Below are positions 1-64,000 of a DNA stretch of 64,000 nt, one piece after another. Where the stretch lies: positions 112,038-176,037 of the forward strand of contig JAJYDK010000004.1 of NCBI GenBank assembly GCA_021777555.1, in the 5' to 3' direction. Every line of letters starts with the position of its first letter. The stretch's first letter is position 1. Source of the stretch: Pseudomonadota bacterium. GTDB lineage: Bacteria > Pseudomonadota > Gammaproteobacteria > Steroidobacterales > Steroidobacteraceae. Under the pieces are notes generated by a model, which made no database searches, had not been told where the DNA came from, and saw only the letters and a list, made by a program, of their open reading frames with translations. The translations under genes were made by a program, and so were the position numbers.

Positions 1-204
1 CCGAACGACGTGCAGCAGGTGGTGGTGATTGTTCCAGTAGATGCCGAGGTAGATGAAGCTCAGCACGTAGGTGAGCAGCACGGGCACCACGGGTATGAGG
101 GCCTGGAGAGTCGTCTCACGCGGAATCCTGAGGTCGAGCACCATGATGGTGATGAGGATGGCGATCACGCCATCGCTGAAGGCTTCCATCCGGTCGGTAC
201 CCAT
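1..204 (-). CDS. TMEM175/DUF1211-like integral membrane protein, N-terminal part (runs off window edge)
   Basis: Own minus-strand translation from ATG at 204: MGTDRMEAFSDGVIAILITIMVLDLRIPRETTLQALIPVVPVLLTYVLSFIYLGIYWNNHHHLLHVV; 'FSDGV(I/F)AI' motif and N...HHH typical of the family. Not in the ORF track because it is open-ended. Confidence 0.8.
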   Translation of the reverse strand, partial: MGTDRMEAFSDGVIAILITIMVLDLRIPRETTLQALIPVVPVLLTYVLSFIYLGIYWNNHHHLLHVVR

Positions 205-276
205 GAATGCCCCCCCATGCCCAGGTGCTGATGGTCGGCGATTGTATGTCCGGGTGGCACTCTTTACACTTCCGCC

Positions 277-903
277 ATGATCACAGCAGCAGAAGCGCTT
301 CAGCGCCTGAAAGACGGCAATCGCCGCTTCGTAGAGCGGGTCCGCAACCACGAGGCCGCTCTCGGGGCCTCACCGCGCATCGCCCTCACCCAGGAGCAGA
401 AGCCCATCGCCATCGTGCTGGGCTGCTCGGATGCCCGGGTGCCCGCGGAGCTCGTCTTCGACCAGGGCCTCGGGGACCTCTTCGTGATCCGCGTGGCGGG
501 CAATATCGTCGCGCCCTCGCTCGTCGGTAGCGTGGAATTCGCCGCCGCGCAGTTCGGCACCCGGCTGGTGGTGGTGCTGGGGCATACCCGGTGCGGCGCC
601 ATCCAGGTCACCCTCGAGGAGCTGCGGCGGCCGGCGGAGAATCAATCCCCGAACATCCGCTCCATCGTCGATCGGGTGCGCCCTTCGGTGGAAGTGCTCC
701 TCAAGACCGAGCTGCGACACGATGAGGAAGCCCTCGCCCGGCATGCCGTGCGCGCCAATGTCGGGGTCTCGGTAAGCCACCTGCGCCACGGCTCGGAAGT
801 GCTCGAGCGCCTCATCCGTGAGGAAGGGCTGACGGTCGTGGGCGCGGAGTACTCGCTGGAGACCGGGGAAGTCGAGTTCTTTGACGGGGTGGCGGAGAGC
901 TGA
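277..903 (+). CDS. beta-class carbonic anhydrase
   Basis: CSDARVPAE and GHTRCGA zinc/active-site motifs, 208 aa. Confidence 0.93.
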   Translation: MITAAEALQRLKDGNRRFVERVRNHEAALGASPRIALTQEQKPIAIVLGCSDARVPAELVFDQGLGDLFVIRVAGNIVAPSLVGSVEFAAAQFGTRLVVVLGHTRCGAIQVTLEELRRPAENQSPNIRSIVDRVRPSVEVLLKTELRHDEEALARHAVRANVGVSVSHLRHGSEVLERLIREEGLTVVGAEYSLETGEVEFFDGVAES

Positions 904-1098
904 CACAAGCCACCGGCGCCTGGGCCGCTCAATTCGGCGTATCTCCCGCACTGCGTCGTAGATGGCAGTTGCACAATGCTCCGGTGTGATCGTGCGGGGC
1001 TCCGGGCAATGTCTTATGGTGTTTTTGAATGATGGTGCAGTTCGGACGGGGATTGCAGCTAAAGGCCGCTCGCGCGTGTTGCTGTTCGGTCACCGCTG

Positions 1099-1449
1099 TT
1101 AGACTATCGCCTTGATGGCGCCAAAGAGGCCTAGCGCAATCATAAGGCCGATGAGCCAGCGATATTGAGAATCCATTTTTTCTCCGAGATGCGTAATTTT
1201 TTTGTCCATCATGTCGCGCAGACTTGAAATCTCGCCCCGGACGCTCTTGAACTCCTCGTCCATTTTGCTGCGCAAGCCGCCCATCTCGCTTCGGACGTTC
1301 TTGAACTCCTCGTCCATCTTGTCGCGCAGGCCCACGATCTCGACGCGCACCTGACGGAGATCCAACTTGATATCCGCCACATCCGTGCGGATGTGGGCTA
1401 CATCGGATTCCAGTCTCGTCACGCGATTGTCGAGGGAGTCGTCTGTCAT
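1099..1449 (-). CDS. small coiled-coil protein with C-terminal transmembrane helix
   Basis: Heptad-rich protein with 18-aa repeat (R[DS]KMDEEFK[NS]VR[SG]E[MI][GS][GS]L) and hydrophobic C-terminus WLIGLMIALGLFGAI. Confidence 0.6.
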   Translation of the reverse strand: MTDDSLDNRVTRLESDVAHIRTDVADIKLDLRQVRVEIVGLRDKMDEEFKNVRSEMGGLRSKMDEEFKSVRGEISSLRDMMDKKITHLGEKMDSQYRWLIGLMIALGLFGAIKAIV

Positions 1450-1721
1450 TTTCAGTACAGCCGCCGCGGCCGTCTCCGAACGTTGAGTCAGGGTGCCGCC
1501 TGATCCGGTGACAGCATCTCAACACAAACCTGGGGCTGTGAAAACACCCAGGTCGAAATCACAGCGGGTCGATTTACGCTGAGAGAGACGGTTGAAACGC
1601 CTGTTGGTGAAACGTCACTCTGACGTCCGTTACACCGTGTGGTAGCGACGTCCTGTTTGGTGGTGGGGTGGGGCGAGAAGGGCCGAGGAGGGCTGGGCGA
1701 AGGAGTCCGGGCGCGCCCGGC

Positions 1722-2444
1722 TCAAGTCATCCCGCCGTTCACCGAGAGGATCTGGGAGGTGACGTAGGAGGCCTCTTCGGAGGCGAGGAACGCCACCACG
1801 TTCGCGACTTCCTCCGGGGTGCCGGCGCGGGCCATGGGCACGAGGCGCTTGATGTCGGCCTCATCGAAGCGCGCCTCGCTCATGGGCGTCGCGATGACCC
1901 CGGGCGCGACCGCGTTGACGGTGACCCCGCGGGTGGCTAGCTCGAGCGCCAGCGCCTTGGTGGCCGAGTTGAGCGCGCCCTTGGCGGCGGCGTAGTTCGT
2001 CTGGCCCTTGTTGCCGATCAGGGCGGAGACGGAGGAGATGTTGATGATGCGGCCCCACCGGGTGCGGATCATGGGCATGAGCAGCGGCTGCGTGACGTTG
2101 AAGAACCCGTTGACGGAGACGTCGATGACCCGGTGCCACTGATCGGGACGCATGCCCGGCAGCACCGCATCGTCATGGATGCCGGCATTGTTGACCAGGA
2201 TCTGGATGGGCCCGGGGAGCGCCGAGACCGCTACCCGCGTCCCCTCGGCGTCGGTCACGTCGAAGTGCACCGCCGAGGCGCTGCCGCCCTCGGCATTGAT
2301 GTCCTCAGCGAGGGAGTCCGCGGCGGCGATGCCGTGGCGCGCGTGGATGTAGACATGGTGACCCTGCTTCGCGAGACTCCGGCAGATCGCCGCGCCGATG
2401 CCACCGCTCCCTCCCGTCACCAGGGCCCGTTTGGGTTGACTCAT
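1722..2444 (-). CDS. 3-oxoacyl-ACP reductase (FabG-like SDR) of aryl-polyene cluster
   Basis: TGGSGGIG Rossmann motif, NNAG, YAAAK catalytic motif; ATG at 2444 overlaps upstream stop (ATGA). Confidence 0.9.
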   Translation of the reverse strand: MSQPKRALVTGGSGGIGAAICRSLAKQGHHVYIHARHGIAAADSLAEDINAEGGSASAVHFDVTDAEGTRVAVSALPGPIQILVNNAGIHDDAVLPGMRPDQWHRVIDVSVNGFFNVTQPLLMPMIRTRWGRIINISSVSALIGNKGQTNYAAAKGALNSATKALALELATRGVTVNAVAPGVIATPMSEARFDEADIKRLVPMARAGTPEEVANVVAFLASEEASYVTSQILSVNGGMT

Positions 2445-2944
2445 GGACGCGCTCCTTGGGGTCGCGATGGGCACAGCGGACCGAACACCACGCCGGCGCG
2501 CCCGCTCAGGAGCTCCCGGCCGCCGCTCGCCAGCTCGAATTCGTAGAGGGCGCTGCCCTCATCGCCCGCGAGGCGCTGCGCGGTGACGAGCAGAGTCTCG
2601 CGCAGGTCATCGAGTCTGGAGACCTTGAGCACCAGGTTGCGCACGCTGGTGAGATAGCCCACCAGCGCCTCGGTGCCGGTGAGGGCGGCGACGATCGCGC
2701 CGTGGACGGCCATGGCCTGGCCCGCATACTCGACGCCGCAGGCGGCGCCGAGCCGTCCGTGCGCCCGTAACGGATTGTCCGGCAGAAGATGGCTGGACGC
2801 CCGGCAGCGGATCCGTGTCAGATCCCAGGCGATCACCTCATCGAGCAGGCACATCCGCCCCCGGTGCGGGATGTGGCTCTCGATCCAGCCGAGGTCGAGC
2901 GGCTTGCCCACGGGCAGGGGGCCGAAGGTGCGTGCTAGGGACAC
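2441..2944 (-). CDS. 3-hydroxyacyl-ACP dehydratase-like hotdog protein (ApeP-like)
   Basis: IPHRGRMCLLDEV motif, hotdog-like length, cluster context. Confidence 0.72.
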   Translation of the reverse strand: MSLARTFGPLPVGKPLDLGWIESHIPHRGRMCLLDEVIAWDLTRIRCRASSHLLPDNPLRAHGRLGAACGVEYAGQAMAVHGAIVAALTGTEALVGYLTSVRNLVLKVSRLDDLRETLLVTAQRLAGDEGSALYEFELASGGRELLSGRAGVVFGPLCPSRPQGARP

Positions 2945-3732
2945 CCCGACACCTCCACCTGGATGCGCCGCTCGAGATAGTCGAGCGTGGCGGTGCCGTT
3001 GCCGCCCCGGGCCAGAAGTTTCAACAGGGGGAGGCTGCGCGCGGCGGGAATGGCGGCGCGCAGCGCCTCGAGGGGGGGCTGTGGCATCCGATCGGCCTCG
3101 GCGTCGGTCAGCGTGACCGTGATCCGGGGGCGGGGGGAAGGGTGCGGATCCACGAGCAGCGCCACCCCGAACGCATCGGGCAGCGGGCGCTTCTCGCGCA
3201 GCGGCTCGGGATAGCCGGTCTCATAGGCGACGAGCAGCGCCGGCTCACCGTCCACGGCCGCAAGCGTCATGGCCTCGATGAGTCCCGCCCCGAAACTGCC
3301 ATCGAAGGCGCACAGCGCGGTCGAGCTCGCGGTAGCCTTCATGGCGATGCCCCAGTACCCGGCCGCGGCGTTGTGCACGGAGTTATGGAACCGTGTCGGG
3401 GAGAGCTGGCGATCCTCGGAGGCCAGCGTGGCGCAGATCTCGTGACAGATGGCGCCATCGCCCCCGGAGGAGGCAAACACCGTCGCGAGTGTCCTGGCAT
3501 CGGCTCCGGCGTCATTGACGGCCTGTTGGGCAACGGCGAGTGCGAGTCGCACTGTCGCGCCCGTACGGCGCCGCTCAGCGGCGGGCAGGGCCTCCACCGG
3601 GGGCAGCACCGTCGGAGCCGGGCAGTAGGGTCGTTCGCCCGAGAGCACGCCCCGGGCGCCTCGCCAGTCGGGCAGTCCGGGTCCGATGAGGCCGATGCCG
3701 CCGATGTGCGCGCTCAATGCGATGCTCGTCAT
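2935..3732 (-). CDS. beta-ketoacyl synthase-like / chain-length-factor-like protein
   Basis: Partial KS-like sequence (FHNSVHNAAAGYW...); position next to full KS. Confidence 0.7.
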   Translation of the reverse strand: MTSIALSAHIGGIGLIGPGLPDWRGARGVLSGERPYCPAPTVLPPVEALPAAERRRTGATVRLALAVAQQAVNDAGADARTLATVFASSGGDGAICHEICATLASEDRQLSPTRFHNSVHNAAAGYWGIAMKATASSTALCAFDGSFGAGLIEAMTLAAVDGEPALLVAYETGYPEPLREKRPLPDAFGVALLVDPHPSPRPRITVTLTDAEADRMPQPPLEALRAAIPAARSLPLLKLLARGGNGTATLDYLERRIQVEVSGCP

Positions 3733-3741
3733 GGCATGCCC

Positions 3742-4926
3742 TCAGTCGGCGCGCTGCAGCACCAGGCTGCAGTTCGAGCCGCCGAACCCGAAGGAGTTGC
3801 TGAGCACGCGTGCAAGCGGCCGCCGGCGATTCTCGCGCAGGTACTCGAAGCCCACCGTGGGGTCGGTCTCGGTGGTGTTGACGCCGCCCGGGGCGAAGCC
3901 GTGCCGCAGGGCGAGCGCGCACAGGACGGCCTCCAGGGCGCCGGCGGCGCCGAGCGTGTGGCCCGTGGCGCCCTTGGTCGAGCTGCCCGCGATCCCCGGC
4001 CCGAACACCGCCGAGACCGCGCGGCTCTCGGCGCTGTCATTGCTCGGCGTGCCGGTCCCGTGCAGGTTGACGTAGTCGATGTCCTGAGGAGCCAGGGCGG
4101 CGGTCCCGAGCGCTTGGCGCATCGCCGCCTGGGCGCCCAGGCCCTCGGGGTGGGGCGAGGACATGTGATAGGCATCGCTCGACTCGCCGATGCCCGTGAG
4201 CAGGATCGTCCCCGGCGCCCCCGAGGGCCGCTCGAGCAGTGCGAACGCCGCCGCTTCGCCGATCGAGATGCCATCGCGCGCCGCATCGAAGGGCCGGCAG
4301 GGGTTGCGGGACACGAGCTGCAGGGAGTGGAAGCCATAGAGGGTCGTGAGACACAGGGAGTCGACTCCGCCCACCACGGCGGCATCGATCAGACCCGCCT
4401 CGATCATGCGGCGCGCCGACGCGAACGCCTTGGCGCTCGAGGAGCAGGCGGTGCAGATGACCGCCGAGGGTCCCTCGATCCCGAGCACGCGCTGCGTGAA
4501 GGTTGCGAGGGAGTACGGGTTGTGCGTGGCCGCGTAATCGAACCGGGCGGGCAGCGCTCCCGTGGCATCGCGCCGCCGGTAGGCGATCTCCGTCTCGAGC
4601 ATGCCCGAGGTGCTGGTGCCGAGATAGAGTCCGACCCGGCGCGGTCCGAGGCGCTCGGCGCAGGCGGATACCGCCTCGATGAAGCCGTCCTGCGAGAGGC
4701 CGAGCAGCGCCAGTCGGTTGTTGCGCGAGTCGAAGCGCGCGAGCCCGGGCGGCAGGCTCACCCCGTCCACACCCGGCACCTCGCCGATGTGCGTCTCGAG
4801 CCGCACGGTCTCGAAGGCGCAGGGCGTGAGCCCGCTGCGCCCCACGAGCAGCGAGTGCAGCGTCTCGGTGAGACCGCGCCCGATGCAGCTGGTGGCGGTG
4901 AAATGAGTGAGCGCGAGCGGCGTCAT
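3742..4926 (-). CDS. beta-ketoacyl-ACP synthase (FabF/FabB type)
   Basis: ICTACSSSAKA active-site Cys, NLHGTGTPSND and SNSFGFGGSN His/Gly motifs. Confidence 0.9.
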   Translation of the reverse strand: MTPLALTHFTATSCIGRGLTETLHSLLVGRSGLTPCAFETVRLETHIGEVPGVDGVSLPPGLARFDSRNNRLALLGLSQDGFIEAVSACAERLGPRRVGLYLGTSTSGMLETEIAYRRRDATGALPARFDYAATHNPYSLATFTQRVLGIEGPSAVICTACSSSAKAFASARRMIEAGLIDAAVVGGVDSLCLTTLYGFHSLQLVSRNPCRPFDAARDGISIGEAAAFALLERPSGAPGTILLTGIGESSDAYHMSSPHPEGLGAQAAMRQALGTAALAPQDIDYVNLHGTGTPSNDSAESRAVSAVFGPGIAGSSTKGATGHTLGAAGALEAVLCALALRHGFAPGGVNTTETDPTVGFEYLRENRRRPLARVLSNSFGFGGSNCSLVLQRAD

Positions 4927-5729
4927 GGGAGGGCGGCGCTCAGCGTCACCGGCGCAAGACCCGCCTCCAACACTGCATCGAGCAGTCGCGGCAGCACCTC
5001 GAGAATCACCGGCACGCCGCGCGAGGTGCGCGCCGCATGGCCATCGTGCAGCAGCAGGATGTCGCCGGCGCCCAAGTCCCGGGCGAGCCTGCCGTACACC
5101 GCCTCGACGCTCGGATTGACGGTATCGAATCCGCGCCGCGTCCAGCTCGCGAGCGTGAGGCCGAGACGCTGCAGCACCGGATCGAGGAAGGGGTTGCGCA
5201 GTCCCGCCGGGGCGCGGAAGAACCTCGGGCGCCGGCCCGTGGCCGCCCCGATCGATTCCTGCGCCCGCTCGATCTCGCTCGCGAGGCCGCGGGGTCCGAG
5301 GAGTGAGAAATGATTCATGTGATGCTGGCTGTGGTTCTCGACCGCGTGCCCGCGCTCGATGAGCGCACGCGTGAGATCCGGATGGCGCCCGACGCGCTCG
5401 CCGATGCAGAAGAAGGTGGCCGGTGCCCGGTATTCGTCGAGCCGCTCGAGCACTCGCGGGGTGACCTCGGGATCTGGACCGTCATCGATGGTGAGCGCCA
5501 CGCCGGCGCCTGTGCCCGGCAGCCGCGTCCAGTTCGGTCCGAGCAGGCGGCTGCGGGGCGAGAGGCCGGCGGCCGCGAGCAGCGCGTGGTCCGCAGCCAC
5601 GGCCCCGAGCGCCCAGGGCCAGGCCGCGGGCTGGGCGAGCACGGCCGCGAGGGCCCCGCCGTGCACGCCCAGGGAGGCGAGCACGAGCGGCGAGGGGCGC
5701 CAGGCGGGGATGGCGGGACGGGTCGTCAT
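4923..5729 (-). CDS. NodB-type polysaccharide deacetylase
   Basis: LTIDDGPDPEVTPRVLE ... ATFFCIGERV ... ENHSQHH. Confidence 0.85.
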   Translation of the reverse strand: MTTRPAIPAWRPSPLVLASLGVHGGALAAVLAQPAAWPWALGAVAADHALLAAAGLSPRSRLLGPNWTRLPGTGAGVALTIDDGPDPEVTPRVLERLDEYRAPATFFCIGERVGRHPDLTRALIERGHAVENHSQHHMNHFSLLGPRGLASEIERAQESIGAATGRRPRFFRAPAGLRNPFLDPVLQRLGLTLASWTRRGFDTVNPSVEAVYGRLARDLGAGDILLLHDGHAARTSRGVPVILEVLPRLLDAVLEAGLAPVTLSAALP

Positions 5730-5767
5730 GCGCAAATTGTCCCAAAACCGGCCGAGGTGCGACAGGC

Positions 5768-8146
5768 TCACGCGGCATCGGCCCGTCGGGGAGCAGCGCC
5801 CTCCGGCGGCGGCTCGCGCGCCAGGATCGCGGCAAAGACCAGGGCGAGCAGCGCCCCCGGGGCGACGGTGCGGCCGAGGTCCGCGAGCACCGGCACGGAG
5901 GAGAAGGCGAGCACCCCGAACCCGAGCACCGTGGCGGCGTTGGCGATGAGGAGCGAGGCGAGGGTGAGCGAGGGCCGCTCGGAGGGGCGGTCGAAGAACA
6001 GGGCGTAGTTCGACCCCACGGCCACGATCAGCAGCATGCCGATGACGTGCAGCAGGGTGAGCCGCACCCCGAGCGCGGTGAGACCGGCCGCCACTGCGAG
6101 CACGGCGAGAAGCAGCGGGAGCACCACACGGACCACGCGCAGCGGGGAGCGGAGCGAGGCGAGCAGCAGCACCCCGATGGCGGCGAGTCCCCCGAGAGAC
6201 AGCCGCACCGCCTCGCGCAGGTAGGTCGAGTAGAGCGCATCCGCTTCGCCCTTGAGGTCAAACACGGTGACCCGGGCGGGAGCGGCCACCGAGAGCGCGG
6301 CGCGAACCCGGGCGATGTCGATCCCGAACGCGTGCGTTGCGGAGGTCGGCGCATCGAGCGGCAGCAGCGCACGCCATTGCGCCCCTTCTTGCGTCAGCAG
6401 CGCATCCACCACGGCAGCGAACGAGGTGCCCTCGAGATCTTTGCGCGTGAGGAGCGGCGCCGTGCGCGCGGCCTCGAGCTCCGTGAGGAAGGGCGTGAGC
6501 TTGGAGGCATCGAGCGGCAGACCGGCGAGCGCCCTCGTGAGCCGACGATGCAACACATCGGCAGGCGGCAGGCTCCCCTGGCGCTCGCGCTGCAGGGCCC
6601 GGCTGGGCAGATACTGCGCGGGACTCTCGTATCCGGAGAGGACATGCTGGTGAATGAGGCCCTCGAGCTCCTGTCCCGCCTCCTCGGCGCCGCGCAAGGC
6701 GGCCTGCCGGTCCGGCGCGGATACGACGACGAGGTAGCGCACATCGGGCGCCCTGAGATCCGCGCGCAGCGTCGCATCGAGGCGCTGGGCGGGCAGCGGG
6801 ATGGGGCTGAGCGCCTCGAGCTGGCGGCTCCAGAGATGACCGCGATGCGTATAGAGGGTCGCCACGGACGCCACCGCGATGAGCGCGAGGGCGGCCCGCC
6901 CGAGCGGGGCCCACCGCAGCGCGCGTAGCGCACCGTGCCCCAGGGGAGTGAGGTCGCGGATCACGAAGCGCGTGGGCAGCAGGCGGGGCAGCACGAAGCG
7001 CGTCACGAGGCCCGCCGCCAACACCCCCGCGAGCGAGTAGAGACCGAGTTGGGCGAGCCCGGGGAAGCTCGAGGGCAGGAGGGAGGCGAAGCCGAACACC
7101 GAGGTCAGCATCCCGAGCCGCACGGTCGGCCATACGGTGCGCCGCCAGCGCGCATCCGCCTCTTGCCGGCCGTCCCCGTGCGACTGCACGAAAAGATAGA
7201 TGGAGTAATCGACCGCCTCCCCGATCAGCGTGACTCCGAAGCCGAGGGTCACCCCTTGCACGACCCCGAAGTGCAACGCCACGGCTGCAACGCCCGCCAG
7301 CGCCCCGGAGGCCACCGGCACGAGGCCGAGCGCGAGCGCCGGGAGTGAGCGGTACACGATGAACAGCAAGCAGAAGATGAGTGCGCCGCTCACGAGCGAC
7401 AGGCGCATGACCGAGCGGACGATGTTCCGGCGCGCCGCCACCGCGAACACCCCGGGCCCGGTGAGCTCGAGCCTCGCGTGGGTCTGCAGTTGCGCCTCGC
7501 AAGCACGGAAGGCGCGATGGATCGCCTCGATCGCCCGCTCCTGAGCGTCCGTGTCGGATCCCGCGGCGCGGGTGCGCGCGAGCAGCAGCGCAAGGTGGCC
7601 TTTGGGGGAGACCCACACGCCGTGCTCCGTGCGCGGGGGCCGGTTGTGGCTCATGTCTCCCAGCAGGGTCGTCATCTCGCCCGTCGGATCGCTTGGCAGC
7701 AGGGATTGGGCGAGCAGGCCCACGGGCGAGGCGAGCAGGTCCAGGGTGTTGCCGATCGCCGTGTGCAGGCCCGCGACCGTGAAGTGCTGAGGGGTGACCG
7801 AGGCGCTGAGGAGGTAGCGGTGAGCGAAGAGAAACGCCTCGTCGCGGCGCGCCGTGGCGGCTGCGCCGTTTTCCACCGACATGAAGTCGGGGTCTGCGTG
7901 CAGTCGGTCCCGTAGCGCACGCGACAGGCGTGCGCGGTTATCCGCGCTCGAGCCGCCGATGGCCACGATGATCATCCTCGATGCCACCCCGTGGCGCAGT
8001 TGCTCGACCAGCAGCCGTTGTGATGCGGTGGGGGCGCGGGGCAGGAAGGCCGAGAGATCCGCGGAGTAGCGGGCGCGGACGACGATGAGCGCAGCCAGTG
8101 CGGCGAGCCCCGCCCACACCCACACCGCGGCCGTCGCGCGTTTCAT
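5768..8146 (-). CDS. MMPL/RND-superfamily lipid exporter (aryl-polyene exporter-like)
   Basis: 792 aa, two hydrophobic TM blocks around large extracytoplasmic regions; GEAVDYSIYLFV and VGSNYALFFD. Confidence 0.85.
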   Translation of the reverse strand: MKRATAAVWVWAGLAALAALIVVRARYSADLSAFLPRAPTASQRLLVEQLRHGVASRMIIVAIGGSSADNRARLSRALRDRLHADPDFMSVENGAAATARRDEAFLFAHRYLLSASVTPQHFTVAGLHTAIGNTLDLLASPVGLLAQSLLPSDPTGEMTTLLGDMSHNRPPRTEHGVWVSPKGHLALLLARTRAAGSDTDAQERAIEAIHRAFRACEAQLQTHARLELTGPGVFAVAARRNIVRSVMRLSLVSGALIFCLLFIVYRSLPALALGLVPVASGALAGVAAVALHFGVVQGVTLGFGVTLIGEAVDYSIYLFVQSHGDGRQEADARWRRTVWPTVRLGMLTSVFGFASLLPSSFPGLAQLGLYSLAGVLAAGLVTRFVLPRLLPTRFVIRDLTPLGHGALRALRWAPLGRAALALIAVASVATLYTHRGHLWSRQLEALSPIPLPAQRLDATLRADLRAPDVRYLVVVSAPDRQAALRGAEEAGQELEGLIHQHVLSGYESPAQYLPSRALQRERQGSLPPADVLHRRLTRALAGLPLDASKLTPFLTELEAARTAPLLTRKDLEGTSFAAVVDALLTQEGAQWRALLPLDAPTSATHAFGIDIARVRAALSVAAPARVTVFDLKGEADALYSTYLREAVRLSLGGLAAIGVLLLASLRSPLRVVRVVLPLLLAVLAVAAGLTALGVRLTLLHVIGMLLIVAVGSNYALFFDRPSERPSLTLASLLIANAATVLGFGVLAFSSVPVLADLGRTVAPGALLALVFAAILAREPPPEGAAPRRADAA

Positions 8147-8862
8147 CGGGGGATCGGAGGACCCAGGGTCATCCGCGAGTGATCGCCGTTGGTCTGAAAG
8201 ATCCGGACCGTACGGATGTCATCGCGCGCACCCTGGATGAGGATGAGCTGAATGCGGCTGCGGCGTGGGTCGAGCGGCCGCAGCGTCAGCGTCCATTGCG
8301 CCAGGCTCCCCGCAAACCTCACCTCGAACAGCCGCTCGAGCGCCGCGCGATTTCCTGACAGCGTGTCGGCGATGGCCTCCACATAGGGAGCGACTTGAGG
8401 GTAGTCATTGAGGTCGAGCTGGTAGGTGCGGTCGCCGCGTTTCACGGTGAGCTCACCGTGATCGAGGATCAGCGAGCTCGGACGGGGCTCGAGCGTGCGC
8501 TTCTCGAGGTGATCCGGGGCGTCGTAGATCATGAGGCCGGAGCTGACCAGGGGCCGCGTCAGCACGGCGAGCGTATCGCGCTCGACGAATGTGACTTCGC
8601 CGTGCCTGCGCTGTGCAAGGAGCCTCATGAGACGGTCGAGGGGCGTGCCCGGCGGTGAGGCCGCGGCGGCCCCCTGCCACAGCACCCACGCGGCAAGCAG
8701 GCACAGAGCGGGGACGCGACCGAGGAGTGGATTTCCCCGGGCGCTCCGAGGCGGGAGCCGAGGCGCGAGCCTGCCGGGACGTCCTTGCGGCGTCCCGGGG
8801 AACTCCACTCGAGGGAGCGGGCCTGCGCTGTGGGTGCGACGCGGGTGATCGGGGTTATCCAT
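8143..8862 (-). CDS. LolA-related outer-membrane lipoprotein carrier-like protein
   Basis: Signal-like N-term then EVTFVERDTLAVLTRPLVSSGLMIYDAPDHLEKRT...; start chosen at MDNPDH (8862); cluster context. Confidence 0.72.
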   Translation of the reverse strand: MDNPDHPRRTHSAGPLPRVEFPGTPQGRPGRLAPRLPPRSARGNPLLGRVPALCLLAAWVLWQGAAAASPPGTPLDRLMRLLAQRRHGEVTFVERDTLAVLTRPLVSSGLMIYDAPDHLEKRTLEPRPSSLILDHGELTVKRGDRTYQLDLNDYPQVAPYVEAIADTLSGNRAALERLFEVRFAGSLAQWTLTLRPLDPRRSRIQLILIQGARDDIRTVRIFQTNGDHSRMTLGPPIPR

Positions 8863-9775
8863 GCGCCCAGAAATCGAAGAAGTTGAACCAGTTGTCCGGG
8901 TGCTCGCGGCAGTAGTGCTCGAGGCGAGCGGCATAGCGGACGATGGCCGCACGGATGGCCGCCTCGCGCTCGGGGCGCCGCACGCTCGTGAAGTCGGCGA
9001 GGGGCTCGAACACGACCCGGTAGCGGTTGCCTCCGAGATACAGTCCGAGCATGAGGAATGCCGGGCGGCGCAGGAGCGCGGCGATCCGCCAGGGACCGGT
9101 CGGAAAGCGCGCGGCGCCCCCGAGGAACGGCACGGTCTCGGTGGGCTCCTCTCCCGGGGTGCGATCGGCCAACATGCCGACGAAGGCGCCCTCGGCGAGG
9201 AGGTCCTGCACCTTGAGCATGGCGAGCGGATTGTCGCTGAGCGTCACGATGTCGGCGGCGGCGGCGGGGTTGATCGCCGTGAGCGCGGCGTTGATTTTGC
9301 GAGCGTTGTGCTCGTACATCATCATCACGATGCGCGTGACCGGGCGGCGCCAGCCGATGGCGCGCGTCGCCTCGAAACTCCCGAGGTGCGCGCCTAGGAG
9401 GAAGGCGCCGCCCCCGGCGCGCAGCAGCTCGTGCATGTCCTGCTCGCCCACCACCTCGAAGTCGAACAGCTCGAAGCGTCCGTTGAGCAGATAGACCCGG
9501 TCGTGGATGGAGGTGGCGAAGCTCATCACCTGGCGGAAGCGCTCCGAGGCTCGGGGCCGGCGACCCAACACCCGGCGCAGGTACTGGAGCGAGGCGCGCC
9601 TCGCCCGCGGAGCGAACAGGAAGAAATACGTGGCGATGCCGTAGAGCACGATGCGCCCCGCGCGCCGTCCCGTACGCTCCGAGAAGAGGGCCATCAGGCG
9701 CAGCAGCAGCAGGCTCCCGCGCTCGCGGCGCTGCGACCAGCCCGTGTCGGACTGCCGGGCGGCCGTGTCAGTCAC
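8855..9775 (-). CDS. LpxL/HtrB-like acyltransferase
   Basis: GAFLLGAHLGSFEATR; HxxxxE-type acyltransferase motif; C-term WFNFFDFW. Confidence 0.8.
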   Translation of the reverse strand: MTDTAARQSDTGWSQRRERGSLLLLRLMALFSERTGRRAGRIVLYGIATYFFLFAPRARRASLQYLRRVLGRRPRASERFRQVMSFATSIHDRVYLLNGRFELFDFEVVGEQDMHELLRAGGGAFLLGAHLGSFEATRAIGWRRPVTRIVMMMYEHNARKINAALTAINPAAAADIVTLSDNPLAMLKVQDLLAEGAFVGMLADRTPGEEPTETVPFLGGAARFPTGPWRIAALLRRPAFLMLGLYLGGNRYRVVFEPLADFTSVRRPEREAAIRAAIVRYAARLEHYCREHPDNWFNFFDFWAHG

Positions 9776-10064
9776 CGTCGAGCTCCGTCAGCGTTCCGGT
9801 GGCCACGGGCCGGCCCGTGTCGGTGATGGTGAACCGCAGGGCGCCCGAAGGCGCGCGCTCGTACTCCAGCAGGAGCGTGGGGTGCTGCGAGACCGCCCCG
9901 AGGAACTTGACAGAACCGATCCGCCAGCGCCCGTGGGCGCCCGAGGCGGCCTCGATGGCATGGAGCGCCTCATCGAGCAGCACCACCCCGGGCAGGATGG
10001 GCTCGCCCGGAAAGTGCCCCTCGAGGGAGGGATGCGGCGAGGGCAGAGGGAGGGGGAGCTTCAT
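9768..10064 (-). CDS. FabA/FabZ-like hotdog dehydratase
   Basis: HPSLEGHFPGEPILPGVVLLDEALHAIE. Confidence 0.82.
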   Translation of the reverse strand: MKLPLPLPSPHPSLEGHFPGEPILPGVVLLDEALHAIEAASGAHGRWRIGSVKFLGAVSQHPTLLLEYERAPSGALRFTITDTGRPVATGTLTELDGD

Positions 10065-11401
10065 GCGCGGCGCCGGTGAGGGCCGGTGAGCAGCGCCTGC
10101 AGCGCCTCTCGGGGAAGCTTCCCCGTGCTGTTGCGCGGTAGCCGCTCGAGCTTCAGGAGCGGCCGCGGCAGGAACACCGGGTCGATGCGCAGGCGCAGCT
10201 CCTCGAGGATGCGTGCGGCATCGAGTGTTGGAGCCACCACGGCCGCCGCGACGCGCGTGATCCCGAGATCGTCCGCAGTGGATTCCCCAGGGAAGAAGAA
10301 CGCTGCATCGAGCACGCCCTCGATGCTGTTGATCTGGTGGGTGAGATAGGCGAGCGAGCTGCGCTTGCCGGCGATGTTGACCAGGTCCGCGAGCCGGCCC
10401 TGCAGCCGGAAGTGCTCGGCATCGGTGGGCTCGACCTCATCGCAGAGCGCGGTCGGCTGCTCGAGATGTCCGCCGCGCACCCAGGCGCGGCCGTCCTCGA
10501 GGGCAAGCCTCACGTGGGGCCAGAGCCGCCAGTCGAGCTCCCCGGCGGTGCGTCGGGTCGCGAGCTGCCCGGTCTCGGTGGAGCCGTAGATCTCCCGCAG
10601 CTGAGCCTGGAATCGCGCCTCCGCCTCGCGCGCGAGCTCCTGTGTGAGCGGCGCGGTCGCCGAGACGATGAGGTCTGCCCGCGGGATCTGTGTCTGTGAG
10701 GCGAGGAGCGCGCGCAGGTGAATGGGCGTCGTCACCAGTGCCCGCGGCCGCGGGATCGACTCGAGCAGCGCGCAGATGTCGGCGGGGTAGAATGGGTGTT
10801 CCGCGCAGAGCCTGCCGCCACTCAACAGGGGCAGCAGCACGCTCGACTCGAACCCATACATGTGTTGCGGCGGAACGGTTGCGAGCACCGCGTGAGCGCG
10901 CTCGAGGCCGAGTCGCTCGGCCCCATCGAGCACGCACCGCACGAGCCGTCCCCAGGTCTTGCGATGCGGCACCGGGGCGCCGGTCGAGCCCGAGGTGAAT
11001 ACATATGCCACCACCGAGTCGGCGGCGATCTCGGGCACCCGCCAAGGGTGGGACGAGCTCTCCGGCCCCGCGGCCGAGTCCGGGTAGCGCATCCGCGGCA
11101 GATCGATGTCGCAGTCGTGCGCGTCGGTGAGGCAGAAGACATCCGGGGCGAAGGCCGCAAGGTGGCGCACCACCTCCGGGGTATGGGTCGGGGGCAGCAG
11201 GCTCACCTTGCCCGCGCGCACGCTGGCGGCGAAGCCCACCAGGAATCGGTAGCGATCCGCGCAGACGTTGATGACGTGTCCGCCGGGTGGGAGGGCGGCA
11301 GCGAGCCGCTCGACGTCGGCGAGGAACTGCGCCGCCGGGATCGCCACGCCGGCTCGGTACGCCACCACCGCCTCGGGCACGGGGTGCGAGAACAGCGGCA
11401 A
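10061..11401 (-). CDS. AMP-dependent acyl/aryl-CoA or ACP ligase
   Basis: YVFTSGSTGAPVPHRKTW adenylation motif; EIYGSTETGQ; C-term LPRNSTGKLPREAL. Confidence 0.9.
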   Translation of the reverse strand: MPLFSHPVPEAVVAYRAGVAIPAAQFLADVERLAAALPPGGHVINVCADRYRFLVGFAASVRAGKVSLLPPTHTPEVVRHLAAFAPDVFCLTDAHDCDIDLPRMRYPDSAAGPESSSHPWRVPEIAADSVVAYVFTSGSTGAPVPHRKTWGRLVRCVLDGAERLGLERAHAVLATVPPQHMYGFESSVLLPLLSGGRLCAEHPFYPADICALLESIPRPRALVTTPIHLRALLASQTQIPRADLIVSATAPLTQELAREAEARFQAQLREIYGSTETGQLATRRTAGELDWRLWPHVRLALEDGRAWVRGGHLEQPTALCDEVEPTDAEHFRLQGRLADLVNIAGKRSSLAYLTHQINSIEGVLDAAFFFPGESTADDLGITRVAAAVVAPTLDAARILEELRLRIDPVFLPRPLLKLERLPRNSTGKLPREALQALLTGPHRRRA

Positions 11402-11413
11402 CTTGACCAGAGG

Positions 11414-11716
11414 CTATTTCGTCCTATGGGCGGCGATGTACTCGGCGAGGTGGCGCAGCGAGCGGAAGGTCTGCGCGTTCTCGGCATCGTCGGCGCGCAG
11501 CTGCACGCCGTATTGCTTGGAGACCACGAGGGCGATCTCCAGGATATCGATCGAATCGAGGCCGAGGCCCTCCCCGTAGAGGCGCGCGTCCGGATCGATC
11601 TGGCTGGCCGGCAGCTCGAGGTTGAGGGCCCCGACGATGAGCTCGGCCAGCTCGAGGACCAGGCGGGCCTCGGGCTCGATCGGGTGCACGGTGGAGGCGA
11701 GTTCGGACATCGACAT
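11414..11716 (-). CDS. acyl carrier protein
   Basis: LGLDSIDILEIAL phosphopantetheine Ser motif, ~100 aa. Confidence 0.9.
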   Translation of the reverse strand: MSMSELASTVHPIEPEARLVLELAELIVGALNLELPASQIDPDARLYGEGLGLDSIDILEIALVVSKQYGVQLRADDAENAQTFRSLRHLAEYIAAHRTK

Positions 11717-11753
11717 TGAGAAATCTTATCGTTTTAGGACCCTGCGGGCGCAA

Positions 11754-11780
11754 ATTATATGCCGAGGCCGGAAGCGGCAA
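11754..11780 (-). promoter_or_regulatory. putative sigma-70 promoter for the ACP-led part of the pigment operon
   Basis: On minus strand TTGCCG-15 bp-TATAAT (16 bp if CTTGCC), in the only sizeable gap (11717-11798) of the operon. Confidence 0.5.
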
Positions 11781-11798
11781 GCGTGACCTGCGACCGCT

Positions 11799-12572
11799 TC
11801 AGCGTCCGTTCAGGTGGCGCGCCCGACGGCGGGCCGCGAGCAGCGGCAGGCGCGCCAGGAAGCCGAAGAACAGGCGCACATGCATCGAGACGAGCAACAG
11901 GTTGTCCCGTCCGTAGCGAAAATGCGACACTCCGCCCTGGGCGGTGCTGAAGTAGCGGATGGGGGCCGGCAGGTTCACCGCCGGTATCCCGTCCCAGCAG
12001 AGGCGCACCACCGCCTCCACGTCGAAATCGAAGCGCCGCATCGCCCGGCGGGCGAGCATCTCGCGCGCCACGGGGGCGATGGGATAGACCCTGAAGCCGC
12101 AGAGCGAGTCGTGGATGCCCGCCCAGAGGGTCTCGAGATTGGCCCACCAGTTGGAGATGCGCCGCCCCTTGACGCGCACCGCCGGAGCGCTCGAGTCGAA
12201 GACCGGATCGCCGAGGATCATGGCCTCGGGGTGCGAGAGCGAGGCCTGCATGAAGGCCGGGATGCGCTCGGCGGGGTGCTGACCGTCGGAGTCGAGGGTG
12301 AGCGCGTGCGTGTAGCCGCGCCGCAGCGCCTCGGTGAAACCCTCGAGGAGCGCCGCGCCCTTGCCGCCATTTTTCGGGCGCACGATCACGGTCAGTCCGG
12401 GATCCTCCGCGGCCAGGGCCTGCAACGCCTCGCCCGTGCCGTCCGTGCTGCCGTCCACCACGACCCAGACCGGCGTCCACTGCGCACGCGCGGCGCGCAC
12501 GGTCTCGAAGACCTTCTCGCCAGGGTTGTAGCTGGGAATCAGCACCAGGTGGGTGCTCGAGGGGGCGCTCAA
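11799..12572 (-). CDS. family 2 glycosyltransferase (DPG-synthase-like)
   Basis: LVLIPSYNPGEKV...VVDGSTDGT...LTLDSDGQHPAERIP; TTG start at 12572 overlaps upstream TGA. Confidence 0.85.
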   Translation of the reverse strand: MSAPSSTHLVLIPSYNPGEKVFETVRAARAQWTPVWVVVDGSTDGTGEALQALAAEDPGLTVIVRPKNGGKGAALLEGFTEALRRGYTHALTLDSDGQHPAERIPAFMQASLSHPEAMILGDPVFDSSAPAVRVKGRRISNWWANLETLWAGIHDSLCGFRVYPIAPVAREMLARRAMRRFDFDVEAVVRLCWDGIPAVNLPAPIRYFSTAQGGVSHFRYGRDNLLLVSMHVRLFFGFLARLPLLAARRRARHLNGR

Positions 12573-13366
12573 GGGCGGTCCTTGCGCTCGGGCGGCGGGA
12601 TCTTGCCCGAGCTCGCATCGGCGAGCCAGGCGCGCTGCGGGGCGTCGGCGAGTTGCGCGCGGTACTCGCTCTCGAGCGAGCGGATGCACTCGGTCACCTC
12701 CCCGGGAGGCTCGAGACGCCGCCCGAGACGCACGCGGTAGAGGATCGGGAGCCGGGGAGCCTTCCAGAGCGGCCAGCCCTTGCTCAGGTAGGGCGAGTCG
12801 GTCTCGATGAGCACCACCTGGATGGGCGCCCCGGCGTGCCGGGCGATGACCGCGACGGCCCCGGTGAGGGGATTCACGGGGGAGACTCGCGTGCGCGTGC
12901 CCTCGGGAAAGAGGAGGACCGAGGAGCCCCGGCGAAGCTCGGCGACGGCGTCCTTGACCATGCGGCGCGGAGGATCGGAGCGGATGAAGCCGGCGAGGCG
13001 CGCGCCCGCGCCGAGGAAGACATTGCCGAGGAGCTCGGGCTTGAGGATGCAGGCGAGGTCGGGGTGGCGCGTGAGCAGCAGAATCGCATCGAAGGCGCTC
13101 GGGTGATTGGGCGCGAGCATGAGCGCCGGCCCCCCGCGCAGCGCATCGAGGGCGGTGAGCTCGAGCCGATACGCCCCCGTCAGGGTGAGAAAGCGCGAGA
13201 AGAGCCGAAAGCCGGCCGTCATGCTCTGGCGCGCCCCCGCCCGGCGCCAGCGCACCGGCAGCGGTGGCAGCACCACCAGCGCGAGCACCGTCCACGCGAG
13301 CATCATCACGGCGAGCGTGCCGAGCAGGCCGTAGGTGATCAGGTAATCCCGCGCGCGGCGCAACAC
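12569..13366 (-). CDS. PlsC-like 1-acyl-glycerol-3-phosphate acyltransferase family protein
   Basis: NHPSAFDAILL and LLFPEGTRTR motifs; GTG start at 13366 proposed. Confidence 0.82.
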   Translation of the reverse strand: MLRRARDYLITYGLLGTLAVMMLAWTVLALVVLPPLPVRWRRAGARQSMTAGFRLFSRFLTLTGAYRLELTALDALRGGPALMLAPNHPSAFDAILLLTRHPDLACILKPELLGNVFLGAGARLAGFIRSDPPRRMVKDAVAELRRGSSVLLFPEGTRTRVSPVNPLTGAVAVIARHAGAPIQVVLIETDSPYLSKGWPLWKAPRLPILYRVRLGRRLEPPGEVTECIRSLESEYRAQLADAPQRAWLADASSGKIPPPERKDRP

Positions 13367-13371
13367 GGGGC

Positions 13372-14379
13372 TCAGGCCCGCTGGCCCACGGCCTCGATCT
13401 CCATCGACAGATCGTGCCGGCAGACGTCGGCTCTCAGGTAGACCCTCGGGGCCCGCGTGCCGACGGCGGAGTCGATCTCGGCCCGGATGAGCGGCAGATC
13501 CTCCGGATGGCGCACGTACACCTTGTAGGCGAGGGAGTCGAGGCGGAACGTCCCGACCTTCAGGCGGTTGGCCTCCCCGATGAGCGCCTCGATGTTGGTG
13601 AGCGTCTCGCGCGTCTGCGCGGCCGGATCCCCCTCGTGCAGCGTGCGATGTCCGAGGATGCTCGAAGTGCCGGAGATGAACAGCGTCGCGCCACGATGGC
13701 GCACCAGGGCGGCGCGCGAGAAGCTCGGGGCGCGCGGGCCGTACTGCGCCGGGTAGTGATAGGCGCTCACCTGGCGGGGGTTCTCGATGAAGGCGGGCGC
13801 CGTGCGCCCGGCGAGGAAGTAGATCGAGAGCGGGCCGGCGGTGCTGCCGAGCGCGCTCGCGGCCGGCACATTGCCGCGGATGTCGCGCCCGCAGGCGAGG
13901 AGCGCCTCCTGGCGCGCGCTGTTGAACTGGCGATAGCGCTCCGTGCCGCGGCTCTCGAGGTTGATGTCGGGCAGGTAGTTCCACACCCGCAGCAGCTGAG
14001 CGAAACCGCTCGCCTCGAGCGTCGCATGCATCTCTCGATAGGCGCGCTCCGTGGCGCGCTCGAGCCCGGTGTGGCCGGCCGCGGGGGCCTCCTCGGACAG
14101 GTGCAGGCTCCCGAAGAGGAACTCATCGCTGTGCGCGTAGCGGATCGCCCCGTGGGAGCCCGTGCGCGTGCGGCCCGCGATGCGCCAACACTCGATCGCC
14201 GCGGCATGACCGTCGAGCAGCGGCATCGACACCCGGGCGAGCGGCAGATCGGCGGGGCAGGCGAGGGGGGCGGTCGGGGCGCTGTGCGCCTCGCCGCTGA
14301 ACAGCGCCGCGCCCAAAGCGCCCTCCCAGGACGGTTCGGGCGTGGTCAGCAACTCCAGGTGCAGGTCGGGGTGTTCCAT
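13372..14379 (-). CDS. chorismatase / XanB2-type (pteridine-dependent-deoxygenase-like) 3-hydroxybenzoate synthase candidate
   Basis: From ATG 14379: MEHPDLHLELLTT...; LLRVWNYLPDIN, YRQFNSARQEAL, ISGTSSILGH; XanB2/FkbO/Hyg5-like. Confidence 0.8.
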   Translation of the reverse strand: MEHPDLHLELLTTPEPSWEGALGAALFSGEAHSAPTAPLACPADLPLARVSMPLLDGHAAAIECWRIAGRTRTGSHGAIRYAHSDEFLFGSLHLSEEAPAAGHTGLERATERAYREMHATLEASGFAQLLRVWNYLPDINLESRGTERYRQFNSARQEALLACGRDIRGNVPAASALGSTAGPLSIYFLAGRTAPAFIENPRQVSAYHYPAQYGPRAPSFSRAALVRHRGATLFISGTSSILGHRTLHEGDPAAQTRETLTNIEALIGEANRLKVGTFRLDSLAYKVYVRHPEDLPLIRAEIDSAVGTRAPRVYLRADVCRHDLSMEIEAVGQRA

Positions 14380-14402
14380 GCGGTCGGCACTGCGCGCCCT
14401 GC

Positions 14403-15719
14403 TCAGGCGCAACGGATGTTTCTCGAGCGCCGGCGCAGGGCCGCGAGCGAGCGGCCCGGCATGGCGAGCGAGTTCAGATAGTAAAGGACCTGGAAGAGGC
14501 GCAGCGAGCGCCACAGCGGCGTGTCCTCGTAGAGGTCGCCCGAGAGGAACGAGAGCAGCGCCTCGCGCACGCGCAGCGGATTGCGCGGCTTCATGAACAG
14601 CGACTGCATGGCCGGGTGGTTCATGCGGTAGATGAACCAGGCGAAGCGCTCGGGACCGAGGCGCACCCGGCGCTCGAAGCGGCGCATCGCCTCGTGCCGG
14701 CGGCGTGGGTCGCCCAGGCACGCATCGATCGTCTCGGCGGCGGCGACGCCGCCGATCATCGCGAACAGCACGCCCGAGGAGAACACCGGGTCGATGAACG
14801 AGTAGGCATCCCCCACCAGCAGATATCGCTCGCCGTGGGTGTGCGCGCAGCGGTAGGTGTAACTGCCGCTCGCCTCGACCCCGGTGACCCTCTCGGCCCC
14901 CTCGAGGCGCGCCGCGAGCGGCGGGGAGAGCGCGATGGTGTCCCGAAAGAACGCCTCGAGCGGGCCCTTGCGCGCCTTCATGTAGTACGGCCAGACCACC
15001 GCGCCCACACTGGTGATGCCGTCGGCGAGGGGTATGAACCAGAACCATCCGTGCTCGAACCAGAAGATGGTGATGTCACCGGCCCGATCGCCCTGCTCAT
15101 GGCGCCACGCTCCCTTGAAATGCGCGTACAGGGCGCAGCTCGCGTGCCGCGGGTTGCGCTCCTTGATCCCGAGCCGGCTGCCGAGGAATGTGTCACGTCC
15201 GGAGGCATCGATGAGGTAACGCGGCCGCCAGGTCGTGCGCGCTCCCTCCTCGCCCTCGGTGCGCACCAACAGCGCATCGCGCGCGGGAAACTCCACCTCC
15301 TGCGCCCGGCAGCCCTCGATCACCCGCGCCCCGAGGCGCTCGGCGCGGCGCAGCAGAATCTCATCGAACGCGGAGCGCCGCACCTGGTAGGCCGAGGGCA
15401 GCGCGCGGTTCCAACTGTCGTCGAAGCAGAAGCGCTCGCTCCTGCCGTGCGCGGGCGAGTGGAACTCCGCGCCGTGCTTCGGCATGCCGATGGCGCGGAT
15501 CTGCTCCGCCACCCCCAGCCGCTCAAAGAGCGGCAGGTTCGCCGGCAGGAGCGACTCCCCGATATGAAACCGAGGGTGGCGCGAGCGCTCGATGAGCACC
15601 ACGCGGTGACCGGCCTCGGCGAGCACGGCCGCCGCGCTCGAGCCGCCCGGCCCCCCACCGACGATGAGCACATCGGGCTCCTCCGGCGCCGGAGGCGTCG
15701 GTTGCGCGTGGGAGGCCAC
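14403..15719 (-). CDS. FAD-dependent oxidoreductase, flavin-halogenase-like
   Basis: GGGPGGSSAA FAD motif; WFWFIP matches WxWxIP of flavin-dependent halogenases; GDAYSFIDPVFSSG. Confidence 0.85.
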   Translation of the reverse strand: MASHAQPTPPAPEEPDVLIVGGGPGGSSAAAVLAEAGHRVVLIERSRHPRFHIGESLLPANLPLFERLGVAEQIRAIGMPKHGAEFHSPAHGRSERFCFDDSWNRALPSAYQVRRSAFDEILLRRAERLGARVIEGCRAQEVEFPARDALLVRTEGEEGARTTWRPRYLIDASGRDTFLGSRLGIKERNPRHASCALYAHFKGAWRHEQGDRAGDITIFWFEHGWFWFIPLADGITSVGAVVWPYYMKARKGPLEAFFRDTIALSPPLAARLEGAERVTGVEASGSYTYRCAHTHGERYLLVGDAYSFIDPVFSSGVLFAMIGGVAAAETIDACLGDPRRRHEAMRRFERRVRLGPERFAWFIYRMNHPAMQSLFMKPRNPLRVREALLSFLSGDLYEDTPLWRSLRLFQVLYYLNSLAMPGRSLAALRRRSRNIRCA

Positions 15720-15728
15720 GGCGCGGGG

Positions 15729-16160
15729 CTACTTCCGGTGGTGCAGCGCCGTCTTGGCGCGGTGCGCATCGCCCGCCACGGCGTGGCCGACCTTCTTCGC
15801 CCCGTGCGCGATCGCATGCCCGGTGGACTTGGCGCCGCGGGCGATCACATGGCCCGTGTGCCGCGCCTCGCGCGCAACGGTGTGCCCGACCCGCTTGGAG
15901 TCGCGCTTGATCCGCCGGCGCGTGGGGCGGGTATCCCGGGCCACCGTGTGGCCGAAGCGGCGCGAGTCGATGGCGACGTGATGGCCGATGTCCTTGGCGC
16001 TGTGGGCAATCGCGAGTCCGGCGCTGCGGGCATCGCGCGCGATCGTGTGGCCGACATCCTTGAAGTCCGCGCGCACGGTGTTCTGGGTGGCCGAGGCCGT
16101 CCGGGCGAAGGCGCCCAGCGCCAGGGCGAGGAGGCAGGCAAGGAGGGTGGCAGGCTTCAT
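15729..16160 (-). CDS. secreted 11-residue-repeat (hendecad) His/Ala/Arg-rich protein
   Basis: Signal peptide MKPATLLACLLALALGAFARTASA followed by nine tandem 11-mers of type xGHxxAxxAxx. Confidence 0.7.
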   Translation of the reverse strand: MKPATLLACLLALALGAFARTASATQNTVRADFKDVGHTIARDARSAGLAIAHSAKDIGHHVAIDSRRFGHTVARDTRPTRRRIKRDSKRVGHTVAREARHTGHVIARGAKSTGHAIAHGAKKVGHAVAGDAHRAKTALHHRK

Positions 16161-16253
16161 GGGGGCGTGCTCACGTGAAAAGCTGCCGCCGATGTTACCC
16201 GATGTTGGCTCTCGAGGTGCCAATTGTCACCCGGTTCGGGCACACTCGGACGG

Positions 16254-17969
16254 ATGAGCACCGACCGGCTGCCGATCTCGGTTCAGAAGACCCGCCTGGT
16301 CCCGGGGCGATGGGATGTGCTCGCCTTTTTCCTGGTGGTGGGGGCCCTGGTGTACCTCGCCCATGCCGGCCTCGGGCTCGTCGCGCCCCTCTCGCACCTC
16401 ACCGCCGAGCACATCTCCCTCAATCCGCGGGTGCTGCCGGGGTACGCCGCCCAGACGGCGCTGCGCATGCTCGTCGCGATGGGCGCCTCGCTCCTTTTCA
16501 CCTTCACGTACGCGACGCTCGCCGCCAAGAGCCGGCGCGCCGCGACGGTGCTCGTGCCGCTCCTCGACATCCTCCAGTCGGTGCCCATCCTCGGGTTCTC
16601 CTTCACCATCGTCTTCTTCCTCTCGCTCACCCCCGGTCGCGTGGCCGGCGCGGAGATGGCCGCGGTGTTCCTCGTCTTCACCAGCCAGGCGTGGAACATG
16701 GCCTTCAGCTTCTACCACTCGCTGCGCAGCATTCCGGCGGAGCTCGATGAGGCGGCGAGGAGCTTTAACCTCGGACCGTGGATGCGCTTCTGGCGCCTGG
16801 AAGTGCCCTTCGCCATGCCCGCACTCATCTGGAACATGATGATGTCCATGTCGGGCGGTTGGTTCTTCGTGGTGGCCGCCGAGGCGATCAGCGTGGGACA
16901 CACCACGGTGACGCTGCCGGGGATCGGCTCCTACATCGCCCGTGCGATCGCCGCGCGCGACCTCGGAGCCATCGGCTGGGCGATCGGCGCCATGAGCGTC
17001 GTCATCCTGATCTACGACCAGATCATCTTCCGCCCGCTCATCGCGAGCGCCGACTGGTTCCGCCTCGAGCAGGAGGCGGGGCTCTCCCCGAGCCGCTCCT
17101 GGGCGCTCACGATGATGCGCCACTCGCGGCTGCTCTCGCTCGGCTCCCACGCGCTCGCGGGCCTGCTGCGCTTCGGGAACCGCGGTCCCGGCGCGCCGCG
17201 GCCGAAGCCCACCGCCGGCCGCCGGCGCCTGACGGATCTCCTCTGGTATGCGGCGGTGCTCGCCGTGGTCGGGGTGGGGGCGTGGAAGACGGGGCACTTC
17301 GTGTTCTCGAGCATTCCCGCCGCGCAGATCGGGCACGTGGTGATGCTCGGCCTTTACACGCTGCTGCGGGTCGTGGTGCTCATCGCCCTGGCGAGTCTCG
17401 TGTGGGTGCCGATCGGGGTGCACATCGGCATGCGCCCGCGGCTGGCGGCCGCGGCGCAGCCGGTGGCGCAGTTCCTCGCGGCCTTTCCGGTCAACCTGCT
17501 CTTTCCCGTGGTGGTCTGGGGGATCGTGCGCTTCCGGCTCGATGCGAACATCTGGCTGAGCCCGCTCATGGTGCTCGGCACCCAGTGGTACATCCTCTTT
17601 AACGTGATCGTGGGCGCCTCCTCGATCTCGATGGACCTGAAGTACGTCGGCGAGAACCTGCGGGTGCGCGGCTGGCTGTGGTGGCGCCGGATCGCCCTGC
17701 CGGCGGTGTTTCCGTTCTACGTGACCGGCGCGATCACCGCCGCCGGCGGCTCGTGGAACGCGAGCATCGTCGCGGAGGTCGCCAACTGGGGCAACAAGCA
17801 CCTTGCCGCCCAGGGCCTGGGCGCCTACATCGCCGATGCCACCGCCTCGGGTAATTTCGCGCGCACGGTGCTCGGCATCGTGGTGATGAGCGTGTTCGTG
17901 GTCATCATCAACCGGGTATTCTGGCGGCCGCTCTACGCGCGCGCCGAGCGCAAATTCCGCATGAGCTGA
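16254..17969 (+). CDS. ABC transporter permease, two fused NitT/TauT-type permease domains
   Basis: Two inner-membrane halves each with an EAA-like loop (ELDEAARSFNLGPWMRFWRLEVPFAMPAL; LKYVGENLRVRGWLWWRRIALPAVFP). Confidence 0.88.
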   Translation: MSTDRLPISVQKTRLVPGRWDVLAFFLVVGALVYLAHAGLGLVAPLSHLTAEHISLNPRVLPGYAAQTALRMLVAMGASLLFTFTYATLAAKSRRAATVLVPLLDILQSVPILGFSFTIVFFLSLTPGRVAGAEMAAVFLVFTSQAWNMAFSFYHSLRSIPAELDEAARSFNLGPWMRFWRLEVPFAMPALIWNMMMSMSGGWFFVVAAEAISVGHTTVTLPGIGSYIARAIAARDLGAIGWAIGAMSVVILIYDQIIFRPLIASADWFRLEQEAGLSPSRSWALTMMRHSRLLSLGSHALAGLLRFGNRGPGAPRPKPTAGRRRLTDLLWYAAVLAVVGVGAWKTGHFVFSSIPAAQIGHVVMLGLYTLLRVVVLIALASLVWVPIGVHIGMRPRLAAAAQPVAQFLAAFPVNLLFPVVVWGIVRFRLDANIWLSPLMVLGTQWYILFNVIVGASSISMDLKYVGENLRVRGWLWWRRIALPAVFPFYVTGAITAAGGSWNASIVAEVANWGNKHLAAQGLGAYIADATASGNFARTVLGIVVMSVFVVIINRVFWRPLYARAERKFRMS

Positions 17970-17988
17970 GCGCCAGCAGGAGGTCCCC

Positions 17989-19314
17989 ATGAACGCCAAC
18001 CCGCATCGCGCCATCGCCGAGCCGCTGCTCGAGGTGCAGGGTGTCGGCAAGAGCTTCTGGAAGCCCGACGGCGATGAGCTCGTGGTGCTCGATGATGTGA
18101 ACCTGACGCTCCGTCCCGGGGAGATCGTCGGGCTCCTCGGCCGTTCGGGGTCGGGCAAGTCGACGCTGCTGCGCCTAATTGCCGGCCTCGATGCCCCGAC
18201 GCGCGGCAAGGTGAGCTATCTCGGCTCGCCCGTGGGCGGGCCCGCGCGGGGCATCTCCATGGTGTTCCAGAGCTTCGCGCTCTTCCCGTGGCTCACGGTG
18301 CTCGGCAACGTGCAGCTCGGGCTCGAGGCGCTGCGCCTCTCGGAGGCCGAGATCCGCAAGCGCTCGCTCGAGGCCATCGACCTGATCGGACTCGACGGCT
18401 ACGAGTCGGCCTTTCCGCGCGAGCTCTCGGGCGGCATGCGCCAGCGGGTGGGCTTTGCGCGCGCGCTCGTGGTGCATCCCAACATCCTGTTGATGGACGA
18501 GCCGTTCTCGGCGCTCGATGTGCTCACCGCCGAGACGCTGCGCAGTGATTTCATCGAGCTCTGGGGGCAGGGGGAGCTGCCGATCGGGGCGGTGCTGCTC
18601 GTCACCCACAACATCGAGGAGGCGGTGCAGATGTGCGACCGCTTGCTCATCTTCTCGACCCATCCGGGCAGGGTGGTGAGTGAGATCCTGGTCGACCTGC
18701 CTCACCCGCGCACCGCCGTCGACCCGACCTTCCGCGCGCTGGTCGACCGGGTCTACACCGAGATGACCGCCAAGCCGCGAGGCACCCGCGGCGCCGGCCG
18801 TGCGGAGCGCATCGCGGCCATGGCCCTCGACAGCGCGCTCATCCACGTCTCGACCAACCTGCTCGCGGGCATGCTGGAGGCGGTGAGCGAGCCGCCCTAC
18901 GGGGGACGGGCCGACCTGCCGGCGATCGGCCAGGCGCTGCACATGGAGGCCGATGACCTTCTCCCGGTGGCCGAGGCGCTGCAGCTGCTGCGCTTCGCCG
19001 AGGTGGAGGGGGGCGATATCCGCCTGACCGAGGCGGGACTCACCTTCGCCCGCTCCGACACCGATGAGCGCAAGGCGCTCTTCGCGCGCCACCTCATCGC
19101 CCACGTGCCGCTCGCGGCCCACGTGCGCCGCGTGCTCGATGAGCGCAGCAGCCATCGCGCGCCGAAGAGCCGCTTTCTCGATGAGCTCGAGGACCACATG
19201 ACCGAGGAGGCGGCCGAGCAGACCCTGCGCGCCCTCATCAGCTGGGGCCGCTACGCCGAGCTGTTCGCCTACGACGATCAGCGGCAGGTGTTCACGCTGG
19301 AAAACCCCGCGTGA
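17989..19314 (+). CDS. ABC transporter ATP-binding protein with C-terminal AAA-associated extension
   Basis: GRSGSGKST Walker A, LSGGMRQR signature, LLMDEPFSALD Walker B; ~180-aa C-terminal extension. Confidence 0.9.
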   Translation: MNANPHRAIAEPLLEVQGVGKSFWKPDGDELVVLDDVNLTLRPGEIVGLLGRSGSGKSTLLRLIAGLDAPTRGKVSYLGSPVGGPARGISMVFQSFALFPWLTVLGNVQLGLEALRLSEAEIRKRSLEAIDLIGLDGYESAFPRELSGGMRQRVGFARALVVHPNILLMDEPFSALDVLTAETLRSDFIELWGQGELPIGAVLLVTHNIEEAVQMCDRLLIFSTHPGRVVSEILVDLPHPRTAVDPTFRALVDRVYTEMTAKPRGTRGAGRAERIAAMALDSALIHVSTNLLAGMLEAVSEPPYGGRADLPAIGQALHMEADDLLPVAEALQLLRFAEVEGGDIRLTEAGLTFARSDTDERKALFARHLIAHVPLAAHVRRVLDERSSHRAPKSRFLDELEDHMTEEAAEQTLRALISWGRYAELFAYDDQRQVFTLENPA

Positions 19315-20012
19315 CCCAGGCCGATCGGCCGGCCCGGGTGCGCCTGCTGATCGTCGATGACGATCGGGAGCTGTGCGCGATGCTGCTCGAGTACCTGGGG
19401 CCCGAGGGCTTTCTCACCGAGACCGCCGGCACCGGGCAGGCGGCGCTCGAGCGCATCGCCCGCGGCGGGCTCGATCTCGTGGTGCTCGATGTCATGCTGC
19501 CCGAGCTCTCGGGGTTCGAGGTGCTGCGCCGGCTGCGCGCCACGAGCCAGATCCCGGTGCTCATGCTGACTGCGCGCGGCGAGGAGATCGATCGCGTGGT
19601 CGGGCTCGAGATGGGCGCCGATGACTACCTCGCCAAGCCCTTCAGTCCCCGCGAGCTCGTGGCGAGGATCCGCGCGATCCTCAGGCGCATCTCCACCGAG
19701 GCGCAGGCGGCGCCGCAGCTGACCTTCGGCCCCTTGAGCATCGACGCGCGGGCGCACTGCGCGCGCATCGAAGGGCAGGACCTCGAGTTGACGAGCGCGG
19801 AACTGCGCATCCTCGAGCTGTTGGTGCTCGCCGACACACGCACCGTCGGCCGCGAGGACCTCACGACGCAGGCGCTCGGACGGCGCCTGCTGCCCACCGA
19901 CCGCAGCCTCGACACGCATGTCAGCAACTTGCGGCGCAAGCTCGGCCGCTTCACCGACCGGGTGAGCATCCAGGGCGTGCGCGGCGCCGGCTACGCGCTC
20001 ATCCAGAGATAA
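19311..20012 (+). CDS. OmpR-family response regulator
   Basis: LLIVDDDRELC, VVLDVMLPE, KPFSPRELVARI, C-terminal winged helix. Confidence 0.92.
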   Translation: MTQADRPARVRLLIVDDDRELCAMLLEYLGPEGFLTETAGTGQAALERIARGGLDLVVLDVMLPELSGFEVLRRLRATSQIPVLMLTARGEEIDRVVGLEMGADDYLAKPFSPRELVARIRAILRRISTEAQAAPQLTFGPLSIDARAHCARIEGQDLELTSAELRILELLVLADTRTVGREDLTTQALGRRLLPTDRSLDTHVSNLRRKLGRFTDRVSIQGVRGAGYALIQR

Positions 20013-20019
20013 CCCGCCG

Positions 20020-21474
20020 ATGCACTCGCTCTTCTGGAGGATCTTCTGGGCGTTCTGGCTCACCATCACCCTCATCGTGGTCGGCACGGTGACCGCGGCG
20101 GTGAACGAGGCTTTTCTGCACCGAGATCAGATGCCATGGGTGCAGCGGGGACAGCTGTTCACCCAGGCCGCCGCGGCGTTCAAGAAAGGTGGGCCGCAGG
20201 CGCTCGATCAATGGCTCGAAGCGCTTGCGCACGCGCACGGTCCGTATTCGACGCGCACCTACGTCATAGGGCCGGACGGGCGCGATCTGCTCGGGCGAAG
20301 GCTCCCCGGGTTTCTGCGGCCGTTCTTCGCGCCCCGCAGGCCCCCTGGCGAGCCCCATGCCTCTCCCGCGCCTCCCATCAGCGGTGCGCTGGTGCTGATG
20401 ACGCCGGAGGGCCGCATCTACCAGGTCGTCGTCACCGCGCTGCACCACCATCCGATCCTCTTCTTTGGCGCGCTGGCCTTGCCGGGCGTGGCCGGCACCA
20501 CCATCGCGGTCGCCCTCGTGGTGAGCACCCTGATCTGCTTCCTCCTCGCGCGCTATCTGGTGAGGCCGATCGAGCGGCTGCGGCAGGCGGCGCGGCGCAT
20601 GGCCGCGGGGGATCTCGATGTGCGCGTGCGCCCGGGACTGAAGCGCCGACACGACGATCTCGCGTTGCTCGCGGAGGATTTCGATGCCATGGCCGAGCGG
20701 GTGCGCGGCCTGCTCGAGTCCAAGGAACGGCTGCTGCGCGATGTGTCGCACGAGCTGCGCTCGCCGCTCACCCGGCTGCAGCTGGCGCTCTCGCTCGCCT
20801 CGCGTGATGAGGAGGTCCCGCGCCAGCTCGCGAGAATCGAGCGCGAGGCGGACCGCCTGGAGCAGCTCATCGCGCGCACCCTCAAGCTCGCGCGGCTCGA
20901 GCGGCAGTCGGCGCCGATCGCCGCCGACGCGCTCGATGTGGGGGAGCTGCTGCGCGGTATCGTGGCGGATGTCGGAATCGAGGCGGATGCGCGCGGCTGC
21001 TCGGTGAGGCTGAGCGCCGAGGGGGCGCTGCCCGGTTCGGGCGATGCGGAACTCCTGCGCAGTGCCTTCGAGAATGTGATCCGCAACGCCGTGCGCTACG
21101 GGCCGGCGGGATCGGAAGTGCTCGTCGAGGCGCGCTCGCTCGAGGGGCTGCGCGCCGCAGTCCGCGACCCCTCTCAGGGTGGCTCGGCGGGCGGAGGGGG
21201 TGGAGCCCCCGAATTGGAAATCAGGGTCCGCGATCACGGGCCGGGCGTGCCGGAGCAGGACCTCGAGGCGATTTTCGAGCCCTTCTACCGGGTGGATGCG
21301 GCGCGCGATCGGGAAGGCGGCGGGGAGGGCCTGGGACTCGCGATTGCCGCGCGCGCCATCCAGCGTCACGGCGGGCGCATCGAGGCGCACAACGCCCCGG
21401 GCGGGGGCCTCGAGGTCACGATCCACCTGCCGGAGCGCGCCGCTGCAGCGCTCGAGAAACCAACACGCGCCTGA
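20020..21474 (+). CDS. sensor histidine kinase (HAMP, HisKA, HATPase)
   Basis: LLRDVSHELRSPLTRLQ H-box; DHGPGVPEQDLEAIFEPFYR and GGEGLGLAIA. Confidence 0.92.
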   Translation: MHSLFWRIFWAFWLTITLIVVGTVTAAVNEAFLHRDQMPWVQRGQLFTQAAAAFKKGGPQALDQWLEALAHAHGPYSTRTYVIGPDGRDLLGRRLPGFLRPFFAPRRPPGEPHASPAPPISGALVLMTPEGRIYQVVVTALHHHPILFFGALALPGVAGTTIAVALVVSTLICFLLARYLVRPIERLRQAARRMAAGDLDVRVRPGLKRRHDDLALLAEDFDAMAERVRGLLESKERLLRDVSHELRSPLTRLQLALSLASRDEEVPRQLARIEREADRLEQLIARTLKLARLERQSAPIAADALDVGELLRGIVADVGIEADARGCSVRLSAEGALPGSGDAELLRSAFENVIRNAVRYGPAGSEVLVEARSLEGLRAAVRDPSQGGSAGGGGGAPELEIRVRDHGPGVPEQDLEAIFEPFYRVDAARDREGGGEGLGLAIAARAIQRHGGRIEAHNAPGGGLEVTIHLPERAAAALEKPTRA

Positions 21475-21506
21475 GGCGCCAGCCCGGCAGGCCAGGCTTT
21501 GCTAGA

Positions 21507-23081
21507 ATGCGCCGCCTCTTGAACCGCAAGTGGGCCTGGACGGCGAACGTGTCCGAACCTTCCCAACCCGAGCTGCCGCTGCCGCAGGTCAGGCCTGCGG
21601 GCAAGACCGACGCGCAGAGCGATTCTCCCGCCGCGAAGCAGTGCGCCGCTCCCGGATCCTCCGGGGAGCCCCGCGGGGCGTCGGATCATGAGCCGCTCGG
21701 CCCGATGGATGCCCCCGTGGTGCGCCTGCCGAGGGGCAGGCTGCAGGCGCGCCTGCAGCGCCTGCTCAACAGCAACACCCGGCGCCTGTTCCTGCAGGTG
21801 GGGCTGCCCTGGAGCGCCGCGCTCCTCGTCGGCCTGGTCTCGGTGCTGTACGCGCGCTGGAGCAACGACGCCTACTACACCTTCATCGGATGGATCGACG
21901 GGCGCGCCTGGCTCGCCTTCATCCTGACGCCGCTGTTCACCGTGGTGGCGGTGTACTGCACCCGACGTTGGTTCTACGGCAGCGAGGGCAGCGGCATTCC
22001 GCAGGTCATCGCCGCGCTCCATGCGCCGCGCGCCGATGGCGATGACACGCTGATGCGGCGCCTGTTCGGGCTGCGGGTCATCGTCGGCAAGATCGCGGGC
22101 TCGCTCCTTGGGCTGCTCGGGGGGCTCACGATCGGGCGCGAGGGCCCGACCGTGCACCTCGGCGCGGCCATCATGGCCGAGACGCGGCGGTTCTACCCGC
22201 GCCGCACCCTGCGGCTCGAGCGCCGGCTGCTCCTCGCGGGCGCCGCGGCCGGACTCTCGGGCGCATTCAACACGCCGCTCGCCGGTGTCATTTTCGCAAT
22301 CGAGGAGCTGGCGCGCGACTTCGAGACGCGCACCAACGGCACCATGATCACCGCGGTAGTGTTCGCGGGCCTGACCTCGCTCGCCCTCGCCGGCAACTAC
22401 CTCTACTTCGGGCAGCTCAATGTCACGGTCCCGTTGGGCATCGGGTTCGCGCTGCCGGTCATCCTGGCGGCGCTCGTGTGCGGCTTCATGGGCGCCGCAT
22501 TCAACTACGCGTTGCTGCACTGGCGAAAATGGATGCCCGGGCGGGTGCGCGACTTCAAGATCGGCAAGCCCCTGTGGTGGGCGTTCGCGAGCGGGCTGCT
22601 GATCGCGTGCATCGGCGTCGCCACCCTCGGGCAGACCTGGGGGAGCGGTTACGACCAGGCGAGGGCACTGCTGCACGGCACGGCGCCGCTCAGCCAGGCG
22701 TTCGCCGCGACCAAGTGGGTCACGATGGTGGCGAGCTATCTCGCCGGCGTCCCGGGCGGACTCTTCTCGCCCTCGCTGTCGATCGGCGCGGGCATCGCGC
22801 AATGGGTGCACGCGGCGTTCTCCTGGGCGCCCATGGCGGCGCTCATCGCGCTGTGCATGACGGGCTATCTCGCGGCGGTCACGCAATCGCCCATCACCTC
22901 CTTCGTCATCGTGATGGAGATGACCAACGGCTCGGCGATGGTGATCCCGATGATGGCGGTGGCGCTCGCCGCCTCGCGCATCTCGAGCCTGTTCACGCGG
23001 CCGCTCTACGAGGCGCTCGCCGAGGACCGCTACTTCCATTACGAGCCGCCGCCCGAGAGCGGCATCGCCCCGGGCGGCTGA
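21507..23081 (+). CDS. ClC-family chloride channel/transporter (start uncertain; GTG at 21550 also possible)
   Basis: GSEGSGIPQ, GREGPTVHLGAAI, SGAFNTPLAGVIFAIEE. Confidence 0.92.
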   Translation: MRRLLNRKWAWTANVSEPSQPELPLPQVRPAGKTDAQSDSPAAKQCAAPGSSGEPRGASDHEPLGPMDAPVVRLPRGRLQARLQRLLNSNTRRLFLQVGLPWSAALLVGLVSVLYARWSNDAYYTFIGWIDGRAWLAFILTPLFTVVAVYCTRRWFYGSEGSGIPQVIAALHAPRADGDDTLMRRLFGLRVIVGKIAGSLLGLLGGLTIGREGPTVHLGAAIMAETRRFYPRRTLRLERRLLLAGAAAGLSGAFNTPLAGVIFAIEELARDFETRTNGTMITAVVFAGLTSLALAGNYLYFGQLNVTVPLGIGFALPVILAALVCGFMGAAFNYALLHWRKWMPGRVRDFKIGKPLWWAFASGLLIACIGVATLGQTWGSGYDQARALLHGTAPLSQAFAATKWVTMVASYLAGVPGGLFSPSLSIGAGIAQWVHAAFSWAPMAALIALCMTGYLAAVTQSPITSFVIVMEMTNGSAMVIPMMAVALAASRISSLFTRPLYEALAEDRYFHYEPPPESGIAPGG

Positions 23082-23231
23082 GCGGGGAATTTCCGGCCCC
23101 CGGCACCGGTCGAAGCGGCGGCCTCGACCCGTGCTAGAGGCGATACCCGGTGTTGCAGGTGGTTGAGAAATCTTCACAAATCTCCCCGCCGGGCGCCTCC
23201 GGCGGCGGAGGGCGGGTGATAGGCTTGCGCG

Positions 23232-24608
23232 ATGGATTTCCAAGACGCCCCGGGCCCGGCTGGAGGAGCCCCGACAGATTCCACGGGTTCCGAGCAGGAG
23301 GGGCGAGCGTCGCGCCATCGGCGCATCGCCTGGATCGGGCTCGGGATATTCGCCCTCCTCATCGCGCTTGCGATCTATCGCCACCACGCGAGCACCAGCG
23401 CCCGCATGACGGGCTTCAAGGGCTTGGGCGGACCGATGCCGGTGAGCGTGGCGCAAGTGGGCACCGCCGATGTGCCGGTGGTGATCGATGCCTTGGGCAC
23501 GGTGACCCCGCTCGCAACCGTCACCGTGCGCCCCCAGGTGACCGGCCCCATCGTCAGGATCGCCTTCCAGGAAGGCGAGACGGTACGCGCCGGGGATCTG
23601 CTCGCCGTCATCGATCCGCGGCCCTATCAGGCGGCGCTCGATCAGGCGCAGGGCCAACTCGCGCGTGACCAGGCGGCGCTCGAGAACGCCCGGGTCGACC
23701 TCGCCCGCTACAAGCGACTGCTCGCGCAGGACTCGGTCTCCGCCCAGACCTACGCCGGCCAGGAGGCCACGGTGCGCCAGGACGAGGCCCAGGTCGAGGC
23801 CGATCAGGCCTCGGTCGAGACGGCGCGACTCAACCTGAGCTACTGCCGCATCACCTCCCCGGTCGCCGGCCGCGTGGGCCTGCGCCAGGTGGACCTCGGG
23901 AACCTCGTCCAGGCCAACCAGACCACCCCCATCGTCACGGTCACGCAGATGCAGCCCATGTCGGTGCTGTTCACGGTGCCCGAGAACGATCTCACGCGGA
24001 TCTTCAAGCACGCCAGCGCGGATCCGAAGCTCGTGGTCGAGGCCTACAGCCGCGACATGCGCCACCTCATCGCCACCGGCACGCTCGCGAGCATCGACAA
24101 CCAGATCAGCACGACCACCGGCACGCTCGAGATGCGCGCGCTCTTCGAGAACGCGCACACCGAGCTCTTTCCCGACGAGTTCGTCAACGTGAAGCTGGTG
24201 CTCGATACCTTGAAGAACCAGATCGTGGTGCCGGGTGGAGCGGTGCAGAACGGCCCCGCGAGCACCTTCGTCTACCTCGTCGAGCCCAACGACACGGTGA
24301 AGCTGCGCGACATCGTGACGGGGCCCACCGACGGCAACATGATCGCCATCACGAGCGGACTCACCGCGGGTGAGACGGTGGTGACCGACGGGGCGGATCA
24401 GTTGCGCAACGGCGCCCACGTGCGCATCCCCGGGCGAAAGCCCGGTGCGGCGCCGGGCGCCCCGGCCTCGGCCCACGCGGCGGGCGCGGACAAGGCACGC
24501 TGCGCGCGCCTCGCCGCAGCGCGCCGCAGCGCATCGGGCATGAAGGCGAAGTTCCTCACCCGCGCCTATGAGCGCCTCGGCTGCGCCCGGCGGGGCTCAA
24601 AGACATGA
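23232..24608 (+). CDS. mdtA: RND efflux membrane fusion protein (MdtA-like)
   Basis: DALGTVTPLATVTVRPQVTGPI, lipoyl/barrel-sandwich repeats; first of mdtABC-like operon. Confidence 0.88.
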   Translation: MDFQDAPGPAGGAPTDSTGSEQEGRASRHRRIAWIGLGIFALLIALAIYRHHASTSARMTGFKGLGGPMPVSVAQVGTADVPVVIDALGTVTPLATVTVRPQVTGPIVRIAFQEGETVRAGDLLAVIDPRPYQAALDQAQGQLARDQAALENARVDLARYKRLLAQDSVSAQTYAGQEATVRQDEAQVEADQASVETARLNLSYCRITSPVAGRVGLRQVDLGNLVQANQTTPIVTVTQMQPMSVLFTVPENDLTRIFKHASADPKLVVEAYSRDMRHLIATGTLASIDNQISTTTGTLEMRALFENAHTELFPDEFVNVKLVLDTLKNQIVVPGGAVQNGPASTFVYLVEPNDTVKLRDIVTGPTDGNMIAITSGLTAGETVVTDGADQLRNGAHVRIPGRKPGAAPGAPASAHAAGADKARCARLAAARRSASGMKAKFLTRAYERLGCARRGSKT

Positions 24609-27600
24609 ACCCGTCCCGGCCTTACATCCTGAGGCCGGTCGCCACCTCGCTCCTGATGGTCGCGATCGTCATTCTCGGGGCGATCGGCTACCTGCTGCTG
24701 CCGGTGTCGACGCTGCCGGAGGTCGACTATCCGACCATCGTGGTCTCGACGTTCCTCCCCGGGGCGAGCCCGGATGTGATGAGCGCCACGGTGACCGCCC
24801 CGCTCGAGCGCCAGCTCGGGCAGATGTCGGGCCTGAAGGAGATGTCTTCCAAGACCTCCGCGGGCGCCTCGCAGATCACCCTGCAGTTCGACCTGAGCCT
24901 GAGCCTCGATGTGGCCGAGGCGGAGGTCCAGGCCTCGATCAGCGCCGCCAACCGGCTGCTGCCGCAGAGCCTCCCGGCCCCGCCGATCTACGCGAAGGTC
25001 AACCCGGCGGATGCGCCCATCCTCACCCTCGCGCTCCTGTCCCGCGCCATGCCCATCACCGAGGTCGAGAACCTCGCCGACACGCGCGTCGCGGAGAAGA
25101 TCTCCCAGGTCGCGGGCGTGGGGCTGGTGAGCCTCTCGGGGGCGCCGAAGCGGGCGGTGCGGATCGAGGCCAACCTGAATCAGCTCGCCGCCTACGGGCT
25201 GAGCCTCGATGACCTGCGCACCACCATCGCCAATTCCAACTCGAACGCGCCCAAGGGCAGCTTCAGCGGCTCGGCCCACGCCTACACCATCGACGCCAAC
25301 GACCAGATCACGAGCGCGAGCGAGTACGCGGACATCGTCGTCGCCTACCGCAACGGCGCGCCGGTGTACCTGAAGAACGTCGCCCAGGTGCGCACGGGCT
25401 CGGAGAACGATGAGCTCGCCAGCTGGATGAACGAGACCCCCGCGGTGCTCATCAACATCCAGCGCCAGCCCGGGGCGAACGTCATCCAGACGGTGAACAG
25501 CATCCGTGCGCTGCTCCCGCAGCTGCGCGCCTCGCTCCCGGGGAACGTGAGCCTGAAGGTGGTCACCGACCGCACCGAGACCATCCGCGCCTCGGTCGAT
25601 GACGTGCAGTTCGAGCTCACCCTCGCCGTGGCGCTGGTCGTGCTGGTGATGTTCCTCTTCCTGCGCAACGTCCCGGCCACCATCATCCCGAGCCTCTCGG
25701 TGCCAGTGTCGCTGATCGGCACCTTCGCGGTGATGTACCTCTCGGGCTTCAGCCTCGACAACCTCTCGCTCATGGCCCTCACCATCGCCTCGGGCTTCGT
25801 GGTGGACGATGCCATCGTCATGATCGAGAACATCTCGCGCCACATCGAGCAGGGCAAGAAGCCCCTCGAAGCCGCGCTCGAGGGATCGGGCGAGATCGCC
25901 TTCACCATCGTCTCGCTCACCATCTCCCTCATCGCGGTGCTGATCCCGCTCCTGTTCATGCGCGAGGTGGTGGGGAGGCTCTTCCGCGAGTTCGCCATCA
26001 CCCTCGCGATCTCGATCCTCATCTCCGCGGTGGTCTCGCTCACCCTCGTGCCGATGCTCTGCGCGAAGCTCCTGCGCCCGCGGGAGCAGATCCTGCGCCG
26101 TCAGGGCGAGTGGGCACAGCGGGCCGAGGCGGGGTTCAGGCGCCTGATCGAGGCCTACGGGCGCGGACTCGACTGGGCGCTCGCGCGGCAGAGCCTCGTG
26201 CTGTGGATCGCCGCCGGCACCCTGGTGCTGACGGTGGCGCTTTACATCGTGATCCCGAAGGGCTTCTTCCCGCTGCAGGACACCGGGCTGCTCGAGGCAC
26301 GCACCCTCGCTCCGCCCTCGATTTCCTTCAAGGCCATGGCCGCGCGCCAGCAGGCGCTCGTCGCGGCGCTGCGCCGCAACCCGAATGTCGTCAGCCTCAC
26401 CTCCTACATCGGGGTGGGGAGCAACAACATGACGGTGAACCAGGGGCAGATGCTGATCAACCTCAGACCCAAGGAGGATCGCTCGGCGAGCATCACCACG
26501 GTCATGGCGCAGCTGCGCTCGGCCGCGCGCGCGGTGCCGGGCATCGAGCTCTCGCTGCAGCCGGTGCAGGACCTCACGATCGGCTCGATCACCGGCCGCG
26601 GGCGCTATCAGTTCATCCTGGGCGCGGCGAGCCGCTCGATCCTGGAGCCCTGGGTGCCGAGACTCCTGGCGGCGCTCAGGCGCTCAGCGACGCTCGCCCA
26701 CGTCTCGACGAGCTTCACCGAAGAGGGGCGCACCATCCAGATCGATGTGGATCACGGCACCGCGGCGCGCTTCGGGATCACCGATGCCACCATCGACAAT
26801 GCGCTCTACGACGCCTTCGGGCAGCGGATCATCTCGACGATCTACACCCAGTCGAACGACTACCGGGTGATCCTCACGGCCAACCCGACGCTCTCCGACA
26901 CGGTGCGGGCGCTCAACACGTTCTACATTCCCTCCGCCGGCGGCGGGCAGGTGCCGCTCGGCTCGATCGCGCACATCTCGGTCCGCAATGCGCCCCTCTC
27001 GCTCGATCACCTCGGGCAGTTCCCCGCGGCCATGTTCTCCTTCGACACCGCTCCGGGGGCCTCCCTCGGGGCGGCGGTGAGCGCGATCCGCCAGGCCGAG
27101 AGCGCCATCCGCCTGCCGGTGAGCATCTCGACCACCTTCCAGGGCGAGCTGCTCGCCTTCCAGTCCTCCCTGACGAGCGAGGTGCTGCTGCTGCTTGCGG
27201 CCATCGCCACGGTGTACATCGTGCTGGGGGTGCTCTACGAGAGCTACATCCACCCGCTCACCATCCTCTCGACGCTGCCGTCGGCGGGCATCGGGGCGCT
27301 GCTCGCGCTGATGATGGCCGGGGAGAGCCTCGACATCATCTCCATCATCGGCATCGTGCTGCTGATCGGCATCGTCAAGAAGAACGCCATCATGATGATC
27401 GACTTCGCGCTGTCCGCCGAGCGCGAGCGGGGCATGAGCCCGGTGCAGGCGATCCATGAGGCGGCGCTGCTGCGCTTCAGGCCCATCCTGATGACCACCG
27501 TGGCGGCGCTGTTCGCCGCGCTGCCGCTGATCCTCGGCACCGGCACGGGCTCTGAGCTCAGGCGGCCGCTCGGGCTCTCGATCGCCGGCGGGCTGCTCCT

Positions 27601-27727
27601 CAGCCAGCTGCTCACGCTCTTCACCACGCCCGTGGTGTATCTCTACTTCGACCGGCTGTCGCGACGGGCCAAGGCGTGGGCCGGCGTGCCGGCGCGGCCC
27701 TCCGGTCCTTTGCCGATCGAGCCGTGA
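24605..27727 (+). CDS. mdtB: RND multidrug efflux permease (MdtB-like)
   Basis: 1040 aa; MNPSRPYILRPVATSLLM, GFVVDDAIVMIENI, KKNAIMMIDFA. Confidence 0.9.
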   Translation: MNPSRPYILRPVATSLLMVAIVILGAIGYLLLPVSTLPEVDYPTIVVSTFLPGASPDVMSATVTAPLERQLGQMSGLKEMSSKTSAGASQITLQFDLSLSLDVAEAEVQASISAANRLLPQSLPAPPIYAKVNPADAPILTLALLSRAMPITEVENLADTRVAEKISQVAGVGLVSLSGAPKRAVRIEANLNQLAAYGLSLDDLRTTIANSNSNAPKGSFSGSAHAYTIDANDQITSASEYADIVVAYRNGAPVYLKNVAQVRTGSENDELASWMNETPAVLINIQRQPGANVIQTVNSIRALLPQLRASLPGNVSLKVVTDRTETIRASVDDVQFELTLAVALVVLVMFLFLRNVPATIIPSLSVPVSLIGTFAVMYLSGFSLDNLSLMALTIASGFVVDDAIVMIENISRHIEQGKKPLEAALEGSGEIAFTIVSLTISLIAVLIPLLFMREVVGRLFREFAITLAISILISAVVSLTLVPMLCAKLLRPREQILRRQGEWAQRAEAGFRRLIEAYGRGLDWALARQSLVLWIAAGTLVLTVALYIVIPKGFFPLQDTGLLEARTLAPPSISFKAMAARQQALVAALRRNPNVVSLTSYIGVGSNNMTVNQGQMLINLRPKEDRSASITTVMAQLRSAARAVPGIELSLQPVQDLTIGSITGRGRYQFILGAASRSILEPWVPRLLAALRRSATLAHVSTSFTEEGRTIQIDVDHGTAARFGITDATIDNALYDAFGQRIISTIYTQSNDYRVILTANPTLSDTVRALNTFYIPSAGGGQVPLGSIAHISVRNAPLSLDHLGQFPAAMFSFDTAPGASLGAAVSAIRQAESAIRLPVSISTTFQGELLAFQSSLTSEVLLLLAAIATVYIVLGVLYESYIHPLTILSTLPSAGIGALLALMMAGESLDIISIIGIVLLIGIVKKNAIMMIDFALSAERERGMSPVQAIHEAALLRFRPILMTTVAALFAALPLILGTGTGSELRRPLGLSIAGGLLLSQLLTLFTTPVVYLYFDRLSRRAKAWAGVPARPSGPLPIEP

Positions 27728-30700
27728 ACATCTCGCGCCCCTTCATCACGAGGCCGGTGGCGACGACGCTCCTGTCCTGCGGACTTGCGCTCGCGGGGCT
27801 CATCGCCTTCTTCCTGCTGCCGGTCTCGGCCATGCCGCAGGTGGATTTCCCGTTCATCGTGGTCTACGCGAACCTCCCGGGGGCGAGCCCCGACACGGTC
27901 GCCACGAGTGTCACCACGCCGCTCGAGCGGCGCCTGAGCGCGATCGCCGGGGTCGATGAGATGACCTCGCGCAGCACCGAGGGCCAGTCGCAGATCGTGT
28001 TGCGGTTCAGCCTGAGCCGCAACATCCACGGCGCCGAGAGCGATGTGGAGGCGGCCATCCAGGCCGCGCGCCAGGATCTGCCCGCATCGCTGCGCTCCGA
28101 TCCCGGCTACTGGGCCTTCAACCCCTCCGAGGCGCCGATCCTCATCCTGGCGCTCACCTCGCGCACGCTGCCCATCGGGCAGGTGTACGACGCGGCCTCG
28201 ACCATCATCCAGCAGAAGATCCTGCAGGTGCCGGGCGTGGGCAACATCGACATCGGCGGCAGCTCCCTGCCCGCGATCCGCATCACCCTCGATCCGCGCC
28301 AGCTCTTCCGGTACGGCATCGGACTCGAGGACGTGCGCGCGGCGATCGCCGCCGCCAACGCCGACAGTCCCAAGGGATCGCTCTCCTTCGACGCGCGGCG
28401 CTACCAGGTCTACGTCAACGACACAGCGACCACCGTGGCGCAGTATCACGCTCTCATCATTGCCTACCGCAACGGCGCGGCGGTGCACCTGGGCGATGTG
28501 GCCACCATCACCAACGGGGTGGAGGATGAGCGCACCCTGGGGCTCCTCGATGGGCACCGTGCGGTGGCGCTGATCATCCGCAAGCAGCCCAACGCCAACG
28601 TCATCGCCACGGTCGATCGCATCAAAGCGCTGTTGCCTCAGATCCGCGCCAGCATCCCTCGCGGCATCAAGGTGGTGGTCACGCATGACAGGACGACCTC
28701 CATCCGAACGTCGCTGCATGACGTAGAGATCACCTTGCTGCTCGCCGTGCTGCTGGTCGTGACCGTGGTCCTGGTGATGTTGCGCAACCCGCGCGCCGCC
28801 CTGGTGCCGGCGGTGGCGGTGCCCCTCTCGCTCATCGGCACGCTGGCGGTCATCTATCTGCTCGGCTTCAGCCTGAACAACTTCTCGATGATGGCGCTCA
28901 CCGTGGCCACGGGCTTCGTGGTCGATGACGCCATCGTCGTGATCGAGAACATCACGCGGCACATCGAGGCCGGCGTGCCGCGCCTGCGCGCCGCGCTCGA
29001 TGGGGCCCGGGAGGTCGGCTTCACGGTGCTCGCCATGAGCTCCTCGCTGATCGCGGTGTTCATGCCCATCATCCTGATGGGCGGCATCGTGGGCGGGGTG
29101 TTCCGCCAGTTCGCCGTGACGCTCGCGATCACCGTGGCGCTCTCGCTGCTCATTTCCCTCACCGTCACGCCAATGCTCTGTGGCCGGCTGCTGCGCGCCC
29201 ATCCGCGCCAGGGACGGTTCTTCCGCGCCGTGGAGCGGGGCTTCCATCACATGAGGGACTTCTACGACCACACCCTCGGGGGGGCGCTGCGCCACCCGCG
29301 CCTGGTGATGCTCGCGCTCCTGGGGGTGGTGGTGCTCAACTTCTACCTCTTCGCCATCGTGCCGAAGACCTTCTTCCCGCAACAGAGCTCGGGCGATCTC
29401 ACCGGCTTCATGGTGGCCGATCAGAGCAGCTCCTTCGAGGCCATGCAGAAGAAGCTCCGTTTCGTGGTCGGGGTCCTCCGGCGCGACCCGGCGGTGCAGC
29501 ACGTCGTGGGCTTCACCGGCGGCGGCGGCTGGGGAGGGAGCAACACCGCGCACATGTTCATCAGCCTGAAGCCGCTCGCCGAGCGCAAGCTCTCCGATGC
29601 GGCGGTGATCGCGCGCCTCAACCGCGAGCTCTCGGGGTTCGCGGGCGCGCGGCTCTTCCTTCAGACCGCGCACAGCATCCACTCCGGCGGGCGCCAGAGC
29701 TTCGCCCAATACCAGTACACGCTCCTTTCGGACCGCCTGAAGACGCTCGACACCTGGGCGCCGCGCATCGAGCGGGCTCTCAAGAAGGTCCCGCAGCTGC
29801 GCGATGTGAACTCCGACCGGCAGGCCTCCGGGCTCGATGTGAAGCTCGACATCCACCGCAAGCTCGCCGCGAGGCTCGGACTGAACCTCACGCAGATCGA
29901 CAACACACTGTACGACGCCTTCGGGCAGCGCCTGGTGTCGACGATCTACGAGGACATGAACCAGTATCACGTCGTGATGCAGGTCAACCCGAAGTTCTGG
30001 AGCAGTCCGGCGACGCTGAACGATCTCTACGTGAGCACGGTGGGCGGGGCGCTCTCGGGAACGGAGGCCACCATGGGAGCGGCGAACGCCTTCCAGTTCG
30101 CCGGCGTGACCCGCAGCACCGCCGCCGAGAACTACGCGCTCAACCAGATCGCCTCCGGGGGCGGGGCCTCCACGGGAAGCGCGGTCAGCACCCAGGCGGA
30201 GACCATGATCCCGCTGTCGGATTTCGCGAGCTATGGGCCGGGACTCACTCCCCTCGCGGTCAATCACCAGGGCCCCTTCGTCGCCACCACGTTCTCGTTC
30301 AACCTGCCGGTGGGCGAGGCGCTCGGGGTCGCCACCGCGGCGATCGACCGCACGATCGCCGAGCTCCACGTGCCTATCTCCGTGCACGGGCAGTTCGCGG
30401 GCAACGCGCAGGTGTTCCGCCAGACCGTCGACGAGGAGCCGCTCCTCATCCTGGCCGCGCTCGCGGCCGTCTACATCACCCTCGGGGTGCTCTACGAGAG
30501 CCTCGCGCAGCCCATCACCATCCTCTCGACGCTGCCCTCCAGCGGGATCGGGGCGGTGCTCGCGCTGCTCCTCTTCGACCAGCCGTTCAGCCTGATCGCC
30601 CTCATCGGGATCATCCTGCTGATCGGTGTGGTGCTGAAGAACGCCATCATGATGGTGGACGTCGCGCTCGTGGCGCAGCGCACCGAGCGCGTCGATGCCG

Positions 30701-30984
30701 CGAGGGCCATCCACGAGGCCTGCCTGCTGCGCTTCCGGCCCATCATGATGACCACTCTCGCCGCCATGCTCGGGGCGTTGCCGCTCGCCCTGATGGGCGG
30801 CCAGGGCTCGGAGATGCGCCGCCCGCTCGGCATCGCGGTGGTCGGGGGACTCGCCATCAGCCAGGTCCTCACGCTCTACACCACACCGGTCGTCTATCTC
30901 TATCTCGATCGTTTCCGCCTATGGTTCGACAGAACATTCAGGGCCCGCAGGGCCGTGCTGCCCGCAGGGAATCCACTCACATGA
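27724..30984 (+). CDS. mdtC: RND multidrug efflux permease (MdtC-like)
   Basis: Paralogue of preceding gene; GTG at 27724 overlaps mdtB stop; GFVVDDAIVVIENI, LKNAIMMVDVAL. Confidence 0.9.
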   Translation: MNISRPFITRPVATTLLSCGLALAGLIAFFLLPVSAMPQVDFPFIVVYANLPGASPDTVATSVTTPLERRLSAIAGVDEMTSRSTEGQSQIVLRFSLSRNIHGAESDVEAAIQAARQDLPASLRSDPGYWAFNPSEAPILILALTSRTLPIGQVYDAASTIIQQKILQVPGVGNIDIGGSSLPAIRITLDPRQLFRYGIGLEDVRAAIAAANADSPKGSLSFDARRYQVYVNDTATTVAQYHALIIAYRNGAAVHLGDVATITNGVEDERTLGLLDGHRAVALIIRKQPNANVIATVDRIKALLPQIRASIPRGIKVVVTHDRTTSIRTSLHDVEITLLLAVLLVVTVVLVMLRNPRAALVPAVAVPLSLIGTLAVIYLLGFSLNNFSMMALTVATGFVVDDAIVVIENITRHIEAGVPRLRAALDGAREVGFTVLAMSSSLIAVFMPIILMGGIVGGVFRQFAVTLAITVALSLLISLTVTPMLCGRLLRAHPRQGRFFRAVERGFHHMRDFYDHTLGGALRHPRLVMLALLGVVVLNFYLFAIVPKTFFPQQSSGDLTGFMVADQSSSFEAMQKKLRFVVGVLRRDPAVQHVVGFTGGGGWGGSNTAHMFISLKPLAERKLSDAAVIARLNRELSGFAGARLFLQTAHSIHSGGRQSFAQYQYTLLSDRLKTLDTWAPRIERALKKVPQLRDVNSDRQASGLDVKLDIHRKLAARLGLNLTQIDNTLYDAFGQRLVSTIYEDMNQYHVVMQVNPKFWSSPATLNDLYVSTVGGALSGTEATMGAANAFQFAGVTRSTAAENYALNQIASGGGASTGSAVSTQAETMIPLSDFASYGPGLTPLAVNHQGPFVATTFSFNLPVGEALGVATAAIDRTIAELHVPISVHGQFAGNAQVFRQTVDEEPLLILAALAAVYITLGVLYESLAQPITILSTLPSSGIGAVLALLLFDQPFSLIALIGIILLIGVVLKNAIMMVDVALVAQRTERVDAARAIHEACLLRFRPIMMTTLAAMLGALPLALMGGQGSEMRRPLGIAVVGGLAISQVLTLYTTPVVYLYLDRFRLWFDRTFRARRAVLPAGNPLT

Positions 30985-32465
30985 TGCGACCCACGCGCCC
31001 GATCACCGGAATGCTCTGCGTGGGGCTCACCGTGGGTCTTTCCTCCTGCGCCGTCGGTCCGAACTACCACCGGCCCGCCGCCCCGCCCACCGCCGTGTTC
31101 AAAGAGAGCCAGGGCTGGGTGCCGGCGCAGCCGGTGCGCATCGCCCCGGGCGAGCCCTGGTGGTCGGTCTACGCCGATCCGGTGCTCTCCGGCCTCGAGC
31201 GCCGTGTGGAGGTCTCGAATGAGAACCTGAAGGCGGCCGTCGCCGCCTACTACGCGGCGCGGGAGGCGGCCGGGGTCACGCGCGGTGCGCTTTTCCCCTC
31301 TCTCGATGCGAGCGGCGCCGGCACGCGCAGCGGCGGCCAGGCGGGCTCGAGCAGCTCGAAGTTCACCGGCCTCACCTCGGCGCACACCGTCTACGAGGCC
31401 GGCGGCACCGCCAGCTGGGATATCGATCTCTGGGGCAGGCTGCGCCGCGAGCTCGAAAGCGCCAACGCCAAGGCGGCCGTAAGCGCCGCGGATGTGGCCG
31501 CGGCCCAACTCTCGGCGCAGGCGACCCTGGCGGAGGATTACTTTGAGCTGCGCGCCGCGGAGGAGGAGCTGCGCCTCCTCGAGACCTCCGTGAAGGACTA
31601 CCAAGTGTCGCTGCGCATCGCGCAGAACCGCGTCAACGCGGGGGTCACGACGCTCGCGGACGTGTATTCGGCGCGTACCCAGCTCGAGAGTACGGAATCC
31701 CAGGAGAACACGGTCGAGCTGACGCGCGCCAAGCTGGAGCACGCCATCGCCGTGCTGATCGGCGTGCCGCCCTCGCAGCTCACCCTCGCCCAGGGACAGC
31801 TTGCCGCGGCCGTGCCGGTGGCGCCGGCGGGAGTCCCCTCGAGGCTGCTCCTGCGTCGACCTGACATCGCCGCCGCAGAGCGCACCGTCGCGAGCGCCAA
31901 CGCCCAGATCGGCGTGGCGGAGGCAGCGTGGTTCCCGGACCTGACGCTCTCCGGCTCTTACAGTTACGCCTCGTCCACCCTGGCGACCCTCATCCGCACC
32001 AGCAATGCGGTCTGGTCCTTCGGCCCGCAGCTCGCCGAGAACCTGTTCAACGGCGGGGCGACGGTGGCGCAGACCCGCGAGGCGAGGGCGCTCTACGATG
32101 AGTCGGTCGCGACGTATCGTCAGACGGTGCTGTCGGCCTTCCAGCAGGTCGAGGATGACCTCGCGACGCTGCGCTACCTGCAGACCGAGTATGGCGAGGA
32201 AGCCCAGGCCGTGAGCGATGCCGAGCGCTCCGAGACCCTGACGCTCAACCAGTACAAGGCCGGCGTGGCCGACTACGCCAGCGTGCTCACGGCGCAGACC
32301 GCGCGCCTGAACGCCCAGATCAATGCGGTGAGCATCCAGAGCCAGCGCCTGGTGGCGAGCGCTGATCTCATCGATGCCATCGGGGGCGGGTGGAGCAGCG
32401 CACGGCTCGACCAACGCAACGACGGTGTGCGCGAGACGCTCGGCAGCACGGTGGATCAGCCCTGA
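30981..32465 (+). CDS. outer membrane efflux lipoprotein (NodT family)
   Basis: Lipobox VGLSSCAVGPNYHRP; OEP repeats; ATGA overlap with mdtC. Confidence 0.92.
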   Translation: MMRPTRPITGMLCVGLTVGLSSCAVGPNYHRPAAPPTAVFKESQGWVPAQPVRIAPGEPWWSVYADPVLSGLERRVEVSNENLKAAVAAYYAAREAAGVTRGALFPSLDASGAGTRSGGQAGSSSSKFTGLTSAHTVYEAGGTASWDIDLWGRLRRELESANAKAAVSAADVAAAQLSAQATLAEDYFELRAAEEELRLLETSVKDYQVSLRIAQNRVNAGVTTLADVYSARTQLESTESQENTVELTRAKLEHAIAVLIGVPPSQLTLAQGQLAAAVPVAPAGVPSRLLLRRPDIAAAERTVASANAQIGVAEAAWFPDLTLSGSYSYASSTLATLIRTSNAVWSFGPQLAENLFNGGATVAQTREARALYDESVATYRQTVLSAFQQVEDDLATLRYLQTEYGEEAQAVSDAERSETLTLNQYKAGVADYASVLTAQTARLNAQINAVSIQSQRLVASADLIDAIGGGWSSARLDQRNDGVRETLGSTVDQP

Positions 32466-32515
32466 TGCGGCGCGCGGCTGAGCTTCGAAGCTCGCGTGGA
32501 GCCGGGCTGTCAGGA

Positions 32516-32749
32516 TCAGCTATTTGCAGCGTCAGGGTTCAACACTGACGAGAACACTCCGTGCTGCGTCACGAAGTCATTGTAGGTCGCGATGGCCGCA
32601 CGGCTCTCTTCCTGCCACTGCCTTTGCCACCTGTGCTTCGGCGTGTCGCGCAGAGCCGATTCCGGCACGGTCGACACATTGACGCCATGAGCTCGATCGC
32701 TCTCCAGCAGGTCGGCGCGCACGCGGACATGAGGTGCCTTTTGGGTCAT
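32516..32749 (-). CDS. CcdA-like type II antitoxin, no ccdB partner visible
   Basis: From M at 32749: MTQKAPHVRVRADLLESDRAHGVNVSTVPESALRDTPKHRWQRQWQEESRAAIATYNDFVTQHGVFSSVL resembles CcdA (NVS...E...RW...N...FIEMNGSF-like). Confidence 0.65.
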   Translation of the reverse strand: MTQKAPHVRVRADLLESDRAHGVNVSTVPESALRDTPKHRWQRQWQEESRAAIATYNDFVTQHGVFSSVLNPDAANS

Positions 32750-33118
32750 GGTTCGCTCATCCAGGGATCGTGTCATGCAGATCGCCAAATCGGCCCAATA
32801 TGCCGCAGTACATATGGATTGAGAATGCGCATTCATCATGCGCATGGCGAGTTCCGCGCACTCGCCGATGAGCACGACTCGAGCAAAGTAGCGATGGTGT
32901 ATCCGAGAAGCCGAGCAGTACGGTGGAGCGCCGTCATGTGACACTTGCGCTTCACCCCGGCATTACAGCGTCTGCGCGTGCGAGCCGCTTTGGCCTGCAA
33001 AATTGCATGAACAGCATGCATTTGCATCGTTCTCGAGGCGTCGGTGTCATGATTTCATGGAAGGGCGAGCCATGAAATGGGTGTAACCGGTATCTTCGAA
33101 TGAATGAGGTTCCCCAGG

Positions 33119-33331
33119 ATGCGTTACGCCGTGGTCATCGAGCCCTCGGAGTCGAACTTTTCGGCCTATGTACCGGATCTGCCCGGCTGCGTCGCAACCG
33201 GCGCGACCCTCGCGGAAGTCGAGGCGGCTATTCGCCAGGCGATCGAATTCCATCTGGAAGGGATGCGCGAGGATGGGACGCCCGTTCCGCAGCCTGCCAG
33301 CCGTGTCGAATACATTGACGTCGCTGCGTAG
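33119..33331 (+). CDS. HicB-like antitoxin domain protein
   Basis: MRYAVVIEPSESNFSAYVPDLPGCVATGATLAEVEAAIRQAIEFHLEGM. Confidence 0.8.
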   Translation: MRYAVVIEPSESNFSAYVPDLPGCVATGATLAEVEAAIRQAIEFHLEGMREDGTPVPQPASRVEYIDVAA

Positions 33332-33385
33332 TCACGTGACGAGCGGTCGCTGACGCTCGCGAGCAAAGCCGTGGGCCAGGCCGGC

Positions 33386-34402
33386 CTACGCGACGCCGAC
33401 CCGGTTGCGCCCGTCCCGCTTGGCTCCATAGAGCGCGGCATCCGCGCGCGCCGTCAGCTCATCGATGGTCTCCTCCCGGCGGCCGATCGCAAGCCCCAGG
33501 GAGATGGTGACCGAGCCGATGACCTCCTCCGTGCCGATGCGCTGGATGCGCATCTGCCCGACCGCGAGGCGGATCTGCTCGGCGAGGCTGTGCGCGCCCT
33601 GCAGAAGGGTCTGCGGCAGGAGCAGCGCGAACTCCTCCCCGCCAATGCGCGCCGCGACGTCCCGGCCCTTGATGTTGTCTCGCAGCACGGTCGCGATGCC
33701 GCGCAGCACCGTATCCCCGAGGAGGTGGCCGAAGGTGTCGTTGACCCACTTGAAGTGATCGACATCGATGAGCACGAGGGCGGCGCCATCGAGCCCTTGC
33801 TCCGAGTCGAAGAGCGCCTGCGCCGCGCTCATGAATCCCCGGCGGTTGCTGATGCCGCACAGCGGATCGCTCAGCGCTTCGCTGTGCGCCTCGTTCAGCT
33901 GCCGGGTGAGCGAGAGCACCTCCTGGCTCCTCGCCTCGAGCTTCTCGGTGAGGGTCTGGGTGGTCGCCTCCATGCGCAGCGCCTCTCTCAAGAGCCGGCC
34001 GACCAGCTCCTGCAGCGTCGCCGCGCTCGCATCGCTCGTCAGGTCGGAGCGGCTCTCCTGCAGCGTCTGTCTGAAGCGGCCGCTCTCATCGCATGCCGTG
34101 CCCACTTCCCGCACGGTGGTCTCGAGCAGCACCTGCAGGCGCTGCTGCAGGGTCTCGAGCACCTGGGCGTCGCGCTCGAGGATGTGACGGGCGTAGAGCT
34201 GGTAGACATCGTCTTCGGAGAGCGGTCGATTCCCCTCGAGCCGGGCGGTGAGCGCGGCGCTCAACGGCGGATTGAGTCCCGCCACGTGCTCGTACCACAG
34301 GCCATAGCTCACCGGATGGTAGGCGGCGGCCTGGCGCACCATGAGCGGGATCGCCAGGCGCAGCAGCTGGGCGCTCTGATCTTTGCTTTCGATATAGCGC
34401 AT
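33386..34402 (-). CDS. GGDEF diguanylate cyclase
   Basis: DVDHFKWVNDTFGHLLGD, RIGGEEFALLLP; alternative upstream start at 34447. Confidence 0.9.
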   Translation of the reverse strand: MRYIESKDQSAQLLRLAIPLMVRQAAAYHPVSYGLWYEHVAGLNPPLSAALTARLEGNRPLSEDDVYQLYARHILERDAQVLETLQQRLQVLLETTVREVGTACDESGRFRQTLQESRSDLTSDASAATLQELVGRLLREALRMEATTQTLTEKLEARSQEVLSLTRQLNEAHSEALSDPLCGISNRRGFMSAAQALFDSEQGLDGAALVLIDVDHFKWVNDTFGHLLGDTVLRGIATVLRDNIKGRDVAARIGGEEFALLLPQTLLQGAHSLAEQIRLAVGQMRIQRIGTEEVIGSVTISLGLAIGRREETIDELTARADAALYGAKRDGRNRVGVA

Positions 34403-34710
34403 GTCACTCAAGTCGATGCATACGCCCGCGATCCGGTGGGCCGGCATGTCGGTAGAGGTCCGTGCGCCGAGCGCTCGGGCAACTCATCGGGGGCCATTCC
34501 AGAGCGTCACGGAAGTCTTCGACACGGGAGAGAATTGTTCGATGTGCCGGTAATTGTACAGATGGCGGTACAGGCATAGCGCGGTAAAACCCGCGTTGCC
34601 GCATACGCTCCGCCTGGACACTCTAGCCTCGCGAGCGCGAGCATGGACTCAGGAAATGTACGTATGTCGCCGCGCGAGACCGCGGCACGGCCGAGTTCGC
34701 GGTGAAGGTG

Positions 34711-35904
34711 TTATCCCGGGTGCGGCCGGGGCGAGCCGTGCAGCGCCAGCCACTTCAGGATGTCCGCGCGGCGAACCAGACCGATGGCGCGGCCGTTGTC
34801 CAGGACCGGCACCTGGTTGATGTCCCGCTCGGCGAGGAGATTGAGGACGTCGAGCGCATCATCGGCGGGGTGCGCCACCGCCATGCCGGCCGCCGGCCGC
34901 ATCACATCCCGGACGGTCAACCTCTCGCGCTCCTGCGGGGAGATCCGCTCGATGTCGCGCTGGCACACCAGGCCCACGACCGCCTGATCGCCGTCGACGA
35001 CCGGGAAGGCGCGCTGGTCGCTGCGCTGCAGGTACCCGTCGACGAGGGTTTCGAGCGGCAATTGCGGCGGCACCACCTCGAAGCGGGTGAGCATGAGCCG
35101 CGAGACCGGCACGTCCTGCAGGAGCTCGCGCGTGAGGAGCTGCCGGTAGCTCATGAGCGCGGCGTTGTTGAGGAACCAGCCGATGAAGGCGAGCCACATG
35201 CCGTTCACGATCCCCGCGCCGAGGAACGGCACCGAGGCCCCGAGCACCATGGCGATGCCGGAGCCGATCAGGAGCCACGCGAAGCCCTGTCCGAGCGCCG
35301 AGGCCCAGCGGGTCGCCCGGCGCAGATCGTGCGTGGCCCCCCACAGGATGGCCCGCAGCACCCGGCCGCCATCGAGCGGGAAGGCCGGCACGAGGTTGAA
35401 GACCGCGAGGATGATGTTGACCTGGCCCAGCCACAGGAGGAGCGTGCGCGCCGGATCGAGCTGGGCGAGCAGGCGCTGTACGCTCGCGACGTCGCGCATC
35501 TCGAAGGCGGGCAGTCCGGATTTCGCGGTGAGCAGGCAGAGGATGCCGATCACGAGGCTGGTGAGCGGCCCGACGATCGCCATCCACAGCTCCGCCGGCC
35601 AGCGTCCCGGCTCGTGCTCGACCTGTGCCATGCCGCCGAACACGAAGAGCGTGATGCGCTTGATCTCGACGCCGTTCACCCGGCCGACGAGGGCGTGGGA
35701 CAGCTCGTGCGCGAGCACCGAGGAGAAGAAGAGCAGCGCCGCCGCGATGGCGGTGAGCCACGCCGTCGCGGCGCTCCACTGCGGGTGCCAGTGGGGGAAG
35801 AGCTGCAGGCCGAGCCCCGTGACGATGAGCGCGAAAATGATCAGCAGGCTCCAGTCGACGATGATGTCGATGCCGGCGATCCGCATGAGATGAAGCCCGT
35901 GCAC
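34711..35904 (-). CDS. site-2-protease family (M50) metalloprotease with CBS domain pair
   Basis: HELSHALVG zinc motif, NLVPAFPLDGGRVLRA, two C-terminal CBS domains; GTG 35904 or ATG 35886 start. Confidence 0.88.
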   Translation of the reverse strand: MHGLHLMRIAGIDIIVDWSLLIIFALIVTGLGLQLFPHWHPQWSAATAWLTAIAAALLFFSSVLAHELSHALVGRVNGVEIKRITLFVFGGMAQVEHEPGRWPAELWMAIVGPLTSLVIGILCLLTAKSGLPAFEMRDVASVQRLLAQLDPARTLLLWLGQVNIILAVFNLVPAFPLDGGRVLRAILWGATHDLRRATRWASALGQGFAWLLIGSGIAMVLGASVPFLGAGIVNGMWLAFIGWFLNNAALMSYRQLLTRELLQDVPVSRLMLTRFEVVPPQLPLETLVDGYLQRSDQRAFPVVDGDQAVVGLVCQRDIERISPQERERLTVRDVMRPAAGMAVAHPADDALDVLNLLAERDINQVPVLDNGRAIGLVRRADILKWLALHGSPRPHPG

Positions 35905-36424
35905 GGGCGGGATTCTAGCAGCGCCGGCGCGGGGCGCCGTCCGGGGACTCCCGGATAGACCTACGGGCCCGGACGCGCTAGGCGCGGGGCGCCGCGGCTC
36001 GCTCAGGCGCTCGGCTCGGGGGACTTCGGCGTGGAGCAGCGTCACGCCGAGCCCGAGCAGGCCAGCGCCGACTCCGCTTTCCACCGCGCCGCGGGGTCGC
36101 ATCATCAGATGAGCAGGCCGTAACCATGCAATGCGTCGCGCGACCGCATCGGCATTGGGTGGGGTGCGCGCTTCGGCGCTCCCGATCGATGAAGTCTGTC
36201 CAGGATTTGCGACGCGTGCTCGAGTCAACGTCAGGACGCACGTCTGGAAATGATGTCAATCTGTCGCGGGATGGCTGCACGACATGGAGTTGTCGCAAGA
36301 TGTATGCAAATTCCTCGTAAATTTCCGCTTGGAATCATCGGGAGAATTGCATAGATTGTGATGTCGGCGTCGGACCGTGACGGACGCTTCAGTTCACCTA
36401 ACGGCACCGTCGCTTCGGGTACAG

Positions 36425-36892
36425 ATGGACGACAACAGGAGAGCGCGCATGCACGTCGAAGACGATCGAGGCTTTGCTCAATCCGGACTGGACATCCCGT
36501 CGCGGATGTCGGAGATAGAGACAGGCGTCACCGAAGTCAGGATCCAACTGGCGACGCTCATCGCCCGGCTGACCGGGGTCGAGTCAGACCTCGCCGCGCT
36601 CAAGACCGGCATGTGTATCGCCGAGACGCGCCTCGCTGGCCTCGAGAACCGGCAGCGGCATGCCGAGACCCAGCGGGAGCGGAACGAGAGCCGGTTCACG
36701 GATATCGATTACGGCGTGGACCGGGTGCAGTCCGACATGGCGACGCTCAAGGACCGCGTGCGCTGCGTCGAGCTCGACCTGCGGGAGCTCTCCGGGAGCC
36801 TGTACCGCGGGCCCAGGCCGGGCGGTCAGAGCGACACGCTCGGCCCCCTGAGCCACGCGGTGAGCCGCCAGGTGGGCTTCAAGAGCCGCTGA
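36425..36892 (+). CDS. hypothetical coiled-coil protein
   Basis: ORF with coiled-coil-rich sequence (EIETGVTEVRIQLATLIARLTGVESDLAALK); start uncertain; 3' end overlaps hipA by 14 bp convergently. Confidence 0.45.
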   Translation: MDDNRRARMHVEDDRGFAQSGLDIPSRMSEIETGVTEVRIQLATLIARLTGVESDLAALKTGMCIAETRLAGLENRQRHAETQRERNESRFTDIDYGVDRVQSDMATLKDRVRCVELDLRELSGSLYRGPRPGGQSDTLGPLSHAVSRQVGFKSR

Positions 36893-38240
36893 GGGGGCTT
36901 GCCTGCTTGGGGCGGGCCGCTCGCCGCGTCCCGCCCGGGGCGACCTCGAGCCGCAGGGTCGATCGGATCTGGTCACGCTGCGTGGGCCAGACGCCGGCCT
37001 GCTGCGCGTACGCGGGCCAACGCTTCACTGCCGAGCGAACCTCATCGAGAATCGTCTCGGCCCGGCCGCGCTTGAGGCCTGCGGTCGCGGCGCATGTGCG
37101 GAAATCCTCGAGCGTGAACCCATCCTGCTTGCCGTTGATCGTCATCTGGTGAGTGCGCGTCCAGCGGCCCTCCGGGTTGTATGCGTATGTGACGTCGAAA
37201 GCGGGAGCGAGTGACCACTCGCCCCGTGGGTTCATGAGGAAGGCGATGTTCTTGACGTGGTCGTCCTGGTTGCGGGCCACGACGTTGAAGAGCATGCGAC
37301 GGAACTGTTGCTCGAGTGTGCTCATGGGCAGCTGCAGCCGGCGGATGACGTCGTAGGCCTGCTCGTAGGCGTGCGCGCCGGCGGCATTGAAGTCGAGGTG
37401 CGCGAGCGCGGCGAGGGACTGCATGTGGAGTTTGCCTCCGTCCTGCGTACGATCGAAGCGGCGGGTCATGAAGTGCCGGCGTCCGCCTTCCTCGAGCAGC
37501 CGGCACTCGCTCATCTCGATGCCCGCGTCCCGGGCCATCAACGCGTAGGCGTATTCGATGACCGTGTAGCCCTGGGGATCCTCCAGCTCCTTGTCGCGAT
37601 TGCCGCTCACCCCGTCGAATTTCAGCAGCCAGTACTGGAAGCCCTCGGGAGCGGCCACCTGTCCGGAGCGAACCTCGTTCGTCACAGGGTTCCACGCGAT
37701 GATGGCCTTCGCTCGCGCGCCTCCTGCGGAGGTGCCGACGCGCAGGATGTCCTGCAGTGCCCCGTTGCGGTGTTCCGGGATGAAGGACTCCTGAAGCGCG
37801 TGGCGATCCGAGAGCACGGCGGAGGCGAGCGCAACGAGCGCATCGACTTGGATTTTCGTGGAGCGCCGAGGACTTGGGCCCGTGGCGGGCGCGAATTCGA
37901 GGGCGCCCATGCCGCGCGAGCCGGTGTAGCAGAGTCGCTCGACGGCATTGAAGTGCTCGGGCGTGCGGCCTTGAGTGGCGAGCCAGGCATTGATGAGCGC
38001 GTTGCCGAACTTGTCGGGGAGGGAGTCGGCGAGCAGCCCGGGAAGGCCGTGGAAGGCGGCCCGGGGCAATGCGGGAAAGAGGTGGATCCGCGAGGAGAGC
38101 GGCATCACGAGCGGGGAGACCTCGATCCCACTGCCCACGAACGCCGGGTCATATTGAAAGGCCGTGACCTCGGACGCCTCGCCCAAGGAAACCGCGGCGA
38201 TGCGCCGGCCCCACAGTCTCACTTCGGCGAGGGTGGGCAT
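36879..38240 (-). CDS. hipA: HipA-family serine/threonine kinase toxin
   Basis: GLLADSLPDKFGN, YWLLKFDG, RRFDRTQDGGKLHMQSLAAL, NQDDHVKNIAFLM, LAPAFDVTY. Confidence 0.92.
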   Translation of the reverse strand: MPTLAEVRLWGRRIAAVSLGEASEVTAFQYDPAFVGSGIEVSPLVMPLSSRIHLFPALPRAAFHGLPGLLADSLPDKFGNALINAWLATQGRTPEHFNAVERLCYTGSRGMGALEFAPATGPSPRRSTKIQVDALVALASAVLSDRHALQESFIPEHRNGALQDILRVGTSAGGARAKAIIAWNPVTNEVRSGQVAAPEGFQYWLLKFDGVSGNRDKELEDPQGYTVIEYAYALMARDAGIEMSECRLLEEGGRRHFMTRRFDRTQDGGKLHMQSLAALAHLDFNAAGAHAYEQAYDVIRRLQLPMSTLEQQFRRMLFNVVARNQDDHVKNIAFLMNPRGEWSLAPAFDVTYAYNPEGRWTRTHQMTINGKQDGFTLEDFRTCAATAGLKRGRAETILDEVRSAVKRWPAYAQQAGVWPTQRDQIRSTLRLEVAPGGTRRAARPKQASPLSGS

Positions 38241-38243
38241 GGC

Positions 38244-38651
38244 TCAGGTCTTGCGCCTGGCGGGGGAGGTGTTGCGAGGGGCTTCGACGCCCCAGGTCCA
38301 CGAACTCGGGGCCGTCGCTCCCGGGGGGAGCGTCCTCGAGGCCTGGCGCCGGGGATGGGAAGCCCGTCGACGCGTCTTGCCGCGCAGTTTCAGCTGCGCG
38401 ATCGGGCTCGGTGGCAGTTCCGGGAGGAGCCGCTCGAGTCCCTCGAGCTGCTGCAATGCCCGCAATACGCGGATGAGCGTCACCAGCTCCGCGCCGGCAC
38501 CGGCCTCGATCCGCTCGAGAGTGCGCTTGCCCAGGCCGGCCCGCTCGGCGAGATCGGCCTGGGTCAGTCCGGCCTCGATCCGATGTCGCGCGATGCGTTC
38601 ACCGAGGGCCTGCAGGACTGTGGCATCCGTGAGCTCAGATGTGATCTTCAT
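38244..38651 (-). CDS. hipB: XRE-family antitoxin/repressor HipB
   Basis: LGERIARHRIEAGLTQADLAERAGLGKRTLERIEAG helix-turn-helix, directly upstream of hipA. Confidence 0.9.
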   Translation of the reverse strand: MKITSELTDATVLQALGERIARHRIEAGLTQADLAERAGLGKRTLERIEAGAGAELVTLIRVLRALQQLEGLERLLPELPPSPIAQLKLRGKTRRRASHPRRQASRTLPPGATAPSSWTWGVEAPRNTSPARRKT

Positions 38652-38654
38652 AAG

Positions 38655-38670
38655 TCGCTATATATGACGA
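38655..38670. promoter_or_regulatory. HipB operator candidate O1
   Basis: TCGCTATATATGACGA, imperfect version of TCGTC-N6-GACGA. Confidence 0.5.
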
Positions 38671-38740
38671 GATGGACGAAATATCGATCTTGAATCGGCA
38701 GATATTGCGAATAATAGCATCATAAACAAATAATCGGAAA

Positions 38741-38756
38741 TCGTCGTATATGACGA
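38741..38756. promoter_or_regulatory. HipB operator candidate O2
   Basis: TCGTCGTATATGACGA, TCGTC-N6-GACGA inverted repeat. Confidence 0.6.
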
Positions 38757-38780
38757 CAATAGGGCTTTTACAAGCTGATC

Positions 38781-38796
38781 TCGTCACATATGACGA
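38781..38796. promoter_or_regulatory. HipB operator candidate O3
   Basis: TCGTCACATATGACGA; arms extend to ATCTCGTC-ACATAT-GACGAGAT. Confidence 0.6.
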
Positions 38797-38806
38797 GATA
38801 GAGAGG

Positions 38807-39736
38807 CTAATGGGCGGTTGTCTCGGCGAGCTCGAGCAGACCGCGCTCGCGCAACACGTCGCGCATGGGCGCGAAGGGGAATTCGGCGAGAAGCCGTCCC
38901 AGGCGGTGCTCGCAGCGGTGCAGGTTCGTGTAGTGCCGGAAGCGAGAGAGCGCTCCGACACGCACACGAGGCTGCTCCGGATCGATCTCCCAGGGATGCA
39001 GGTAGAAGGGAAAGGCGCGCCTGCGCCCGTTGATCTGCCGGAGCCCCGCCCGGGTGAGCCAGTACGGGAAGATCCGGAAATACCCGCCACCGCAGATCGG
39101 CACCTTCATCCCGAGGAAGCTCGCCGGCACCATGGGGAACTCCACGAGCGAGCGCCCGGAGGGGGCGGTGACGCGCCCCGGCTCGGGCGAGGCATCGGGG
39201 ATGCCGTAGCGGTCGTGCCGGATGGGAAAGATCGACGAGTCATAGTGGAACCCCAGGTCGATCAGCGTATCGAGCGCCCAGAGCGAGGAGCGGACCACCG
39301 AGAAGCTGGCTGCCCGATACCCGAGGACCGGTGCACCGATCGCCTGCTCGAGCAGGGCTTTGGCGCGGGCGGTCTCCTCGCGAAACTCCTCCCGGCTCTG
39401 GTGATAGATCAGCTGATGCGAATAGCCGTGGCAGGCGATCTCGTGGCCGCACTCGGCGATGCGCCGGACCAGAGCGGGGTAGCGCTCGGCCACCCAGCCG
39501 AGCACGAAGAAGGTTCCGCGTATGCGCCTCTCCTCGAGAAGGGTGAGCAGGCGCTCCGTATTGCGCTCCACGCGGCACTCCCGCGTGGCCCAGCTCTCGC
39601 GTGAAACCGCAGACGCCAGGGCCGCGACGTGGAAATAATCCTCCACGTCGACGGTGAAGGCGTTCAGAGGGGCGGTGCGGTCCGTCGTCGGCGGGAGACT
39701 GTCAGCCGGCGTCAGGTTGGAGAAATGGGCTGCCAT
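38807..39736 (-). CDS. XrtA-system (PEP-CTERM-associated) polysaccharide deacetylase, DUF3473 C-term
   Basis: NAFTVDVEDYFHVAA, GTFFVLGWVAERYP, HEIACHGYSHQLIY, FPFYLHPWEIDPEQP. Confidence 0.92.
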   Translation of the reverse strand: MAAHFSNLTPADSLPPTTDRTAPLNAFTVDVEDYFHVAALASAVSRESWATRECRVERNTERLLTLLEERRIRGTFFVLGWVAERYPALVRRIAECGHEIACHGYSHQLIYHQSREEFREETARAKALLEQAIGAPVLGYRAASFSVVRSSLWALDTLIDLGFHYDSSIFPIRHDRYGIPDASPEPGRVTAPSGRSLVEFPMVPASFLGMKVPICGGGYFRIFPYWLTRAGLRQINGRRRAFPFYLHPWEIDPEQPRVRVGALSRFRHYTNLHRCEHRLGRLLAEFPFAPMRDVLRERGLLELAETTAH

Positions 39737-39790
39737 GATGGGTCACTGTACCGGATTTGAGTGGTACCCGGTGCGCACCCGGTCAGAAAT

Positions 39791-39818
39791 GAGAACGGCC
39801 CCGCGAGGGGCCGTTCTC
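39791..39818 (-). terminator. terminator hairpin H2 of PEP-CTERM gene A
   Basis: GAGAACGGCCCC-GCGA-GGGGCCGTTCTC. Confidence 0.8.
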
Positions 39819-39854
39819 GGGACACCGAAGGTGTCGAGACTTCTCTAGTGTGGC

Positions 39855-40553
39855 TCAGTGCTGCCGTGCACGGCGACGGAGGAAGATCACACAGCCCAGG
39901 AGACCTGCGGCGAACAGCGCCAGCGTGCCGGGCTCCGGTACCGTCGTGACGCTCGCGAGCACGATGTCATTCGAGTTGCCGCTCGCCTGATTGTTTGCGA
40001 ACGGGTCCGCAACGATCACTTGGTTGAAACCCGCGAGCAGCGGCGAGTTGAAATTGACGGTGCCGCCACCCTGTCCGCTGCCGATCTCGGTCCAGGCGTA
40101 GCCATCGTTGCTGCCCCACACCGACCAGGTCTCGCCCGACTGCACGGAACCGAGTTGCACGCTGGAGATATAGCCCTGGCTCGGGGACAGGTAGATGCCA
40201 TACGGATTGGCGATCTCGTTGTAGGGATAGGGATCGTTGTTCAGACCCAGGCCCTGCTCCCCGGTGCCGCCATTCTTGGCGTACAGGTCGCCGGTGCCGG
40301 GACACCAGCCCGAGTACGGTAAACTGCAGCCGGCAGAGGTGGCCGACACCACATAGAGGCCAACTCCGTCCTGGGTGAAGGTCGTGCTCGTGCCTGCGGT
40401 GCTATGACCCGGCCAGGTCGAGCTTCCGGGCGCTGCCGGCATGCCGGTGAGCGAGTAGAAGTTCCAGTCGAGCGTGCCGGCCGATGCCGGGGTGATGACG
40501 GCGGCGCCGAGCAGAGCAGCGACCGAGCAGAGCGCGGCGATCTTGAGTTTCAT
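39855..40553 (-). CDS. PEP-CTERM protein A (paralogue family A/C/D)
   Basis: Signal peptide MKLKIAALCSVAALLGAAVITPASA; C-term VPEPGTLALFAAGLLGCVIFLRRRARQH. Confidence 0.9.
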   Translation of the reverse strand: MKLKIAALCSVAALLGAAVITPASAGTLDWNFYSLTGMPAAPGSSTWPGHSTAGTSTTFTQDGVGLYVVSATSAGCSLPYSGWCPGTGDLYAKNGGTGEQGLGLNNDPYPYNEIANPYGIYLSPSQGYISSVQLGSVQSGETWSVWGSNDGYAWTEIGSGQGGGTVNFNSPLLAGFNQVIVADPFANNQASGNSNDIVLASVTTVPEPGTLALFAAGLLGCVIFLRRRARQH

Positions 40554-40604
40554 GTTCGACTCCGGTTCCCAGTATCGGGCCATACATAGCCCATCAGCAG
40601 AGAA

Positions 40605-40619
40605 GCAACTTCCAGGCCA
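40605..40619 (-). promoter_or_regulatory. sigma-54 promoter of PEP-CTERM gene A
   Basis: Minus strand TGGCCTGGAAGTTGC(T), -24/-12 spacing correct. Confidence 0.8.
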
Positions 40620-40780
40620 ACCGAAACTTTCATCGGGAAATCAGGCGGTTGTGGTTAAGGCGATGTTTTCCAGAATATGCCTTGTAAAGGAATCCGACGT
40701 CAAACAGCGACAAGCGGTGATCGTGATCAAGGCTACCCACGGCGTCTCCCGTATCAAGGCAAACGCGTGGGCCCCAATAA

Positions 40781-40810
40781 CGAGAACGGCCCCTTCAGGG
40801 GCCGTTCTCG
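40781..40810 (-). terminator. terminator hairpin H2 of PEP-CTERM gene B
   Basis: CGAGAACGGCCCC-TTCA-GGGGCCGTTCTCG. Confidence 0.8.
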
Positions 40811-40849
40811 CGACACGTTTTTGTTGTTGGAGTGTCGAGCGTGCCGAAA

Positions 40850-41554
40850 TCAGCCCTTGTGGGCGCGGCGGCGCAGCGCGAAGCCCAGGCCCGCGAGGCC
40901 TGTGGCGAACAGCGCCAGGGTCGCGGGCTCCGGGACCGTGCCAGTGCCCTCATAGAGCGCTGCGCTGTTGGCCGTTGCGATCCAATCCGTGGTGCAGTTG
41001 TCCTTCTTGCAGCTCTGGACCCCGAGGAATCCAACGACCACTGACCCGAGATCCAAGGTGCCTACGTTCAGATCCGGGCCCGAGCCTGCGGCGCCTGCCA
41101 GCGTATTGGTGCCGAGATCCGCCTGGAACACGTAGTAGCCCGTCGCCGCGGGGTCGTCATGCTGGGTGACGGGCAGCCATGCTCCGATGGGATTGTTCGG
41201 CGAGGCCGAGATTCCAAGATAGGAATCCAGTGCGCCACTCGTCCACCCCGAGCCGACTTCGGAGGCGTTCATGGTGCCATTGGCGCCACCCGTGACGGTG
41301 AAACCGGAAGGCAGCGTGTAGTTATTGGGCACCAGGATATCGACGAGGAAATCCCCGGTCGCCGGTCCCGAGGCGTACCAGAATCCAAAGTTCGGCGAAG
41401 AGGCGGTCGTCGGGGTGACCGTTCCGTTGTCGGCGCACGCCGGTGTTGGGCTAAAGCAGAACGCATGCAGCGCGCTTGCGGAGGCCGAGAAGGACCATAG
41501 GATGCCCGCGGCCGCTGCGATGCTGGTCCAAATTGCCTTCGTTGATCGAATCAT
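40850..41554 (-). CDS. PEP-CTERM protein B
   Basis: Signal peptide from MIRSTKAIW; C-term VPEPATLALFATGLAGLGFALRRRAHKG. Confidence 0.9.
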   Translation of the reverse strand: MIRSTKAIWTSIAAAAGILWSFSASASALHAFCFSPTPACADNGTVTPTTASSPNFGFWYASGPATGDFLVDILVPNNYTLPSGFTVTGGANGTMNASEVGSGWTSGALDSYLGISASPNNPIGAWLPVTQHDDPAATGYYVFQADLGTNTLAGAAGSGPDLNVGTLDLGSVVVGFLGVQSCKKDNCTTDWIATANSAALYEGTGTVPEPATLALFATGLAGLGFALRRRAHKG

Positions 41555-41611
41555 GGCAGGGATCTCCAAATCGGTTTGCCTTCGGCAAGGCGTCATCGTG
41601 CCCAATGTGCT

Positions 41612-41626
41612 GCAAGCTTCATGCCG
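41612..41626 (-). promoter_or_regulatory. sigma-54 promoter of PEP-CTERM gene B
   Basis: Minus strand CGGCATGAAGCTTGC(A): GG/GC dinucleotides at -24/-12. Confidence 0.65.
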
Positions 41627-41835
41627 CATTTTCAATCGTTTTGCGGTCGCTCGCTAAATCAATAGCTTGCAAGAGAAGTGCTGTCGCTCCGCTCAAGCCA
41701 CGCAGGCATCGATTGCGAAGTTCGTAAGAATCCCCGACACGAGGAGTCGGTCTTCCGGCCAGGGCCCCGGCCGGTGCCGCACAGCGCGGCGCCTCGAGTG
41801 AGGGCTCGTGGCGCCCGCTAGGGCGCCTGAGACAA

Positions 41836-41859
41836 GAACGGCCCCCGAAGGGGCCGTTC
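41836..41859 (-). terminator. terminator hairpin H2 of PEP-CTERM gene C
   Basis: GAACGGCCCC-CGAA-GGGGCCGTTC. Confidence 0.8.
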
Positions 41860-41897
41860 CAAGGACATCCCCGGGGATGTCCGAGCTCGCTCTGGAC

Positions 41898-42596
41898 TCA
41901 GCTCTGCCGGGCGCGGCGGCGCAGGAACAGCGCGCAACCGAGGAGACCCGCGGCAAAGAGCGCCAGCGTACCGGGCTCCGGCACGGTCGTGATGCTCTCG
42001 AGCACGACGTCGTTGGAGTTCATGTAGGGCGTTCCGCTCGGATCCGAGATGATCAGCTGGTTGTAGCCAGCGAGGCTCGCGGAGTTGAAATTCTCCGTGA
42101 GGCCACCCATGCCGTTGCCGAGCAGGGTCCACGCATAGCCATTGTTGCTGCCATAGACGGCCCAGGACTCGCCATTGCTGGTGGTGCCCTGAAGCGAGCC
42201 GATGACGACATCCGTCGCGTGTCCTCCCGCGTGCGACAAATTGACGTAGATGCCGTTCGGGTAGTAGATCTCGTTGTCACCGGAGGGATCACCGGTCAGC
42301 CCGAGACCCTGTTCCGCGGTGCTGCCACCGTTCTTGACGAACAGATCCGCAGTGCCCGGTGCCCAATTGCACGTGGACATCGACACGCTGCAGCCCGGCG
42401 AGGTGGCGGACACGACGTGCAGCTTGAACCCGTCCTGGTAGAAATTCTGTGAGGTGCCCAGGGTGACACCCGGCTGCGCGGGGCTTCCCGCGAGCTGATA
42501 GAAGTTCCAGTTGATGGTGCCGGCCAACGCCGGGGTGGCCGCAGCGGCCCCGAGCAGAGCGGCGGCTGAGAGGACAGCGGCTATTTTGAGTTTCAT
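41898..42596 (-). CDS. PEP-CTERM protein C (paralogue of A and D)
   Basis: Signal peptide MKLKIAAVLSAAALLGAAAATPALA; VPEPGTLALFAAGLLGCALFLRRRARQS. Confidence 0.9.
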   Translation of the reverse strand: MKLKIAAVLSAAALLGAAAATPALAGTINWNFYQLAGSPAQPGVTLGTSQNFYQDGFKLHVVSATSPGCSVSMSTCNWAPGTADLFVKNGGSTAEQGLGLTGDPSGDNEIYYPNGIYVNLSHAGGHATDVVIGSLQGTTSNGESWAVYGSNNGYAWTLLGNGMGGLTENFNSASLAGYNQLIISDPSGTPYMNSNDVVLESITTVPEPGTLALFAAGLLGCALFLRRRARQS

Positions 42597-42646
42597 TTCC
42601 TAAGTCTCCAGACCCAATGTCGGGGTAGTGCCCCAGCTGACCTGAA

Positions 42647-42661
42647 GCAAGTTCCGGGCCA
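42647..42661 (-). promoter_or_regulatory. sigma-54 promoter of PEP-CTERM gene C
   Basis: Minus strand TGGCCCGGAACTTGC(T). Confidence 0.8.
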
Positions 42662-42824
42662 CGAAAATAGTTGATTGTAAAACAATTACTTAGACTGTAT
42701 TTCGTATTATGTTCATCAGGGACTGTAAGAGAAATCGACGCTCAAGAGAGACGGGAATGCACCTCGCCGGACTCGATGTGACCGGATCGAGATCTGTACC
42801 GGCTCTGCGGGGGTGATTAAAGAA

Positions 42825-42848
42825 GAACGGCCCCTCGGGGGGCCGTTC
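42825..42848 (-). terminator. terminator hairpin H2 of PEP-CTERM gene D
   Basis: GAACGGCCCC-TCGG-GGGGCCGTTC. Confidence 0.8.
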
Positions 42849-42888
42849 ACAAGGACATCCGAGTCGGATGTCACAGCTCGCCCTGGTC

Positions 42889-43572
42889 TCAGTCCTGCCG
42901 GACGCGGCGGCGTCGGGCGATGAGGAGCGCGCAGCCGAGGAGGCCAGCGCCGAAGAGCGCGAGCGTGCCGGGCTCCGGCACGGTGGTGGTCACCCCCATC
43001 AGCACGATGTCATTCGAGTTGATGTACGGCGTCGCGCTCGGCTCGGCGATGATCAGGTCGCTGTAGCTCAAGAGGCTGGATGCGGTGAAGTCCTCGGCGC
43101 CGCCACCCATGCCCGAGCCGAGCTGCGTCCACGTGCTGCCATCGTTGCTCCCAAAGACCGCCCAGGATTCCCCGTTGGTCGCGGTGCCCTGGAGCGAGCC
43201 GATCATGACACTCGAGACGTGGCCCGAGAATCCGGTGAGCTCGATGCCGTTGGGATAGAAGATCTCGTGATCGCCCGAGGGGTCCCCCATCAGCCCAAGG
43301 CCACTCTCGTCTACGGAGCCACCATTCTTGGCGTACAGGTCCTCCGTGCCCATGGCCCAGCTCGAGCCGCTCTGAGTCATGGAATTGGCCGTCAGGGACA
43401 TCGATCCCTGGGTAAAGGTGTAGCTGGTGCCCATCAGGCTCGCGCCCGGCTGCGCCGGGTTCCCCGCGAGCGTGAGGAAGTTCCAGCTCATCGTCCCGGC
43501 GAAGGCCGGGGCCGAGGCCGCGGCAATTCCCAGTGCTGCCGCCGAACAGACCGCCGCAAATTTGGATTTCAT
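42889..43572 (-). CDS. PEP-CTERM protein D (paralogue of A and C)
   Basis: Signal peptide MKSKFAAVCSAAALGIAAASAPAFA; VPEPGTLALFGAGLLGCALLIARRRRVRQD. Confidence 0.9.
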   Translation of the reverse strand: MKSKFAAVCSAAALGIAAASAPAFAGTMSWNFLTLAGNPAQPGASLMGTSYTFTQGSMSLTANSMTQSGSSWAMGTEDLYAKNGGSVDESGLGLMGDPSGDHEIFYPNGIELTGFSGHVSSVMIGSLQGTATNGESWAVFGSNDGSTWTQLGSGMGGGAEDFTASSLLSYSDLIIAEPSATPYINSNDIVLMGVTTTVPEPGTLALFGAGLLGCALLIARRRRVRQD

Positions 43573-43626
43573 GTCTCGACTCCTAGCCATCAATAGCAGG
43601 CACGTTATCGGCCCGCTGGAGCATGA

Positions 43627-43641
43627 GCAATTTCCGGGCCA
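43627..43641 (-). promoter_or_regulatory. sigma-54 promoter of PEP-CTERM gene D
   Basis: Minus strand TGGCCCGGAAATTGC(T). Confidence 0.8.
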
Positions 43642-43957
43642 CGCCATTTTTTCCTTCAAGAACAAATTCTTGCGTGCAATTTGCCGCTTTGACATAAGTC
43701 ATCGTAAATTAACCCGACGATGAGGAGGAGCGGACGAGGCGATCTGTCGCCGAGCTGTGACACGCTTCACCTCAAGTGTCGCCGGATGCAATCAGAATTT
43801 TGTGGTGTGGTGGCCCTTGTCGCCATCCACCATCGTGTTTCGTGGTTCCGGGCTGTAAAAGATTCCGACGATCGAGCGCTGCGCAACTGAATCGTTCAGC
43901 TGGCAGTCATCGGGGCGAGCACATACTGTGTCTGAAGCGTACCAGGGGAAGTTTCTC

Positions 43958-45616
43958 ATGCGTGATCCCGCACTCAACCGCGCGTTGCTGCGCGCCGGGT
44001 ATCGGACTCTTTTTGCGCTCTCCATGCTGTCTCTGGCCGCCTGCGGCGGCGGGGGGAGCAGTGGCAGCAGCAGCAGCTCGAGTGGCGGTGGCACCACCAG
44101 CTCTTTCACGATCGGCGGAACCGTCACAGGGCTCAATGCCTCGGGACTGGTGCTCACCGACAACGGCGGCGACAACCTCACGGTGGCCTCCGGTTCGAGC
44201 ACCTTCACCTTCGCCACCAAGCTCACGAGCGGATCGACCTACGACGTGGCGGTAGCCACTCAGCCGACGGGTGAGACCTGCTCGGTGAGCAACGCCACCG
44301 GTACCGACACGGCCAACGTCACCACGGTCAGCGTGTCCTGCGCGGTTGCGACGTATACGGTTTCGGGCACCATCACCGGATTGTCCAACGCGGGATTGAA
44401 GCTGCTCGACTACACGGGCGGGGAGACGCTCTCGGTGAGCGCCGGCAAGACGAGCTATCAATTCACCCAGACCGTGCCCTACGGCACCCAGGTTCAGGTG
44501 ACCGTGGCGGCGCAGCCCTCGCTCGAGACCTGCACCGCCGGCACCTCCAATTTCAACGGACCCATCAAGGCCAATGTCACCACGGACACCTTCAGCTGCA
44601 CCACGCTGCTGGCGACTGTGAGCACCTTCGCGGGCTCGACGACTTCCGGCAACGTCAATGGCACGGGCACCGCTGCCCGATTCGACGGTCCCATTGGGGT
44701 CGCTGTGGACTCCTCGGGGAACCTCTACGTGGCCGACAGCACCAACAACGAGATCCGGTTGATCACCCCCGCGGGTGCCGTGACGACGCTGGCGGGCACG
44801 CACACCGCCGGGTACATCGACAATACGACCGGAAATCTGGCCGAATTCAACTATCCGACCGGGGTGGCGGTGGACTCCTCCGGCACGATCTACGTGGCCG
44901 ATTTCTACAACAACAGGATCCGCAAGATCGTGTGCACGAGCCTGACGGCCACCGCCTGCACCGTCTCGACGCTCGCGGGACAGTCCACGGCGGGATCCGC
45001 CGACGGCACGGGCGCCCTGGCCCAGTTCAACGAGCCGAGCGGCGTTGCGGTAGATTCCTCCGGCAATGTCTATGTGGCCGACAGCGCCAACAACGAGATC
45101 CGCAAGATCACCCCCGCCGGCGTCGTGACGACGATCGCGGGCTCGACCACCGCGGGCAGTACGGACGGCTCGGGCACCTCGGCGTCATTCAAGAAGCCGG
45201 CCGGTGTGGCGGTGGATTCCGCCGGGAACGTCTACGTCGCGGATTTCGGCAACAACGAGATCCGCATGATCGATGCCTCGGACGTGGTGAGCACGCTGGC
45301 GGGGTCCACCACGGCCGGCAACAAGGACGGCACGGGGAGTGCTGCCGCGTTCTCCGGTCCGAACGACGTGGCGGTGGATGCCGCGGGCAATGTGTATGTG
45401 GCGGACTCCGGGAACAACGAGATCCGCCTGGTTGCGCCGTCGGGGCTGGTGAGCACGCTGGCGGGCACGGGCGCCCTGGGCAGCCTGGACGGCCCGGCCA
45501 ATACCGCCACGTTCTACAGCCCGAGCGGTCTTGCCGTGGTCACCTCCGGCAGTGCCGCGGGGGATGTGTTCGTCGGCGATCTCGGCAACAACGAAATCCG
45601 CGAGATCGTGCCCTGA
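43958..45616 (+). CDS. NHL-repeat beta-propeller lipoprotein with two N-terminal Ig-like repeats
   Basis: Lipobox LSLAACGGGG; two IGGTVTGLNxxGL/SGTITGLSNAGL repeats; six NHL repeats (VAVDSSGNxYVADxxNNEIR). Confidence 0.88.
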   Translation: MRDPALNRALLRAGYRTLFALSMLSLAACGGGGSSGSSSSSSGGGTTSSFTIGGTVTGLNASGLVLTDNGGDNLTVASGSSTFTFATKLTSGSTYDVAVATQPTGETCSVSNATGTDTANVTTVSVSCAVATYTVSGTITGLSNAGLKLLDYTGGETLSVSAGKTSYQFTQTVPYGTQVQVTVAAQPSLETCTAGTSNFNGPIKANVTTDTFSCTTLLATVSTFAGSTTSGNVNGTGTAARFDGPIGVAVDSSGNLYVADSTNNEIRLITPAGAVTTLAGTHTAGYIDNTTGNLAEFNYPTGVAVDSSGTIYVADFYNNRIRKIVCTSLTATACTVSTLAGQSTAGSADGTGALAQFNEPSGVAVDSSGNVYVADSANNEIRKITPAGVVTTIAGSTTAGSTDGSGTSASFKKPAGVAVDSAGNVYVADFGNNEIRMIDASDVVSTLAGSTTAGNKDGTGSAAAFSGPNDVAVDAAGNVYVADSGNNEIRLVAPSGLVSTLAGTGALGSLDGPANTATFYSPSGLAVVTSGSAAGDVFVGDLGNNEIREIVP

Positions 45617-45811
45617 GCCGGGCACGCCACGGGGCACTACGACAGTCAACACAGGGATGAGAGCAGGACGATCGCGGCGGGCGCCTCCGGCCCGCCGCGA
45701 TCGGCGCGGGCGCCCGCGTGGTCATCGCAGCTTGTGCCCCGATCGGACGACCGAATCGCAACTGAGCGCTCGATTCCGGCAATCTTAAGTCCCCTGCATT
45801 AAGATCGCCCG

Positions 45812-47887
45812 GTGCTCGGGTACCTCCTATCGGCCCTCGCCTATGCGGCGCTGCTCGCGGCGACCCTGACGCTTTGGCGGCGACGCCTCACCGGCTCCGG
45901 CCTTGCCACGGCGCTGGGCGCCCAGTTCGGCTGGTCCCTCGTGCTCGCGGCGCAGGCGGGTGGTGTGGGCTTTCCCTTGGGACTCGGGATCGCGGCCGAG
46001 TACCTGCGCGACCTCGCCTGGATGCTCGTGCTGGTGCGCTGCCTGGGGCGCTCGGAAGCCACCCGCGTCGCGCACCTCGTTCAGCGAGTGCTCGTGGTGC
46101 TCGTGGCGCTGGTGGTCCTCTTTGCCATCGGCACCGTCCTGCCGGGTCATCCCGGGGGTTTGGTGCTGCAGATCGAGCGGTTCTGGCTCTGGGGGGCCTT
46201 CGTTCTCGCCATCGCCGGCCTGATGCTGGTCGAGCAGGTGGCGCGCAATACCCGCTCCACGCAGCGCTACGCGTTGAAGTATGTGTGGCTCGCCCTCGGG
46301 GCGCTCTTCGCCTGGGACCTGTGCCTCTTCTCGATCGCGATGCTGCGCGGCAGTTTTGCCGAGGTCTTCTGGGTGGACCGCGGCGTCGTCAATGCCGCAC
46401 TGGCGGCGCTCCTGGCCGTGGGCCTGAGCCGGATTCCGGAGTGGGAGTCGGCGGCGTTTCTGTCGCCGCGCATCGTCTTCTTCAGCGCGACGCTCCTCGG
46501 GGCGGCGCTCTATGCGTTGGTCATGGCGGTCGGGAGCTTCCTCATCCGCCGGCTCGGGGGCTCCTGGGGCGCCGCCGGCCAGATGCTGTTCCTCGCCGCC
46601 GGCGCCCTGGTGCTTGCCGTGGCGGCGCTTTCGGAGCAGTTCCGCGCCTGGTCGCGGGTGACCCTCGCCAAGTATCTCTTCCCGTACCGCTACGACTACC
46701 GGAGCGAGTGGCAGAAGCTCACCCGCGCGCTCTCGGTGGGCGGCGATACACCGATCTACGATCGGATCGCCAAGGTGACGGCGGGCTTCATGAGCTCGCC
46801 CTACGGCGGGCTCTGGTTGCGGGACGCCGAGGGCGCTTATGCGCCGGTGGGAGGGGAACTCGCGACACCGCCCGCGCCCCTCGAGAGCGGCCACGCGGAG
46901 TTCTTCGACTACCTGCTGCAGCACGAGTGGATCTGCGACCTCGATCAGGCGCGCAGACCGCGGCGCGGCAAGCCCGAACTGGCGCCACCGCAGTGGATGC
47001 TGGCCAATCCACGCCTGTGGCTCGTCGTGCCGCTCATCTGCGAGAGCGCGCTCGTCGGGTTCGTGCTGATCGGGCAGCCGCTCGCCGCGGTGCGCCTTTC
47101 CTGGGAGGAGCTCGATCTGCTGCGGGCCGCCGGCCGTCAGGTGGCGAGCTTCCTCGCCTTCGAGCAGGCCGCCAAGCGCCTGGCCGAGGCGCATCAGTTC
47201 GAAGCGATGAACCGCCTCTCCGCCGTCCTCATGCACGACCTCAGGCACCTGATCGCCCAGCAGGCGCTCGTGGTGCAGAACGCATCGCGCCATCGCGGCA
47301 ATCCGGAATTCTTCGACGATGCCATCCTCACGATCGACAATTCCGTCAAGCGCATGACCCGCCTCATGGAGGAGCTCAGAAACGGCATGCTCACCGAGCA
47401 GAACCGTCGGGTGGAGCTGAGTGAGCTCTGCGCCGAAGCGATCCGTCGCTGCTCTGGTCAACCCGTCCCGGTGCTCGAGGTGCGTGAGCGTGGGGAAGTC
47501 GTCCTCAATCGCGAGCGGCTGCTGCAGGTGCTCGAGCATCTCATCCGCAATGCCCAGGAGGCGACACCGGCGGACGGATCGGTTACCGTACGGCTCCAAA
47601 AGACAGGTCACCATGCGGTCATCGAGGTGATCGACACCGGCAGCGGCATGGACGAGGAGTTCGTCCGGCATCGGCTGTTCCGGCCCTTCGAAACCACCAA
47701 GGGCGAGCGGGGGTTCGGGATCGGCGCCTACCAGGCGCGCGAGTTCGTGCGCAAGTGCGGCGGCACCATCGAGGTCGAGAGCCGCCCGGGACGCGGGACG
47801 CGATTCATCCTGCGGCTGCCGCTCGCACCGGCACTCTCTGTCCCCTCTGCTACGGAAGGAGAACAAATTGGACTCCAAGCCAACTAG
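45812..47887 (+). CDS. prsK: XrtA/PEP-CTERM system histidine kinase PrsK
   Basis: Multi-TM N-term, GAF-like middle, LMHDLRHLIAQQALVVQNA H-box, GFGIGAYQAREFVRKCGG. Confidence 0.9.
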   Translation: MLGYLLSALAYAALLAATLTLWRRRLTGSGLATALGAQFGWSLVLAAQAGGVGFPLGLGIAAEYLRDLAWMLVLVRCLGRSEATRVAHLVQRVLVVLVALVVLFAIGTVLPGHPGGLVLQIERFWLWGAFVLAIAGLMLVEQVARNTRSTQRYALKYVWLALGALFAWDLCLFSIAMLRGSFAEVFWVDRGVVNAALAALLAVGLSRIPEWESAAFLSPRIVFFSATLLGAALYALVMAVGSFLIRRLGGSWGAAGQMLFLAAGALVLAVAALSEQFRAWSRVTLAKYLFPYRYDYRSEWQKLTRALSVGGDTPIYDRIAKVTAGFMSSPYGGLWLRDAEGAYAPVGGELATPPAPLESGHAEFFDYLLQHEWICDLDQARRPRRGKPELAPPQWMLANPRLWLVVPLICESALVGFVLIGQPLAAVRLSWEELDLLRAAGRQVASFLAFEQAAKRLAEAHQFEAMNRLSAVLMHDLRHLIAQQALVVQNASRHRGNPEFFDDAILTIDNSVKRMTRLMEELRNGMLTEQNRRVELSELCAEAIRRCSGQPVPVLEVRERGEVVLNRERLLQVLEHLIRNAQEATPADGSVTVRLQKTGHHAVIEVIDTGSGMDEEFVRHRLFRPFETTKGERGFGIGAYQAREFVRKCGGTIEVESRPGRGTRFILRLPLAPALSVPSATEGEQIGLQAN

Positions 47888-49232
47888 GCTGCTGGTCGTC
47901 GAGGACGATCCGGGCCTGCAACGGCAGCTCAAGTGGGCGCTCGACACCTACGAGGTCGAGTGCGCCTCGAACCGCGCCGAGGCGCTCGCGGCCGTGCGCC
48001 GCTTCGAGCCGCCCATCGTGCTGCAGGACCTGGGCTTGCCCCCCGATCCGGATGGGGTGGAGGAGGGCTTCGCCACCATCGCCGAGCTCCTGCGCATCGC
48101 GCCTGCCACCAAGATCATCGTGGTCACCGGTCGCGAGGGCCGGGAGCACGCGCTCAGGGCCATCGGCCTCGGCGCCTATGACTTCTGCCAGAAGCCGGTC
48201 GACACCCAGGTGCTCTCGCTCATCATCGATCGCGCGCGGCGCATCCACGAGCTCGAGGAGGAGAATCGCCGTCTCGCGGGCAACAGCTCCTTGGCACTGG
48301 ATGGCGTCATCGCCGCGAGCGAGTCGATGCTCAAGGTCTGCCGGCTCGTGCAGAAGCTCGCGCCCACCCAGGCCACGGTGCTCTTGCTTGGGGAGAGCGG
48401 CACGGGCAAGGAGCGGCTCGCGCAGGCGCTCCATTCGCTCAGCGCGCGCGCCGAGCAACCCATGGTCGCGATCAACTGCGCCGCCATTCCCGAGAACCTG
48501 CTCGAGAGCGAGCTCTTCGGCTACGAGCGGGGCGCCTTCACCGGCGCGGTGAAGCAGACCAAGGGCAAGATCGAGATGGCCGACGGCGGCACGCTCTTTC
48601 TCGATGAGATCGGCGACATGCCGCTCGCCCTGCAGGCGAAGCTCCTGCGCTTCCTGCAGGAGCGGGTGATCGAGCGCGTGGGGGGGCGGGAGCTCATCCA
48701 GGTGGACGTGCGCATCATCGCGGCCACCCATCGGGACCTCAAGGCGGCGATCGGGGAGAAGACCTTCCGCGAGGACCTCTTCTACCGCATCAGCGAAGTC
48801 GCGGTAAACATCCCACCGCTCCGTGAGCGCGGCTCGGATTCGGTGCTGATCGCGAACTACCTGCTGAGCCAAGCCTGCAAACGCCACGGGAGACCCGCGC
48901 TCAAGCTCGGACCCGATGCGATCACCGCCATCGAGAACTATCCCTGGCCGGGCAATGTGCGCGAGCTCGAGAACAAGGTGAATGCCGCGGCCATCATGGC
49001 CGAGGGAAAGCTCGTGACGTCGGAGGATCTCACGCTCGATGCGCAGGCGGCGGAGGGCGAAGCGGGGATCTTCCCGCTGCGCGAGGTGCGCCAGAGGGCC
49101 GAGACCGCGGCCGTGCAGCGGGCGCTCGCCATCACGGGCGGCAACATCTCGAAGGCCGCGGAACTCCTGGGCGTGACCCGCCCGACCCTCTACGACCTCA
49201 TGGGACGCACCGGCCAGGCGATGCCCAAATGA
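47868..49232 (+). CDS. prsR: PEP-CTERM system sigma-54-dependent response regulator PrsR
   Basis: VLQDLGLPPDPDGVEEG receiver, ELFGYERGAFTGA sigma-54 contact loop, Fis-type HTH; overlaps prsK by 20 bp. Confidence 0.92.
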   Translation: MDSKPTRLLVVEDDPGLQRQLKWALDTYEVECASNRAEALAAVRRFEPPIVLQDLGLPPDPDGVEEGFATIAELLRIAPATKIIVVTGREGREHALRAIGLGAYDFCQKPVDTQVLSLIIDRARRIHELEEENRRLAGNSSLALDGVIAASESMLKVCRLVQKLAPTQATVLLLGESGTGKERLAQALHSLSARAEQPMVAINCAAIPENLLESELFGYERGAFTGAVKQTKGKIEMADGGTLFLDEIGDMPLALQAKLLRFLQERVIERVGGRELIQVDVRIIAATHRDLKAAIGEKTFREDLFYRISEVAVNIPPLRERGSDSVLIANYLLSQACKRHGRPALKLGPDAITAIENYPWPGNVRELENKVNAAAIMAEGKLVTSEDLTLDAQAAEGEAGIFPLREVRQRAETAAVQRALAITGGNISKAAELLGVTRPTLYDLMGRTGQAMPK

Positions 49233-49235
49233 GCC

Positions 49236-49267
49236 GCCTAGCCGGCGCGCATGCGCGCCGGCTAGGC
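49236..49267. terminator. 32-bp perfect palindrome between convergent genes, possible bidirectional terminator
   Basis: GCCTAGCCGGCGCGCATGCGCGCCGGCTAGGC. Confidence 0.55.
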
Positions 49268-49290
49268 CCTCAGCGCACTTCCACTCCCGA

Positions 49291-50091
49291 TCAGCTACGC
49301 GAGGCGCGCGAGCGGCGGCGCACGAGGCCGAGCGCCAGCAGGCACGCCACCCCAGCTCCGAAAAGCGCGAGCGCGTCCGGCTCCGGCACCGAGCTCACCG
49401 GCGCCTGGAGACCAAAGCCGGCGAAGCTCAGCGTTTGGTCATTGACGTCGACGGTGAAGTTGTTGGGGTCGATCAACGCGCCCATCGGCGCGTTGGTATA
49501 AACCACATAACCGTCGGTGGCCGGGAACGTGCCGAGGATGGGATTCGACGCCAGGCTCGAGAAGGTGATCGAATCCCCGGCGCCCGTGCTGCGCGAGGCC
49601 ATGCCGGCCGTGGTGCCGGAGGCGCAGCCCTCTAACGTGGAGGATCCGAATACCGGACCACAGGCTTCCACCGAGGTGGAATAGCCCGAAAGCATTGACA
49701 GCGTGGCGGAGGTCACATACGGCGCATCCGTTCCCGCGAAGATGAATGCCAGGGCGATGTCGGATGACCCATAGGGATTGAGGCCGGTGGTGCCGGCCAC
49801 TTCGATGAAACCTCCGTAAGGGCTTCCCAGGATGGCCTCACCCGTTGTGACGAGAGACGACGTGGTGGTCGTGCACGCCGAGCCATCGAGATAGCCGCAC
49901 GCTGCGGCAAGCAATGTGGTGGTGCCGGGCGCGCGACCGTCGTAGACGGGAACCCCACCGGATGTGCCGGCAGTCAGCTGCAGGGGACCGGCAAGCGCCG
50001 AGCCGGCGACCATTATCGCGGCGACGCTTGCGCCCCAGCTCCACCATTTCGCGGTCGAGCCTCGGCGGAAAGTTCGGGAATTCGCATTCAT
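49291..50091 (-). CDS. PEP-CTERM protein E
   Basis: Start MNANSRTF at 50091; C-term VPEPDALALFGAGVACLLALGLVRRRSRASRS. Confidence 0.88.
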   Translation of the reverse strand: MNANSRTFRRGSTAKWWSWGASVAAIMVAGSALAGPLQLTAGTSGGVPVYDGRAPGTTTLLAAACGYLDGSACTTTTSSLVTTGEAILGSPYGGFIEVAGTTGLNPYGSSDIALAFIFAGTDAPYVTSATLSMLSGYSTSVEACGPVFGSSTLEGCASGTTAGMASRSTGAGDSITFSSLASNPILGTFPATDGYVVYTNAPMGALIDPNNFTVDVNDQTLSFAGFGLQAPVSSVPEPDALALFGAGVACLLALGLVRRRSRASRS

Positions 50092-50188
50092 ACAGAGTTC
50101 TCCCCTTATGACCCGTGCGCGAACGGAACCGCGGTCGCTGCGGAGCGCATGCTTCTCGTTCGAGCGCATGGTCTTTCTGACATAATAA

Positions 50189-50203
50189 GCAATGATCGTG
50201 CCA
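50189..50203 (-). promoter_or_regulatory. sigma-54 promoter of PEP-CTERM gene E
   Basis: Minus strand TGGCACGATCATTGC(T), full consensus. Confidence 0.85.
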
Positions 50204-50803
50204 AACAAAAACTGTGAGACATAACAGAGACATGGGGTGTGCGGCACTTCATGCGACAGGGAAGATGTCAATTTGTTCGACGGCCCGTGGGTCGAGGCTG
50301 CCCGGAATGAGAAGACACACCGGCCCGATCCCGCGAGCGTTAACGGAAGCTTTGCCAGTCTCGGAGGAGTCCATCGAGGGGTGCTCCGCGGCATTTGTGC
50401 GGACGAAGCGTCTCCCGGCCTATCCGGCGAGGAGCACCGGGGTCATCTTGCGTATTCGTCCGATTGCGCCCGGGTTCGCGAGCGCCCCGCGGCTCTGGGC
50501 GTGCAGCGGATACTTGCCATCACGCTCACTGCGCCGCAATCGGTGTCGTCATTTCTTACATAAACGCTGATCTTGCTGACGATACTCACGTAACCCATTG
50601 ATCGGGCTGCGGTGTAGCCGGTTGGCATACGGATTGCTTTGGTTCTTCACCACACGAAGGTGGTCGCCCACTCGCGCTCCAGGCTCCGGGCAGGTCGAAT
50701 CAGAAATCGCCCCAGGAACTGCGCGCCATGCGTGGCGACCGATTCAATGCGCGCCACACCGATGTGCCGGCGCGCCTCAATCACCTGGAGCCGCGTCCAC
50801 CCC

Positions 50804-51094
50804 ATGAATGAAAGCTCACCGCATGGCAAAGCGCAGTGGGGTCGCTCGGCGGTGTCTGAGGACGATAGCGCGGTCACAGCCGCGGATCTGACGGTGAAGG
50901 GGAAGGTTTCGGAGGGACAGGGCCGCATTCTGCCGCTGCGTGAAGTGCGCCAGAAAGCCGAGGCCGCCGCAGTGCGCCAGGCGCTCACCTTCACCGGGGG
51001 CAATATCTCCCGGGCGGCCGAGCTCCTTGGCGTGACTCGCCCGACGCTCTACGACCTCATGGAGCGCATTGCCCGCAGGGCGCCCACCAAGTAA
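50804..51094 (+). CDS. stand-alone Fis-type HTH protein duplicated from PrsR C-terminus
   Basis: ILPLREVRQKAEAAAVRQALTFTGGNISRAAELLGVTRPTLYDLMERI vs PrsR IFPLREVRQRAETAAVQRALAITGGNISKAAELLGVTRPTLYDLMGRT. Confidence 0.75.
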   Translation: MNESSPHGKAQWGRSAVSEDDSAVTAADLTVKGKVSEGQGRILPLREVRQKAEAAAVRQALTFTGGNISRAAELLGVTRPTLYDLMERIARRAPTK

Positions 51095-51134
51095 GGTGAG
51101 TTTCCGGCGTGCGGTGGCGCGCCAGCGGGCTGTC

Positions 51135-51878
51135 TCAGATGCTCACGCGCCGGCGCAGCGCAAAGCCGAGTGCCGCCGCCCCTGCGAGGAACAGCGCGAG
51201 CGTCGAGGGCTCGGGCACGGTCGCCTGATGAGTGTTGCTGCCGCTGATGGGGCTCGAGCCGTTCGTGCCCGATCCGCCCGTGCCTCCAGTGCCGCCCGGC
51301 GGGTCGAGCAGGCTGCTCGAGCCGTTGCCCGAAGAGCCGCCAGAGCCACCAAGTCCGCCCCGCGTGCCAGTCCCGCCGGAATCCGAGCCTGAATGGCTCG
51401 AGGGGGCCGTTCCGCCCGGGGCTCCCGCGCCGTAGGGGCTGCCGGGATCAGGGCCCGATCCCCCCGGTAGCGCGTCCGGGATCCCGAAATCCCCGAAACC
51501 GTCGCTCGGGGAGAAGGCGTAATCCCCCGAGCCCGCCACGGGATCACCCGTCGAGTCGGCCGCCCCGGCGGCGGCGGCAGGAGCCGTGGGGCTGACCGAT
51601 GCGCCGCTCGGAGCGGCCGGGCCCGCCCCGGGGGTCATCGAGGCCGACGGCTGCCCATAGGCGGCCTCGGCAGAGGGTGCCGCCGCGCCCGGCGGTGTGG
51701 GGATGGCGGGACCGGGAAGGCCCGCGTGCGGGCGTGCGGTGGCACCCGCCGGCAGCACGCCGCTTGCGGGAGGGACGCCGGTCGTATCGGGGCCGCTGCG
51801 AACGATCATCCACCCGCTGGTCGGGAAGAAGCCGAACAGGAGCAGCATCAGCAGCGGCCGTATGGTCTTGGCCTTCAT
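51135..51878 (-). CDS. PEP-CTERM protein F, Gly/Ser/Pro-rich low-complexity
   Basis: N-term hydrophobic; low complexity middle; C-term VPEPSTLALFLAGAAALGFALRRRVSI. Confidence 0.88.
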   Translation of the reverse strand: MKAKTIRPLLMLLLFGFFPTSGWMIVRSGPDTTGVPPASGVLPAGATARPHAGLPGPAIPTPPGAAAPSAEAAYGQPSASMTPGAGPAAPSGASVSPTAPAAAAGAADSTGDPVAGSGDYAFSPSDGFGDFGIPDALPGGSGPDPGSPYGAGAPGGTAPSSHSGSDSGGTGTRGGLGGSGGSSGNGSSSLLDPPGGTGGTGGSGTNGSSPISGSNTHQATVPEPSTLALFLAGAAALGFALRRRVSI

Positions 51879-51943
51879 CGGCGGTATCGCCTTGGGATCC
51901 TCAGGTGTTGTGAGGGGGTGTGAGGACCCTTTTGTTGGCTCGC

Positions 51944-51972
51944 ACTATAGCAGCGGGATCCACCTGTCGCAA
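51944..51972 (-). promoter_or_regulatory. sigma-70 promoter of PEP-CTERM gene F
   Basis: Minus strand TTGCGA-17 bp-TATAGT. Confidence 0.65.
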
Positions 51973-52397
51973 TACGGCGTCATTACATATTGCGCTGGAA
52001 TTCAGCGGGTTTGCGCCTGCCGGAGCGTGAGACTGAGGTTTCTCAACGCGGCGCGACGCAAGCGAAAATCGAGGGCGATCGCCGCGCGCCGGCATTCTGT
52101 TATATCGCGCCGAAGTTCTGTCTCATCGGTGCGTGTTATGTTGGATTGCGGAAAGTGCGTATGGCACGCGAGAGTGGCCCTGCTTCACGCAGTGACACTC
52201 TTGGTCACCTGCTGACGGCCTTCGGCAGCGTAGTCGCGACAGTGGTCATTTCACGGCAAATTCAGCATGTTGCAGGCTGCAGTGCCGGTGGCATGTGAGC
52301 TATGCGTCTGCCACGACAGACACCTCAGGGTCTCCAGGTCACGACGGGACCCCGCGAGACCTGCTCAACCATTTGAATAAAAAGACGTTTTCTTCAA

Positions 52398-52412
52398 TGG
52401 CACGCTGATTGC
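52398..52412 (+). promoter_or_regulatory. sigma-54 promoter of Ig/FN3 lipoprotein gene
   Basis: TGGCACGCTGATTGC(A), full consensus. Confidence 0.85.
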
Positions 52413-52517
52413 ATTAGTGGTCCGGCGCCACCTGAAAAGTCCTCGCGGAACTGCCGAGGTGGCCCCGCTGATGCAAGACCCGAGGGCTTTGGCCCCGGGC
52501 ATGAGGAGTCGAAAGGT

Positions 52518-53213
52518 ATGCGTGCAATGTCGATCCGGGCCGTCTCCTGTGCGGTGCTCATGTTGGCCGCGCTCACCGGGTGCGGTGGTGGCGGATCGTC
52601 CGCGAACCCCACCTCACCGAGCGCGAAATCGACGTCCTGGGGGGCTCCGTGGCAGACCACCTCGACCGGCACCAGCGCGCAACTCTCGATCTCGGGCTCC
52701 CCGTCGGGCACCGTCACGGCGGGCCAGGTGTATGGCTTCACGCCCTCGGTGAGCAACCCGGGCGGCACGGTGACCTTCAGCATCAAGAACGCGCCCAGCT
52801 GGGTGAGCTTCAACCGCAGCACCGGAAAGCTCTCGGGCACGCCGCAGGCGGCCAATGTGGGCACGTACGGCAATATCGTGATCTCGGCGAGCAATGGGCA
52901 GTCGAGCGCCTCGCTGCCCGTTTTTTCCATCACGGTCGTCGAGGCGGGCTCCGCCACCGGCAGTGCCGATATCTCCTGGACGCCGCCCACCACCAATACC
53001 GATGGCTCGACGCTCACGAATCTTGCCGGCTACACCATCTATTACGGCACGAGCCCGGGTTCCCTGACCCAGACGGTGCAGCTCACGAACATTGGGCTCA
53101 CCAATTACGTCGTCAGCGGACTGGCCTCGGGGACGTGGTACTTCGCCGTAACGGCCTATACCTCGAGCGGCTCACGGAGCAGCCTCTCGAACATGGCCAG
53201 TAAGACGATCTGA
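52518..53213 (+). CDS. lipoprotein with putative-Ig and fibronectin type III domains
   Basis: Lipobox LAALTGCGGGG; FSIKNAPSWVSFNRSTGKLSGTPQ Ig-like; YTIYYGTSPGSL...YFAVTAY FN3. Confidence 0.8.
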   Translation: MRAMSIRAVSCAVLMLAALTGCGGGGSSANPTSPSAKSTSWGAPWQTTSTGTSAQLSISGSPSGTVTAGQVYGFTPSVSNPGGTVTFSIKNAPSWVSFNRSTGKLSGTPQAANVGTYGNIVISASNGQSSASLPVFSITVVEAGSATGSADISWTPPTTNTDGSTLTNLAGYTIYYGTSPGSLTQTVQLTNIGLTNYVVSGLASGTWYFAVTAYTSSGSRSSLSNMASKTI

Positions 53214-53637
53214 TGTCTTGAAGGGCGGGCCGATCCGGGCGCCCGAATGGACTCGAGAAGAGATCCTGAACCCGAGCTGAATCGTTCGGCATAAGAAGTA
53301 AAGCGTCCGGCCCGATACGCGACGGCTCGAGGCGCATCGACAACCGGATGCGAACTGCGACGTGGTTCCTCACCACGTGCCGCCTGATTAAGGTCAAATC
53401 CCGCCCGGAGCACCGGGCATGCGGGCGGGGTGACCCCGGCCGCAAGCTGGTAACATAATCAACGCATATCGTCGGCACGCTCGGGGTGTCGGATGTCCCT
53501 GATCGGCTACGGGATTGCGGCATTCTTTGATCAGCCGGTATCCTCGCGCCCTGCGCTGCACACCTAGGACGCGCCGCGCCCCACGGTTTGTCGCCGTGGC
53601 GAGAGGACTACCCACTGCGCCTGTGGAGAAACGAAGC

Positions 53638-56433
53638 ATGAGGAAATGGCTTGGCGTGAGTCCGGCTCGGGCGGGGTGGCTCGCCCTACTGCTCACCACC
53701 CTCGCACTGAGCGGGTGTGGCATGTTCCTGACGCCCCACTACCGCATCGAGCGGGCGCAGCGGGAGATCAAGGCGGGCGAATGGCAGGATGCGGCCTTCG
53801 ATCTGCGGGCGGCCCTGCAGAAGGAGCCGAAGAACACCCAGGCGTGGCTGCTGCTCGCGGGAATGTCACTCCATGCGGGGGACCCCAATGGTGCGGCCTC
53901 GGCGCTGAAGCATGCGCGTGCCGTCGGCGCGAAGGGACCCGAGGTCGATGCGCTGCGGGCGCGGGTCTGGCTCGCCACCGGCAAGGCCCAGACGCTTCTC
54001 GATGCGCTCGCCCACCGCTCGCTCCAGCTGCCCGAGCCCCAGCTGACTTTGACGCGGGCCCGCGCGCTCCTTGCCACGGGGCGTTCGGATCAGGCGGCCG
54101 CCCTGGTGCAGCCGCTCGTCGCGCAGCAACCGGGCCTCATCGAGGCCCAGGATGTGCTCGCCGAATCCCTCGCCCAGGAGGGCAAGCTCTTACCCGCGCT
54201 CCAGCAGCTCGAGACGGCCGAGCGGCTCGATCCGAAGTCCTCCGAGCCGCCGTTGCTTCAGGGCCGGATCGATGAGTGGCTGGGACAGTTTCCGGCGGCG
54301 GAGCAGGCCCTCGAGCGCTCGCTCAAGCGCATGCCGGCCTCCGAGCCCATCACCCACCGCGTAACGGCCCTCATCGCGCTCACCGAGACGCACCTCGCGC
54401 TGGGCAACCTCGATGCGGCAGCTCAGAGTCAGGCGATCCTGGCGAAACTGGAGCCGGAATCGCCCGCCACGATGCTGCTCGATGCGCGCATCAAGCTCGC
54501 ACGCAAGGACCTGGTCGGCGGCACCTCCGAGTTGGAGCGCGTCGTGGAGGGCGCTCCCTCCTTCGTGCAGGCGCGGATGGCCCTGGGGGCAGCGCTTTTG
54601 CAGAGCGGAGAACTTCAGCAGGCGCAGCAGCAGCTGCAGCGGGTCGTCTCCGAGACCCCCGACAACCTCCAGGCCCGCAAGCTCCTGGCGGATGTGCAGT
54701 TGAAGCTCGGCCAGCCGGGGGCGGCGATGAGCGTGCTGACTCCGGCCCTCGGCGCCCCGAACCTCGACCCTCAGCTGCTCTCGCTCTACAGCGAGGCCGC
54801 GCGCCGCTCAGGAAACTCCCAGGCGCTGGTGGAGGCGCTCGAGCGCAACCAGCGCGAGCACCCGAACGATCCGGCGGCGACTGACAATCTCGCGGCGGTG
54901 TACCTGAGCACCGGCAAGGCGGCCGAGGCGCTGTCGCTCCTCGAGAAGACCCGCGACACGGGCGATCTGCGGCGCGACAAGCTGCTCATCACCGCGATTC
55001 TCGCCACGCGGGGTCCGGACGCTGCCAGCCAGCAGGTCGATGCGCTCGTGGCCGCTCATCCGAAAGATTCGGGGACGCTCGACCTCGCGGCCTCGTACGC
55101 GGCCTCGCAGAACCAGCTGGATCGGGCGCGCACGTTCCTGCGCCAGGCGCTGTCCGCCAATCCGAACGACCTGACCTCCGTGATCGATCTGGCGCACGTG
55201 GATGAGGCGGAGGGTGATGCGCCCGCCGCGCAGCGCCGACTGAGTGACGTGCTCTCCGCGCATCCCGACGTGCTGCCCGTCCGTCTGGCGCTGGCAGACG
55301 CGCTGATGCGGACCCGCTCCCTGGCCCAGGCACGCACGACCCTGCTGGGGGCGAAGAACGCGGACAAGTCATCCGACGTGCAGTTCGGGCTCGCCCAGGT
55401 GGCGCTGGCCCAGGGCGATCTCGCCCAGGCGAACACGGCCTTCGATCGAGGCATCGCGGCACAGCCCGGGAAAACCGCACTCGTCGAGGACGCGGGGCTG
55501 CTGCTCATGCAGGACAATCAGTACTCCGCCGCGCTCAATCGCTTCACCCAGGCGACCACGGCCGAGCCCAAGAACGCGCTGTACTGGCTCAATAGCGCCC
55601 GCGCCCAGCTCGCGCTCAATGAGCCGGCCGCGGCCCGCTCGTCTTTGGAGACGGCGAGCCAGCTGCAACCGAACTGGCTGCCCGTGGTGAGCACGCTTGC
55701 CCTGATGGATCTGCGCCAGGGCAACGGGCAGGAAGCGCTCTCGCGTGCCGAGGCCCTCATTGCGAGTCAGCCCAAGAACCCGCAGGCGCTCACGCTCAAG
55801 GGGGATGTGGAGATGGCGCTGCATCAGGCCGCGGCGGCCGTGACGGCCTACACCCAGTCCCAGCACCTTCGGCCCAGCGCCGATGTCGCCGTGAAGCTTT
55901 ATCAGGCGCGTCTCGCCGCGCACGCGGCCGATCCGATCCAGCCGCTCCAGGCGTGGCTCACGCGCTCGCCGAATGACTGGCGCGTGCGCGGGGTGCTCGG
56001 CAATTACTACCTGCTGGTGCTGCATTCGCCCCGCCAGGCGGTGCCGCAATTCGAGGCCGTGCTGAAAGAGCAGCCGAACGATGTGATCGCGCTCAACAAC
56101 CTCGCCTGGACCTTGAGTCAGACGGGGGATCCGAAGGCCGAGGCGATGGCCGAGCGCGCCTATCGGCTCGCGCCGAAGTCGGCCGGAGTGAATGACACGC
56201 TGGGGTGGATCCTCGCCCGGAAGGGGCAGGGGGCGCAGGCGCTGCCCTATCTCGCGCGGGCCGTGAAGCTCTCCCCTAAGGATCCGGAGCTCGCGTACCA
56301 CTATGCGTACGTCCTCTCCAAGACGGGCCAGCAGGCCGAGGCGCGGCAGATTCTTTCCAAGCTCCTGGCCAACCCGCAGCCCTTCGATGCTCGGCAGAAG
56401 GCCCGGCAGCTGCTGGCGACCCTCGGGGCATGA
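53638..56433 (+). CDS. prsT: XrtA/PEP-CTERM system TPR-repeat lipoprotein PrsT
   Basis: Lipobox TLALSGCGMF; many TPRs over 931 aa; location directly before eps genes. Confidence 0.85.
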   Translation: MRKWLGVSPARAGWLALLLTTLALSGCGMFLTPHYRIERAQREIKAGEWQDAAFDLRAALQKEPKNTQAWLLLAGMSLHAGDPNGAASALKHARAVGAKGPEVDALRARVWLATGKAQTLLDALAHRSLQLPEPQLTLTRARALLATGRSDQAAALVQPLVAQQPGLIEAQDVLAESLAQEGKLLPALQQLETAERLDPKSSEPPLLQGRIDEWLGQFPAAEQALERSLKRMPASEPITHRVTALIALTETHLALGNLDAAAQSQAILAKLEPESPATMLLDARIKLARKDLVGGTSELERVVEGAPSFVQARMALGAALLQSGELQQAQQQLQRVVSETPDNLQARKLLADVQLKLGQPGAAMSVLTPALGAPNLDPQLLSLYSEAARRSGNSQALVEALERNQREHPNDPAATDNLAAVYLSTGKAAEALSLLEKTRDTGDLRRDKLLITAILATRGPDAASQQVDALVAAHPKDSGTLDLAASYAASQNQLDRARTFLRQALSANPNDLTSVIDLAHVDEAEGDAPAAQRRLSDVLSAHPDVLPVRLALADALMRTRSLAQARTTLLGAKNADKSSDVQFGLAQVALAQGDLAQANTAFDRGIAAQPGKTALVEDAGLLLMQDNQYSAALNRFTQATTAEPKNALYWLNSARAQLALNEPAAARSSLETASQLQPNWLPVVSTLALMDLRQGNGQEALSRAEALIASQPKNPQALTLKGDVEMALHQAAAAVTAYTQSQHLRPSADVAVKLYQARLAAHAADPIQPLQAWLTRSPNDWRVRGVLGNYYLLVLHSPRQAVPQFEAVLKEQPNDVIALNNLAWTLSQTGDPKAEAMAERAYRLAPKSAGVNDTLGWILARKGQGAQALPYLARAVKLSPKDPELAYHYAYVLSKTGQQAEARQILSKLLANPQPFDARQKARQLLATLGA

Positions 56434-56490
56434 GCGGCGCTTGAGACCCTAACCACAGACCCTTGGTTCACTTTCGGCTAGGCTGACATC

Positions 56491-57129
56491 ATGTTGCGAC
56501 ATATTTCACGAATTTCGGGGCGGATCGCGGCGGGCGCGCTGGCGCTGTGCCTCGTGTGCACGCCCGTCTGGGCCCAGGCGACCAAGGTGGCGCCGATCAT
56601 CCCGCGCCCGAGCGGCCCTGTCGCCAAGAACTACGTCATCGGACCGGGAGACGTGCTCGATATCTTCGTGTGGCAGAACCCGGACCTGTCGCAGAAGGCC
56701 GTTCCGGTGCGGCCCGATGGCCGGATCTCCACCCCCCTCATCGCCAACATCATGGCCGCGGGCAGGACGCCGGTGGAGCTCGGGCAGGCCATGGACAAGG
56801 CGCTGGGCCAGTACATCCGCTCGCCCCGGGTCACGGTCATCGTCGAGAGCGCCATGAGCGTGTTGAGCCAGGTGCAGGTGATCGGACAGGTGGCGCATCC
56901 GGAATCCATCCCCTATCACGAGGGCATGACGGTGCTCGATGTGGTGCTCGCCGCCGGTGGGCTGACCCCCTACGCCTCGGGCAACAGCGCCAAGCTGGAA
57001 CGCAAAGTCGATGGCAAGGTGGAAACGCTGCACGTGCGGCTCTCCAGCCTGCTGAACGGAGGCGACCTGTCGCAAAACCTCAAGGTTCAGCCCGGCGACG
57101 TGTTGGTCGTGCCGGAATCCCTGTTCTAG
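56491..57129 (+). CDS. XrtA-system exopolysaccharide export protein (Wza-like)
   Basis: NYVIGPGDVLDIFVWQNPDLS, SLBB-like domain. Confidence 0.92.
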   Translation: MLRHISRISGRIAAGALALCLVCTPVWAQATKVAPIIPRPSGPVAKNYVIGPGDVLDIFVWQNPDLSQKAVPVRPDGRISTPLIANIMAAGRTPVELGQAMDKALGQYIRSPRVTVIVESAMSVLSQVQVIGQVAHPESIPYHEGMTVLDVVLAAGGLTPYASGNSAKLERKVDGKVETLHVRLSSLLNGGDLSQNLKVQPGDVLVVPESLF

Positions 57130-57143
57130 GCGCCGAGGACCCG

Positions 57144-58760
57144 ATGGCAAGCTCTACACTCTCCTCCGACCTGTCCGCGCTGCAGGACCAGCTGCGCGGC
57201 CTGTGGCGCTTCAAATGGACGGCGCTCATCGTCGCCTGGTCCGTGGCGCTCATCGCGTGGCTGGTGGTGTTCCTCATCCCCAACAAGTACGAGGCCACGG
57301 CGGAAATATTCGTCAATACCGGCACCACACTCAGCCAGGCGACCCAAGGCATCAGTCTGGGCGATGATATCAACGCTCAGATCCAACAGGTGAGCGCAGT
57401 GCTGCTCGGCGATCCGCAGTTGCACAAGGTTGCCAACGAGACCAACCTGATGGCAGGCGCGATCAGCGCCAAGCAGCAGCAGGAAGTGATCGACGATCTG
57501 CGCAAGAACATCGTCATTACCGCCGACGTCAACAAGAAGGACCCGCGGAGCAAGGTCACGCTGTTCGACCTCAGCTACGAGGACACCAATCGCGTGCGGG
57601 CAATTCTGGTGGTCAACCGGCTGCTCAACGAGTTCGTTGAGGGTTCGCTCACAGGCAAGAGCCAAGGCTCCCAGCAGGCCGAGCAGTTCCTTACGCAGCA
57701 GATCGCGGATTACGGCCGGCGCCTGTCCTCAACCGAGCAGCAATTGGCGGATTTCAAGCGGCAGCACATCGGACTGGTGCCTGGCGAGCACGGTAGCGAT
57801 GCGTTCTCCGAGCTTCAAAGTGACAATAGCCAGCTCAACCAGCTGAAGGGAAAGCTGTACGTCGCCGAGCGTGAAAGGGATGAACTCGCCCAGGAAATGA
57901 GAACCGGACAGCAGTTCACCGCAGGTGGCGGCTCCGCGGCGGGAGGCCCCATCGGGAGCGCGGCCCTCGATACCGAGCAACAGATCGCTGCCGATCAGCA
58001 GAAACTCGACCAGATGCTGCTGCAGTACACAGACCAGTATCCGGATGTGATCGCCCTCAAGCAGACGATCAAGGAGCTGAAGGTCCGGCAGAAGCAGGAG
58101 ATGGCGGCCGCGCAAAAGGGCGATGTTGGCGCGGCTTCCGCGCTCGGACTGGCGGCGAACCCGGTCTATCAGAAACTTGATGAGCAGTACAATGCCGCGC
58201 GGGTCAATGTGGCATCGCTTCAGCAGCAGATCTCGGATCTTCAGCAGCAGATGGCGGCTCTCAAGTCGAAGATGGGCGCCGCACCTCAGGTGGAGGCCGA
58301 GTACAACCAGCTGACGCGCAACTATCAAGTGACGAAGACCCAATACGATGCGCTGCTGTCGAGACTCGACAGCACCCGCCTCGGCCAGCAGGCCGCGTCC
58401 ACGGGGCTTGTGGATTTCCAGATCATCAATCCGCCGTCGGCCAGTTACACGCCCGTATCCCCCAAGCGCCAACTTCTCATCATCGGCATGTTTTTCCTGG
58501 CAATCGGCGCCGGTATTGGCGCCGCCTTCCTTCTGCACCTGCTGCGGCCGGTATTCGTGAGCGCCCGCCAGCTGGGCGAGGTCACGGGCCTGATGGTGCT
58601 CGGGGCGGTGAATATGGCTTGGGCGGACAGACATCGCGTTGAGATCCGCCACAGCAGAGTTCGATATGCCTGCTGGGCCACCGGACTGCTGATTGCCGGC
58701 GTCGCCATACTGTTGCTGCAAGGATACATATCCAACGTGCTCGGGGAGTTGCTGGCATGA
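57144..58760 (+). CDS. XrtA-system chain-length determinant protein (Wzz-like)
   Basis: N- and C-terminal TM with long coiled coil; internal start MASSTLSSDLSALQDQLRGLWRFKWTALI at 57144. Confidence 0.9.
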   Translation: MASSTLSSDLSALQDQLRGLWRFKWTALIVAWSVALIAWLVVFLIPNKYEATAEIFVNTGTTLSQATQGISLGDDINAQIQQVSAVLLGDPQLHKVANETNLMAGAISAKQQQEVIDDLRKNIVITADVNKKDPRSKVTLFDLSYEDTNRVRAILVVNRLLNEFVEGSLTGKSQGSQQAEQFLTQQIADYGRRLSSTEQQLADFKRQHIGLVPGEHGSDAFSELQSDNSQLNQLKGKLYVAERERDELAQEMRTGQQFTAGGGSAAGGPIGSAALDTEQQIAADQQKLDQMLLQYTDQYPDVIALKQTIKELKVRQKQEMAAAQKGDVGAASALGLAANPVYQKLDEQYNAARVNVASLQQQISDLQQQMAALKSKMGAAPQVEAEYNQLTRNYQVTKTQYDALLSRLDSTRLGQQAASTGLVDFQIINPPSASYTPVSPKRQLLIIGMFFLAIGAGIGAAFLLHLLRPVFVSARQLGEVTGLMVLGAVNMAWADRHRVEIRHSRVRYACWATGLLIAGVAILLLQGYISNVLGELLA

Positions 58761-59659
58761 GTGTCGTTGAAAAGGCGATCCGCAAGCTTCAGGAGCAAAG
58801 ACAGCAGTCTGGCGAGCCCTCGACAGGGGTGGAGGTGCCGCAGATACATCCTGCGCACGAAGAGTATTCTGCGCAGCCCCGGGATGGCGTGACGCACCTG
58901 CCGGGTATCGTCCTCGAGCGCGATGTGCTGCGCGCAGCAGGCCTGTTGCCTCCGGAGGAGGACGCAGATTTGCTCTCGCGCCAGTACCGCAAGATCAAGC
59001 ATCCGTTGGTCGGGCAGGCCATTGGCCGAGGTGTGCCACGTTCGCCCAAGGGTTACCTGATCATGATTGCTAGCGCTATGTCAGGTGAGGGAAAGACCTT
59101 TACCTCCCTCAACCTCGCTTTGAGCTTGGCAAGGGACAAGGATCTGAGGGTATTGCTCGTGGACGCCGATGTCGCCAAGCCGCAATTGAGCCACGTGCTC
59201 GGACTTGGCGAGTCTCCGGGCCTGCTCGATGCGCTGCGCGGTCCACAACTCGATGTGGAGTCGCTCATTCGCGCGACCGACGTCCCGACGCTTTCTTTCC
59301 TCCCCGCCGGGGTGGGCTCGGAGGAGGCGACGGAGCTTCTCTCCAGTGCTCGCATGGAGCAGATTGCAGAGCTACTGGGTCGGCCCGACGGCCGGCGCAT
59401 CGTGGTATTTGATTCCCCGCCGCTCCTGCAGACGACCGAGTCACCAGCGCTGACCCATGTGGCTGGCCAGATCGTGGTGGTGGTGCGTGCCGAATCGACT
59501 CCGCAGCCTGTGCTCCTCGATGCGCTGAAGACCCTGGAGGGTCATCCGTCCGTGTCTCTCGTACTCAATCAGAGCACGCAATCTGTGACCTCCGGGTACT
59601 ATTATTACGGTTACGGCTACGGTTACGGCAGCGAGCGCCCGAATAGGGACAGTGCCTAG
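58757..59659 (+). CDS. XrtA-associated tyrosine autokinase (BY-kinase)
   Basis: SAMSGEGKTFTSLNLA Walker A, LLVDADVAKP, C-terminal Tyr cluster YYYYGYGYGYG. Confidence 0.9.
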   Translation: MSVVEKAIRKLQEQRQQSGEPSTGVEVPQIHPAHEEYSAQPRDGVTHLPGIVLERDVLRAAGLLPPEEDADLLSRQYRKIKHPLVGQAIGRGVPRSPKGYLIMIASAMSGEGKTFTSLNLALSLARDKDLRVLLVDADVAKPQLSHVLGLGESPGLLDALRGPQLDVESLIRATDVPTLSFLPAGVGSEEATELLSSARMEQIAELLGRPDGRRIVVFDSPPLLQTTESPALTHVAGQIVVVVRAESTPQPVLLDALKTLEGHPSVSLVLNQSTQSVTSGYYYYGYGYGYGSERPNRDSA

Positions 59660-59730
59660 GGCTTGCTCAAGACACCCGGGGGACTCAATGCATGCCGGAG
59701 CACGCTCTGGCGTGATGGGGACGTACAAAC

Positions 59731-61233
59731 ATGAAGATTGACACTCGGCATTTTTGTCTGGCAATGCTGGCCCTCGGATGGCAAGCGCATGCTGCTGCTC
59801 AGGAAGTGACGCAACCGGGGCAGATGAGCACTGCCGCCACGCCCGCTCAACAGTCTGGGTACGTGGATCTATTGGGTGGCTTGGCGTACACGGATAATGC
59901 GCTGCTCAGGAGCAGCCAACGATCTGGCGACGGCATCGCAACCGCCGGTTTCGACGCGAATTACAGGCGGACTGGTGAACTCAGCCTGAGCCTGCTCGGT
60001 AGTCTCGCCCGACTGGAATACTTTCGCCGGTCCTTTTCCGGCAGCTTCTATGGGCACTTTTTCGGCCTGGGCGTGCTCGGCAAGCCGACCGATCTGCTGC
60101 AGTGGCGGCTCTCCGACAGCTTCGGCGAAGAAATGACCGATCCGCTTTCGGCACCGACACCTCAAAGCCTTCAGACTATCAATGACGTTGCGACTGGCCC
60201 TCTGTTCAATTTGAATTTCGGATTGACCAACCGCCTGACGCTGTCCGGCCTTTACTCGCGCACGACGTATCAGCGCTCGCCATTTGATTCGCAAACGTAT
60301 ACAGGCGCGGCGGCATTCGCGCATGCCCTCTCGGGCGCTTCTGCACTTTCGCTGCAAGTGAACACCGCGCACACCAAATACATCAATGGCGCCGCGGTGC
60401 AGAGCTACCTGGCGGGAGCGTCGAGCGCGACCGGAAACTCCGGCGCGGTCGGAGCGTCCAACGTGACCGGATCGTCCTCCGGCTATGACATCCGCCAAGC
60501 GTCAATCGCGTATAACACGAGGCTGGTGCGTACCCAAATTCAGCTGAGTGCGGGATACAACACGCTCCAATACAGCGGGGGTGCGCGGCACGGTGCGCCG
60601 CTTTACGAGGTGCGCATCAGTCATCAAGTCTCGCCGTTCTCGACGGTCTTCGTGAGCGGGCAGCAAATGTACTCCACCAATGGCGGCGCGCTGGGATCGC
60701 CCGGGGCGGAGACCGGCCTGCAGATTGGAGCGGGGCAAAATCCAGGGTACGCAGTCGCTCAACCGTTCAACGAGCGATCTGCCGACGCCGGCTGGTTGTT
60801 CAATCGTGCGCGCACCAGCCTGTCCCTTACCGGAACCTATCGGCAGAATGTCTTCGATCAGACGAGTGTCACGAACAGCAACAATAGCCGCGAAGAGGGC
60901 GCCACCATTATTCTGGGCAGACAGCTGCGTCCGACGGTCAGAGTGCAGTTGCGCGCTCAAGGATTCTGGAATCGCTTCTCACGCCTCGGAGCGCAGACGC
61001 AGCGCGAGATATTCGAGCTGTCATTCTCCAAACGCCTAGCCCGCACGATGATCTGGTTCTACGTGCAGCGACGTCATCAGAGCGGCTCGCAGGGGATCTC
61101 GACCTTCCAGGCCGCGTCTTATAACGACGACCGGGTGGGCCTATTCGTGACCTTCGATCTATTCGGTGAGCGGACCATGCAGCCGTCCCTACAGGCGATG
61201 CCGGGGATGGGAGCCTTTACGGGCGGGTATTAG
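59731..61233 (+). CDS. XrtA-system outer-membrane beta-barrel protein (TIGR03016-like)
   Basis: Signal peptide, alternating beta-barrel pattern, EPS cluster context. Confidence 0.78.
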   Translation: MKIDTRHFCLAMLALGWQAHAAAQEVTQPGQMSTAATPAQQSGYVDLLGGLAYTDNALLRSSQRSGDGIATAGFDANYRRTGELSLSLLGSLARLEYFRRSFSGSFYGHFFGLGVLGKPTDLLQWRLSDSFGEEMTDPLSAPTPQSLQTINDVATGPLFNLNFGLTNRLTLSGLYSRTTYQRSPFDSQTYTGAAAFAHALSGASALSLQVNTAHTKYINGAAVQSYLAGASSATGNSGAVGASNVTGSSSGYDIRQASIAYNTRLVRTQIQLSAGYNTLQYSGGARHGAPLYEVRISHQVSPFSTVFVSGQQMYSTNGGALGSPGAETGLQIGAGQNPGYAVAQPFNERSADAGWLFNRARTSLSLTGTYRQNVFDQTSVTNSNNSREEGATIILGRQLRPTVRVQLRAQGFWNRFSRLGAQTQREIFELSFSKRLARTMIWFYVQRRHQSGSQGISTFQAASYNDDRVGLFVTFDLFGERTMQPSLQAMPGMGAFTGGY

Positions 61234-61380
61234 CGCAATTGGATTGGATGCCGTTCCATTAGCGCTGTGTCGTTCTCGACTCTTCGCTGGTGAGCCGGAG
61301 CGTGCCGTTTGCAAGCCGGTACGTCTGGTATCCGCCGGCTCGGCATACGCAACGAATGCTCCTAGAGGGCCTGCCTCGGA

Positions 61381-62475
61381 TCAAAGCAGTGAGTCGCGGT
61401 CGATATCTTGGATTTGCCGTTTGCCGCAAAGCGCCATGGTGATGTCCAGTTCGCCGCGGATCAGCTTTAGACTCTTGGTGACGCCGGCTTTGCCGGCTGC
61501 GCCGAGACCATAGAGGTACGCTCGACCGATCAGCGTCCCGCGTGCTCCCAGGGCCAGTGCTTTAAAGACGTCCTGCCCGTGGCGGATGCCTCCGTCCATC
61601 CATACTTCGATCCGGTCTCCGACTGCATCGGCGATGTTGGGCAATGCGGAGATGGAACTTGGGGCGCCGTCGAGCTGGCGTCCACCGTGATTTGATACGA
61701 CCACTGCGTCTGCGCCATAGGTCACGGCTTGTTTCGCGTCTGCCAGGTCCATGATTCCCTTCAGTATCAGTTTGCCGTGCCAGAGGCGTCTGACCCACTC
61801 GATATCCTTCCAGCTCAGGCTTTCGTCCAGCTCGAAGTTTCCGGCTTTGCCGGCCATATTGCCGAAGGGTCGAGGTGGCTTGGCCGCCATGCCAATCGCC
61901 CAGCGAGGCCTGCAGGCGATATGGAATACATTCCGGGCCGTGAGCCAGGACGAGGACACGCCGTTCCTGATGTCCTTGTGTCGTCTGGCGAAGATTGGCA
62001 GGTCCAAGGTGAGCATGAGCGCCGGGCAGCGTGCTGCCTTGGCACGCTTGATCAGGCTTTCGGTGAAGCTTCGATCGCGCATCACATACAGTTGGAACCA
62101 GAACGGCGCAGGGCTGCGCGCCGCAACTTCTTCGATCGAACAGATGCTCATGGTCGATAGCGTAAAAGGCACTCCGAATTCCGCCGCCGCTCGGGCGGCC
62201 AGAATTTCTCCATCCGCGTGCTGCGTACCCGCCAACCCTGCCGGTGCCAAGGCAACGGGCATCGAAACCACTTCGCCGATCATCCGTGAGTGTAGCGAGC
62301 GTTGAGAGACGTCGACAGCGACGCGTTGCCGCAGCTTGATGCGAGCGAAGTCAGTCTCGTTTGCGCGATAGGTTGTCTCGCTTGAGGAGCCGGAATCGAC
62401 CATGTCGTAGAACATGCGTGGCACGCGCCGCTTCGCCAGCCGGCGCAAGTCTTCGATACAGGTAATCACGGTCAT
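61381..62475 (-). CDS. FMN-dependent alpha-hydroxy-acid dehydrogenase (LldD-like)
   Basis: VVSNHGGRQLDGAPSS and DGGIRHGQDVFKALALGA. Confidence 0.92.
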   Translation of the reverse strand: MTVITCIEDLRRLAKRRVPRMFYDMVDSGSSSETTYRANETDFARIKLRQRVAVDVSQRSLHSRMIGEVVSMPVALAPAGLAGTQHADGEILAARAAAEFGVPFTLSTMSICSIEEVAARSPAPFWFQLYVMRDRSFTESLIKRAKAARCPALMLTLDLPIFARRHKDIRNGVSSSWLTARNVFHIACRPRWAIGMAAKPPRPFGNMAGKAGNFELDESLSWKDIEWVRRLWHGKLILKGIMDLADAKQAVTYGADAVVVSNHGGRQLDGAPSSISALPNIADAVGDRIEVWMDGGIRHGQDVFKALALGARGTLIGRAYLYGLGAAGKAGVTKSLKLIRGELDITMALCGKRQIQDIDRDSLL

Positions 62476-62512
62476 GGCGCGCGCGCCTTCGAGTCAGGAC
62501 GGGTAGAATTCC

Positions 62513-63637
62513 TCACCATGCTCGGTAGAGCCTGCGTAGCACATGCAATGTCAGCCGCGGCCTGCTCCACGGCAAAGCCGAAGCACAGCCCCAAAGATCT
62601 CCTGGCTCGAGCTTTCGCAGCGTCGACCAAATGCCGGGCTGCCGATACGCCAGGAGGAAGGCCTCGGGGACAAGGCATTCTACGCCGTTCTCGTACGGGA
62701 TCTGGGGGTCAATCGGCTCGCCGGCGAGCATCCTTGCGAAGGTGCGGCAGATCTCAGCGCCATTCCTCTCGGCAACCTCAATTGATCCCCAGGGTCGCGG
62801 ATTCACTTCCATCAGGACGGAGTTGCCTGTTTCGTCATGAATGAAGTCCGCACTCGCGATGCCGGACCACCGCAATGCCCGGAATAGAGTCCTGGTATGA
62901 CATTCGAGCTTGTGATCATGCAGAGAGCGAACACGGATGGACGGCCCCGTCTGCGGTGGATAGCCTTCGATCACTTCTTGGGCAAACAAACGGATCATCT
63001 CTCCGTTAAAGAAGACGCCTCCGATGAGCTGCCGTTCGCCTCGAACGAAAGCCTGCGCGAAAGGTGGATGCGGCGAAATCCGCTTCATTTCTTCGAATGC
63101 GGTGCGCGCATGGGTAAGCGATTCGACTATGCGGACTTGGTCACCCGAGAATCCGCTGGTGCCGCGGATCACCAGAGGAAGTCCAAACCTCGAGATGGCC
63201 AGATCGAGAGCAGACAGCTCATTGATGGGCTGCCACGGGGCGATCGGGATGCCGGCTGCGGTGGCGAAGTCATAGAGCCGCCTGCGATCGAGGACGATGT
63301 CACGTTGCCATGTCTCCGTCGGAGGGTAGAGGGGCGCAGGACACGGTGGGTCGAGTGTCCAGAAGAGTTCTAGAAGCGGCTCACAGAGCGGGATGATCCA
63401 ATCTGGGCGAAAATCAGCAATTTGCGCTCGGATAAATGGGACATATTGCGGCGAGGCTCGGTACGGACTGTTTATCTGCCGGCAATATTGTCCGAGCCCT
63501 ATCCGATCAGGTTGCCCGGTACTTACGAGCAAGGTGGCGAAGCCCGCCTCATGCAACGCGGCCGCGAGATAGCCCGTGTGCCGCCAGTTCAAATCGATCA
63601 GCATTACCCGACGGACTTGTCGTCTTTGGTGCGACAT
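62513..63637 (-). CDS. ATP-grasp family protein
   Basis: GLPLVIRGTSGFSGDQVRIV, VLMEVNPRPWGSIEVAERNG. Confidence 0.85.
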   Translation of the reverse strand: MSHQRRQVRRVMLIDLNWRHTGYLAAALHEAGFATLLVSTGQPDRIGLGQYCRQINSPYRASPQYVPFIRAQIADFRPDWIIPLCEPLLELFWTLDPPCPAPLYPPTETWQRDIVLDRRRLYDFATAAGIPIAPWQPINELSALDLAISRFGLPLVIRGTSGFSGDQVRIVESLTHARTAFEEMKRISPHPPFAQAFVRGERQLIGGVFFNGEMIRLFAQEVIEGYPPQTGPSIRVRSLHDHKLECHTRTLFRALRWSGIASADFIHDETGNSVLMEVNPRPWGSIEVAERNGAEICRTFARMLAGEPIDPQIPYENGVECLVPEAFLLAYRQPGIWSTLRKLEPGDLWGCASALPWSRPRLTLHVLRRLYRAW

Positions 63638-63876
63638 TTGATCTCACCACGGGTTGCAAACAAAGCATTGCCCGATCAATTTGCTGTGGGCCAGCGTTAT
63701 TCTTGGCCGGATCGTCACGGTCCCAGGGCCTGCCGGCGATCCGGATCGTATGTCGAAGTCAGCAGTCCCAGGCGCAGCCGAGCGTAGCGACAAAATATCC
63801 TAGACCAAGATCAGATATCAAGGTTGTGTCGCAGTCGTCAGTAATATCCCTATCTAGACAGGATTCCGTTCCTTAA

Positions 63877-64000
63877 CAGGCTGATGAAAAACCCGGTGAT
63901 CGAGGCGTCTGACGCCCTGTGAACGCTCGTCGAGCAATCCTTCCGAGGTCGATCTCGACCGTCCTGGCCTTGCGATCCTTGCCTGGGGAGGCTCCGATGC
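63877..64000. mobile_element. possible insertion-sequence terminus running off window
   Basis: CAGGCTGATGAAAAACCC resembles terminal repeats of IS5/IS1182-type elements; no transposase ORF readable in the 124 bp. Confidence 0.3.

Follow-up and report, generated by a model that had tools for sequence, protein, structure and literature searches.

Four adjacent minus-strand PEP-CTERM genes (genes A–D), flanked by an XrtA deacetylase gene and prsK, each end in two consecutive hairpins, H1 and H2, in the 64,000-nucleotide stretch of DNA that was analysed (the window). On the best reading of the sequence, this double hairpin is real, specific, conserved and beyond chance, and would be of a known kind, namely a tandem-hairpin intrinsic terminator that was multiplied together with its genes. 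We consider it probable that each PEP-CTERM gene is a unit of its own closed by H2, with H1 acting as an auxiliary element, and that the copies arose mainly by tandem duplication, accompanied in some relatives by block copying.

The array and its terminator-like hairpin

A PF07589 C-terminus above the cut-off of the Pfam profile was found in all four genes, and behind each of them, at the minus-strand places given by the first-pass annotation, the stop codon was followed by H1, by 0–5 nt, by H2 (GAACGGCCCC-N4-GGGGCCGTTC) and by a T-rich tail (Table 1). The 3′-ends of C and D were 85% alike over 47 nt, and since these are paralogous, the four hairpin copies are not independent. As to the surroundings, a HipA-family-toxin-like gene (scoring under the family cut-off) and the HTH gene preceding it (38244–38651) occupy 36879–38651 of the window and adjoin the deacetylase gene, and repeats of CGTCATAT-like motifs lie at 38680–38800. 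An NHL-repeat protein gene (43928–45616), which is ScyF-like (a PEP-CTERM-type beta-propeller) and below the family cut-off, is divergent from gene D; two more PEP-CTERM-like genes (49291–50394 and 51135–51878) are both without the double hairpin; and perfect sigma-54 consensus sites were found at 50188 (minus) and 52398 (plus).

Table 1. Features of the PEP-CTERM array and its flanks (positions in the window)
Feature	Description	Position	Strand
Deacetylase gene	XrtA-system polysaccharide deacetylase (TIGR03006), next gene downstream of the array	38807..39736	-
H2 of gene A	putative terminator hairpin; stem extends to 39791-39818	39793..39816	-
H1 of gene A	GACACC-TTC-GGTGTC	39821..39835	-
Gene A	PEP-CTERM protein, 232 aa, paralogue of C and D	39855..40553	-
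Putative promoter of gene A	sigma-54-like -24/-12 site, TGGCCTGGAAGTTGCT	40604..40619	-
H2 of gene B	stem extends to 40781-40810	40784..40807	-
H1 of gene B	CGACAC-15 nt-GTGTCG	40811..40837	-
Gene B	PEP-CTERM protein, body unrelated to A, C and D	40850..41554	-
Putative promoter of gene B	weak sigma-54-like site, CGGCATGAAGCTTGCA; two mismatches, alone no better than chance	41611..41626	-
H2 of gene C		41836..41859	-
H1 of gene C	GGACATCC-CCGG-GGATGTCC	41863..41882	-
Gene C	PEP-CTERM protein, 232 aa	41898..42596	-
Putative promoter of gene C	sigma-54-like site, TGGCCCGGAACTTGCT	42646..42661	-
H2 of gene D		42825..42848	-
H1 of gene D	GACATCCG-ACT-CGGATGTC, 8 pairs, 3-nt loop	42854..42872	-
Gene D	PEP-CTERM protein, 227 aa	42889..43572	-
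Putative promoter of gene D	sigma-54-like site, TGGCCCGGAAATTGCT	43626..43641	-
prsK	XrtA/PEP-CTERM histidine kinase PrsK (TIGR02916), context	45812..47887	+

Except for its 4-nt loop, H2 was the same in sequence in all four copies, bearing out the proposed near-invariance even behind the unrelated-bodied gene B, and its pattern was matched four times in the window versus none in 100 shuffles. The H2 stem is GC-rich, comprises 10–13 pairs and lies ∼36–40 nt downstream of the stop codon. All four regions folded better than their shuffles (z from −3.6 to −6.9), with both hairpins predicted to form in A, C and D, and with the predicted fold of gene B dominated by H2. T-tracts of 5–6 T of 8 follow H2 in this genome (TTGTCTCA for gene C), and in 36 copies of the genus a mean of 4.25 T was counted in the 8 nt behind H2 versus 0.42 A in the 8 nt before, so that H2 is oriented by its anatomy and, as the opposite strand carries no T-tract, not bidirectional. 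From this anatomy, the best reading is that H2 would act as an oriented intrinsic terminator, which is the plainest part of the matter and was left unsaid by the first-pass annotation. The modest T-tracts suggest that termination is perhaps weaker than the stem implies, or reliant on Rho or NusA.

Within the genus, the H2 stem base was changed with compensation, from G-C to A-T, in 4 of 25 aligned copies, and another compensatory change (GGCTCC/GGAGCC) was observed in four species having one short PEP-CTERM gene (G001, G041, G044 and G057), whose H2 variant, GAACGGCTCC...GGAGCCGTTC, has both sides of the pair changed. Behind the gene-B orthologue of G014 (L061, G014:C180; 4701–4724), the H2 loop is GTGA, the reverse complement of the TCAC found in three of its neighbours, as if the palindrome had been flipped.

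PEP-CTERM genes are mostly single-gene operons, and in Proteobacteria most have a sigma-54 motif (PMC1569441). In the array, the sigma-54-like sites of A, C and D are situated ∼50–55 nt upstream of the start codons and are above chance, while that of gene B is weak. As every gene would have a promoter and a terminator of its own, the most likely role of H2 is to insulate the units, each of which would consist of a sigma-54-type promoter, the gene and its 3′-end, and be closed by H2. Once polymerase has passed H2, the 10–13-bp GC-rich hairpin together with the T-tract would release the RNA, and so would keep transcription from running on into the promoter that follows, which is controlled separately, or into the deacetylase gene. 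H1 most likely aids termination, protects the transcript from 3′-to-5′ decay by giving it a double-hairpin 3′-end, or does both. Tandem duplication immediately next to the deacetylase gene, on its upstream side, would have multiplied these units with their 3′-ends carried along, and the sequence identity between copies would be due mainly to descent.

The upstream hairpin

The spacing between H1 and H2 in this genome is at most 5 nt, which is within the 15 nt that define the second hairpin of a double-hairpin terminator. The H1 of gene D had been described with a one-base loop, which is impossible, and the loop is in fact ACT; that of gene B has, besides its long loop, a competing partner, and the predicted fold pairs it differently. 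GACA...TGTC is common to all four H1 copies, so the covariation of H1 in this genome comes down to about one pair (C-G versus T-A).

When H1 was scored as a mismatch-free stem of 5 or more pairs whose end lies at most 12 nt from H2, it was found in 31 of 36 genus copies, compared with a mean of 8.0 and a maximum of 14 in shuffles; at 6 pairs, 19 of 36 copies retained it versus 2.4 in shuffles. Control windows in the coding tails of the same genes yielded 16 and 5 of 36 at 5 pairs, and 4 and 2 at 6 pairs. The stems differ among copies (GACACC, GACATCC, CACACCCC, CACGC, GGGAC, AAGAC and CGAAAC), indicating that pairing is favoured over sequence. Concomitantly, the genus alignment kept GACA...TGTC in ∼22 of 25 H1 with a two-sided change at the outermost pair only, and H1 lies at a near-constant 5–7 nt from ACGGCCCC in the 36 copies. 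Thus, of the covariation initially claimed, the persistence of pairing among relatives stood, while the covariation itself was overstated given the mostly conserved outer GACA/TGTC. H1 pairing was not lost in relatives, although H1 is absent or very short in the four single-short-gene species named above. An antiterminator switch, for which TCTCG and CGAGA of gene A could pair over H1, was rejected, as this pairing was not kept in the relatives' sequences judged by eye.

Restriction to one array and its relatives

In the 4.02-Mb genome, the exact H2 pattern was found at four places, all in the array, and a reversed control pattern at none; a shorter core, CGGCCCC...GGGGCCG, added three places genome-wide, namely one terminator that follows a TonB-receptor gene (C117) and two sites that are not terminator-like. 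A covariance-model search, as had been suggested, was performed using a model built from 25 genus copies, and returned only the same four array copies in this genome (E 1e-12 to 1.5e-8); the next match in the rest of the genome had E = 1.4, the opposite strand of the same hairpins aside. Genome-wide, 11 PEP-CTERM genes scored above the Pfam cut-off, and the model matched only the array's four. The dispersed PEP-CTERM genes with readable 3′-ends have endings that differ from the array's, and the 3′-ends were different as well in the PEP-CTERM genes of two genomes from another family, by which a general property of PEP-CTERM genes was ruled out. In 723 kb of this genome, 36 sites resembled terminators, the array's four included; all four array sites were preceded by a hairpin with 6 or more pairs (0.14 expected), and 10 of the other 32 by one with 5 or more (8.8 expected from shuffles). 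A generic genome-wide terminator was excluded by this background and by the pattern and model counts.

Exact H2 was detected in 12 of 148 genomes (this genome and its relatives), mostly of the same genus and on contigs mostly with PEP-CTERM genes, and the covariance model matched in 21 of the genus's 58 genomes. These gave 43 forward matches, ∼40 of them behind PEP-CTERM C-termini and mostly beside the deacetylase gene, the remainder being two behind unrelated genes at E ∼0.005 (G025 and G032) and one duplicated copy (G003). An H2-type hairpin directly precedes the deacetylase gene at 15 of 21 genus loci and at no readable locus outside it. A double-hairpin pattern scan of 84,980 species genomes yielded nine records, i.e. 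seven contigs from uncultured gammaproteobacterial or proteobacterial bins, several already in the relatives set, and two from Stenotrophomonas (L081 and L087) that stand behind an unrelated gene. The earlier claim that the likeness goes beyond that of ordinary terminators held: the element is array-only in the genome and almost only behind PEP-CTERM genes in the genus, H2 is not equally frequent behind unrelated operons, and elsewhere the upstream hairpin is at background.

A direct repeat of ∼340 bp (5293–5629 and 14714–15051, 91–95% alike) was observed in G003 (L062, G003:C67), spanning the last PEP-CTERM gene's end, the double hairpin behind it and the deacetylase start; the 9.4-kb insert between the repeats carries a TonB receptor, hydantoinase-like genes and a LuxR-type regulator. 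At 4900–5260 of the same locus, a 9-nt tandem repeat of ∼25 overlapping units lies inside a PEP-CTERM gene (body family 6).

Shared blocks, rival readings and known systems

Based on BLAST, 37 PEP-CTERM genes of the genus were grouped into ten body families, and both hairpins occur behind genes of most of these. Between genes of unrelated bodies, defined as having no BLAST match at 1e-3, the similarity of tails was higher within a genome, at 0.750 (n = 23), than the 0.701 obtained between genomes (n = 498), an excess reached by 0 of 2000 label permutations, and weaker within-genome effects were obtained for the H1 region (57 of 2000) and H2 (35 of 2000), all by permutations that ignore phylogeny and codon usage. 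The within-genome tail similarity could partly reflect codon usage. Two unrelated-body genes in G024 exhibited an identity of 0.36–0.76 further upstream and 0.92–1.00 in the last 75 nt, with the 3′ UTR alike at 71 of 90 nt; G003 and G029 are similar in kind, and in all three genomes the identity rises sharply at ∼−95 nt from the stop, at the onset of the PEP-CTERM codons. In some relatives, then, the block reaching from the PEP-CTERM codons through both hairpins may have been copied between different-bodied genes. Because the permutation is blind to phylogeny and codon usage and because 'unrelated' is defined by that BLAST threshold, gene conversion as the route of such copying is only suggested, the evidence being suggestive and not proof. 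No identity rise was found between B and C in this genome, i.e. no recent block copy, and the tail and 3′ UTR of B versus A, C and D were at background, H2 excepted, so that recent duplication alone is insufficient for B. The mobile 3′ cassette of the first-pass annotation was thereby upheld insofar as unrelated proteins share PEP-CTERM codons and 3′-end in three relatives, and not upheld as a freely moving element.

Descent may account for the whole, with paralogous 3′-ends, an ordinary terminator in H2 and a functionless H1, which we regard as unlikely. A, C and D are paralogues with closely similar C and D ends, and H1 is missing or very short where a single short PEP-CTERM gene exists, but H1 persists across species despite its sequence change, and both hairpins are carried by the unrelated-bodied gene B and by most body families. 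A further proposal, rather doubtful in our judgement, is a composite 3′ cassette of PEP-CTERM codons, stop, H1 and H2 that would move between genes by recombination as one unit, with H1 as the regulon's shared post-transcriptional handle; a new secreted body placed in front would then gain surface sorting and an insulated 3′-end at once.

Quite unlikely, too, is a functional RNA beyond termination, i.e. an RNA-binding-protein site or the body of a 3′-UTR small RNA exerting common post-transcriptional control. The usual shape of 3′-UTR small RNAs is a hairpin and then a terminator, and the preferred GACA...TGTC of H1, its near-constant spacing and the confinement of the element to one regulon would suit such a role, but the differing H1 of several relatives (CACGC, GGGAC, AAGAC and CGAAAC) and its absence in some fit poorly with a sequence-specific binding site. 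In addition, no Rfam 15 family was matched at its gathering cut-off (the best was Listeria sbrA, 26.9 bits versus a cut-off of 45), and a conserved unpaired seed was not seen. A mobile palindromic repeat (REP/MITE-like) inserting behind genes is highly improbable. Several near-identical palindromes do occur in one genome, and one G003 copy stands without a PEP-CTERM gene, but that copy is part of the ∼340-bp duplication flanking the insert and not an independent insertion, and the genome holds just four copies in one array and in one orientation relative to the gene; such counts, far from many dispersed copies, largely refute it.

The preferred tandem-hairpin terminator has precedents. Tandem hairpins were reported to terminate better than single ones, and a case behind M. 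smegmatis gyrA is cited (PMC8355165). Like those clustered-hairpin terminators, the hairpins here lie <15 nt apart just past the stop with a T-tract after the last; unlike them, near-same sequence stands behind different gene families, with the pair restricted to a single array and its relatives. Single-gene units, a sigma-54-like motif, and adjacent PrsK and XrtA deacetylase genes conform to the PEP-CTERM/XrtA system under sigma-54/PrsK/PrsR control, for which the greater likeness of PEP-CTERM tails within species was described as a modular domain having expanded (Haft et al. 2006, PMC1569441); in contrast to that work, where the word 'terminator' is absent, the module in some species includes a non-coding double hairpin. 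As palindromes behind genes that could block 3′-to-5′ exonucleases, the hairpins resemble REP/BIME repeats and 3′-UTR stabilising hairpins, but differ from REP/BIME in forming four clustered, oriented copies with a T-tract and no dispersal in the genome. With 3′-UTR-derived small RNAs they share a hairpin plus terminator at the mRNA 3′-end, but they show neither a family match nor a conserved seed. No literature linking PEP-CTERM to a transcription terminator, stem-loop, hairpin or gene conversion was found. Tandem-hairpin terminators and species-specific PEP-CTERM tails are each known, and their union in one block appears to be new.

The cassette behaviour in the relatives is the most interesting part, as the known modularity of PEP-CTERM surface proteins would be extended to non-coding 3′-ends. 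The four putative terminators form a natural matched set for the effect of an upstream hairpin on an intrinsic terminator, and the array provides a clear test case for the insulation and diversification of surface-protein genes that stand in a row under separate control. Were the cassette exchange real, it would explain how a newly recruited exported protein could acquire sorting and termination together.
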